A stretch of 34,869 bases of DNA from Bacteroidota bacterium. Its GTDB lineage: Bacteria > Bacteroidota > Bacteroidia > Bacteroidales > DYOH01. The notes beneath the pieces were generated by a model. That model ran no database searches. It was not told where the DNA came from and saw only the letters and a list, made by a program, of their open reading frames with translations. Position numbers and translations under genes: made by a program. The first letter of the stretch is position 1, and the number at the start of each line of letters is the position of its first letter. Shown in pieces: positions 1-34,869 of this stretch. The stretch is taken from contig JAIFMY010000032.1 of assembly GCA_020048155.1 (NCBI GenBank), forward strand, positions 1 to 34,869, in the 5' to 3' direction.

Positions 1-2
1 AG

Positions 3-293
3 CAACATGCTTACGAAAACAGCTTGAAATATTACCGAGACTTAAAAAACTCACTCGACAAAGCCTTTGAAGACGGAAAACAAGAGGTAATCGAACTACT
101 TCAACAAGCTGAAGCAAAAGTAGAACAAGCTGAAGCAAGAGCAGAACTTGAGCGCAAGCAAAAACAAGAAGCTGAAGCCAGAGAACTTGAAGCAAAAAGA
201 AAACTGGCCAGAGCCCTTCTGAAAATGGGGGAAAGCATTGAAAATATCATGCAAGAAACCGGACTATCCGCTCATGAAATTCAAAATTTGTAA
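3..293 (+). CDS. Rpn-family recombination-promoting nuclease/putative transposase, C-terminal part (5' end outside window)
   Basis: The reading frame is open from the first full codon of the window, so the start lies upstream; a TTG at 24 is not a convincing start. The visible ~96 residues begin with a YENSLKYYRDLKNSLDKAFE-type segment followed by a Glu/Ala/Lys-rich coiled coil and a short helical tail (KMGESIENIMQETGLSAHEI). This is the usual C-terminus of Bacteroidota PD-(D/E)XK nuclease family transposases (Rpn/PDDEXK_2), which carry the catalytic domain N-terminally. That domain is outside the window, so activity cannot be judged. Such genes are frequent, mobile and present in many diverged copies. 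The family call rests on the tail only. Confidence 0.7.
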   Translation, partial: QHAYENSLKYYRDLKNSLDKAFEDGKQEVIELLQQAEAKVEQAEARAELERKQKQEAEARELEAKRKLARALLKMGESIENIMQETGLSAHEIQNL

Positions 294-327
294 GACAATG
301 TCTTTTATTTAAGTACGATACGCTTCT

Positions 328-387
328 ACAAGCTCAGCGTACGGTCAACAAGCTCAGCGTACGGTCGGCAAGTTCAGCGTCCCATCT
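328..387. repeat. 20-bp tandem repeat, about 2.5-3 copies
   Basis: The core AGCTCAGCGT recurs at 331, 351 and (as AGTTCAGCGT) 371, a period of exactly 20 bp. The first two units share ACAAGCTCAGCGTACGGTC and the third diverges in its second half. The repeat lies just 3' of the Rpn-type gene and before the stop of the S24 regulator. It is GC-richer than the surrounding spacer. It could be a dispersed intergenic repeat family of this genome or an end of the neighbouring mobile gene; the window alone does not decide. Confidence 0.7.
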
Positions 388-432
388 ATTGTGCGTATTC
401 CATAATCAGGTTATTGAGTTTGCCGAAACAAT

Positions 433-1230
433 TCAGCCATTTTTTAGTTTTTCAACCTCAGCACGCAATTGCTGAATAGAACGTATTATCTCAGTCTGTG
501 GAACCTCTGGGCTTGGCATTTCCGATGCTATATAATGTATAAAACGCCATATTTCTATGATCTCGGCAGCAGGCAAGTCATATGGCTCATACAGGGGATT
601 AAGCGAATATAACCTGAATTTTCCGCCTTCTGTAAGCAAATTTTCTGCAACCTTAAATACGACCCCTTCGTCGCGCGTTACCACTATGCAAGCATCGTTG
701 GTACGCATATCGTACCAGTTGGTCATGTACTCGCCCGTCACATATGCCCCATCGGGTATGGGCAGCATGCTATCGCCCGAAATCTGAAAAGTACGGTACT
801 TGCGCTGGTTGCTCAGAAATGGCAGCTGAAAAACGGGTAACTCACGTATGAACTCAGGATCTGCATATCCGGCTGTGTAGCCAGCCTTGGCGCGTGTAGG
901 TACCAGTTCTATGTTCTCATTGTTGGTACTATCTACAGTAGTGGCCAGCACCCGCAGTTTTCCACCACTCACATACAGATCGAAGCCCCGCTCAGCATCC
1001 AGCAAAAACTGCTCAGATACAGTCTCGAGGTCGATCTTCAGCAATACATCTATAGGTACCCTATAAAAATCGGAAAAAGCCACCAGGGTATGCAATCCGG
1101 GCTCGGCAGCCTCCCCTTCGTAGTTATTGAGCGTGCTGCGTTTCATCCCCAATGCGGTGGCTATATCGTCTTGTGTGCGCTTACGCCTCTTACGCAGCAA
1201 CTTAATATTTTTTGAAAAAAACATACGCAA
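433..1230 (-). CDS. HTH (XRE) transcriptional regulator with S24/LexA-like peptidase domain
   Basis: 265 aa. Residues ~5-63 form a Cro/C1-type helix-turn-helix (TQDDIATALGMKRSTLNNYE). Residues ~110-235 form an S24 peptidase-like domain with GDSM (Ser154) and VVFKVAE (Lys193), the Ser-Lys dyad of LexA/UmuD/phage repressors. Two Ala-Gly pairs, A116-G117 and A120-G121, sit 38 and 34 residues before the Ser; LexA cleaves at Ala-Gly 35 residues before its Ser, so self-cleavage is plausible. The last ~25 residues look coiled-coil. The gene is divergent from a DNA polymerase IV gene with a 97-bp shared spacer, which suggests a damage-responsive repressor of the polymerase and of itself. Often annotated as a putative prophage repressor, but no phage genes are seen here. 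Cleavage and SOS control are inferred. Confidence 0.85.
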   Translation of the reverse strand: MRMFFSKNIKLLRKRRKRTQDDIATALGMKRSTLNNYEGEAAEPGLHTLVAFSDFYRVPIDVLLKIDLETVSEQFLLDAERGFDLYVSGGKLRVLATTVDSTNNENIELVPTRAKAGYTAGYADPEFIRELPVFQLPFLSNQRKYRTFQISGDSMLPIPDGAYVTGEYMTNWYDMRTNDACIVVTRDEGVVFKVAENLLTEGGKFRLYSLNPLYEPYDLPAAEIIEIWRFIHYIASEMPSPEVPQTEIIRSIQQLRAEVEKLKNG

Positions 1231-1255
1231 ATATTTTGGTGGATATAAAAATAAC

Positions 1256-1293
1256 GACTATTTTATAATCACAAATATGATTAATATTTAGTC
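1256..1293. promoter_or_regulatory. Imperfect inverted repeat in the regulator/dinB divergent spacer, candidate operator
   Basis: Arms at 1256-1270 (GACTATTTTATAATC) and 1279-1293 (GATTAATATTTAGTC) flank an 8-bp spacer. The outer GACTA/TAGTC and inner TAATC/GATTA pentamers match perfectly; the middle 5 bp do not. It is the most symmetrical element in the 97-bp spacer and lies 34 bp before the polymerase start. AT-rich DNA yields chance palindromes, so binding by the S24 regulator is only a proposal. Confidence 0.35.
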
Positions 1294-1327
1294 AATAAAC
1301 AAGTATCTGATTCAATTTTTTTGCCCT

Positions 1328-2542
1328 ATGACTACAACTTCTGCGCCCCGTAACATTGTGCATTTTGATCTGGATACTTTTTTTGTGTCGGTAGAGCGCC
1401 TGCGCGATAGCCGCCTGATGGGTAAGCCCGTGCTCATAGGCGGCATCTCCGACCGTAGTGTGGTAGCCAGCTGCAGCTACGAAGCACGCAAGTACGGCAT
1501 ACATTCTGCCATGCCTATGCGTATGGCTCGCCGCCTGTGCTCAGATGCCATCATCATACGTGGCGATATGGATATGTACTCTAAATATTCTCGCATGGTG
1601 ACTAACATCATTGCAGACAGTGCCCCCGTATACGAAAAAGCCAGTATAGACGAGCACTACCTCGACCTCTCCGGCATGGAGCGCTTCTTTGGGGTGAGCA
1701 AGTGGTCGCACGAGCTCAGAGAGCGTATCATCCGCGAAACCGGGCTGCCTATATCCATGGGCCTTTCGGTAAACAAAACCGTATCGAAAATAGCTACAGG
1801 CGAGGCTAAACCCAATGGCGAGCTAGTAATTTCAGGAAATGCTGTGAATACGTTTCTGGGGCCACTCAGCATTCGCAAAATTCCCGGGGTGGGCGACAAA
1901 ACCTACAGGCTGCTGCGGGCTATGGGCGTATCTGATATACACACCCTGGCGCTCATACCACCGGATATGATTCTGCGGGTACTTGGGCAAAACGGGCTGG
2001 ATATATGGCGCAAAGCCAATGGAATAGACCTGACCCCGGTGCAAGCATATACCGAACAAAAATCGATGAGCACCGAGCGTACTTTCGAAGAAGATACCAT
2101 AGATGTAAAAAAACTGGAACGCATACTCTCGGGCATGAGCGAACACCTGGCATACGAGCTACGCAAAAGCCAGCGGGTAACGGGAAATGTGGCCGTAAAG
2201 ATACGCTACGCCAATTTTGATACACACACTACCCAGCAGCGCATAGAGTATACCTCGCTCGACCATAAACTTACGCCTCTCGTTCTGCAACTTTTCAAAA
2301 AACTATACAACCGCCGCCTGCTCATTCGCTTGGTGGGCGTACGTTTCAGCAATCTGGTGTATGGGGCACCTCAGCTCAATCTTTTTGAAGATACCAGTGA
2401 GATGGTGCGCCTGTACCAGGCCATAGACCAGATAAAAAACAAATACGGTGCACACAGCATTGGCAAAGCACTCAGCTTTAGGTACGACCAAAATCCAGAA
2501 GAACAACGTGGAACCTACAATTTTTACAAACCCACAGATTAA
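1328..2542 (+). CDS. dinB: DNA polymerase IV (Y-family translesion polymerase)
   Basis: 404 aa. The palm carries FDLDTFFVSVE (Asp14 metal ligand, Phe19 as likely steric gate) and SIDEHYLDLSG (Asp108, Glu109), the Y-family catalytic triad. YEARKYGIHSAMP is the finger-domain signature, and IRKIPGVGDKT (~182-192) is the helix-hairpin-helix. The little-finger domain follows, and QLNLF at 349-353 fits the beta-clamp binding consensus QLxLF. Length is a little above E. coli Pol IV (351 aa) because of an extra tail. It lacks proofreading and would copy damaged templates with low fidelity. Start is the ATG at 1328. It heads a rightward group with the PLD-like gene 62 bp downstream and is divergent from an S24 regulator, so damage-inducible expression is likely but inferred. 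Confidence 0.95.
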   Translation: MTTTSAPRNIVHFDLDTFFVSVERLRDSRLMGKPVLIGGISDRSVVASCSYEARKYGIHSAMPMRMARRLCSDAIIIRGDMDMYSKYSRMVTNIIADSAPVYEKASIDEHYLDLSGMERFFGVSKWSHELRERIIRETGLPISMGLSVNKTVSKIATGEAKPNGELVISGNAVNTFLGPLSIRKIPGVGDKTYRLLRAMGVSDIHTLALIPPDMILRVLGQNGLDIWRKANGIDLTPVQAYTEQKSMSTERTFEEDTIDVKKLERILSGMSEHLAYELRKSQRVTGNVAVKIRYANFDTHTTQQRIEYTSLDHKLTPLVLQLFKKLYNRRLLIRLVGVRFSNLVYGAPQLNLFEDTSEMVRLYQAIDQIKNKYGAHSIGKALSFRYDQNPEEQRGTYNFYKPTD

Positions 2543-2604
2543 GCCTGTATTCCTTTTCATAATCAAAACTATTATTCACAAAAACCTCTAAAAACGAATC
2601 TCCT

Positions 2605-3048
2605 ATGCAAACAGCCGTACTCACCCAAAAACAAACCCTGCCCACCATACAAGTGCGCCCCAAAACCATAGCCGACTATATAAGCGAAGCCAAATACAGC
2701 ATATGGCTCAGCCATGTATGGTTTACAAGCCCGTATCTGGTATCGCTCATCATGGCCAAGTTGGCCGAAGGTGTGGGGGTGGAAATAGTACTTACCCGCC
2801 GGCATTACGATTTGCATGCACCGGATGGGGTTTTCGATGAGTTTTTGCAGGAAGGGGGCGAAATATATATACTGCCCCAAGAACACTATACACCAAAACT
2901 TGCCGAGACTTACTGTCTGGTAGATGCCCGTATACTGATACGTACCAAGCGCAACCATACTCAGAAAACCCAAGATGTAACTGGGAATCCGACCATAATC
3001 CTGCTCAAACAATACATACAGCACTACTGGCGCCAAAAATATGCCTAG
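2605..3048 (+). CDS. Small PLD-fold protein with degenerate HKD motif, linked to the polymerase genes
   Basis: 147 aa. ISEAKYSIWLSHVWFTSPYL...LAEGVGVEIVLTRRHYD, then FLQEGGEIYILP and CLVDARILI, follow the strand/helix plan of a single phospholipase D-like domain (PLDc_2 type). The catalytic HxKxxxxD should fall before VDARILI, but residues 100-107 read AETYCLVD: the Asp (D107) remains while His and Lys are Ala100 and Thr102. The protein therefore looks inactive as a PLD-type nuclease and may bind DNA or a partner instead. It starts 62 bp after dinB on the same strand, with no terminator between, so co-transcription is likely. The fold assignment is moderate; it could equally be called a conserved hypothetical protein. 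Confidence 0.6.
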   Translation: MQTAVLTQKQTLPTIQVRPKTIADYISEAKYSIWLSHVWFTSPYLVSLIMAKLAEGVGVEIVLTRRHYDLHAPDGVFDEFLQEGGEIYILPQEHYTPKLAETYCLVDARILIRTKRNHTQKTQDVTGNPTIILLKQYIQHYWRQKYA

Positions 3049-3109
3049 TGTCTCCCCCACCGAAAATACTGTTTTTTTTACCTATGCTTTATTTTTAGGG
3101 TTATAAAAA

Positions 3110-3137
3110 AAGAGGCTGCCCATATGAGCAGCCTCTT
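3110..3137 (-). terminator. Intrinsic terminator of the TonB-dependent receptor gene
   Basis: A perfect 10-bp stem (AAGAGGCTGC on the minus strand, pairing GCAGCCTCTT) with an 8-nt loop. On the minus strand it is followed by a run of seven T. It lies 24 bp after the stop of the minus-strand receptor gene. Read the other way it could also end transcription from the polymerase/PLD-like genes, though the following T-run is weak. Confidence 0.9.
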
Positions 3138-3160
3138 AGTTATTTTATAGAAATTGAGTT

Positions 3161-6100
3161 CTAGAAAGAGAAGCGCAAGCCAAACTGGGCAAACCAGCGT
3201 GATCCACCTACACCACTATCACCAATACTGAAAATATCTTTCCACTCATCTACTTTACCGGTTGTATTTAAACGGTAGGTAAACAATGGTTTGGTAGTTT
3301 CAGTAGCATCAAAACGCTCAAAGTTGAGAAGATTGTAAGTACCGTTTGAGATATAGTAATCACGACCCCAATCTTTATTCAGGAAGTTACCAAGGTTGAG
3401 TATATCAAGGGTAGCTTGTACTTTGTATTTACGTTCGTTCATGCTTATGAAGAAATCTTGAGCAATGCGAAGGTCAAAGTTGTGCTCGAATGGGCCACGA
3501 GATCCATTGCGTTTCATGTATTCGCCTTTGTGTTCTTTGAGGTAAGGATCTTCGTTCATGAATTTCTCGAGGGCAGCCCACTGCTCAGCAGCAGTTACAG
3601 TTACTAAAGGTGTAGCTGCATCGCCGTCATGGTTCCAAGTATAATCAATCAGATTAATTTCAGAAGCAGCATTTGGAATGTATACGAGGTCTTGATCCGA
3701 GAAATCTTCTTTAGTCATGTTGCGGCCATTGCCATATACATAAGAGAAGTTGTCGCCAGACTGACCATTGTAATACAAGCTGATAGAAGTAGACATATGG
3801 TCAAGATACTCTATGGAATAAGAAAGGTAGCTGGTGATACGGTGTCCCATATCGTAGTCAGAATAACCTAAGTCAAGATCGTTACGACCTCTTACGTTAG
3901 GCACATATCTCCACTGTGAAGAGTTCTGCGAAGAAGTACCATCGTTGATAGACATAGCGCGCCCAAATGTATAAGCTACGCTACCTGTAAATCCTTGGTC
4001 GAAGTTTTTCTGCAACTGAGCAGTAAAGTTGTATTTGTAACCTTCATTGGTATTATCGGCCAAATATACACCTGTATAAGTAGGCTCTATAAGTGCATTT
4101 CCACTAGAACCCTGATAGATAGGTCTGTCGTCGGGTGAACCTGTAAGATTAGCTACAGATGGCTTGATATTCAGGTTGTAGTAAACTACATCGTTTATGT
4201 TTTGGGTAAACATGAACTCAACGGTACCTACCATATCCCAAGGCAATTTGTGGTCAACAGCTAAGCTGGCACGCAATACTTGTGGGAATTTGAAATCTTT
4301 GGCAAACAAGTTTACTTCACCAGATGGAACTTTGATAGTTCTACCCAGATCAACTGCATCATACTGATTGTTTACATCAGGTTCGAATGCAACGTTGCTC
4401 ACGTTGCTCACACCACCAATAACCAAACCGTTGTTGGTATATGCGCCACCCGGCCATACAAATGGTATACGGCTTGTAAATACACCAACACCACCACGTA
4501 ATTGAAAGGTTTTATCACCCATTACGTCGTAGTTGAAACCAATACGAGGTGAAACCAAAAGTTTTGGATCCGGCATTTGACCAGATTTTGCACCTGCTAG
4601 GTCGTAACCAGCAGCTTCAATCTTTGCAAGAGTAGTATCAAATTGAGAAATAGCAGGTGGTTGTATATCAAATCTGGCAACGTCAACACGCAAACCAGCA
4701 GAAATCTTCAGTTTATCATTGTATTGGAAATCATCTTGAACATACAAACCATATTGCATAGCCACGAAATCAGCAGCAGCTTTTGAACCGTCACCTGTTA
4801 CATCATCAACTAATGAGTAGCTTCTTGTGTAGGAATTCGCATTTGCACCATCTAAGAATGATTTTACTGAGTTCCAGGTATATACACCATAGTTCTGACG
4901 AATGAAGAGGTTATACATTTTGTAGAACTCATTGTGAGTACCAAATGTAAGGGTATGTTTACCTAGGTAAAGGTTAAAGTTATTGGTAATAGTAAGTACA
5001 TCTTGATTCAACTCATTACCAGTAGAGAAAGGCTCAGTACCAATATTGAAATAACCTGAACCATCGCGTAATGTGATGGTAGGAAAATCTGTACCATTAC
5101 CATCACGGTCGTCGCGCACAGCGTTGTAAGCTATGATAAGGCTGTTTGCCATATTATCGCCCACACGACTTTTCAACTCAAGAGCGGTAGAATTGGTTCT
5201 GGAATTAAAATTAATCCAGTTGTTCTCAAAGTTCAAAGAAGTTTTGCTAGAAGCAGAACCGTAGATAGAACGACCATCAACAAACGAGTGACGGAGGGTT
5301 AGTTTGTGATTGGCGCTGATGTTGTAGTCCATACGCAACAAGAATTTGTTGCTGTTGGTGATTTGCTTGTTGTTGGTAAATGTTCCGGGATCGTAACCGA
5401 AATCATTTTTCAATTTGTCAATTACCATTTGCACACTATCCATGTTTTGTGTAGTTCCTGTGTAATCATCAAAATTGAAAGGTTTTGGGGTTTCATCGCG
5501 CTGAATTTCAGCATTGAAAAAGAAGAAGAGCTTGTCTTTAACAATAGGGCCACCTACACGCACACCGTATGTATTAGCTCCGAATTTATCTAATTTTACT
5601 CTTTCGATATCAGGATTATTGGTAGGTGTTTTTCCTGCAAGATTTTCGTTGCGGGTAACCCAATACACTGATCCTTCAAAATTGTTTGTACCATTGCGGG
5701 TAACGGCGTTGATACCACCACCTGCAAAACCGCCCTGACGCACATCATAAGGTGCAAGTACTACCTGAAACTGCTCAATTGCATCTAAACTGATAGGGGA
5801 AATACCTATCTGACCACCGTTTGTGCCTGAAGCTGCAAGACCGAATACGTCGTTGTTCACAGCACCGTCTACCAATACCGAGTTGTAACGGTTGTTGGTA
5901 CCCGCAATAGAAATACCACTACCCATAATAGAAACCTGCGGTGTGAAACGAACGAAGTCGTTCAAACTACGGCTTATGGTTGGGGCTATTGCCAATGATT
6001 GCTCATCTATAACAGTTTCAGCACCGGTACGGTTACCATCAAATATATCTTTTCTTTTTACAATTACATTTACTTCGCCCAAGTCAGTGGCTTGTTCGCT

Positions 6101-6433
6101 TAGGTTAGCATTCAACTGGAAATTCTGACCAAGCGTAAGATAGATATTGCTGCGCTCTTGCTTCTCGTATCCTACAAACGATATAGTAACCATGTATGGT
6201 CCGCCTACGTTCATATTGGGCAAGAAGTAAAGCCCTTGCGCATTTGTAATGGCAGCGTACTGCGATCCTGTTGGAATGTGTTTTACGACAACAGTGGCTC
6301 CGGGAAGGATTTCACCGTTATTTCCGACAACCTTTCCGTTCATACCCGATGTTGTAGACCCCTGTCCGAATGCTATTGCGGTCCATAAGGTAAAAACAAA
6401 CATCAGTAAAAAATTCGTAACTCTTTGTCTCAT
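3161..6433 (-). CDS. TonB-dependent outer-membrane receptor with carboxypeptidase-regulatory-like N-domain (Oar-like)
   Basis: 1090 aa. Residues 1-23 are a signal peptide ending AFGQ. Residues ~30-112 form a CarboxypepD_reg-like beta-sandwich (GKVVGNNGEILPGATVVVKH, ITNAQGLYFLPNM). Residues ~130-245 are the plug (SLNDFVRFTPQVS, VLVDGAVNNDVFG, APYDVRQGGFAGGGINAVT). The rest is a long beta-barrel ending in the aromatic C-terminus GLRFSF. Oar-type receptors move unknown substrates, possibly peptides or large ligands, across the outer membrane using TonB energy. No SusD partner adjoins, so a polysaccharide role is not supported. It has its own terminator and points against the flanking polymerase genes, separating the PLD-like gene from the second DnaE. 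Substrate unknown. Confidence 0.93.
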   Translation of the reverse strand: MRQRVTNFLLMFVFTLWTAIAFGQGSTTSGMNGKVVGNNGEILPGATVVVKHIPTGSQYAAITNAQGLYFLPNMNVGGPYMVTISFVGYEKQERSNIYLTLGQNFQLNANLSEQATDLGEVNVIVKRKDIFDGNRTGAETVIDEQSLAIAPTISRSLNDFVRFTPQVSIMGSGISIAGTNNRYNSVLVDGAVNNDVFGLAASGTNGGQIGISPISLDAIEQFQVVLAPYDVRQGGFAGGGINAVTRNGTNNFEGSVYWVTRNENLAGKTPTNNPDIERVKLDKFGANTYGVRVGGPIVKDKLFFFFNAEIQRDETPKPFNFDDYTGTTQNMDSVQMVIDKLKNDFGYDPGTFTNNKQITNSNKFLLRMDYNISANHKLTLRHSFVDGRSIYGSASSKTSLNFENNWINFNSRTNSTALELKSRVGDNMANSLIIAYNAVRDDRDGNGTDFPTITLRDGSGYFNIGTEPFSTGNELNQDVLTITNNFNLYLGKHTLTFGTHNEFYKMYNLFIRQNYGVYTWNSVKSFLDGANANSYTRSYSLVDDVTGDGSKAAADFVAMQYGLYVQDDFQYNDKLKISAGLRVDVARFDIQPPAISQFDTTLAKIEAAGYDLAGAKSGQMPDPKLLVSPRIGFNYDVMGDKTFQLRGGVGVFTSRIPFVWPGGAYTNNGLVIGGVSNVSNVAFEPDVNNQYDAVDLGRTIKVPSGEVNLFAKDFKFPQVLRASLAVDHKLPWDMVGTVEFMFTQNINDVVYYNLNIKPSVANLTGSPDDRPIYQGSSGNALIEPTYTGVYLADNTNEGYKYNFTAQLQKNFDQGFTGSVAYTFGRAMSINDGTSSQNSSQWRYVPNVRGRNDLDLGYSDYDMGHRITSYLSYSIEYLDHMSTSISLYYNGQSGDNFSYVYGNGRNMTKEDFSDQDLVYIPNAASEINLIDYTWNHDGDAATPLVTVTAAEQWAALEKFMNEDPYLKEHKGEYMKRNGSRGPFEHNFDLRIAQDFFISMNERKYKVQATLDILNLGNFLNKDWGRDYYISNGTYNLLNFERFDATETTKPLFTYRLNTTGKVDEWKDIFSIGDSGVGGSRWFAQFGLRFSF

Positions 6434-6535
6434 AAGTTAATATTAATAATTAATAAAATTGAATTTGGCTTTGTAAAACTGGGAAAATAACCAGACATTT
6501 TAACTATACTTACCTTAATTTTACATTAATCTTTT

Positions 6536-6550
6536 TGTTGTTTTACAACA
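6536..6550. promoter_or_regulatory. Perfect 6-3-6 inverted repeat upstream of the second DnaE
   Basis: TGTTGT-TTT-ACAACA lies 35 bp before the DnaE start in the 152-bp spacer shared with the divergent receptor gene. It is GC-richer than its surroundings and perfectly symmetrical, so it is a candidate repressor site. It does not resemble the inverted repeat at 1256-1293, so there is no evidence that one regulator binds both. Confidence 0.3.
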
Positions 6551-6585
6551 TTTATAACTTATTTCTTTTATATTAGTTAATATAT

Positions 6586-9525
6586 ATGTATCTCAACTGC
6601 CATTCATACCACAGTCTCAATTTTGGTACACTATCAGTACCCAAACTGGTGAAACTGGCTCATTTATACAAGATTGAGTGTTTGGCTCTTACTGATATAA
6701 ATTGCGTAAGCGGGGTTTTCGATTTTGTAAAAGAATGCAAAAAGTTTTCCATTACTCCTTTGGTGGGTATCGATTTCAGACTGAATGACAGGCATTTGTA
6801 TATTGGATTGGCCAGAAATATTCACGGATTTCATGAACTCAATTCTTTCTTGAGCGAATACAACCTGCAAAAAAAGGATCTACCTGCCAGGCCGCCCTTC
6901 TTGCCTAACGTATTTTTTATTTTTCCTGAAAACAATTTGCCTGTAGACTTGAACGAGAATGAATATATAGGTATACTTCCCACTCGGGTAAACAAGCTTT
7001 TTCGCTCACCTCTACTCAGATATGCCAATAAGTTGGTGGTAAAAAGTCCGGTAAGTATTCATTCAAAGAAAGATTTCGAACTTCATTTGCACCTGCAAGC
7101 CATCATGCAAAACACTTTGCTCAGCAAGGTAGATACAGAACATGCTGCTGCCAACTGGCACAGATTTTTGCCTGCAGGAAAACTTGCAGAGGTTTTTGGG
7201 CAATATCCTTTTATCTTGCAAAATACTGAGCTGCTCATGTCTTTGTGCAATTTCGAGTTCGACTTTTCGTCTGTAAAGAATATGCACATATTCGGAAAAA
7301 CAATAGAAGACGATATCAGTTTGCTCAGGCAATTGGCGCTGGATGGGTTGCAATACAGATATCCTAACCCCAATGCAGATGCAGTAAACAGGCTCAACAA
7401 AGAACTTGATACCATCATTCAGCTCGGTTTTACGGCTTACTTTCTTATTTCATGGGATATCATCCGATTTTCAATGAGCAAGGGCATATATCATGTAGGC
7501 CGCGGTAGTGGTGCCAACAGCCTGGTAGCCTACAGCTTGCGTATTACCGATGTTGATCCTATTGAACTAAATTTGTATTTCGAGCGGTTTATAAATCCTT
7601 TCAGAACCAACCTTCCAGATTTTGATATCGATTTTTCGTGGAAAGATCGCAATGCCATTTACGATTACATTTTCGAAAAATATGGAAAAACCCACGCTGC
7701 GTTGCTCGGCACTACTACTACTTTTCAGTACAGAAGTTCTATTCGCGAGCTTAGCAAAGTATATGGTCTGCCTAAAGAAGAAACTGATGTTTGGGTAAAA
7801 AGCCGAAACTCGGATTCGGCCGGGGTTGCCATCAGCAATGCTATAGTTGAGTACGCAACTATGCTCGTAGATTTTCCAAATGGCCGAAGCATACATGCCG
7901 GTGGGGTACTTATTTCTCACCTTCCTATCACGTATTTTAGTGCACTCGATTTGCCTCCAAAAGATTATCCGGTAGTTCAGTTCGATATGTACGTTGCCGA
8001 AGACATAAATTTCGAAAAACTGGATATACTCAGCCAGCGTGGCCTCGGACATATACATGATGCCGTAGGCATAGTCCGCGAAAACAGAAATATAGAAATA
8101 GATATACATCAGGTAGAAGCTTTCAAAACCGATATGGGGGTTTGCCGCCAACTCAAATCGGGTGATACCATCGGGTGTTTTTATATAGAAAGTCCTGCCA
8201 TGCGTGGCTTACTCAAGAAACTGAAATGTGAGACTTATTTGGCTCTGGTGGCAGCAAGCAGTATTATACGTCCGGGAGTAGCCAAATCGGGTATGATGCG
8301 CGAATTTATCTTCAGGTTCAATAATCCCGATAAGTATACATACCTGCATCCGGTGATGCAGGAACATCTGTCCGAAACATTCGGCATCATGGTGTATCAG
8401 GAAGACGTATTGCGTATATGCCACCATTACGCAGGGCTAGACTTAGCTAGTGCCGATATACTGCGCCGAGCCATGAGCGGCAAAAGCAGACGAAAAGAAG
8501 AATTTGAGCGTATTGTTAGCCTTTTTTTTTCCAATTCAACTCAGCGCGGGCATCCGCAAGAAGTAACCGACGAGCTGTGGCGGCAGATAGAATCTTTCGC
8601 CGGCTATTCATTCTCAAAAGCGCATAGTGCATCGTATGCTGTAGAGAGTTACCAGAGTTTGTATCTGAAGACATACTACCCTCTTGAGTTTTTGGTGGCT
8701 GTAATCAACAATTTCGGTGGATTTTACCAACGATGGGTATATTTTCGTCAGCTTGTGCGCGAAGGTGCCCTGTTAGAGCTGCCTTGCGTCAACTTTAGCA
8801 CGTATCTTACCCGCATCTCAGATACAATTGTATATATTGGCTTCATTCATGTGCAGAATCTGGAATCGAAATTCGTAGATCGCATCATGGAAGAACGCGA
8901 GCGCAACGGAATGTACACAAGCCTCGGAAATTTTATTGATCGTGTACATCCACCCAAGGAACAACTCATCATACTTATTCGCCTGGGCGCTCTCCGATTC
9001 ACAAATCTGAACAAACCGGTATTGCTATGGCAATGTCATATGCTCCTTACTAAATCTGCTGCAGAAGACCAGATAAGCAATGTATTTGATGTGGCACCTC
9101 AGCTAGGTTCGCTGCCACAACTTACCAATACTCCTGTAGAAGATGCCTACGATGAACTTGAGATTTTGGGCTTTGCAGTCACTCTCTCACATTTTGACTT
9201 GCTGCGAACCCGTTTCAGAGGAGAAATAATGGCAGATGATCTACCAAACAATATTGGAAAAACTGTAAAGATGGTAGGGCACCTGGTGCATGTTAAAAAA
9301 GTTATCACAGTTCACAAAGAGCTCATGTATTTCGGTACATTTTTCGATTTGTACAATCATTTCTTTGATACAGTGCATTTTTCGCAAGTTCACAAAATGT
9401 ATCCACTACATGGCGATGGCATATACCTGCTCGAAGGAAAAGTAATAGATGAATTTGGTTTTTGTTCGCTTGAGGTGCTAAAGGTAGCCATGTTAGAGAT
9501 AGTTCCCGATCCTAAGTCTGGCTGA
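6586..9525 (+). CDS. Short DnaE-type DNA polymerase III alpha subunit, probable error-prone (DnaE2-like) paralogue
   Basis: 979 aa, against ~1160 for a replicative DnaE. Residues 1-~200 are a PHP domain with poor metal ligands: the HxH start reads N4-C-H6, the TDH motif reads T36-D37-I38, and GxE reads GID. The C-family catalytic core is intact: GRGSGANSLVAYSL, PDFDIDF (Asp347, Asp349) and KLDIL (Asp480), then GYSFSKAHSASYA for the fingers. A C-terminal OB fold follows (VKMVGHLVHVKKVIT...). QISNVF at 829-834 lies where alpha subunits carry the clamp motif but is a weak match. With dinB, an S24 regulator and a small conserved protein nearby, this resembles translesion cassettes that pair a Y-family enzyme with DnaE2. 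Whether it is the only DnaE of the organism cannot be told here; the core and the degraded PHP favour a second, accessory copy. Confidence 0.88.
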   Translation: MYLNCHSYHSLNFGTLSVPKLVKLAHLYKIECLALTDINCVSGVFDFVKECKKFSITPLVGIDFRLNDRHLYIGLARNIHGFHELNSFLSEYNLQKKDLPARPPFLPNVFFIFPENNLPVDLNENEYIGILPTRVNKLFRSPLLRYANKLVVKSPVSIHSKKDFELHLHLQAIMQNTLLSKVDTEHAAANWHRFLPAGKLAEVFGQYPFILQNTELLMSLCNFEFDFSSVKNMHIFGKTIEDDISLLRQLALDGLQYRYPNPNADAVNRLNKELDTIIQLGFTAYFLISWDIIRFSMSKGIYHVGRGSGANSLVAYSLRITDVDPIELNLYFERFINPFRTNLPDFDIDFSWKDRNAIYDYIFEKYGKTHAALLGTTTTFQYRSSIRELSKVYGLPKEETDVWVKSRNSDSAGVAISNAIVEYATMLVDFPNGRSIHAGGVLISHLPITYFSALDLPPKDYPVVQFDMYVAEDINFEKLDILSQRGLGHIHDAVGIVRENRNIEIDIHQVEAFKTDMGVCRQLKSGDTIGCFYIESPAMRGLLKKLKCETYLALVAASSIIRPGVAKSGMMREFIFRFNNPDKYTYLHPVMQEHLSETFGIMVYQEDVLRICHHYAGLDLASADILRRAMSGKSRRKEEFERIVSLFFSNSTQRGHPQEVTDELWRQIESFAGYSFSKAHSASYAVESYQSLYLKTYYPLEFLVAVINNFGGFYQRWVYFRQLVREGALLELPCVNFSTYLTRISDTIVYIGFIHVQNLESKFVDRIMEERERNGMYTSLGNFIDRVHPPKEQLIILIRLGALRFTNLNKPVLLWQCHMLLTKSAAEDQISNVFDVAPQLGSLPQLTNTPVEDAYDELEILGFAVTLSHFDLLRTRFRGEIMADDLPNNIGKTVKMVGHLVHVKKVITVHKELMYFGTFFDLYNHFFDTVHFSQVHKMYPLHGDGIYLLEGKVIDEFGFCSLEVLKVAMLEIVPDPKSG

Positions 9526-10319
9526 TGTTAGATTACCATTTCAGAGTTGTCATTATTTTATGTATCGTTGCATTCTAGCAGATTTTTATCATCTGTTATT
9601 TTAAAACATTTGAAATTTGTGATAAATGCGAAATATACATTTTCGTATATATGACTATCAAATAGATGCTTGGTACAAGTAATTGAACATGTGAAAATAC
9701 ATAAAATTGTATATCTGTTACTTACAAAATATAAACGGATAAAAACGGTGGTATAGATTTTTGATTTACGAATTTAGATTTGTAATCCGGCTGTTGTTAG
9801 GAAACAGGTATTGCACCAATTTTAAAATAAAATTATGATACAATAATCCAATTATTTAAAGAAATTAATTAAACAAATATTCAAACTATTATTCATTTTT
9901 AGGTGGTATGAATCTGTGAAAATTCTGTGATCTATCTATCATATATTCAAGTCGATATACAATTCTATTAAGTAGTTTACAAATATAGATTCGCAACTAT
10001 TTTATCTGATAGAACATCATAAAATGATTGATTTACAATAAGAATTTAATCGAAATGGGCTATTTTGGCTATAATATTTTTAAATATTTTGTGTATCTGC
10101 ACGTTAATGTGCTGGCTTATGTTTTAGGCCTTATAAATCAACCCCTTATTGTGAATAGTTGAAAACAGCTACTTACGATTGAATAGTATGACTTGTGAAA
10201 TGTAATCAATGCTGTGACTTCTGTATTATATAACTCATTGTAAATGGCCATACAAGGCTTACTATTAGTCGATAAATATAATACAAGGCCCTAAAAGGAA
10301 TAGATATACTATAAAAAAA
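9526..10319. other. Long AT-rich non-coding region between the DnaE paralogue and dnaA
   Basis: About 800 bp with frequent stops in all frames and no gene I can support. No tRNA-like T-arm, no GC-rich structured RNA and no terminator for the DnaE gene are apparent. TGTG-containing words occur (for example TGTGAAAAT at 9690 and TGTGAATAG near 10151), which differ from the DnaA box TTATCCACA by two or more bases; I see no exact box on either strand. The position between convergent genes next to dnaA makes it worth testing as an origin, but the sequence does not show one. Confidence 0.5.
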
Positions 10320-10340
10320 GCCCATCTTCAACAGATGGGC
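10320..10340 (-). terminator. Intrinsic terminator of dnaA
   Basis: A perfect 8-bp stem GCCCATCT/AGATGGGC with a 5-nt loop, followed on the minus strand by seven T. It lies 48 bp beyond the dnaA stop. Confidence 0.92.
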
Positions 10341-10387
10341 GTAAATCTTTTATTCGGGGGAATCTTAAAGATTGTATAGTTCAAAAA

Positions 10388-11827
10388 TCAGATACCAAGT
10401 CTGGAGCACAATTCTTCGATTGTCTCACGAAACTTTTTGTTGGTATCCATCATATTTCTAACAGATTTATAAGCGTGCAATACTGTGCTATGATCCTTTT
10501 TACCAATAAATTGACCTATGGTTGATAATGATTTGGATGTGTACTCCTTGGCAAGATACATAGAAATCTGGCGGGCATCTACAATCTCACGTTTTCTGGA
10601 TTTTGACTCAAGGCTAGTTTCGTCAACGTTCAGATAATCACATACTGTACGGCGAATAGTCTGCAGATTGAGGTCTGCATCTTTACGTTTAACTATTTCA
10701 TCGGCAACACGTTGGGCTAGTTCGAGGGTTATTTCAGATTTAGAATCTGTAGCATAAGCCAACAATGAAACCATTGAGCCTTGTAGTTCGCGACTATTGG
10801 TAGTAATTCTATTTGCCAGAAAATCAATAATTTCTTCAGGAATAACCAAGCCATCGTTGTAGGCTTTCATTTTAAGTATGCCTCTACGTGTTTCAAAATC
10901 AGGTATTTCAACCCTTATAGAAGCGCCCCATTTGAAACGTGATAACAAACGGTCGTCAAGTCCTTCAAGCTCAACTGGCGCTCTGTCGCAGGCAAAAACC
11001 AATTGTTTGCCCATTTGATGAAGGTGGTTAAATATATGAAATAGAGAATCTTGAGACTTAGTTTTGCTCGAAAAATCGTGAATATCGTCAATTATGAGTA
11101 CGTCTACATTCTGATATATTTGCAAGAAATTGTTGCGGGTATTGTTGATAGATGCTTCGCTAAACTCTTGTATAAAGTTGTTGGCGTGTACGTACAACAC
11201 TTGCATTTTTGGATGTACCTCTCTTATTTTTAGACCAATAGCTTGGATAAGGTGTGTTTTTCCCACTCCAGAGTTTCCGTAAATAAGCAGTGGGCTAAAG
11301 CCGGTTTGACCGGGATTTTCGGCGGCTTTGAGTGCACTATGGTAAGCGGCAGTATTGCCCGGACCTACAATAAAATTTTCAAATGTATGCTGTGGACGTA
11401 AGTGCGAATCGAAGTTAGAGCGCTGTAAACCAGGCACTGCAAATGGATTCATTCCTGCTTTTGGATCAAATGTAACAGCGGGAGCCACATTCTGTGTATT
11501 CTTGCTCACCTTTCCGTTGCTGGATGGATAATTGATGGTGGCAGGTTTGCCATTGCTTCCGTTTCCTTTATCTATCAGTATGTTGTACTCCAGCTTGGCA
11601 TTCTTACCAATGACCGAACGTACTGCAAAAGCAAGCAATTCAAGAAAGTTTTCTTCAATATACTCGTAATAAAATTGGCTTGGAACTTGCAAAGTGAGTG
11701 TATTTTCAATCAATTGTAAGGGCTCAAGTGGTGTAAACCAGGTATTAAAAGTGGCCTCCTTCATGTTGTCGCGTAGGATGCGCAGACACTTATTCCATGC
11801 CTCGACGTGTTTTTGGTTCATTTTCAC
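10388..11827 (-). CDS. dnaA: Chromosomal replication initiator protein DnaA
   Basis: 479 aa with the four-domain layout. Domain I spans ~1-85 (WNKCLRILRDNMKEATFNTW). A variable linker follows at ~86-145. The AAA+ domain (~146-345) has Walker A GNSGVGKT at 184-191, Walker B VLIIDDIHD (Asp247, Asp248) and LDDRLLSRFKWG. Domain IV (~388-479) carries the DnaA signature DHSTVLHAYKSV at 445-456. It binds DnaA boxes and, with ATP, opens the origin. Two in-frame ATGs (11827, 11821) could both serve; the first is taken. It is a single-gene unit with its own terminator. The flanks lack the common dnaN/recF neighbours, and I see no exact TTATCCACA in either one, so oriC may be elsewhere. Confidence 0.97.
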   Translation of the reverse strand: MKMNQKHVEAWNKCLRILRDNMKEATFNTWFTPLEPLQLIENTLTLQVPSQFYYEYIEENFLELLAFAVRSVIGKNAKLEYNILIDKGNGSNGKPATINYPSSNGKVSKNTQNVAPAVTFDPKAGMNPFAVPGLQRSNFDSHLRPQHTFENFIVGPGNTAAYHSALKAAENPGQTGFSPLLIYGNSGVGKTHLIQAIGLKIREVHPKMQVLYVHANNFIQEFSEASINNTRNNFLQIYQNVDVLIIDDIHDFSSKTKSQDSLFHIFNHLHQMGKQLVFACDRAPVELEGLDDRLLSRFKWGASIRVEIPDFETRRGILKMKAYNDGLVIPEEIIDFLANRITTNSRELQGSMVSLLAYATDSKSEITLELAQRVADEIVKRKDADLNLQTIRRTVCDYLNVDETSLESKSRKREIVDARQISMYLAKEYTSKSLSTIGQFIGKKDHSTVLHAYKSVRNMMDTNKKFRETIEELCSRLGI

Positions 11828-12349
11828 AGTTTTTTAGGGTACACTATGCTTTTCTTTTGCTTTGTAAAGTTTGAACTAAATTTGTTGATAAAAAAATGCT
11901 TTTGCTATTGCATTTCTCAAAACTTGCTTATCAGACTTTATTTCAGCTATATAATTTTTAATATTTCTTTAATAATATATTACATTCATATTCAATACTT
12001 TAGGCTCATCATTCATGTTTTCAACCTTTTACAATTTCTGAGCCTCCACATTTTATATCAGATATATTTCTTTAAATTCTGGCAACAGTTTTCCATGCAA
12101 CTTTATGCCGCTTTTTTGCTTTTATATATTCTATGTTATCGTTTTCCTTCTTCCAAAATTACCAAAAACATGCCAAACTTTCTGATTGGAGCCGACAAAT
12201 ACTCCTCCCCAAAATACGATTGAGGGTGTTTCTGCTTCAACTTTTTGATAGCTTGTGTAACTTTCAGGACGTTGTTTGCTCAACTACAACCTTGTGATTA
12301 CATAATATGTGAATGATAAAATCGGATTATGCAAAAATACGCAAAAAAA
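11828..12349. other. Non-coding AT-rich region upstream of dnaA
   Basis: About 520 bp without a supportable gene; a rightward frame at 11807-12223 is rich in Phe/Tyr/Ile/Leu as expected from AT-rich noise. Two small features stand out. TGTTGATAA at 11883-11891 (TTATCAACA on the other strand) differs by one base from the DnaA box and could serve dnaA autoregulation. TATATC-A-GATATA at 12054-12066 is a perfect odd palindrome. A TATTTTTG (TAnnTTTG type) at 12339-12332 on the minus strand is ~500 bp from dnaA and has no -33 partner. Confidence 0.4.
11883..11891 (-). promoter_or_regulatory. Single DnaA-box-like 9-mer upstream of dnaA
   Basis: The minus strand reads TTATCAACA, one base from the DnaA consensus TTATCCACA. 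It lies 56 bp before the dnaA start, a place where DnaA boxes often mediate autorepression. One site alone in AT-rich DNA can arise by chance. Confidence 0.3.
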
Positions 12350-12373
12350 CCTCCTTTGCAAGAGCAAAGAAGG
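12350..12373 (-). terminator. Intrinsic terminator of the Hdr-like Fe-S operon
   Basis: A 10-bp stem with one mismatch (CCTCCTTTGC/GCAAAGAAGG), a 4-nt loop and a run of seven T on the minus strand, ~77 bp after the stop of the minus-strand Fe-S gene. A T-run on the plus side means it may work in both directions. Confidence 0.85.
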
Positions 12374-12450
12374 CTTTTTTTCAATTAATTATTACTTTTT
12401 TCTAAGATGCTTCTAATTTATAACATTACAGCAACTTAGCCCCTTTTGCA

Positions 12451-13257
12451 TCACAATTGCAATGCATCAGCTAGCAATTCTGCGATATCGAGTACTTTTA
12501 TTTGTTCTTGTTTTTCCTTGTATTTAATGCCATCTGTGAGCATTAACATACAAAACGGGCATGCAGTGCAAAGTATATCGGGCGTCACTTCTAGCACATC
12601 TTCTGTGCGTGCTGCAAACACTTCTGTCTTACCTTTTTCTGCTTCCTTAAACATTTGTGCTCCTCCTGCACCGCAGCAGAACGAACGAATTTTGCTTCGT
12701 TTGAGCTCTACCATATGCGCACCTGTGCTTCGTATCACATTGCGTGGTTCGTCGAATACGCCATTTCCTCGACCAAGATAGCACGGATCGTGAAAGGTAA
12801 TGGTTTTGCTTGCCAGGTACTGGTTTGATATTTTAAGTTTTCCTTGTGCAATAAGTTTATCAAGAAACTGCGAATGGTGATATACTTCGAGTTCTGCGCC
12901 GAGCTGTGCATATTCGTTCTTGAGTATGCTGTAGTCGTGCGGGTCACATGTCACTATTTTTTTCACCCCATACATCTTGAAAACTTCGATATTGGCAATA
13001 GCTTGCATCTGAAAATTAAATTCAGCACCTGCACGCTTGGCTGCTTCGCCACTATCCGATTCTTCGGTGCCAAGTATCGCGTAATCTACACCGGCATGGG
13101 CAAGCAATTTGGCAAATGCGCGCGAAATCTTTTTGGCTCGGTCGTCATAGCTTCCTGCAGAACCTACCCAGAATAGGTACTCAGGTGTTTTACCGTGAGC
13201 AGCCAAATCTGCCATTACCGGCACTTTTATTTTTAGTTTGTTTATAGTCTCTTCCAT
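12451..13257 (-). CDS. HdrB/CCG-domain protein with one intact and one cysteine-less CCG half
   Basis: 268 aa with two cysteine-rich (CCG, PF02754-type) domains as in heterodisulfide reductase subunit B, GlpC and LutA. The second half is complete: HDPCY (Cys159), CCGAGGAQMF (Cys194, Cys195) and CTACPFC (Cys233, Cys236), the ligands of a non-cubane or 4Fe-4S centre. In the first half the equivalent places read VGSAGS (Ser33), EESDSG (Asp68) and DPHD (Asp105, Asp108), so every ligand is replaced although the fold pattern is kept. It lies 10 bp after a membrane Fe-S partner gene in the same operon. In other bacteria the two parts are fused and proposed to pass electrons from electron-transfer flavoprotein to menaquinone; that role here is inferred. 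Confidence 0.88.
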   Translation of the reverse strand: MEETINKLKIKVPVMADLAAHGKTPEYLFWVGSAGSYDDRAKKISRAFAKLLAHAGVDYAILGTEESDSGEAAKRAGAEFNFQMQAIANIEVFKMYGVKKIVTCDPHDYSILKNEYAQLGAELEVYHHSQFLDKLIAQGKLKISNQYLASKTITFHDPCYLGRGNGVFDEPRNVIRSTGAHMVELKRSKIRSFCCGAGGAQMFKEAEKGKTEVFAARTEDVLEVTPDILCTACPFCMLMLTDGIKYKEKQEQIKVLDIAELLADALQL

Positions 13258-13267
13258 AATTTTGTGC

Positions 13268-14587
13268 TTATTTTACCTCGTTCATGTACAATTCTTTGGT
13301 CCAGTTTGCTCGGTCGGCAGCTGCGTATTTCCAAGGAGCGCCGTTGTTTTCGATGTTGGTAAGCATGGCATTGATGGTGCTTGGCGCGGCAGATTGCTCC
13401 ATGACCATATACCTGCGAAGTGCCAATATAATGGAAACCTGATTGATGGTTACCGGACATTCTTCGACACAAGCATTGCAGGTAGTGCAAGCCCAAACTT
13501 CTTCGGCGGTGATATAATTGCCCAATAGCGATTTCCCATCGTGTGAGTCAGCCCCATGCAGGCGTTTAAAAAGGCTAAGCTCTTCGGCCCGGTCGCGTGT
13601 GTCCATCATTATCTTTCGGGGAGAAAGTTTTTTTCCGGTTTGGTTGGCAGGGCATACTGCAGAGCATCTGCCGCATTCGGTACAAGCAAACGAATCCATA
13701 ATGTTCTTCCAGCTCAAATCGACAATATCTTTTGCACCAAATACTCCCTGATTTTCAATAGCATCAGATTCGGGTCTGCTCCCCATCATAATTTCCACCT
13801 CGCGGGTCACCTCTGGCATATTGGGCATGGCAGCATTGGGCTGTAATTTTGAAAACCATACATTGGGAAAAGCCAAGGCAATGTGAAAATGCTTTGAATA
13901 TGGGATATAATTGAGAAAAGCAAGTACGCCAAGTATATGAATCCACCAGCCTGCCCTTTCTATTATTATAAGTGTATTGGTATCGAGGTTATTGAATATA
14001 GGTAACAATAAACTGCTCACCAGAAAGCTATAGCAATCTACACCAATTCCGCAGTTACGTAAAAGAATTATTGTATCGGCGGCATTCATGATGAGCAAAG
14101 CACTCATGAGTATTATTTCGGTCAAAAGAATAATATTGGCATCAATTCTGGGCCAGGTAGTTAACTCCACAGCCTGAAATCTTTTCACCTTAAGTATATT
14201 TCTGCGCACTAAGAAAATAATGCAGGCTACAATTACAAATATAGCTAACATTTCAAAGCCTGATATGAGCCAATTGTAAGGTGTACCCAATATACCAAAA
14301 ATCCGATGCGTTCCGAAAATACCGTCTATCATGATTTCAATCATTTCTATGTTTACCAGCAAAAAGCCGACATACACTATGATATGCAAGAAACCGGATA
14401 TCGGGCGCTTTACCATTTTCCCCTGGCCTATAGCCACCAAGAGCATTTTTCGCCACCTAAGGGCAGGCTGGTCATTTATACTTTGAGGGCGCCCCATGCT
14501 TATAGCGTTTACTATTCGGCGTACATTACGCACAAACAGCGCTATAGCTGTTAGCAATACCATTGAAAAGAGTATTTGTGCTACCAT
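13268..14587 (-). CDS. Membrane-bound 4Fe-4S ferredoxin-type electron-transfer protein (HdrE/NarI-like plus HdrC-like)
   Basis: 439 aa. The N-terminal ~240 residues hold about five hydrophobic segments (1-20, 64-88, 108-127, 150-172, 185-228) in a NarI-like cytochrome b arrangement; His68, His217 and His233 could bind heme. The C-terminal part carries two ferredoxin-type clusters: CTECGRCSAVCP (Cys302, 305, 308, 312) and CTTCNACVEECP (Cys367, 370, 373, 377). With the following CCG-domain gene it rebuilds the architecture of FadF/EMO-like proteins, which link acyl-CoA-derived ETF electrons to the quinone pool. It is the first gene of the two-gene operon. The electron donor is unknown and no etfAB lies in the window. 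Confidence 0.88.
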   Translation of the reverse strand: MVAQILFSMVLLTAIALFVRNVRRIVNAISMGRPQSINDQPALRWRKMLLVAIGQGKMVKRPISGFLHIIVYVGFLLVNIEMIEIMIDGIFGTHRIFGILGTPYNWLISGFEMLAIFVIVACIIFLVRRNILKVKRFQAVELTTWPRIDANIILLTEIILMSALLIMNAADTIILLRNCGIGVDCYSFLVSSLLLPIFNNLDTNTLIIIERAGWWIHILGVLAFLNYIPYSKHFHIALAFPNVWFSKLQPNAAMPNMPEVTREVEIMMGSRPESDAIENQGVFGAKDIVDLSWKNIMDSFACTECGRCSAVCPANQTGKKLSPRKIMMDTRDRAEELSLFKRLHGADSHDGKSLLGNYITAEEVWACTTCNACVEECPVTINQVSIILALRRYMVMEQSAAPSTINAMLTNIENNGAPWKYAAADRANWTKELYMNEVK

Positions 14588-14738
14588 ATAATTTTAAGTT
14601 AAGACTGTTATATGTATATTTATTTTATTCTAAGTTCAAAATTAGTATTTATCTTTTACTATGCATACATAATATTATTTTTTTATCTCCTTCAAATCAT
14701 TTTTAGTATCATATTTTAAAAATCATACTATCTATTTG

Positions 14739-14765
14739 TTTGTATGGTTTGTATGGTTTGTATGG
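14739..14765. repeat. Three tandem copies of TTTGTATGG
   Basis: Exact 9-bp units at 14739-14747, 14748-14756 and 14757-14765, followed by a T-run. It is a short slippage-prone repeat in a divergent spacer, ~150 bp upstream of the Fe-S operon start and ~230 bp upstream of the SiaC-like gene. Any regulatory role is unproven. Confidence 0.85.
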
Positions 14766-14863
14766 TTTTTAAAAAGCCCACTTCCAATATAATACAAATT
14801 TGAATGGCCAACAATGGGTATGTGCCATGCTCCACAAACAAAACAGAAATATTTGAAAAACAG

Positions 14864-14871
14864 TAATTTTG
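14864..14871 (+). promoter_or_regulatory. TAnnTTTG-type -7 element upstream of the SiaC-like gene
   Basis: TAATTTTG matches the Bacteroidota -7 consensus TAnnTTTG. The nearest TTTG upstream (14852-14855) is only 8 bp away, too close for a -33 box, so the match is partial. It would give a leader of ~115 nt. Confidence 0.25.
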
Positions 14872-14992
14872 TACAGCCATGTATCATCATCTGGCATTTT
14901 TTTTGGTTATTCAAATACATGATATCTAATATTGAAAACATAGCTTAATTTAGCACCCTCAAAAGATGTTATGCACATATTCAATTTAAATT

Positions 14993-15385
14993 ATGAATAG
15001 ATTCTACTTACAGCCTAAATCAAACTCTCCTGAAATAATGCTGGACGCCGAAGCCGGTATATTTGAAATAAAAGGACGCTCGCTTCCGGAAAACACAGAC
15101 TATGTGTACACCCCAGTACTTGATTGGCTCGACCAATACAAAAAAAGACCAAACGAAAGTACTACATTCGTATTCAAGATGTTGTACTTAAACACATCAT
15201 CGAAAAAAATGCTTCACGAAATTTTTGTGAAGCTTGAGCAATTGCATGCCATACATGGCCATGTTGAAATACATTGGTATTACGAAGAAAATGATTTGGA
15301 TATTATGGAAAATGGGGAAGAGTTTTGCTCATTGCTCAATATACCTTACAAACTTATTGAATTGCACGAAATAGAAGATGTATGA
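14993..15385 (+). CDS. SiaC-family regulatory phosphoprotein (DUF1987)
   Basis: 130 aa, full length for the family. Diagnostic segments are SNSPEIMLDAEAGIFEIKGRSLPEN (split here only by family variation), YTPVLDWLDQY, the LYLNTSSKKML motif and HWYYEENDLDIMENGEEF. Thr68 in NTSS matches the residue whose phosphorylation switches Pseudomonas SiaC; unphosphorylated SiaC binds and activates the diguanylate cyclase SiaD, with SiaB as kinase and SiaA as phosphatase. None of those partners is adjacent. Instead the stop overlaps the start of a Cys/Met PLP enzyme (ATGA), so the two are almost surely translated from one mRNA. The partner in this organism is unknown. Confidence 0.9.
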   Translation: MNRFYLQPKSNSPEIMLDAEAGIFEIKGRSLPENTDYVYTPVLDWLDQYKKRPNESTTFVFKMLYLNTSSKKMLHEIFVKLEQLHAIHGHVEIHWYYEENDLDIMENGEEFCSLLNIPYKLIELHEIEDV

Positions 15386-16581
15386 AAAAAAAAGTGAACA
15401 ATCTGAGGCCCCCACTATATCGTGACTCCGGATTTTTTTTTGAATCGGCAGATGACTTAAAAGCTGCTTTTACCGAAGAGGCATCGCACCCGATTGAGCC
15501 TACACAATATATATATGCACGCTACAGAACTCCTACACTGGTGGCATGTGAAGAAAAACTTGCCACCCTGGAAGATTCGAAATGGGCTCTGCTTACCTCG
15601 TCAGGTATGTCTGCAATCGATTTGGCCTTGGGTATTTTGCAAAAATCAAACCAAGAAAATAAATGGCTATTTCTTTCTGAGATATATGGCGGTACACATT
15701 CGTATATAGATAAAATACTTATTCCTCGCCGGGGTATTAACGTTATTCGTTTTTCGGCCACTCCAAGTCCAAACTATGCAGCCGGAAATTCAGAAATAGT
15801 ACCAATGGAATATAATTTGGAAAGGCTAGAGGGAATATTGCATATACAACGCCCTGCGGTATTATATTTCGAAGCTGTATCCAACCCTATGCTTATAGTT
15901 TCTGATGCCCGCGCCATCATAGCTTTGGGGAAAAAGTACAACTGCACCATCATAGTAGATAATACTTTTGCCACACCTTATTTGTGGAAACCCTTGCATG
16001 ATGAAGCAGATTTGGTAGTGCACAGTGTAACCAAATACCTGAGTGGGCATGGCGACCTTACCGGAGGCGTGTTGTGTGGCAACAACACTGATCTCATGCA
16101 GCAGGCTATTGAATATCGCAAGTGGGTGGGTTGCAATCTGTCGCCCGATGATGCTTACAGGCTACATTCGCAACTAGATACTTTTGAATTACGTTTTCGC
16201 CAGCATTGCTTCAATGCATTTGAACTCGCCCGATTTTTTTCTAATCACCCAAAAATTAGCACAGTAATATACCCTGGGCTCGATTCTGATACTTCGCACC
16301 TTCAGGCAGTTGGGCTTTTTCATGAAAATGCATTTGGGGGTATGCTAACCATTGTTCTGAAACCCAATTCAGAAAACAATGCAGTAGCAAAATTTACAAG
16401 CCTGCTTAGTCCCCATATTCCTATAGTGCCTTCGCTTGGCGATACCCGCACCACCCTTATGCCTATAAAGGCAGTATGGGGCGAAAAATATCCCATAGAT
16501 GGAGCTATTCGAATTTCGACGGGCATCGAAGATTCAAAAACCCTCATTGGTTATTTTGAGCAAGCACTGATGCAAATTTAA
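15382..16581 (+). CDS. Cys/Met-metabolism PLP-dependent enzyme (transsulfuration family)
   Basis: 399 aa, normal for the family. Motifs in order: YIYARYRTPT (45-52, phosphate-binding Tyr/Arg region), SSGMSAIDLAL (73-83), EIYGGTHSY (Tyr102 stacking on PLP), VDNTFATPY (Asp193 to the pyridine N) and HSVTKYLSGHGDLTGG with Lys218 as Schiff-base lysine. LGDTRTTLMPI near the C-terminus supplies the substrate carboxylate region. Members include cystathionine gamma-synthase, gamma- and beta-lyase, methionine gamma-lyase and O-acetylhomoserine sulfhydrylase; sequence reading cannot choose among them. The N-terminus (RPPLYRDSGFFFESADDL) fits the family. It is translationally coupled to the preceding SiaC-like gene (ATGA overlap), an unusual partner. 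Confidence 0.9.
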   Translation: MKKKVNNLRPPLYRDSGFFFESADDLKAAFTEEASHPIEPTQYIYARYRTPTLVACEEKLATLEDSKWALLTSSGMSAIDLALGILQKSNQENKWLFLSEIYGGTHSYIDKILIPRRGINVIRFSATPSPNYAAGNSEIVPMEYNLERLEGILHIQRPAVLYFEAVSNPMLIVSDARAIIALGKKYNCTIIVDNTFATPYLWKPLHDEADLVVHSVTKYLSGHGDLTGGVLCGNNTDLMQQAIEYRKWVGCNLSPDDAYRLHSQLDTFELRFRQHCFNAFELARFFSNHPKISTVIYPGLDSDTSHLQAVGLFHENAFGGMLTIVLKPNSENNAVAKFTSLLSPHIPIVPSLGDTRTTLMPIKAVWGEKYPIDGAIRISTGIEDSKTLIGYFEQALMQI

Positions 16582-16677
16582 GCCCCGAAATGGCAGTTTG
16601 TGTGAAAAAAAAGCACACTTCAAATTTTTCTTTTATATATTTACTTTCTGAAATAAATATTCTAAACTGATGTTCCT

Positions 16678-18984
16678 ATGAAGCTTCGCAGCAAAATGAT
16701 AGTGTATATTCTTACCACAGCATTGCTCATCTATTTCATTGCTGTAGGTTACATCAGTTTCAACCTAAACCGCATCTCAGTAGACAATGCCAAAAGGTTG
16801 GCTCAGTCTGAAGCAGAAAACTATGCGAACGTGGTGAAAGGTGAATTGGAAGCAGATTTTGTAGCAACATTGTCATTGTCAAAATTTCTGGCCATATACA
16901 AAGACCTGCCGCGAAGCGTATGGGAACCCCTTTTGCTAAGTGTACACAGAGAATTGCTTGTTTCCAATCCCGATTTCCTATCGGTAGCTACCAGTTATGA
17001 ATACTATGCAATAGATACCACCTATAAAAAAGATTACGGTCGTCTGCAGCATGGATATTTTAGGGCTGGTCCTGTAATCACACAGATTCAGAAAGAGAAA
17101 AATATGGAAGGCGACGATATAGGAAGCAAGTATTATTATGCCAAAAGTAATAAAGCAACCTTGCTGCTTGAACCTTATTTCGATTCTTATACAGGCTTGG
17201 CTCAGGACTCTATGCTTATGTCGGGGTTTGCTGTACCTGTTATAGTCAACAATCAATTTGTAGCCCTTGCGGGTATAGATATTTCGCTGCAGCGATTTGA
17301 GAAAATGGTAAACAAAATCAAACCATTTGAAAACAGTTATGCATTCTTGGTAGCACACAATGGTACTTTTGCAGGGCACCCAAATTCATCGCTCATCAAT
17401 CAGCCAGTTAGCAAAGCCTTTCCTATGCTAGGTACTCAAGCCGAGGTGATTGCAAAAATATTGAATAAAGAGAAATTTTCACAAATTATAGAAGTTAGCG
17501 AAGGAGAAGAGGCATTTATTGTATTTGCTCCTGTACAAATAGAAGGAATAGAATACGCTTGGTCGTTGGGTATTGTAGTACCGGTGAGTGTGATACGTGC
17601 CGAAGCAAATAACAATATGATTATTTCAGCCTTGGTTGGTTTGGTGGGCATGCTAATCATGGTAGTGATTATCTTTTATATAGCCTCCAATATATCAAAA
17701 CCCATAAAGCGTGCAACAGATGTACTCAACAGGCTCTCCAACGGTGAAATTGCTGAGGATATACGGATGAAAATTAAAACCAAAGACGAGATTGGAGCTA
17801 TAAGCAATTCCATCAATATATTGCTCGATGCGTTTACGCGTATGGCTCAATTTGCCAAAGAAATAGGAAAAGGAAACCTAAACGTACAGTTCGAAAAACT
17901 GAGTGATAAAGACATTATTGGTGGTGCTCTAATTGAAATGCAGGGCAGCATCATAAAATCGAAATCTGAAGAGATGTACCGTGCTGAGCAAGAACATATA
18001 AACAACTGGTCTACACAGGGTCAGGCCCACCTTGCCGAAGTACTGCGTATGAACACAGAGGACTTATCGAAACTAAGCTTTGAGATACTTAAAAATCTGG
18101 TTCAGTATATTAAAGCCGAAATGGGGGTTTTCTACGTCATAAACGACGAAAAGTACAATGAGCTGATACTCGAATTTGCTGCCAGCTATGCCATAGACCC
18201 TGATAGCATAAATGAAAAATCGATTGAATTTGGTGTTGGACTCATAGGCAGGTGTGCTCAGGAAAAAGAAACTCTGCTCTTATTTGATATACCGGGTGAC
18301 TATATAAAAATAAACTCAGGTTTAGGCCAAATACAGCCTCAAAGCATACTTATTGTTCCTCTTTTGTTTAATACTGAAGTAAATGGTGTGGTTGAAATTG
18401 CATCCTTCAGACGTATCTCACAATACGAAAAAGAATTTATTGAAAAAGCAGGAGCCAGCATTGCTACAACGCTTTCTAAAGTTAAAACCAACATTCGGAC
18501 TTCGAAACTTTTGCTCGAAACCAGAATCAAATCAGAAGAATTAGCTGCTCAAGAAGAGTTGCTCAAGCAAAATATGCTAGAAATAATGAATGCTCAGAAG
18601 GATGCTGCGCTCAAAACCTCAGAGCTTTCGAGTATACTTGACGCTGTGAATTCAATTTCATTTGTGGCTGAATATGATATGGATGGTCGATTGATGAGTA
18701 TAAACGACACCATGCTCAAATTTACCGGTATGAAACGTGAGCAACTGATTGGAAAATTCCAAGGGCAATTCAATGTAGACAGTGTGCAAAACTCAGAAGA
18801 ACATGTTTTATTTTGGCAAGACCTTCGTGCGGGGATTAGCAAAAGACTTATTCAACATGTGCGTATCAACGAAAAGGAACTTTGGATTTCTGAAGCATAT
18901 ACCCCGGTTTACAATGAGAAAGGTGTACCTTATAAAGTATTGAATATTTCGGTGGATATAAGCGATTCATATAAGAACAAGTAA
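16678..18984 (+). CDS. Membrane sensor with Cache, HAMP, GAF and PAS domains but no output domain
   Basis: 768 aa. A TM helix at ~7-27 is followed by a periplasmic dCache-type domain (~35-305; note YFDSYTGLAQDSMLMSGFAVPV and GIDISLQRFEKMV), a second TM at ~313-336, a HAMP domain (~337-390), a HAMP-like relay (KEIGKGNLNVQFEKL, ~394-424), a GAF domain (~462-603), a coiled coil (~604-650) and a PAS domain (~650-765) that ends the protein. No histidine kinase, GGDEF, PP2C or chemoreceptor signalling domain is present, and the stop follows the PAS domain directly. It starts 96 bp after the PLP enzyme and may share its transcript. It may signal through a partner protein; a SiaA-like role is suggested by the nearby SiaC but the phosphatase domain is absent. 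Confidence 0.88.
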   Translation: MKLRSKMIVYILTTALLIYFIAVGYISFNLNRISVDNAKRLAQSEAENYANVVKGELEADFVATLSLSKFLAIYKDLPRSVWEPLLLSVHRELLVSNPDFLSVATSYEYYAIDTTYKKDYGRLQHGYFRAGPVITQIQKEKNMEGDDIGSKYYYAKSNKATLLLEPYFDSYTGLAQDSMLMSGFAVPVIVNNQFVALAGIDISLQRFEKMVNKIKPFENSYAFLVAHNGTFAGHPNSSLINQPVSKAFPMLGTQAEVIAKILNKEKFSQIIEVSEGEEAFIVFAPVQIEGIEYAWSLGIVVPVSVIRAEANNNMIISALVGLVGMLIMVVIIFYIASNISKPIKRATDVLNRLSNGEIAEDIRMKIKTKDEIGAISNSINILLDAFTRMAQFAKEIGKGNLNVQFEKLSDKDIIGGALIEMQGSIIKSKSEEMYRAEQEHINNWSTQGQAHLAEVLRMNTEDLSKLSFEILKNLVQYIKAEMGVFYVINDEKYNELILEFAASYAIDPDSINEKSIEFGVGLIGRCAQEKETLLLFDIPGDYIKINSGLGQIQPQSILIVPLLFNTEVNGVVEIASFRRISQYEKEFIEKAGASIATTLSKVKTNIRTSKLLLETRIKSEELAAQEELLKQNMLEIMNAQKDAALKTSELSSILDAVNSISFVAEYDMDGRLMSINDTMLKFTGMKREQLIGKFQGQFNVDSVQNSEEHVLFWQDLRAGISKRLIQHVRINEKELWISEAYTPVYNEKGVPYKVLNISVDISDSYKNK

Positions 18985-19051
18985 AACATTTGTTCAGGCA
19001 TATCCAAAAATGAAGATGTTATTCTGATGCAGGTTATCAAATACTATAGCA

Positions 19052-19567
19052 TTATTCATTACTAACAGCCATGACCTTAAAATTATATTTTTGAGCAAAC
19101 GCTTGTTGCTGATTGCTAAAAGTATCTATGGCTATCTGTATTTTTTCATAAGCGCTTATTACCAACTCTTCCATCTCACGCATGGTACTCATATCAAACT
19201 CGCCAGCAGGCAATTTATATAGTGAAATAACACGAGAATACTCATTGTTCATGGTAGACTTGTAAACAAGAAGTAAACTGCTTACCTGATGGCGATAGGT
19301 AGAATCGGCATCAAAATCGCCGATTCGCTGTACATTCTGGTATGCGCTGTCTAATACAAACGTAGCCCTGTTGTATGCAGATTGCATTTCAAGTGTATCG
19401 GCTTTCTTAAAAGCTTTGCTAAGCTGCATTACCGCCTGGCTTACAGCTATTTGATTTTTAATCAGCTCGTCATTATATTTCACGGCATCTATAGCCTTTG
19501 GTTGGCAAGCCCACAATAGAAGGGTGCTTAATACTAATGCACCAACGATTTTTTGATTCCTAATCAT
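19052..19567 (-). CDS. Predicted helical lipoprotein
   Basis: 171 aa. A lipoprotein signal with lipobox LLWAC places the lipidated Cys at residue 20. The mature part is largely alpha-helical without cysteines and ends in a moderately conserved-looking region (YEKIQIAIDTFSNQQQAFAQKYNF). The overall plan recalls the small surface-lipoprotein family described in Leptospira (LIC11966-like), which also occurs in Bacteroidota, but I hold that loosely. It is convergent with the sensor gene and divergent from the rhomboid gene. Function unknown. Confidence 0.75.
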   Translation of the reverse strand: MIRNQKIVGALVLSTLLLWACQPKAIDAVKYNDELIKNQIAVSQAVMQLSKAFKKADTLEMQSAYNRATFVLDSAYQNVQRIGDFDADSTYRHQVSSLLLVYKSTMNNEYSRVISLYKLPAGEFDMSTMREMEELVISAYEKIQIAIDTFSNQQQAFAQKYNFKVMAVSNE

Positions 19568-19599
19568 ATTTCTTGTGTAAATTCTCTAATTTCACCACT

Positions 19600-19607
19600 C
19601 AAAAATA
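19600..19607 (-). promoter_or_regulatory. TAnnTTTG-type -7 element of the lipoprotein gene
   Basis: On the minus strand TATTTTTG matches TAnnTTTG and lies 33 bp before the start codon, a workable distance. No clear TTTG is found ~19 bp further upstream, so support is partial. Confidence 0.35.
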
Positions 19608-19639
19608 ATTATAATTCATTTCGTAGTTAGAAATATTTG

Positions 19640-20362
19640 ATGCTTAATAATAATTTAACTTTCATCAGGAGCATAAGGATTCCATTAACAATGATAATTC
19701 TTATATGGCTTATAAAACTGGCTGAAATTTCTATGGGCATAAGTTTTGCTTATCTGGGTATTGCCCCGCTGCAATGGTCGGGATTGCCTGGTATACTATT
19801 CGCCCCTCTTTTGCATGGCGATGCAGGCCATGCTTTCTCAAATTCGGTTCCGTTGTTGCTTCTTGGCGGCTCTCTTTTTTATTTCTATACTCCTATTGCC
19901 CTACGCATTTTTATCATGAGCTATATATTTGTTGGGCTCAATGTTTGGCTGTTTTCACGGCAAGGTGTACATATAGGTGCAAGTGGATTGGTTTACGCCC
20001 TTTTCGGGTTTCTGCTCATTGGCGGTTTCATATCCCGCAACAAACGCTTGCTCGCACTGGCTTTTCTCAATGTTTTTTGGTATGGCAGCATGATTTGGGG
20101 TATCTTCCCAACTGAACCTAATATATCATGGGAATCGCACCTTATTGGGTTGCTTTTTGGTATATTGCTGGCATACTTGTATTTGCCTTTAAAAAATATC
20201 AAATCAGAAAGCCACTTTGGCAATGAAAATGAAAACGGGGATGAAGGCATATGGCAAGATCCTCAAAATACTGATTTCTACCACAATAATTCGACATACA
20301 ATATTCGTTTTAAATACCATTTTACTGAAAAAAAAGATACACATGAAAAAGATTCTTTATAG
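19640..20362 (+). CDS. Rhomboid-family intramembrane serine protease
   Basis: 240 aa from the ATG at 19640; a TTG immediately before it is a less likely start. About six hydrophobic segments. The catalytic GASG motif places Ser115 at a membrane helix start (HIGASGLVYALFG), and His167 lies in SHLIGLLFGI, giving the Ser-His dyad. HGDAGHAFSNSVPLLLLG carries the His/Asn region of the oxyanion site. It cleaves transmembrane segments within the membrane; the substrate is unknown. The C-terminal ~50 residues are hydrophilic and cytoplasmic or periplasmic. Its end overlaps the next gene by 20 nt. Confidence 0.93.
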   Translation: MLNNNLTFIRSIRIPLTMIILIWLIKLAEISMGISFAYLGIAPLQWSGLPGILFAPLLHGDAGHAFSNSVPLLLLGGSLFYFYTPIALRIFIMSYIFVGLNVWLFSRQGVHIGASGLVYALFGFLLIGGFISRNKRLLALAFLNVFWYGSMIWGIFPTEPNISWESHLIGLLFGILLAYLYLPLKNIKSESHFGNENENGDEGIWQDPQNTDFYHNNSTYNIRFKYHFTEKKDTHEKDSL

Positions 20363-20879
20363 TATGCTAATGCTGGTTTCCATTTTTATATATCATTCAG
20401 TTTCTGCTCAAGATTCTTCGCAGACTGCTCCCAAGCAAAGGCCATTATTTATGGATAAAGTATTTTTTGGCGGATATTTTGGCTTAGGTTTCGGTACCGT
20501 TACCAATATAGAACTCTCGCCTCAGGTGGGCTATCATCTAACATCCTGGTTCGACGCAGGAGTAGGCGGATCTTATAGGTATTACAGCGACTCCCGCTAC
20601 AACTTTTCGACCCAAATGTATGGTGGAAATGCCTTTACTCGCCTGTTTGTATTCGACAACTTGTTTGCATACGCCGAGGCAGAGCAGCTAAGCCTCGAAG
20701 CACTAAACCTCCAAAATGAGTATCAACGTATGTGGATAACCAGCGTTTTTGTAGGTGGGGGTTACAGGCAAAAAATGGGCGACAGATTTGCCATGAATCT
20801 CATGGTGCTCTGGAATATAAACCCCAGTATATACTCACCATACGTAAATCCAATCATCCGCATGGGATTCAACTTCTGA
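20343..20879 (+). CDS. Small outer-membrane beta-barrel protein
   Basis: 178 aa from the ATG at 20343, chosen because it begins a clear signal peptide (MKKILYSMLMLVSIFIYHSVSAQ, split: basic start, hydrophobic core, SAQ cleavage); an upstream in-frame ATG at 20217 would bury that signal. The mature protein alternates polar and aromatic residues in short strands with glycines (GGYFGLGFGTVTNIE, GYHLTSWFDAGVGGSYRYY) and ends INPSIYSPYVNPIIRMGFNF, a barrel-type aromatic C-terminus. The fold suggests an 8-strand porin-like barrel of the outer membrane. The start lies inside the rhomboid gene, so the two are probably coupled. Function unknown. Confidence 0.8.
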   Translation: MKKILYSMLMLVSIFIYHSVSAQDSSQTAPKQRPLFMDKVFFGGYFGLGFGTVTNIELSPQVGYHLTSWFDAGVGGSYRYYSDSRYNFSTQMYGGNAFTRLFVFDNLFAYAEAEQLSLEALNLQNEYQRMWITSVFVGGGYRQKMGDRFAMNLMVLWNINPSIYSPYVNPIIRMGFNF

Positions 20880-20919
20880 TTCCCAATTTTCACCCTATAC
20901 GAACCATAAAACCAAACAC

Positions 20920-23832
20920 ATGAAATATTTCTTACACTACGCAATTGCGTTTTTATTCCTTTTATCAACCCCATTGATATGGGCACAAACTTCAGTTCAC
21001 CAAGAACATATGCTCCTACACCGAGGTAAGTTTACAGAGGTAGAATGGAACAAGAAAATGGGTTTGCAAACAAGCGATGTTAAATATACCAATAATGAAA
21101 AAAAACGCCTGAAAAAAGAAGTATTTGGCTGGCATCCGTATTGGATGGGCACTGCCTACAATAACTACGATTTAAGTCTGCTTTCCGAAATTTCATATTT
21201 TTCGTACGAAGTAGACCACAACACAGGTAGCTACAAAGAAATATATAATTGGAAAACAACTCCATTGGTAGAAATGGCCAAAGCTGCCGGTGTACATATA
21301 AGCCTGAGCGTTACGCTCTTCGACAATCACAGTGCCATACTTACGGTTCCGGAACGCCAGCAAACACTCATAGATAGTTTGGTATCGCTTGTAAAATACA
21401 GGAATGCAGATGGAGTGAACATTGACTTTGAAATGGTGCCGGGGGGACTTCGCAACCAAATGACCACCTTCATGATACAATTGTCTAACCGATTTCATGC
21501 TGAGATTCCGGGCTCAAGAGTTTCTATTGCTATTCCTGCTGTAGATTGGAACAATTCTTTTGATGTAGTGGCCATGACCCCATATGTAGATTTATTCATC
21601 ATCATGGGATATGAATATTACTGGTCGGGCAGCAAGAATGCCGGTCCGGTTGCACCTCGCAATGGTGGTGCAGTATGGGGAAACTACAATGTAACTAAAT
21701 CGGCTATTGACTACCTGTTAAAAGGGGTTCCTGCCGAAAAGCTACTCATGGGACTACCCTACTATGGCCGTAGGTGGAAAACAGTATCGGATGCCTTGTA
21801 CGCCCAAACTACCGAAACCGGAAAGTCTATGACTTACGCCCAGATACTGGCCGAATTGCCAAATGTAACCCGCAAGTGGGACGAAAATGCTTCGAATCCC
21901 TATTTTGTAAAAAATGATGCCGGTGTATATACTCAATATTGGTACGATGATGCCCAAAGCCTTGAGCGTAAATACGATATGATAAACACCCTTGGCCTGG
22001 GTGGTGTTGGAATTTGGGCGCTGGGTTACGATGGCAGCTCAAAAGAACTATGGAATGCACTACAAAATAAATTCACCTTACAGCATGCAACCAACCAAAA
22101 TCTGCTGTTCGACGATGTGGCTGGTACCAAAGAAAAATACCACCACCGCACAAATTTCAATTATATGGTATCATCCCAGTTGGGCAATATGCATTTGATT
22201 GTGGATTCGCTGGCCGTAGAAGAGGATTTTGATACGTTGGAAATCAGTACTTTCACACCTTCCGGCTCACGTATACTACGCACATATACAGGTATATACG
22301 GAAAGGATAGTATTTCTAGTGACTGGAATAACCTTGGATTCAGATTTACATCCGACAATGCAAAGAACGACTACGGATGGGTAGCCCACCTAAAGCAAAA
22401 AGTATCTGCAGGTTATGATGTGACGCCTTATTTTTCTGATTTCCAGGACAACACAATTAAAATGTCATTGTATCGTACATTCCCCGACGATGATACATTA
22501 TATACCTATTATATACCCGGAAAATTATATCATGATGCTTATGCAACTTTACGCACCGAAGCACCATTTTATTCAGATTTCACTAAAAACTCAGAAGGTT
22601 GGAATCGCGCAGGAACAGGCATTTCATTTTCTGAAAACGGATTGCAAATAAGCAATTTTGAGCCCAATAGTTTACAAAGAAGCCTAAAAAAGATAAACGA
22701 TTCATATTTGCTCACCATCAAATGCAATGTTTTGGAGTCCAATGCTGCATCTTACCTGCGATTTGCAATCAATGATTTGCCCATGAGTGCTTCACCCATT
22801 GCCCAAAGACTTGTAGTGGAAATAACCCCTGAATCAAAACTCTTCAGAATTTATAGGGAAAACGATGCCCAAAATCCACTTTACAGCCATATGCTTGACA
22901 ATTTGAGCAAAATAGAAATCTTCATCAGTTTTGCTCCTGGTTCTGAAAAAGGCTTATTGTGGCTCAATGATATGCCTGCTTCCGAATTTACTGGAAAATT
23001 TAGTAGTGAGGACGATTATGAGTTGAATATCGAAACCATGAATGCAAAGTGTAATATTGCCGAGATGGCATTGTGGAAACGTGCTACTGAAATCAAGGAT
23101 TTACCAATTTCCGGCAATTCATCAGTTTTACCGGCATTTGGGAACATAACTGAAGCCGATACAGCTGTGTTTCTGTTTCAAAGCCTTGCAAAAGCAAATC
23201 TGTTTAAAATAAAACAGCTAGAATTTTTTGTTATAGATACTTTGGCACCAGCATCTCCAGCTTGGGTAAACGATATTAACGCCTCAGATGCCGATACCTT
23301 ACCGACTGTGCATCAGGTTACAGTATTTTGGGACCAAGCAGCCAATGGCCCTGACACCGAATACTGGGTGGGTATAGGTACCACTGCCAGTGAGCCAAAT
23401 TTGATTCCATATGTAAAAGCAGACAATAAAGGCTCATTCACATTCATGGCTACACTTTTCCAGGAAAATGTGCTTTATCGTGCCTTCGTAAAAGCAGGCG
23501 ATGCATCGGGAAATTTTTCGGAAACTAAGGTATCCGATGGGTTTTATGCACTCATACCTACTGCTTTACCCAAAAATATGATAACAGACAAAAATTTGGT
23601 GTATGTATACCCAAACCCTGTAAAACAGCAATTGACTATAAAGTCGGAATTGGAATTGAACGAAGATATTGATTTTAGCATTTTTGACATTCAAGGACAT
23701 GTTGTATTCAGCGGAACAAAATATTTTTCGGATGAAACAAGTATCCCGGTTGAGCATCTACCTGCCGGAAATTATTTTGTAGAAATACAAAACCAAAGCA
23801 TCATTTGGAAAGGCAGTTTTGTAAAGCAATAG
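20920..23832 (+). CDS. Secreted GH18-like glycoside hydrolase with CUB-like, Fn3-like and T9SS sorting domains
   Basis: 970 aa. Signal peptide 1-23 (ending WAQ). Residues ~65-385 form a GH18 TIM barrel: GWHPYW, then DGVNIDFE at 164-171 with Glu171 as acid/base (this Asn form occurs in YaaH/SleL-type peptidoglycan-active members), IMGYEYYWSGS and the closing GGVGIWALGYDG. Residues ~395-500 look CUB-like (FDTLEIST..., FRFTSDNAKNDYGW). Residues ~560-720 are an undefined beta-rich domain. Residues ~775-885 are Fn3-like. The final ~78 residues (YVYPNPVKQQLTI..., LPAGNYFVEIQN) are a type A T9SS sorting domain for export and surface attachment. Likely substrate is chitin, chito-oligosaccharide or peptidoglycan; the sequence does not decide. 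It follows the barrel protein by 40 bp in one apparent operon. Confidence 0.9.
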   Translation: MKYFLHYAIAFLFLLSTPLIWAQTSVHQEHMLLHRGKFTEVEWNKKMGLQTSDVKYTNNEKKRLKKEVFGWHPYWMGTAYNNYDLSLLSEISYFSYEVDHNTGSYKEIYNWKTTPLVEMAKAAGVHISLSVTLFDNHSAILTVPERQQTLIDSLVSLVKYRNADGVNIDFEMVPGGLRNQMTTFMIQLSNRFHAEIPGSRVSIAIPAVDWNNSFDVVAMTPYVDLFIIMGYEYYWSGSKNAGPVAPRNGGAVWGNYNVTKSAIDYLLKGVPAEKLLMGLPYYGRRWKTVSDALYAQTTETGKSMTYAQILAELPNVTRKWDENASNPYFVKNDAGVYTQYWYDDAQSLERKYDMINTLGLGGVGIWALGYDGSSKELWNALQNKFTLQHATNQNLLFDDVAGTKEKYHHRTNFNYMVSSQLGNMHLIVDSLAVEEDFDTLEISTFTPSGSRILRTYTGIYGKDSISSDWNNLGFRFTSDNAKNDYGWVAHLKQKVSAGYDVTPYFSDFQDNTIKMSLYRTFPDDDTLYTYYIPGKLYHDAYATLRTEAPFYSDFTKNSEGWNRAGTGISFSENGLQISNFEPNSLQRSLKKINDSYLLTIKCNVLESNAASYLRFAINDLPMSASPIAQRLVVEITPESKLFRIYRENDAQNPLYSHMLDNLSKIEIFISFAPGSEKGLLWLNDMPASEFTGKFSSEDDYELNIETMNAKCNIAEMALWKRATEIKDLPISGNSSVLPAFGNITEADTAVFLFQSLAKANLFKIKQLEFFVIDTLAPASPAWVNDINASDADTLPTVHQVTVFWDQAANGPDTEYWVGIGTTASEPNLIPYVKADNKGSFTFMATLFQENVLYRAFVKAGDASGNFSETKVSDGFYALIPTALPKNMITDKNLVYVYPNPVKQQLTIKSELELNEDIDFSIFDIQGHVVFSGTKYFSDETSIPVEHLPAGNYFVEIQNQSIIWKGSFVKQ

Positions 23833-23931
23833 AAAACTGGTACTTGCGGATATAACACCCTGCACGACTGCATATGCTATTGCGTAATCCGGGTTTATCC
23901 ATACTTTACATATTCAAAGTCAGGAAAAAGA

Positions 23932-23967
23932 AAGCCGTATCTGCCATTTAACGTGGCGATACGGCTT
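23932..23967. terminator. Bidirectional intrinsic terminator between GH18 gene and flotillin gene
   Basis: A 10-bp outer stem AAGCCGTATC/GATACGGCTT is extended, past a single bulged T, by GCCA/TGGC with a 7-nt loop. It has a T-run on the plus side and an A-rich flank giving T's on the minus side. It lies ~100 bp after the GH18 stop and ~44 bp after the minus-strand flotillin stop, so it serves both convergent genes. Confidence 0.88.
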
Positions 23968-24010
23968 TTAATTAGTTGTCCAATTAGAATTTAAAAATCA
24001 GGCTGTTTTA

Positions 24011-25474
24011 TTAAGCCTCATTCTTTTCTTCCTTTGCATCCTGTATTTCTTCGTTTTCAACTGGTTTTCCTTTCAGATAGTCGGGCAGTTGCATACCTGC
24101 CATTTTAAATACTTCCTCGAAAGGCGGAATAGAACCGATCATACCCGAAAGGAAATTGGCAGTAGAAGATTTGTCTTTCCCATTTCCGAGATTGTCCCAA
24201 ACAGTAATTTTATCAATCTTGATATTTTTGATGGCTTCCACCTGAGATTTAACAATATCAGGCAATTTATCAGCAATCATTAGCATCACAGCATCGCGAG
24301 CATTGTTACCGGCAGCACCCACCAGGCTTTGGAAACCTTGCGATTGCTTAGAAAGAACTTCATATATACCACGAGCTTCAGCTTCCATTTTGAAATAAAT
24401 AGCATCGGCTTCACCTTTTGCATGCCTACGTATGCGCTCGGCCTCCGCTTCAGCTTCGATGGTTATTTTTTGTTTGCTTATTTCGGCAGGTACCACTTCG
24501 TTGGCAAATTGAGTAGCTTTATCGCGTTCGGCACGTCCCACCTCAGCGTTACGCTGGGCTATGTAAGCTTCTTCCAAAGCTTTAGCTTCGTTTATTTTTT
24601 CAGCCGAAATAGCCAATTTGTTGGCTTCAGCTTGTTTTACACGTCTCTCAGAATCAGAATTTGCAATAGTAACCTTAGCCGTATTCTCTCCATTAACTGC
24701 TGCTGCATCGTTGGCGGCTACGGCAATACGTTCTTTTTTGGCAGCCTCGGCTTCACCAATTTTAGCAGAAGCAAGGGCATCGGCCACACTTACTCGCTGT
24801 TGTTGCATAGCGTTGGCTTCACCAATTGCACCATCACGGTTCTTCTCGGCCACCATTTTCTTAGCTTCATTTATGGCATGTGCAGTGGCTTCTTTACCCA
24901 AAGCCTCAATATACCCGGCCACGTCGGTTATATCCGTTACGTTTACGTTGATAAGTTTTAAACCAATTTTTTGTAACTCGTGCTCAACACTGGCCGACAC
25001 GTTTGTAAGAAATTTCTCACGGTCGGAGTTTATTTCCTCAATATCCATAGTTGCAATCACCACGCGCAACTGACCAAAGATAATATCAGCAGAAAGATGC
25101 TGAATTTCTTCTTGTGAAAGACCCAGAAGGCGTTCAGCAGCATTCTGCATGGTTCCCGGCTCAGTAGAAATACCAACCATAAACCTGGAAGGTACATTTA
25201 CACGTATATTCTGACGACTAAGTGCATTTTCTAAGTTCACTTCTATAGGTATAGGAGTAAGATCGAGAAAATCATAATCCTGAATGATAGGCCAAATAAA
25301 TGCGGCACCACCGTGTATACACTTGGCTGTACGCCCGTCTTCGCCACCCACTTTACCATACACAACCAGAATGCGGTCTGATGGGCAACGTTTGTAACGC
25401 TTGAACAAGGAGTAAATGAGTATAAAAATGAATAGTACAAATAGTACCATACCTACAACAAGAAATTGATTCAT
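24011..25474 (-). CDS. floT: Flotillin-family (SPFH) membrane scaffold protein
   Basis: 487 aa. One N-terminal TM helix (~5-25), an SPFH/Band 7 domain (~30-215, with RILVVYGKVGGEDGR and IQHLSADIIFGQLRVVIATM), then a long Ala/Glu-rich coiled coil (~215-385) typical of flotillins, and a Gly-containing C-terminal part (LSGMIGSIPPFEEVFKMAG) seen in YuaG/FloT-type proteins. Flotillins oligomerise in membrane microdomains and organise signalling and secretion machinery. It lies 39 bp after an NfeD-like gene in the same direction, matching the conserved nfeD-flotillin (yuaF-yuaG) operon. The last ~20 residues are acidic/basic and variable. Confidence 0.93.
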   Translation of the reverse strand: MNQFLVVGMVLFVLFIFILIYSLFKRYKRCPSDRILVVYGKVGGEDGRTAKCIHGGAAFIWPIIQDYDFLDLTPIPIEVNLENALSRQNIRVNVPSRFMVGISTEPGTMQNAAERLLGLSQEEIQHLSADIIFGQLRVVIATMDIEEINSDREKFLTNVSASVEHELQKIGLKLINVNVTDITDVAGYIEALGKEATAHAINEAKKMVAEKNRDGAIGEANAMQQQRVSVADALASAKIGEAEAAKKERIAVAANDAAAVNGENTAKVTIANSDSERRVKQAEANKLAISAEKINEAKALEEAYIAQRNAEVGRAERDKATQFANEVVPAEISKQKITIEAEAEAERIRRHAKGEADAIYFKMEAEARGIYEVLSKQSQGFQSLVGAAGNNARDAVMLMIADKLPDIVKSQVEAIKNIKIDKITVWDNLGNGKDKSSTANFLSGMIGSIPPFEEVFKMAGMQLPDYLKGKPVENEEIQDAKEEKNEA

Positions 25475-25513
25475 AATGTATAATTTTAAAATTAATTCAA
25501 CTTATTTGTATAT

Positions 25514-26104
25514 CTATCTGTTGCGGCGAACAAGCAAATACCTGTCGCTAATAATATCCTCTACTTCTACCAGTACTCCGCTTTTTATGTCTTCCAGTTC
25601 GTCGGTCATGGCCTCCAAGGTGCGTATTGAGCCTTGTACTTTGATGGTAACTTGCCCGCTGCCTCCTTTTTTGGCAGGAATACTGATATACACTTCACCC
25701 ACTTGCCCTATTGCATTTTCCAATTTCAATGTGCCACTGCTCTGCAACTTGCTCATGAAATAATACAAACTAGCCATAACCACCATCATAAGTATTCCTG
25801 CAAAAGTAGATAGGAAAACTACAAGAAATATACCTGCTCCTGAATCGACAAGAGCCAGCCCTGTCCAGCCAAAAATAGCAAAAAAGGCAATCATATTTTT
25901 AAGGGTCATGAAATGGAAACCCATTCCCCCGTCAGCATCAAAGTGTGCATCTACACCTCCACCTGAATCAAGGTCAGCGTCAGTACCTATAAAAGTCATT
26001 ATCAGCTGAATAACGAAAAACAATGTTGCAGGTATTGCAACTATCCAATAAATTTGAGCGATGGTACTCAAACCACCCCACCACGACGAAAAATCGAGTA
26101 TCAT
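25514..26104 (-). CDS. NfeD-like (YuaF-type) membrane protein, flotillin partner
   Basis: 196 aa. Three TM segments (~16-38, 68-88, 91-117) and a soluble C-terminal OB-fold-like domain (~125-196: AIGQVGEVYISIPAKKGGSG, GVLVEVEDIISDRYLLVRR). There is no N-terminal ClpP-like protease domain, so it is the short NfeD form. An Asp-rich loop (~42-58: TDADLDSGGGVDAHFDADGG) between TM1 and TM2 is notable and could bind metal ions, though this is a guess. It is the first gene of the operon with the flotillin gene; short NfeD proteins are thought to assist flotillin assembly. Confidence 0.88.
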   Translation of the reverse strand: MILDFSSWWGGLSTIAQIYWIVAIPATLFFVIQLIMTFIGTDADLDSGGGVDAHFDADGGMGFHFMTLKNMIAFFAIFGWTGLALVDSGAGIFLVVFLSTFAGILMMVVMASLYYFMSKLQSSGTLKLENAIGQVGEVYISIPAKKGGSGQVTIKVQGSIRTLEAMTDELEDIKSGVLVEVEDIISDRYLLVRRNR

Positions 26105-26450
26105 ATTATAGTTTTTGTTTATAAATTTACAAAAAAATAAACAAAAATCAAATGGATAGTACTTTTATTTGTTTACATATTGCATCATTTCATCATTTTC
26201 ATGATTGAGGCACATTTGTAAGTCGATGCCATCTTTTGGTACAAATTTTGGGTGATAATATCGCACGAAAGCTCTGAATGGAATAATTTTGAAAATTGGC
26301 TGTCGTTTGGGGCCATTTACACGATATTGTAACTTTAAACTATTCCATGATAACAAATATTAATTTAAATTTGAGAAATTATTACTTCATAAGCACATAA
26401 CAAGCTATATTTGGAGCATCGATAATTCAGGTTTTAAATGATTGAAACGA
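26105..26450. other. Non-coding spacer between nfeD and the CHASE2 gene
   Basis: Divergent promoter region of ~345 bp. A 63-codon minus-strand frame (26356-26165) begins with TTG, has no early ATG and no recognisable domain, so I do not call it. One TAnnTTTG element serves the CHASE2 gene (listed separately). Otherwise AT-rich with no recognised element. Confidence 0.5.
26406..26413 (+). promoter_or_regulatory. TAnnTTTG-type -7 element of the CHASE2 gene
   Basis: TATATTTG is an exact TAnnTTTG match 37 bp before the ATG at 26451. A TTTG at 26370-26373 is 32 bp away, longer than the usual ~19 bp, so the -33 box is not confirmed. Confidence 0.4.
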
Positions 26451-27665
26451 ATGAAATATCTTAAAATATTGTTGATTGGCCTTTTATGGGCTATCATTGT
26501 AACAGGGCTAAATTTACTTTTCAGAAATAATCCGATGATTTTCAGGAATGAAACCGGATTCTTTGATGAAATACAAAATACAAAGGCAATCGATTCTAAA
26601 ACAGATGAGGGATATACAAGATTAGAACCCTATCTGAACGAATTTATGTTTATAAATATGGACACCGCCGCCATAGATATGAATACTGACAGGCTTAAAC
26701 CTCAGGTACTTGCTCAGTTTCTCAATAAAATGAAGGAATTTAAGCTCGATTTTAAAATTTTGTTTGTAGACTATCAACTTCCACCTGATCTCGACAATTA
26801 TCCGGATTTGCTTGCAGCAATGCATCCTTTTGAAAATCAATTATTATTGCCCATTTCTCTCACCATAGATTCCATTCGAAACAATTTTCAGAATCCAGTA
26901 AGAACGGAACTCATACGTAATTTGCGTACTCCTGCATACGACCAGTGCCTTACCGGTTTTGCCAGTGTCTTCAGCGAGCCCATCACCCAAACAAACCGTT
27001 TTTACATTTACAGGTTTTATACTACCGACTATTCTACGCACACTTCCATACCATATGTATTGGCCGAAAAGTTTCACCCCATCAAAAGTGATCCCATTTC
27101 GAGCAATGGTGAAGTAAACGAACTCAATTTCAGGCTCAGAAACAATGAAGTATGGAATACGGAACGTGCTGTTCTGGTGTACGATATGCATGATGTAGTA
27201 CACACTGTGCCCTATCAGGATCTTGTAAAATTGTTGAAGAATAAAATTATAGTAGTTGGCATTTTCAATGATATTGTAAATAAATATGGCCAGTCTGTAG
27301 ATAAATTCAAAACTCCTCTTACTACAGGTAGCACTGGAGTGATGGTAATTATTAATGCATATTTAAATTTGATAATGAACGACTTTATTCATACAGATTC
27401 GGGCATAACCACATTTTTGCTTTTACTGCTTTTCAGTTTGGTATTGCTATATCTGAGTGAAAAACGTGTCCTTACCAAAAATTTCCTGTTGCTCATTTTT
27501 ACATTCAACACAGCACTCGCTATTTTCGGTTTTCCTGGAATGGCCTATATGCTGTTTAGTACGTGGAGTTTGAAAATCAATTTTTTGATACCTGTCGTAT
27601 TCCAACTCATTTTTCCGGTAATATTGCTTTACAGAATGTTAGATAAGAATACTCAGTTGCGCTGA
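26451..27665 (+). CDS. CHASE2-domain membrane protein without output domain
   Basis: 404 aa from the ATG at 26451; a TTG at 26442 is less likely. TM helix ~5-22, then an extracytoplasmic CHASE2 sensor (~30-312; FDEIQ, ILFVDYQLPPDLDNYPDL, and the closing LKNKIIVVGIFNDIVNKYG...TGSTGVMVIINAYLNLIM) and three C-terminal TM helices (~320-336, 343-367, 375-395), the standard CHASE2 topology. The protein ends 9 residues after the last TM, so there is no kinase, cyclase or other output domain. In Bacteroidota, stand-alone CHASE2 proteins often sit by CHAT or TPR proteins. Here its 3' end overlaps by 13 bp the end of a convergent gene for a large helical-repeat protein. Confidence 0.88.
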   Translation: MKYLKILLIGLLWAIIVTGLNLLFRNNPMIFRNETGFFDEIQNTKAIDSKTDEGYTRLEPYLNEFMFINMDTAAIDMNTDRLKPQVLAQFLNKMKEFKLDFKILFVDYQLPPDLDNYPDLLAAMHPFENQLLLPISLTIDSIRNNFQNPVRTELIRNLRTPAYDQCLTGFASVFSEPITQTNRFYIYRFYTTDYSTHTSIPYVLAEKFHPIKSDPISSNGEVNELNFRLRNNEVWNTERAVLVYDMHDVVHTVPYQDLVKLLKNKIIVVGIFNDIVNKYGQSVDKFKTPLTTGSTGVMVIINAYLNLIMNDFIHTDSGITTFLLLLLFSLVLLYLSEKRVLTKNFLLLIFTFNTALAIFGFPGMAYMLFSTWSLKINFLIPVVFQLIFPVILLYRMLDKNTQLR

Positions 27666-30607
27666 ATTTTGAATAATTGATCTTTCAATCCTTTAACTTC
27701 TTTGTCAAAGTTTTTATTATCAAACATTTGCAACGAAGACTCGGCATGCATGATTTGCTCAAGGGCTTTGTCCCAGTCTGAAGTATTTTCGCCCCCCCGC
27801 AGCAGAAGTATATAGTATTCAGCCTGAAGCACATGCAAACGGTATATATAGTAGTTTACTTGCTGTGGCATCACATTTTCTAACCCGGTAAGCGCCAATG
27901 CATAGTCATTCAATGCCAATTTTATGAGATCGTACCCATTTCTATTTTTTAATAGCAACTGTGCATAGAGCATACATAGCTCCACATGTTGACGGAGTGA
28001 TATGGTATCTGATAATTTATTTGAACTAAAATCTGAAATAAATGTGGTGAATGGAGGAATTGACGCACTATCCGGTTTCAGATTCAAAAGAGCAGCCATG
28101 TGCAATATATTTCCTCTGGCCTGAATATTATTATATTTTTTACTAAACTTCTTAAATAATTCCTGATTAAAGATACCTGAAACATTTGAGTACTTTTTCT
28201 CACTCATATACAATTGCCCTTTCAGGAGTTGAGTTGTCATCTGATTAGATGTATCTTGTAAGTCAAATCTAACTTCATTCACTGATTTCCAAGCCTCGGC
28301 ATATTTATATAATTGCTTGTTTGCAATTGCTTGTTTGAGTAGGAAGAACGAAATGAGCTTCTCAGAACCATATTCCGGCTTGGAGGTCAGCCATTTCAAA
28401 GCATCAGTTGCTACAGTTATCACAAGTTGTGGATTCTCGTTTTCATGTATCAAACATTTTAGACGATTGTTTTCTACAATAAATGGTTCAAAACCAGGTG
28501 TATTTGAATAATCCGCCAATATATTTTCAGCCATCTGACAATACCTCATGGCCACGGCTTTTTGGCCACTTTCCAGCCACAAATTTGCCGTGAGGTGCAT
28601 GATGCGAATCAAATAAGTATTGCTCAGATAGGTTTCTTCAGACTTAGTTTCTTGCAAAGAATTTATCATCACATCGGCCAGCCCAGAAGCTGCAATACCA
28701 AGTTTCATGCTTTCTTGCAAAAAAGCAGAAGCATTTGCCATGAGTCCAAACTTATCCAAATCGCTGATTTCCTGATTGTACCACATGGTCGCAAAAAGCG
28801 AGATTTCGTTAGCAGTACCAACTATTGGGTCGGTTCGCAGCAAAAATCTGTTTTGCAATGAACTTAAAAGATAATACAGCCTGAATTCTTCCCCTTCAAA
28901 CAATTGCATCCAATCATTCAATTCTTTCAATCTGGCCTGCAACAGTGCATCGTTTCCGGGTTGATTCATGTCACGTTCCAAATACAACAACTCTGTTTCA
29001 AAGGCCAAATTGTCGTACTTATTTGCGGCGCCTTTGAGCATGGCCGAAATGCTATCTAAATAAGAGTTTTGTTTATAAATGCTATACTTTAGCAAATACA
29101 TCTCCATCAGCGCCAAACTATCTGCAAGCAAGGAATTCGGATTCAACTTATCAGCTATCTGTTTGGCAACCAACACATCACCATGTTTGAAATGCCATTT
29201 GGCCAAATGTAATCCCAAGGCAGCGCTCGTATTATTTTTAATGTTTTGCTGCAATGTTTTATCAAGATTTTTAATATCGTGGAAACCCGAATGGGGCAAA
29301 AACTCAAGTGCCTCAAAATAAGTTCGCAACAGCTTATCTATGTTTCGCAATCTGTTTGGGTTTGCATTTTGTAAGGTAAGCCACGGTGCTATACATTCGG
29401 CAGCTGCTTGATAATCTACGTTTTGTATGTACGAAGTAGCCATATAACATGAAAGCATCTGATGATATGTTTGTACCAAATACGAATCTTGTTCGTGGAG
29501 TATAGGACTTTGCAATATCATATAGAGCAAGTACCTGCACTCAGATAGCTGTTCTTTATTATGGTACTCCTTCAGTATGCGGCGTACGTACTCAAGCGCT
29601 TCAAAATGAAAATCCAAATTTTGAGGATATTCGGCAAGACTTTCTACCTGTGTAAACGCAATAGGTTGAATTGAATCTTGTGTGAGCATTTTATTTTTAA
29701 AAATGCCCGAGTACAAATCAGCAGAAAGAGGAAGGTTGGGTTCAAAGTTTTCAGGCAAAGCGGTTTTCGAATCGAAAAAACTTTTTATAAAAGATATTTC
29801 AGGGATTATGTACTGTTTTTCAACACTTTGCATAAGCTGAGTGTAAAGTCTTTCAAAATCATCAGTTTTCCCCACCAAACCCAACAGCCACATTTTCCAA
29901 ACCAAAAATACCTGCAACTGATGTATCTCAGCACTTATTTGTATCAGTTCTTCACCATCTGTACTCTCTGCAGCTCTTTGGTTCCACTCGTCGAGCAGTA
30001 CCATATATTTTTCAGAATCAGCCAATTGTATGGCTTTCTGCACATTGCCCGATTGGAAAGCGGCAAAAGAGCCTACAACCTGCCTATGCTGCAAATAAGG
30101 GTAGTTTTGCAGCATGAATAGGGTAAGTTGAACAGGATAAAACTGTAAATTGTCTGGTATAAGCAAGTGTTCGAGTGCAAAAATAGAATCTGCTGTGAGA
30201 TACCATTTGTTGCTGTGTGCCACCCAGTCGTTGGCTTTCCACATATACAAATTGGCAGGTTTGGTATCTTCAAAAGCAGAAATTTGCTGTAGCTCGTATG
30301 AATTGAATGTATAATAATCCGATGTTTTGAGTCTGGCCATAGTATAAGTGCCAAGTCTGCTCTCGAGCAAAGCAAGCTGCAAGGTACCCCACTCATCGCT
30401 GGTATCGGTGGCCGCCCAGGCGTGCTCAGCCATAACATTCGGAATGGTTTTCTGTGCTTCCAATGCACGAAATATGCGAAAGTTTAGATATGAAACCTGA
30501 GCAATTGACGTTGTAGAAAGGCCAATGAGAAAGTTTACAATAAATAACTTTATAATAATCCGTAAAAAATAGAAATTGCTTGAAGCGGTCAATTTTATTA
30601 ATCGCAT
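27653..30607 (-). CDS. Large secreted protein, probably an alpha-helical (TPR-like) repeat protein
   Basis: 984 aa. An N-terminal hydrophobic signal (FLRIIIKLFIVNFLIGLS) ends TTSIAQ, consistent with export. The remainder is dominated by amphipathic helices with repeated Ala/Leu/Tyr patterns (for example YQAAAECIAPWLTLQ, VLVAKQIADKLNPNSL, KYAEAWKSVNEVRFDL, KKYSNVSGIFNQELF) as in degenerate TPR solenoids. I see no CHAT peptidase His/Cys pair, no kinase and no sorting domain. The start overlaps the end of the upstream MBL-fold gene by 10 nt, so both are in one operon and coupled. Function unknown; it may be the helical half of a CHASE2-associated system. Confidence 0.75.
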   Translation of the reverse strand: MRLIKLTASSNFYFLRIIIKLFIVNFLIGLSTTSIAQVSYLNFRIFRALEAQKTIPNVMAEHAWAATDTSDEWGTLQLALLESRLGTYTMARLKTSDYYTFNSYELQQISAFEDTKPANLYMWKANDWVAHSNKWYLTADSIFALEHLLIPDNLQFYPVQLTLFMLQNYPYLQHRQVVGSFAAFQSGNVQKAIQLADSEKYMVLLDEWNQRAAESTDGEELIQISAEIHQLQVFLVWKMWLLGLVGKTDDFERLYTQLMQSVEKQYIIPEISFIKSFFDSKTALPENFEPNLPLSADLYSGIFKNKMLTQDSIQPIAFTQVESLAEYPQNLDFHFEALEYVRRILKEYHNKEQLSECRYLLYMILQSPILHEQDSYLVQTYHQMLSCYMATSYIQNVDYQAAAECIAPWLTLQNANPNRLRNIDKLLRTYFEALEFLPHSGFHDIKNLDKTLQQNIKNNTSAALGLHLAKWHFKHGDVLVAKQIADKLNPNSLLADSLALMEMYLLKYSIYKQNSYLDSISAMLKGAANKYDNLAFETELLYLERDMNQPGNDALLQARLKELNDWMQLFEGEEFRLYYLLSSLQNRFLLRTDPIVGTANEISLFATMWYNQEISDLDKFGLMANASAFLQESMKLGIAASGLADVMINSLQETKSEETYLSNTYLIRIMHLTANLWLESGQKAVAMRYCQMAENILADYSNTPGFEPFIVENNRLKCLIHENENPQLVITVATDALKWLTSKPEYGSEKLISFFLLKQAIANKQLYKYAEAWKSVNEVRFDLQDTSNQMTTQLLKGQLYMSEKKYSNVSGIFNQELFKKFSKKYNNIQARGNILHMAALLNLKPDSASIPPFTTFISDFSSNKLSDTISLRQHVELCMLYAQLLLKNRNGYDLIKLALNDYALALTGLENVMPQQVNYYIYRLHVLQAEYYILLLRGGENTSDWDKALEQIMHAESSLQMFDNKNFDKEVKGLKDQLFKIQRN

Positions 30608-31383
30608 GTGTGTTTGTACTGTTTTATAGGCTTGGGCAAGTGTGTAAAATACTGTAGAAATACAAATGGCATTCTCAGTTTGCGATGTACCAAAGCTTTG
30701 AGTTTAATCATAACTTCCGGAGTGAATTGCTGGCGGGTTGCCGGTCCCCCATGCGCCAAGAGTATTTCCTTCCATTCCAGTTTTTCGAGTACTTCAATAC
30801 TTTTTACCATACACTTAGGCAAGTTTATAGGAAAAGGCAGAATAAACTTACCATGCATGTTTATGACCAAATCGCCGGCATAAATAATGCTTGCCTCGCT
30901 ATTATGTATGACGATATCGTGCGAAGTGTGCCCAGGTGTATGATAAATCTTCCAATCGGGAAATGAAGGGATTGCATCGGCATTATGTAGCGGAAAATCT
31001 GGGTATAGCTTAGGTGGGAACCAAAACCTGTAGCGCGGAAGTTTTTTACGTATAACTACGAACCACCCCATGAATATGTCAAATAGATGCTGCAGCCTTC
31101 CTCTGAGACCACTATACCATGCATTTACAGTATAAAAAGAAGCAATTGGGATATTGAATTTGCGTCTGAGTATCTGAGCGGCACCGGCATGGTCGGGGTG
31201 CATGTGCGAAACCATGATCATGCGCAAATCTGACATGGGTCTGTTGAGTTTATTTGTAATGTAATCTTCCACAAGTGTAGCATCGGCGCGACTTCCCCCA
31301 TCGAGCATAAGAATTCCATCCGGATACTCGGCTAAATACAACTCCTGAATATGGCCAGTCAAATGGTGAATTTTAAAATACAT
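30598..31383 (-). CDS. MBL-fold (metallo-beta-lactamase superfamily) hydrolase
   Basis: 261 aa. The binuclear zinc motif SHMHPDHAG gives His60, His62, Asp64 and His65; further ligands are His152 (HTPGHTSHD), Asp171 (YAGDLV) and His211 (LAHGGPA). GHIQELYLAEYPDGILMLDGG is the usual N-terminal strand pair. The family covers glyoxalase II, lactonases, RNases and many others; nothing here fixes the substrate. A hydrophobic stretch (LFDIFMGWFVV, ~100-111) between the halves is unusual and may be a membrane-contact or lid segment. First gene of the operon with the helical-repeat protein, overlapping by 10 nt. Confidence 0.9.
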   Translation of the reverse strand: MYFKIHHLTGHIQELYLAEYPDGILMLDGGSRADATLVEDYITNKLNRPMSDLRMIMVSHMHPDHAGAAQILRRKFNIPIASFYTVNAWYSGLRGRLQHLFDIFMGWFVVIRKKLPRYRFWFPPKLYPDFPLHNADAIPSFPDWKIYHTPGHTSHDIVIHNSEASIIYAGDLVINMHGKFILPFPINLPKCMVKSIEVLEKLEWKEILLAHGGPATRQQFTPEVMIKLKALVHRKLRMPFVFLQYFTHLPKPIKQYKHTCD

Positions 31384-31404
31384 CCGTATGCATAATAATT
31401 ATAA

Positions 31405-31412
31405 CAAATATA
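31405..31412 (-). promoter_or_regulatory. TAnnTTTG-type -7 element of the MBL-fold operon
   Basis: The minus strand reads TATATTTG, an exact match, 21 bp before the ATG. The expected TTTG ~19 bp upstream is not found; a TTG is 11 bp upstream. Confidence 0.4.
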
Positions 31413-31444
31413 CGTTTAAAAGGCAATTCACGAACATTCTAATT

Positions 31445-31452
31445 TAGATTTG
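31445..31452 (+). promoter_or_regulatory. TAnnTTTG-type -7 element immediately before the class IV aminotransferase
   Basis: TAGATTTG is an exact match ending 9 bp before the ATG at 31462. Transcription would begin at or within a few bases of the start codon, implying a leaderless or near-leaderless mRNA. It also overlaps the alternative TTG start at 31450, which supports the ATG. Confidence 0.4.
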
Positions 31453-31461
31453 AAAACAAAA

Positions 31462-32310
31462 ATGCGCGAGATTTCTCACTCACTTTTTTTACATAATAAC
31501 GAAACACTCTCGTACGAGTTTTTCGACTACCATGTTTTATACCATAATCCTACTATTTACGAGGTTTTTAGGGTAATAAACCGGACTCCACTTTTTCTGA
31601 AGGCTCACCTCGATAGGCTTTTCACCTCGGTACAAGCTGGGAATTTACATATGAACACCACATACAACCAGCTACTTGACATGATAATGCGCCTCATAGA
31701 TATGAATGATATTGGTGATATGAATATGAAAGTAATAGTGCAGTTTGAACAAGAGGTTGAAACAGATATATATGTGTACTTTAATGTTTCGCGGTACCCT
31801 ACCGTTTATGAATACCAACATGGTGTAAAACTACGCTTGTACGAAGCTGTACGCGAAAATCCTGCAATAAAATTTGTTAGGCAAAAGCTGCGCGAAAACA
31901 CAATAGCATATATGAAAGAATCGGATGCCTTTGAAACCTTACTTGTAGACACCGATGGAAATATAACGGAAGGAAGCCGAACCAATGTATTTTTCGTAAA
32001 AGACAGTGCCTTATATACTGCACCATCAGATACAGTGCTTTTGGGCATCACGCGCCAAGCAACCATTGAGTTAGCCAAAAGAAGAGGATTTCAGTTGTTT
32101 GAACAATGTATACGCAAAGCTGAAATATCCGATTTCGATTCTGTTTTTATTACCGGTACTTCTCCTATGCTCCTGCCTGTATCTCACATTGAAGGTATCT
32201 CTTATAAAGTTGACAATTTTGTAATGCGCACCCTCATGAACGACTATTTGCAAATGGTGAATAATAATCTTTCTGTTTTTAGCTTTGCAAAACTGCACGC
32301 AAGCGTATAA
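31462..32310 (+). CDS. Class IV PLP-dependent aminotransferase (BCAT / aminodeoxychorismate lyase-like)
   Basis: 282 aa from the ATG at 31462; a TTG at 31450 is less likely. Class IV features: KAHLDRLFTSV (Arg52 region), a PLP lysine most likely Lys137 (NPAIKFVRQKL), and LLVDTDGNITEGSRTNVFFV with Glu170, 33 residues after the lysine, as in E. coli IlvE (34). LLGITRQ and VFITGTSPMLLPV complete the cofactor and phosphate-binding sites. Members include branched-chain aminotransferase, D-amino-acid transaminase and 4-amino-4-deoxychorismate lyase; the protein is shorter than most BCATs and the lyase or an unassigned class IV enzyme is possible. Single-gene unit with a shared terminator. Confidence 0.88.
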   Translation: MREISHSLFLHNNETLSYEFFDYHVLYHNPTIYEVFRVINRTPLFLKAHLDRLFTSVQAGNLHMNTTYNQLLDMIMRLIDMNDIGDMNMKVIVQFEQEVETDIYVYFNVSRYPTVYEYQHGVKLRLYEAVRENPAIKFVRQKLRENTIAYMKESDAFETLLVDTDGNITEGSRTNVFFVKDSALYTAPSDTVLLGITRQATIELAKRRGFQLFEQCIRKAEISDFDSVFITGTSPMLLPVSHIEGISYKVDNFVMRTLMNDYLQMVNNNLSVFSFAKLHASV

Positions 32311-32327
32311 TGCTCAGATAGTAAAAA

Positions 32328-32368
32328 AAATGTTCGGGCATTCAGTTTACACGAATACCCGAACATTT
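32328..32368. terminator. Bidirectional intrinsic terminator between aminotransferase and prohibitin-like genes
   Basis: An 11-bp stem AAATGTTCGGG/CCCGAACATTT is extended past a C-A mismatch by ATTC/GAAT with a 9-nt loop, flanked by an A-run on the left and a T-rich tract on the right. It lies 17 bp after the aminotransferase stop and 41 bp after the minus-strand gene's stop. Confidence 0.9.
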
Positions 32369-32409
32369 ATATTTTAGAGCTCTTTGAAAGAGAATCGCAA
32401 AAGCAATTA

Positions 32410-33228
32410 TTAGTTTCCACTAAGCATGATTGGCAATTGGTCTTTGCCGTTGCCCATAACTATCACTTTTGCATTTGGCGAGGTGATGAGTTGCTGGGTA
32501 GCTTCAATAGCCCTCATTTTTAACAATTTATCGGTAAGGCTTCGGTCTATAATAAGGTTGGCAGCAGCTTCACCTTCAGCAGCAATTCTCTTACGTTCTG
32601 CTTCCGAAATTTCCCGTTCCAATCTGAATTTGTAGGCAAGTGCTTCTTGCTCTTGTTTCAGTTTGTTCTCTATTGCTTCTTTTATTTGGGGTGGAAGTTT
32701 GATAGAGCGAATGAGCAGGGCTGTAACATCGATGTTGTTGTTCTCGCTACCCAAATTGGTTTGAGCTTCGAGGGTGATGCTGGTTTCCACCTCGGTACGC
32801 TTGGTCGAAAAAATTTCTTCGGCAGTATATCGTCCCATTATTTTACGAACTGCAGAACGCACCTCGGGAATGATCAATTGGTTCATATAGTTTTTGCCGA
32901 AACGCTCATGCAACACTGCCAAACGAGCTGCTTGTGGCTGAAAACGTACCGAAACATCCACATTGATAGACAAACCGTTTTTGTCGAGGATATCCATGTT
33001 TTCTTCTATTTTCTGCTCACGTACATCGTATACATACATTTCGTTCCAAGGTGCCAATACATGAAAACCTTCGTTATAAACATTCTGACGGTCGAGGCCG
33101 GAAGTGAACTTTCTGAACATAATGCCTTTTTCGCCCGGTGACAGGGTTTTGAAAATCTGACTACTTAAAAGAATAATAAGTAATAGTGACACTGCACCTA
33201 TTACCATGACAGAAGAATATTGCTTCAT
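32410..33228 (-). CDS. Prohibitin-like SPFH-domain membrane protein
   Basis: 272 aa. N-terminal TM helix (~8-25) followed by a Band 7/SPFH domain of prohibitin type (SPGEKGIMFRKFTSGLDRQNVYNEGFHVLAPWNEMYVYDVR split by the family's strands; LSINVDVSVRFQP) and a coiled coil (~185-235; KEAIENKLKQEQEALAYKF, EAERKRIAAEGEA), ending VIVMGNGKDQLPIMLSGN. Prohibitins form membrane rings that regulate membrane proteases such as FtsH, as HflK/HflC do. It stands alone, convergent with the aminotransferase and divergent from an MFS gene. It is the second SPFH protein in the window, distinct from the flotillin. Confidence 0.92.
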   Translation of the reverse strand: MKQYSSVMVIGAVSLLLIILLSSQIFKTLSPGEKGIMFRKFTSGLDRQNVYNEGFHVLAPWNEMYVYDVREQKIEENMDILDKNGLSINVDVSVRFQPQAARLAVLHERFGKNYMNQLIIPEVRSAVRKIMGRYTAEEIFSTKRTEVETSITLEAQTNLGSENNNIDVTALLIRSIKLPPQIKEAIENKLKQEQEALAYKFRLEREISEAERKRIAAEGEAAANLIIDRSLTDKLLKMRAIEATQQLITSPNAKVIVMGNGKDQLPIMLSGN

Positions 33229-33408
33229 ACTTTATAATGTTTTTAAAGCCACTAAGATAACACCTGGCTTTTAATCGGCAAATGAAACTGTACTCCACTT
33301 CATCTAATTTAACCTTATTTTATAAAAAATAATACAAGCTTTGCCGAAAAGTATTATTAAACACTCAAAAAATCGTACTACAAACAATAACACATCAACA
33401 ATTTAATG

Positions 33409-33429
33409 TACATTTGGCACTTAATTTTG
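33409..33429 (+). promoter_or_regulatory. Two overlapping-range TAnnTTTG elements before the MFS gene
   Basis: TACATTTG (33409-33416) and TAATTTTG (33422-33429) both match TAnnTTTG, 39 and 26 bp before the ATG. Neither has a TTTG at the right -33 distance. One of them is a likely promoter core. Confidence 0.4.
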
Positions 33430-33455
33430 CTTATGCACTAAAAAAATAAACATTC

Positions 33456-34869
33456 ATGACTCACACACCCACTGTCCCCAAGGCTCTCAACGAATCGGCA
33501 TTCGTAAGATGGCTGGTTTTGCTGCTTGTTGGCTTCACTCTTGGTACCAACTATTATTTTTACGATGCCATTAGTCCACTCAAAGACTTATTAACCAAAA
33601 ACTTAGGTTATAGTTCTTCAGACTATGGCTTTTTCATTTCTGCTTATTCATTCCCCAATGTTTTCTTGCTAATGGCAGTTATTGGTGGGGTTATTCTGGA
33701 TAAAATAGGAATACGTATCACCGGTTTCGCTTTTGTGGGTTTCATGGTTATAGGTGCAGCCCTTACTGCATATGGCTCATCAGAATATTTCAACAATGGT
33801 GGTTTTGGATATCACATCATGAACTCATTCCTTACCAATTATAGCCCTGCCCTGAAAACAATGTCGCTGGGCTTTTTTATTTTTGGATTAGGTGCCGAAA
33901 CTACCGGTGTGGTTGTTTCTAAAGTAATTGTAAAATGGTTTAAAGGAAAAGAACTTGCCCTGGCCCTTGGTCTGAATGTGGCCTTTGGTCGCTTGGGTAC
34001 TGCCGCAGCACTCATGATAAGTCCCAAACTGGTTTTCCCGGATTGGAACAAAGGCATTTGGTTTGCTGCCATATTGTTGATGATTGGTTTGTTGGTATTC
34101 CTTGTTTACATCATGTTCGACCTTCGTTTCGATCGTGCTACCCGCAAATCTGAAGAAAAGGCTTCGCCTGAAGATGAGTTCCGACTCACAGACATTACCC
34201 GCCTGCTCGTAAATCCTTCTTTCATTTATATTACCCTGCTTTGTGTTACTTTCTACTCGGCTGTATTCCCATTTATAAAATATGCGCCGGATATGATGAT
34301 AAACAAATTTGGTATGAGCCGCGAACTGGCTGGTACAATTACCGCTCTTATTCCTTTTGGAAATATTTTGTTCACACCTATTTTTGGTTGGATTGCCGAC
34401 AATAAAGGAAAAAGTGCTACACTTATGATTCTCGGGGCTTCTCTACTCATACTTGTTCACCTCACTTTTGCATTTACCACCATCAATCCGATATACCCCA
34501 TGATAGTACTGGGTATTGCGTTCTCGCTGGTGCCTGCTGCCATGTGGCCAGGTGTAGCCAAAATAGTAGACGAGCGCAAACTTGGAACTGCTTATGGTCT
34601 GATGTTCACCATACAAAACGTTGGTTTATTCTTGTTGCCACTGCTCATAGGCATGGTGCTCGATAGTTCAAACAAGTATGCTACCCAAACTGTAGACGCT
34701 ACAAAAGTGGACAATATGATTACTAGCAATTTCACATTTAACGGTGTATACATGGACAACGACCAGAAAGCCATACCCAATACCGAGATAAATGTGAACG
34801 TAACTGCAAAAATAAACGATGATGCAGGTGCTCCGCTTTGGGACGAGTTGCACCATGTAACCACCGGAC
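33456..34869 (+). CDS. MFS transporter, N-terminal ~471 residues (runs off window)
   Basis: Open from the ATG at 33456 to the window edge. Repeated hydrophobic helices start at WLVLLLVGFTLGTNYYFYD. Motif A is GGVILDKIGIR at 77-87, and the second-half copy is FGWIADNKGK. AMWPGVAKIVDERKLGTAYGLMFTIQNVGLFLLPLL (read in two parts) resembles the MFSD1-type branch of the major facilitator superfamily, whose animal member exports dipeptides; the match is partial. After ~residue 400 a hydrophilic, Asn/Asp/Thr-rich segment of at least 65 residues begins, longer than normal MFS loops, probably an inserted extramembrane domain between late helices. Substrate unknown; the 3' end is missing. Confidence 0.88.
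   Translation, partial: MTHTPTVPKALNESAFVRWLVLLLVGFTLGTNYYFYDAISPLKDLLTKNLGYSSSDYGFFISAYSFPNVFLLMAVIGGVILDKIGIRITGFAFVGFMVIGAALTAYGSSEYFNNGGFGYHIMNSFLTNYSPALKTMSLGFFIFGLGAETTGVVVSKVIVKWFKGKELALALGLNVAFGRLGTAAALMISPKLVFPDWNKGIWFAAILLMIGLLVFLVYIMFDLRFDRATRKSEEKASPEDEFRLTDITRLLVNPSFIYITLLCVTFYSAVFPFIKYAPDMMINKFGMSRELAGTITALIPFGNILFTPIFGWIADNKGKSATLMILGASLLILVHLTFAFTTINPIYPMIVLGIAFSLVPAAMWPGVAKIVDERKLGTAYGLMFTIQNVGLFLLPLLIGMVLDSSNKYATQTVDATKVDNMITSNFTFNGVYMDNDQKAIPNTEINVNVTAKINDDAGAPLWDELHHVTTG

Follow-up and report, generated by a model that had tools for sequence, protein, structure and literature searches.

A SiaC-family switch gene paired with a Cys/Met-family PLP enzyme gene in one family of Bacteroidales

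In the SiaABCD system of Pseudomonas aeruginosa, SiaC binds the stalk of SiaD through N67, T68, S69, M75 and neighbouring residues and thereby activates it, unless T68 has been phosphorylated by SiaB, which blocks the activation (PMC8457831, PMC7647112); SiaA removes the phosphate. Met75 is among the residues that touch the SiaD stalk (PMC8457831). Activation of the diguanylate cyclase SiaD is the one established output of SiaC. SiaC and STAS proteins are related in structure (PMC7647112, PMC8457831), and the paper describing the SiaC-SiaD structure puts forward modulation of adjacent proteins as a common role of DUF1987 proteins (PMC8457831). At the locus described here a SiaC-family gene lies directly upstream of a gene for a pyridoxal phosphate (PLP) enzyme. 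No paper on the subject was found in open-access full text; subscription journals could hold one.

The gene pair and its products

The window, that is the whole stretch of 34,869 nucleotides analysed, corresponds to contig C205 in a draft genome of 3.92 Mb with 91% completeness. Its forward strand carries at 14993..15385 a gene for a SiaC-family (DUF1987) phospho-switch protein of 130 amino acids, which matched PF09345 with an E-value of 5.5e-37 (126.5 bits, Pfam cut-off 24.5) and aligned over nearly its whole length with the P. aeruginosa SiaC chains 6kko and 6k4f (E about 6e-14; phmmer against solved SiaC, 6.4e-14). The motif Y65-L-N67-T68-S69-S70 is in register with that of P. aeruginosa SiaC, placing the phospho-threonine at exactly residue 68 with its number unchanged, and Y65, N67, T68, S69 and S70 are all kept. 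The equivalent of the SiaB/SiaA target is encoded by an ACA codon at 15194..15196 (+). In an alignment of 60 SiaC domains, position 68 was Thr in all three PLP-linked proteins and in 50 of the 57 others, the remaining seven carrying Ser. Both N67 and T68 are kept in all three PLP-linked proteins, and the conservation of this pair of residues makes phospho-control of the window SiaC, by a kinase acting in trans, likely. The same alignment revealed a histidine at position 75, in helix alpha-2 (codon at 15215..15217, +), that is confined to the PLP-linked proteins: all three carry it, and the 57 others do not. His75 occupies the position at which P. aeruginosa SiaC contacts its partner and fits a changed binding partner, a weak indication, two of the three carriers being close relatives.

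The SiaC stop codon TGA overlaps the start codon of the next gene in the tetranucleotide ATGA (15382..15385, +), an arrangement that may allow translational coupling. This second gene (15382..16581, +) encodes a Cys/Met-metabolism PLP enzyme of 399 amino acids (PF01053, E = 7.8e-72; 242 bits, Pfam cut-off 27), a member of a subfamily almost confined to Bacteroidales, with 46-55% identity to 80 relatives. The canonical PLP-fold residues that were checked (Y45, R47, Y102, D193, S215, T217, K218 and R377) are all present and are invariant in 79 relatives. Lys218, the Schiff-base lysine identified by alignment with methionine gamma-lyase structures, lies in the motif HSVTKYLSGHG and is encoded at 16033..16035 (+). 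The enzyme reached no NCBIfam equivalog cut-off for the named Cys/Met enzymes (CGS, CGL, MGL, OAHS and OSHS), the best score being 225.8 bits against 477. It has Gly at the active-site position that is Cys in known methionine gamma-lyases. Enzymes of the PF01053 type are in general catalytically self-sufficient, and sequence comparison of the PLP enzyme revealed neither an insertion nor a docking element that is specific to the family and shared within it.

The initial annotation had described a SiaC-like gene with Thr68 kept, its ATGA overlap with a Cys/Met PLP enzyme gene and the absence of adjacent siaA, siaB and siaD, and in all three points it was correct; none of the three sia genes occurs on the window contig, where profile searches for DUF6272/SiaB, SpoIIE and GGDEF gave no match. 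Its label for the enzyme holds at the level of the Cys/Met PLP family (PF01053); the term 'transsulfuration-type' is inexact, since no equivalog cut-off was reached.

Other features flank the pair. Upstream of the SiaC gene, the intergenic region contains a perfect 9-base tandem repeat, GTTTGTATG, with 3.4 copies (14738-14768). After a gap of 96 bases beyond the PLP gene, positions 16678-18984 encode a membrane sensor with dCache, HAMP, GAF and PAS domains and no recognised output domain. A grouping of SiaC with this sensor was considered and rejected, as the sensor is not kept beside SiaC in a relative of the same family (G001). Scans for sigma-70 promoters and Rfam families gave no usable result.

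SiaC switches and diguanylate cyclases in the genome and its relatives

The window genome encodes 13 SiaC domains and 10 DUF6272 (SiaB-like kinase) domains, one of which was tested and scored 168 bits against a cut-off of 85 for SiaB-family kinases. SpoIIE was matched 62 times, in some cases by fragments of a single gene; the SpoIIE/PP2C phosphatase matches are put at about 60. Of the 13 SiaC domains, eight sit with SiaB and five, the window SiaC included, stand alone; many orphan SiaC genes adjoin unrelated genes. Groups of SpoIIE, SiaB and SiaC genes were located on contigs C191, C192 and C55, representing SiaA-SiaB-SiaC operons without SiaD. No GGDEF domain was matched in the window genome at E ≤ 0.001, under conditions where control genomes matched as expected, and none was found in six relatives, of which two belong to the same family and four to the order; five of the six are 97-99% complete. 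These relatives carry 11-23 SiaC domains and 20-44 SpoIIE matches each. A large SiaABC-type network with no SiaD is thus present in these Bacteroidales.

The absence of GGDEF domains from the genome and from six relatives excludes the classical SiaD output there, so that another target is needed. That the window SiaC nevertheless activates a diguanylate cyclase encoded elsewhere, as family membership and the kept Thr68 could suggest, is already contradicted by these searches; the protein also missed the NCBIfam equivalog cut-off for SiaC of the SiaABCD biofilm system (NF038265) with 82 bits against 150, and the idea retains hardly any credibility. As far as draft genomes reach, a c-di-GMP route from the window SiaC to surface attachment is excluded, and the link to attachment that had been suggested for the pair finds no support, its known route having been lost. 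SiaB and SiaD homologues elsewhere in the genome, which might have accounted for the protein, do so in part: the 10 SiaB domains explain a kinase input in trans, and there is no SiaD to provide the output.

Several further arrangements were observed within this network. A natural SiaB-SiaB-SiaC fusion forms one protein of 499 amino acids (L013:5998-7497), with similar frames of 509-535 amino acids in relatives. Pairs of SiaB and SiaC genes lie beside a gene for a large protein of 1026-1059 amino acids (L010:5382-9636 and L009:5397-9529), an arrangement kept in G001; this large protein, whose L010 copy has ABC-transporter ATPase and ABC-2 membrane domains, is itself a candidate SiaC output. SiaC genes also occur without SiaB in tandem runs of two or three, at L224:5800-7032 (G139:C8) and L219:5900-6715 (G026:C12).

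Conservation of the pair

Eight of the 198 genomes searched, comprising the window genome and relatives from its order, carry the PLP subfamily at an E-value of 1e-60 or better, the window genome being one of the eight. Three species of the window's family were found, namely the window genome, G001 and G002, and each of them has the pair. The SiaC gene lies directly upstream of the PLP gene on the same strand in both relatives, at a gap of 24 bases in G001 and 5 bases in G002; the 4-base ATGA overlap itself is therefore not conserved. A scan of 84,980 species yielded 80 loci of the enzyme subfamily, nearly all from Bacteroidales and including cultured Marinifilum, Labilibaculum and Ancylomarina. 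SiaC was near the PLP gene in only one of these (L091, matching the G002 contig) and was absent from the neighbourhood in the other 79. The coupling that the initial annotation had looked to relatives to share thus recurs in three species of one family and is missing from 79 of the 80 subfamily loci.

The usual context of the enzyme gene is a different one. In 51 of the 80 loci the near neighbours include a DmsB/DmsC-like protein, and in 46 a DmsA-like molybdopterin subunit (L049-L128), so that the PLP enzyme and a Dms-type molybdenum reductase apparently form a conserved operon in about 50 of the 80. The window enzyme falls in the sequence clade of this DmsAB-linked Bacteroidales subfamily (tree; 46-55% identity). 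There are no DmsA- or DmsB-like genes at the window locus, and no close DmsA was found in the window genome at E ≤ 1e-40. In a single case (L219:5900-10172, G026:C12) two SiaC genes follow DmsA-DmsB in the place usually taken by the PLP gene, which lies elsewhere.

The three PLP-linked SiaC proteins formed one clade (support 97/67; 98% of bootstrap trees), and a branch with an SH-aLRT support of 92 set apart the PLP enzymes of the same three genomes; the branches were long. One old pairing within the family is the simplest reading of these trees. A twofold origin, suspected since the window SiaC had looked closer to other paralogues, was rejected because the tree unites the three proteins.

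In G001 and G002 the SiaC gene follows two tandem RelA/SpoT-like genes (L041/L042), in the order RSH-RSH-SiaC-PLP, which raises the question of whether a (p)ppGpp enzyme is the partner of SiaC. The RSH pair of the window genome is, however, on another contig, where it is followed by genes reading as Fur and PurA, and such RSH proteins occur throughout the order. An RSH partner is accordingly very improbable, and the link was set aside.

Within three positions of SiaC, the window genome and G001 have no other gene in common. Two further SiaC genes that lack a SiaB partner (L014/L192 and L017/L200) kept neither neighbour within the family. Retention of adjacent gene pairs between the two genera was sampled by setting 206 kb against 1.34 Mb: 10 of 40 pairs were kept, as were four of 10 tight codirectional pairs, the SiaC-PLP pair itself being among those four. 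At 13 SiaC genes per approximately 3,300 genes, simple arithmetic predicts a chance SiaC neighbour for a given gene in about 0.2-0.8% of genomes, and one lineage with such a chance pairing among tens would not be surprising. With a background retention of 25-40% and chance adjacency in somewhat less than 1% of genomes, retention of the pair across two genera gives moderate, not strong, support for a functional link.

These figures bear directly on the possibility that the genes are chance neighbours, an orphan SiaC paralogue having arrived in front of the PLP gene by a single event in the family ancestor and been inherited since, with SiaC acting elsewhere. The 11-23 SiaC domains per genome, the many orphans beside unrelated genes, the confinement of the pair to one lineage and the background rate of retention all fit such a history, for which we would allow a substantial chance, somewhat short of even. 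Against it, strand and order have been kept through a complete turnover, between genera, of the other genes within three positions, the gaps have stayed at 24 bases or fewer, and His75 is common to the three PLP-linked proteins.

A possible functional link and its relation to known systems

The pair is real, and represents a variation on the SiaC theme in one bacterial family; the functional link between its members is a candidate only. We consider the odds of a genuine link between SiaC and the PLP enzyme to be evenly balanced. The link is favoured because the same order and strand occur in G001 and G002 while the other flanking genes within three positions have changed (G001), and because the two other SiaB-less SiaC genes kept no neighbour. 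It is also favoured by the agreement of the PLP clade with the three-member SiaC clade, in which N67-T68 is kept and His75 is unique at a partner-contact position, by the lack of GGDEF domains, by the SiaA-SiaB-SiaC operons without SiaD and by the published proposal on DUF1987 neighbours (PMC8457831). It is weakened because the pair is absent from 79 of the 80 loci, its retention is not striking and chance could account for the adjacency; further, the PLP family is self-sufficient, the enzyme has no evident docking element and the ATGA overlap is not conserved. The original suggestion that the phosphoprotein acts on sulfur amino-acid metabolism thus gains from conservation in three species and the lack of GGDEF, and loses from the absence of the pair in the other relatives checked, with chance adjacency a serious rival.

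If the link is real, a putative two-gene operon would couple a SiaC-type partner-switch phosphoprotein to a Cys/Met-family PLP enzyme in one Bacteroidales family. A SiaB-like kinase encoded elsewhere, presumably among the 10 SiaB domains, would phosphorylate Thr68, and one of the approximately 60 SpoIIE/PP2C phosphatases would remove the phosphate. The target of unphosphorylated SiaC would then be some protein that is not a diguanylate cyclase; the co-translated PLP enzyme is the best single candidate, either as partner or as co-regulated output. Direct control, in which unphosphorylated SiaC binds the enzyme and switches its activity, is an unlikely form of this proposal; if true, a kinase-phosphatase-SiaC cascade would govern a sulfur amino-acid enzyme with neither a second messenger nor a transcription step. 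In a weaker form the operon would serve co-expression only, keeping a signalling hub protein and a metabolic enzyme at linked doses, with no contact between the products. The overlap or short gaps and the lack of a docking element in the enzyme agree with such an arrangement, which does not account for the use of this SiaC in preference to a SiaB-linked one and which we likewise hold to be improbable. Bacteroidales that are rich in SiaC and lack a diguanylate cyclase raise the wider question of the outputs of these switches, and the present pair, in which a SiaC gene has stayed with an enzyme gene across two genera, offers a concrete and easily tested candidate target.

Among described systems, SiaABCD is matched in the SiaC family itself, in Y65, N67, T68, S69 and S70 and in the presence of SiaB-family kinases and SiaA-like phosphatases in the same genome. 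The window genome differs in having neither SiaD nor any GGDEF domain, and the window SiaC in being paired with a PLP enzyme and not with SiaA or SiaB. The combination of a GHKL kinase, a PP2C phosphatase and a STAS-like switch recalls SpoIIAA/SpoIIAB/SpoIIE and RsbV/RsbW/RsbU, in which the switches are STAS anti-anti-sigma factors, whereas here there is no known sigma factor or anti-sigma target. The enzyme shares PF01053 and all canonical PLP residues with cystathionine gamma-synthase, methionine gamma-lyase and O-acylhomoserine sulfhydrylase. Unlike the named Cys/Met enzymes, it reaches no equivalog cut-off, and its relatives adjoin a DmsAB-type reductase.
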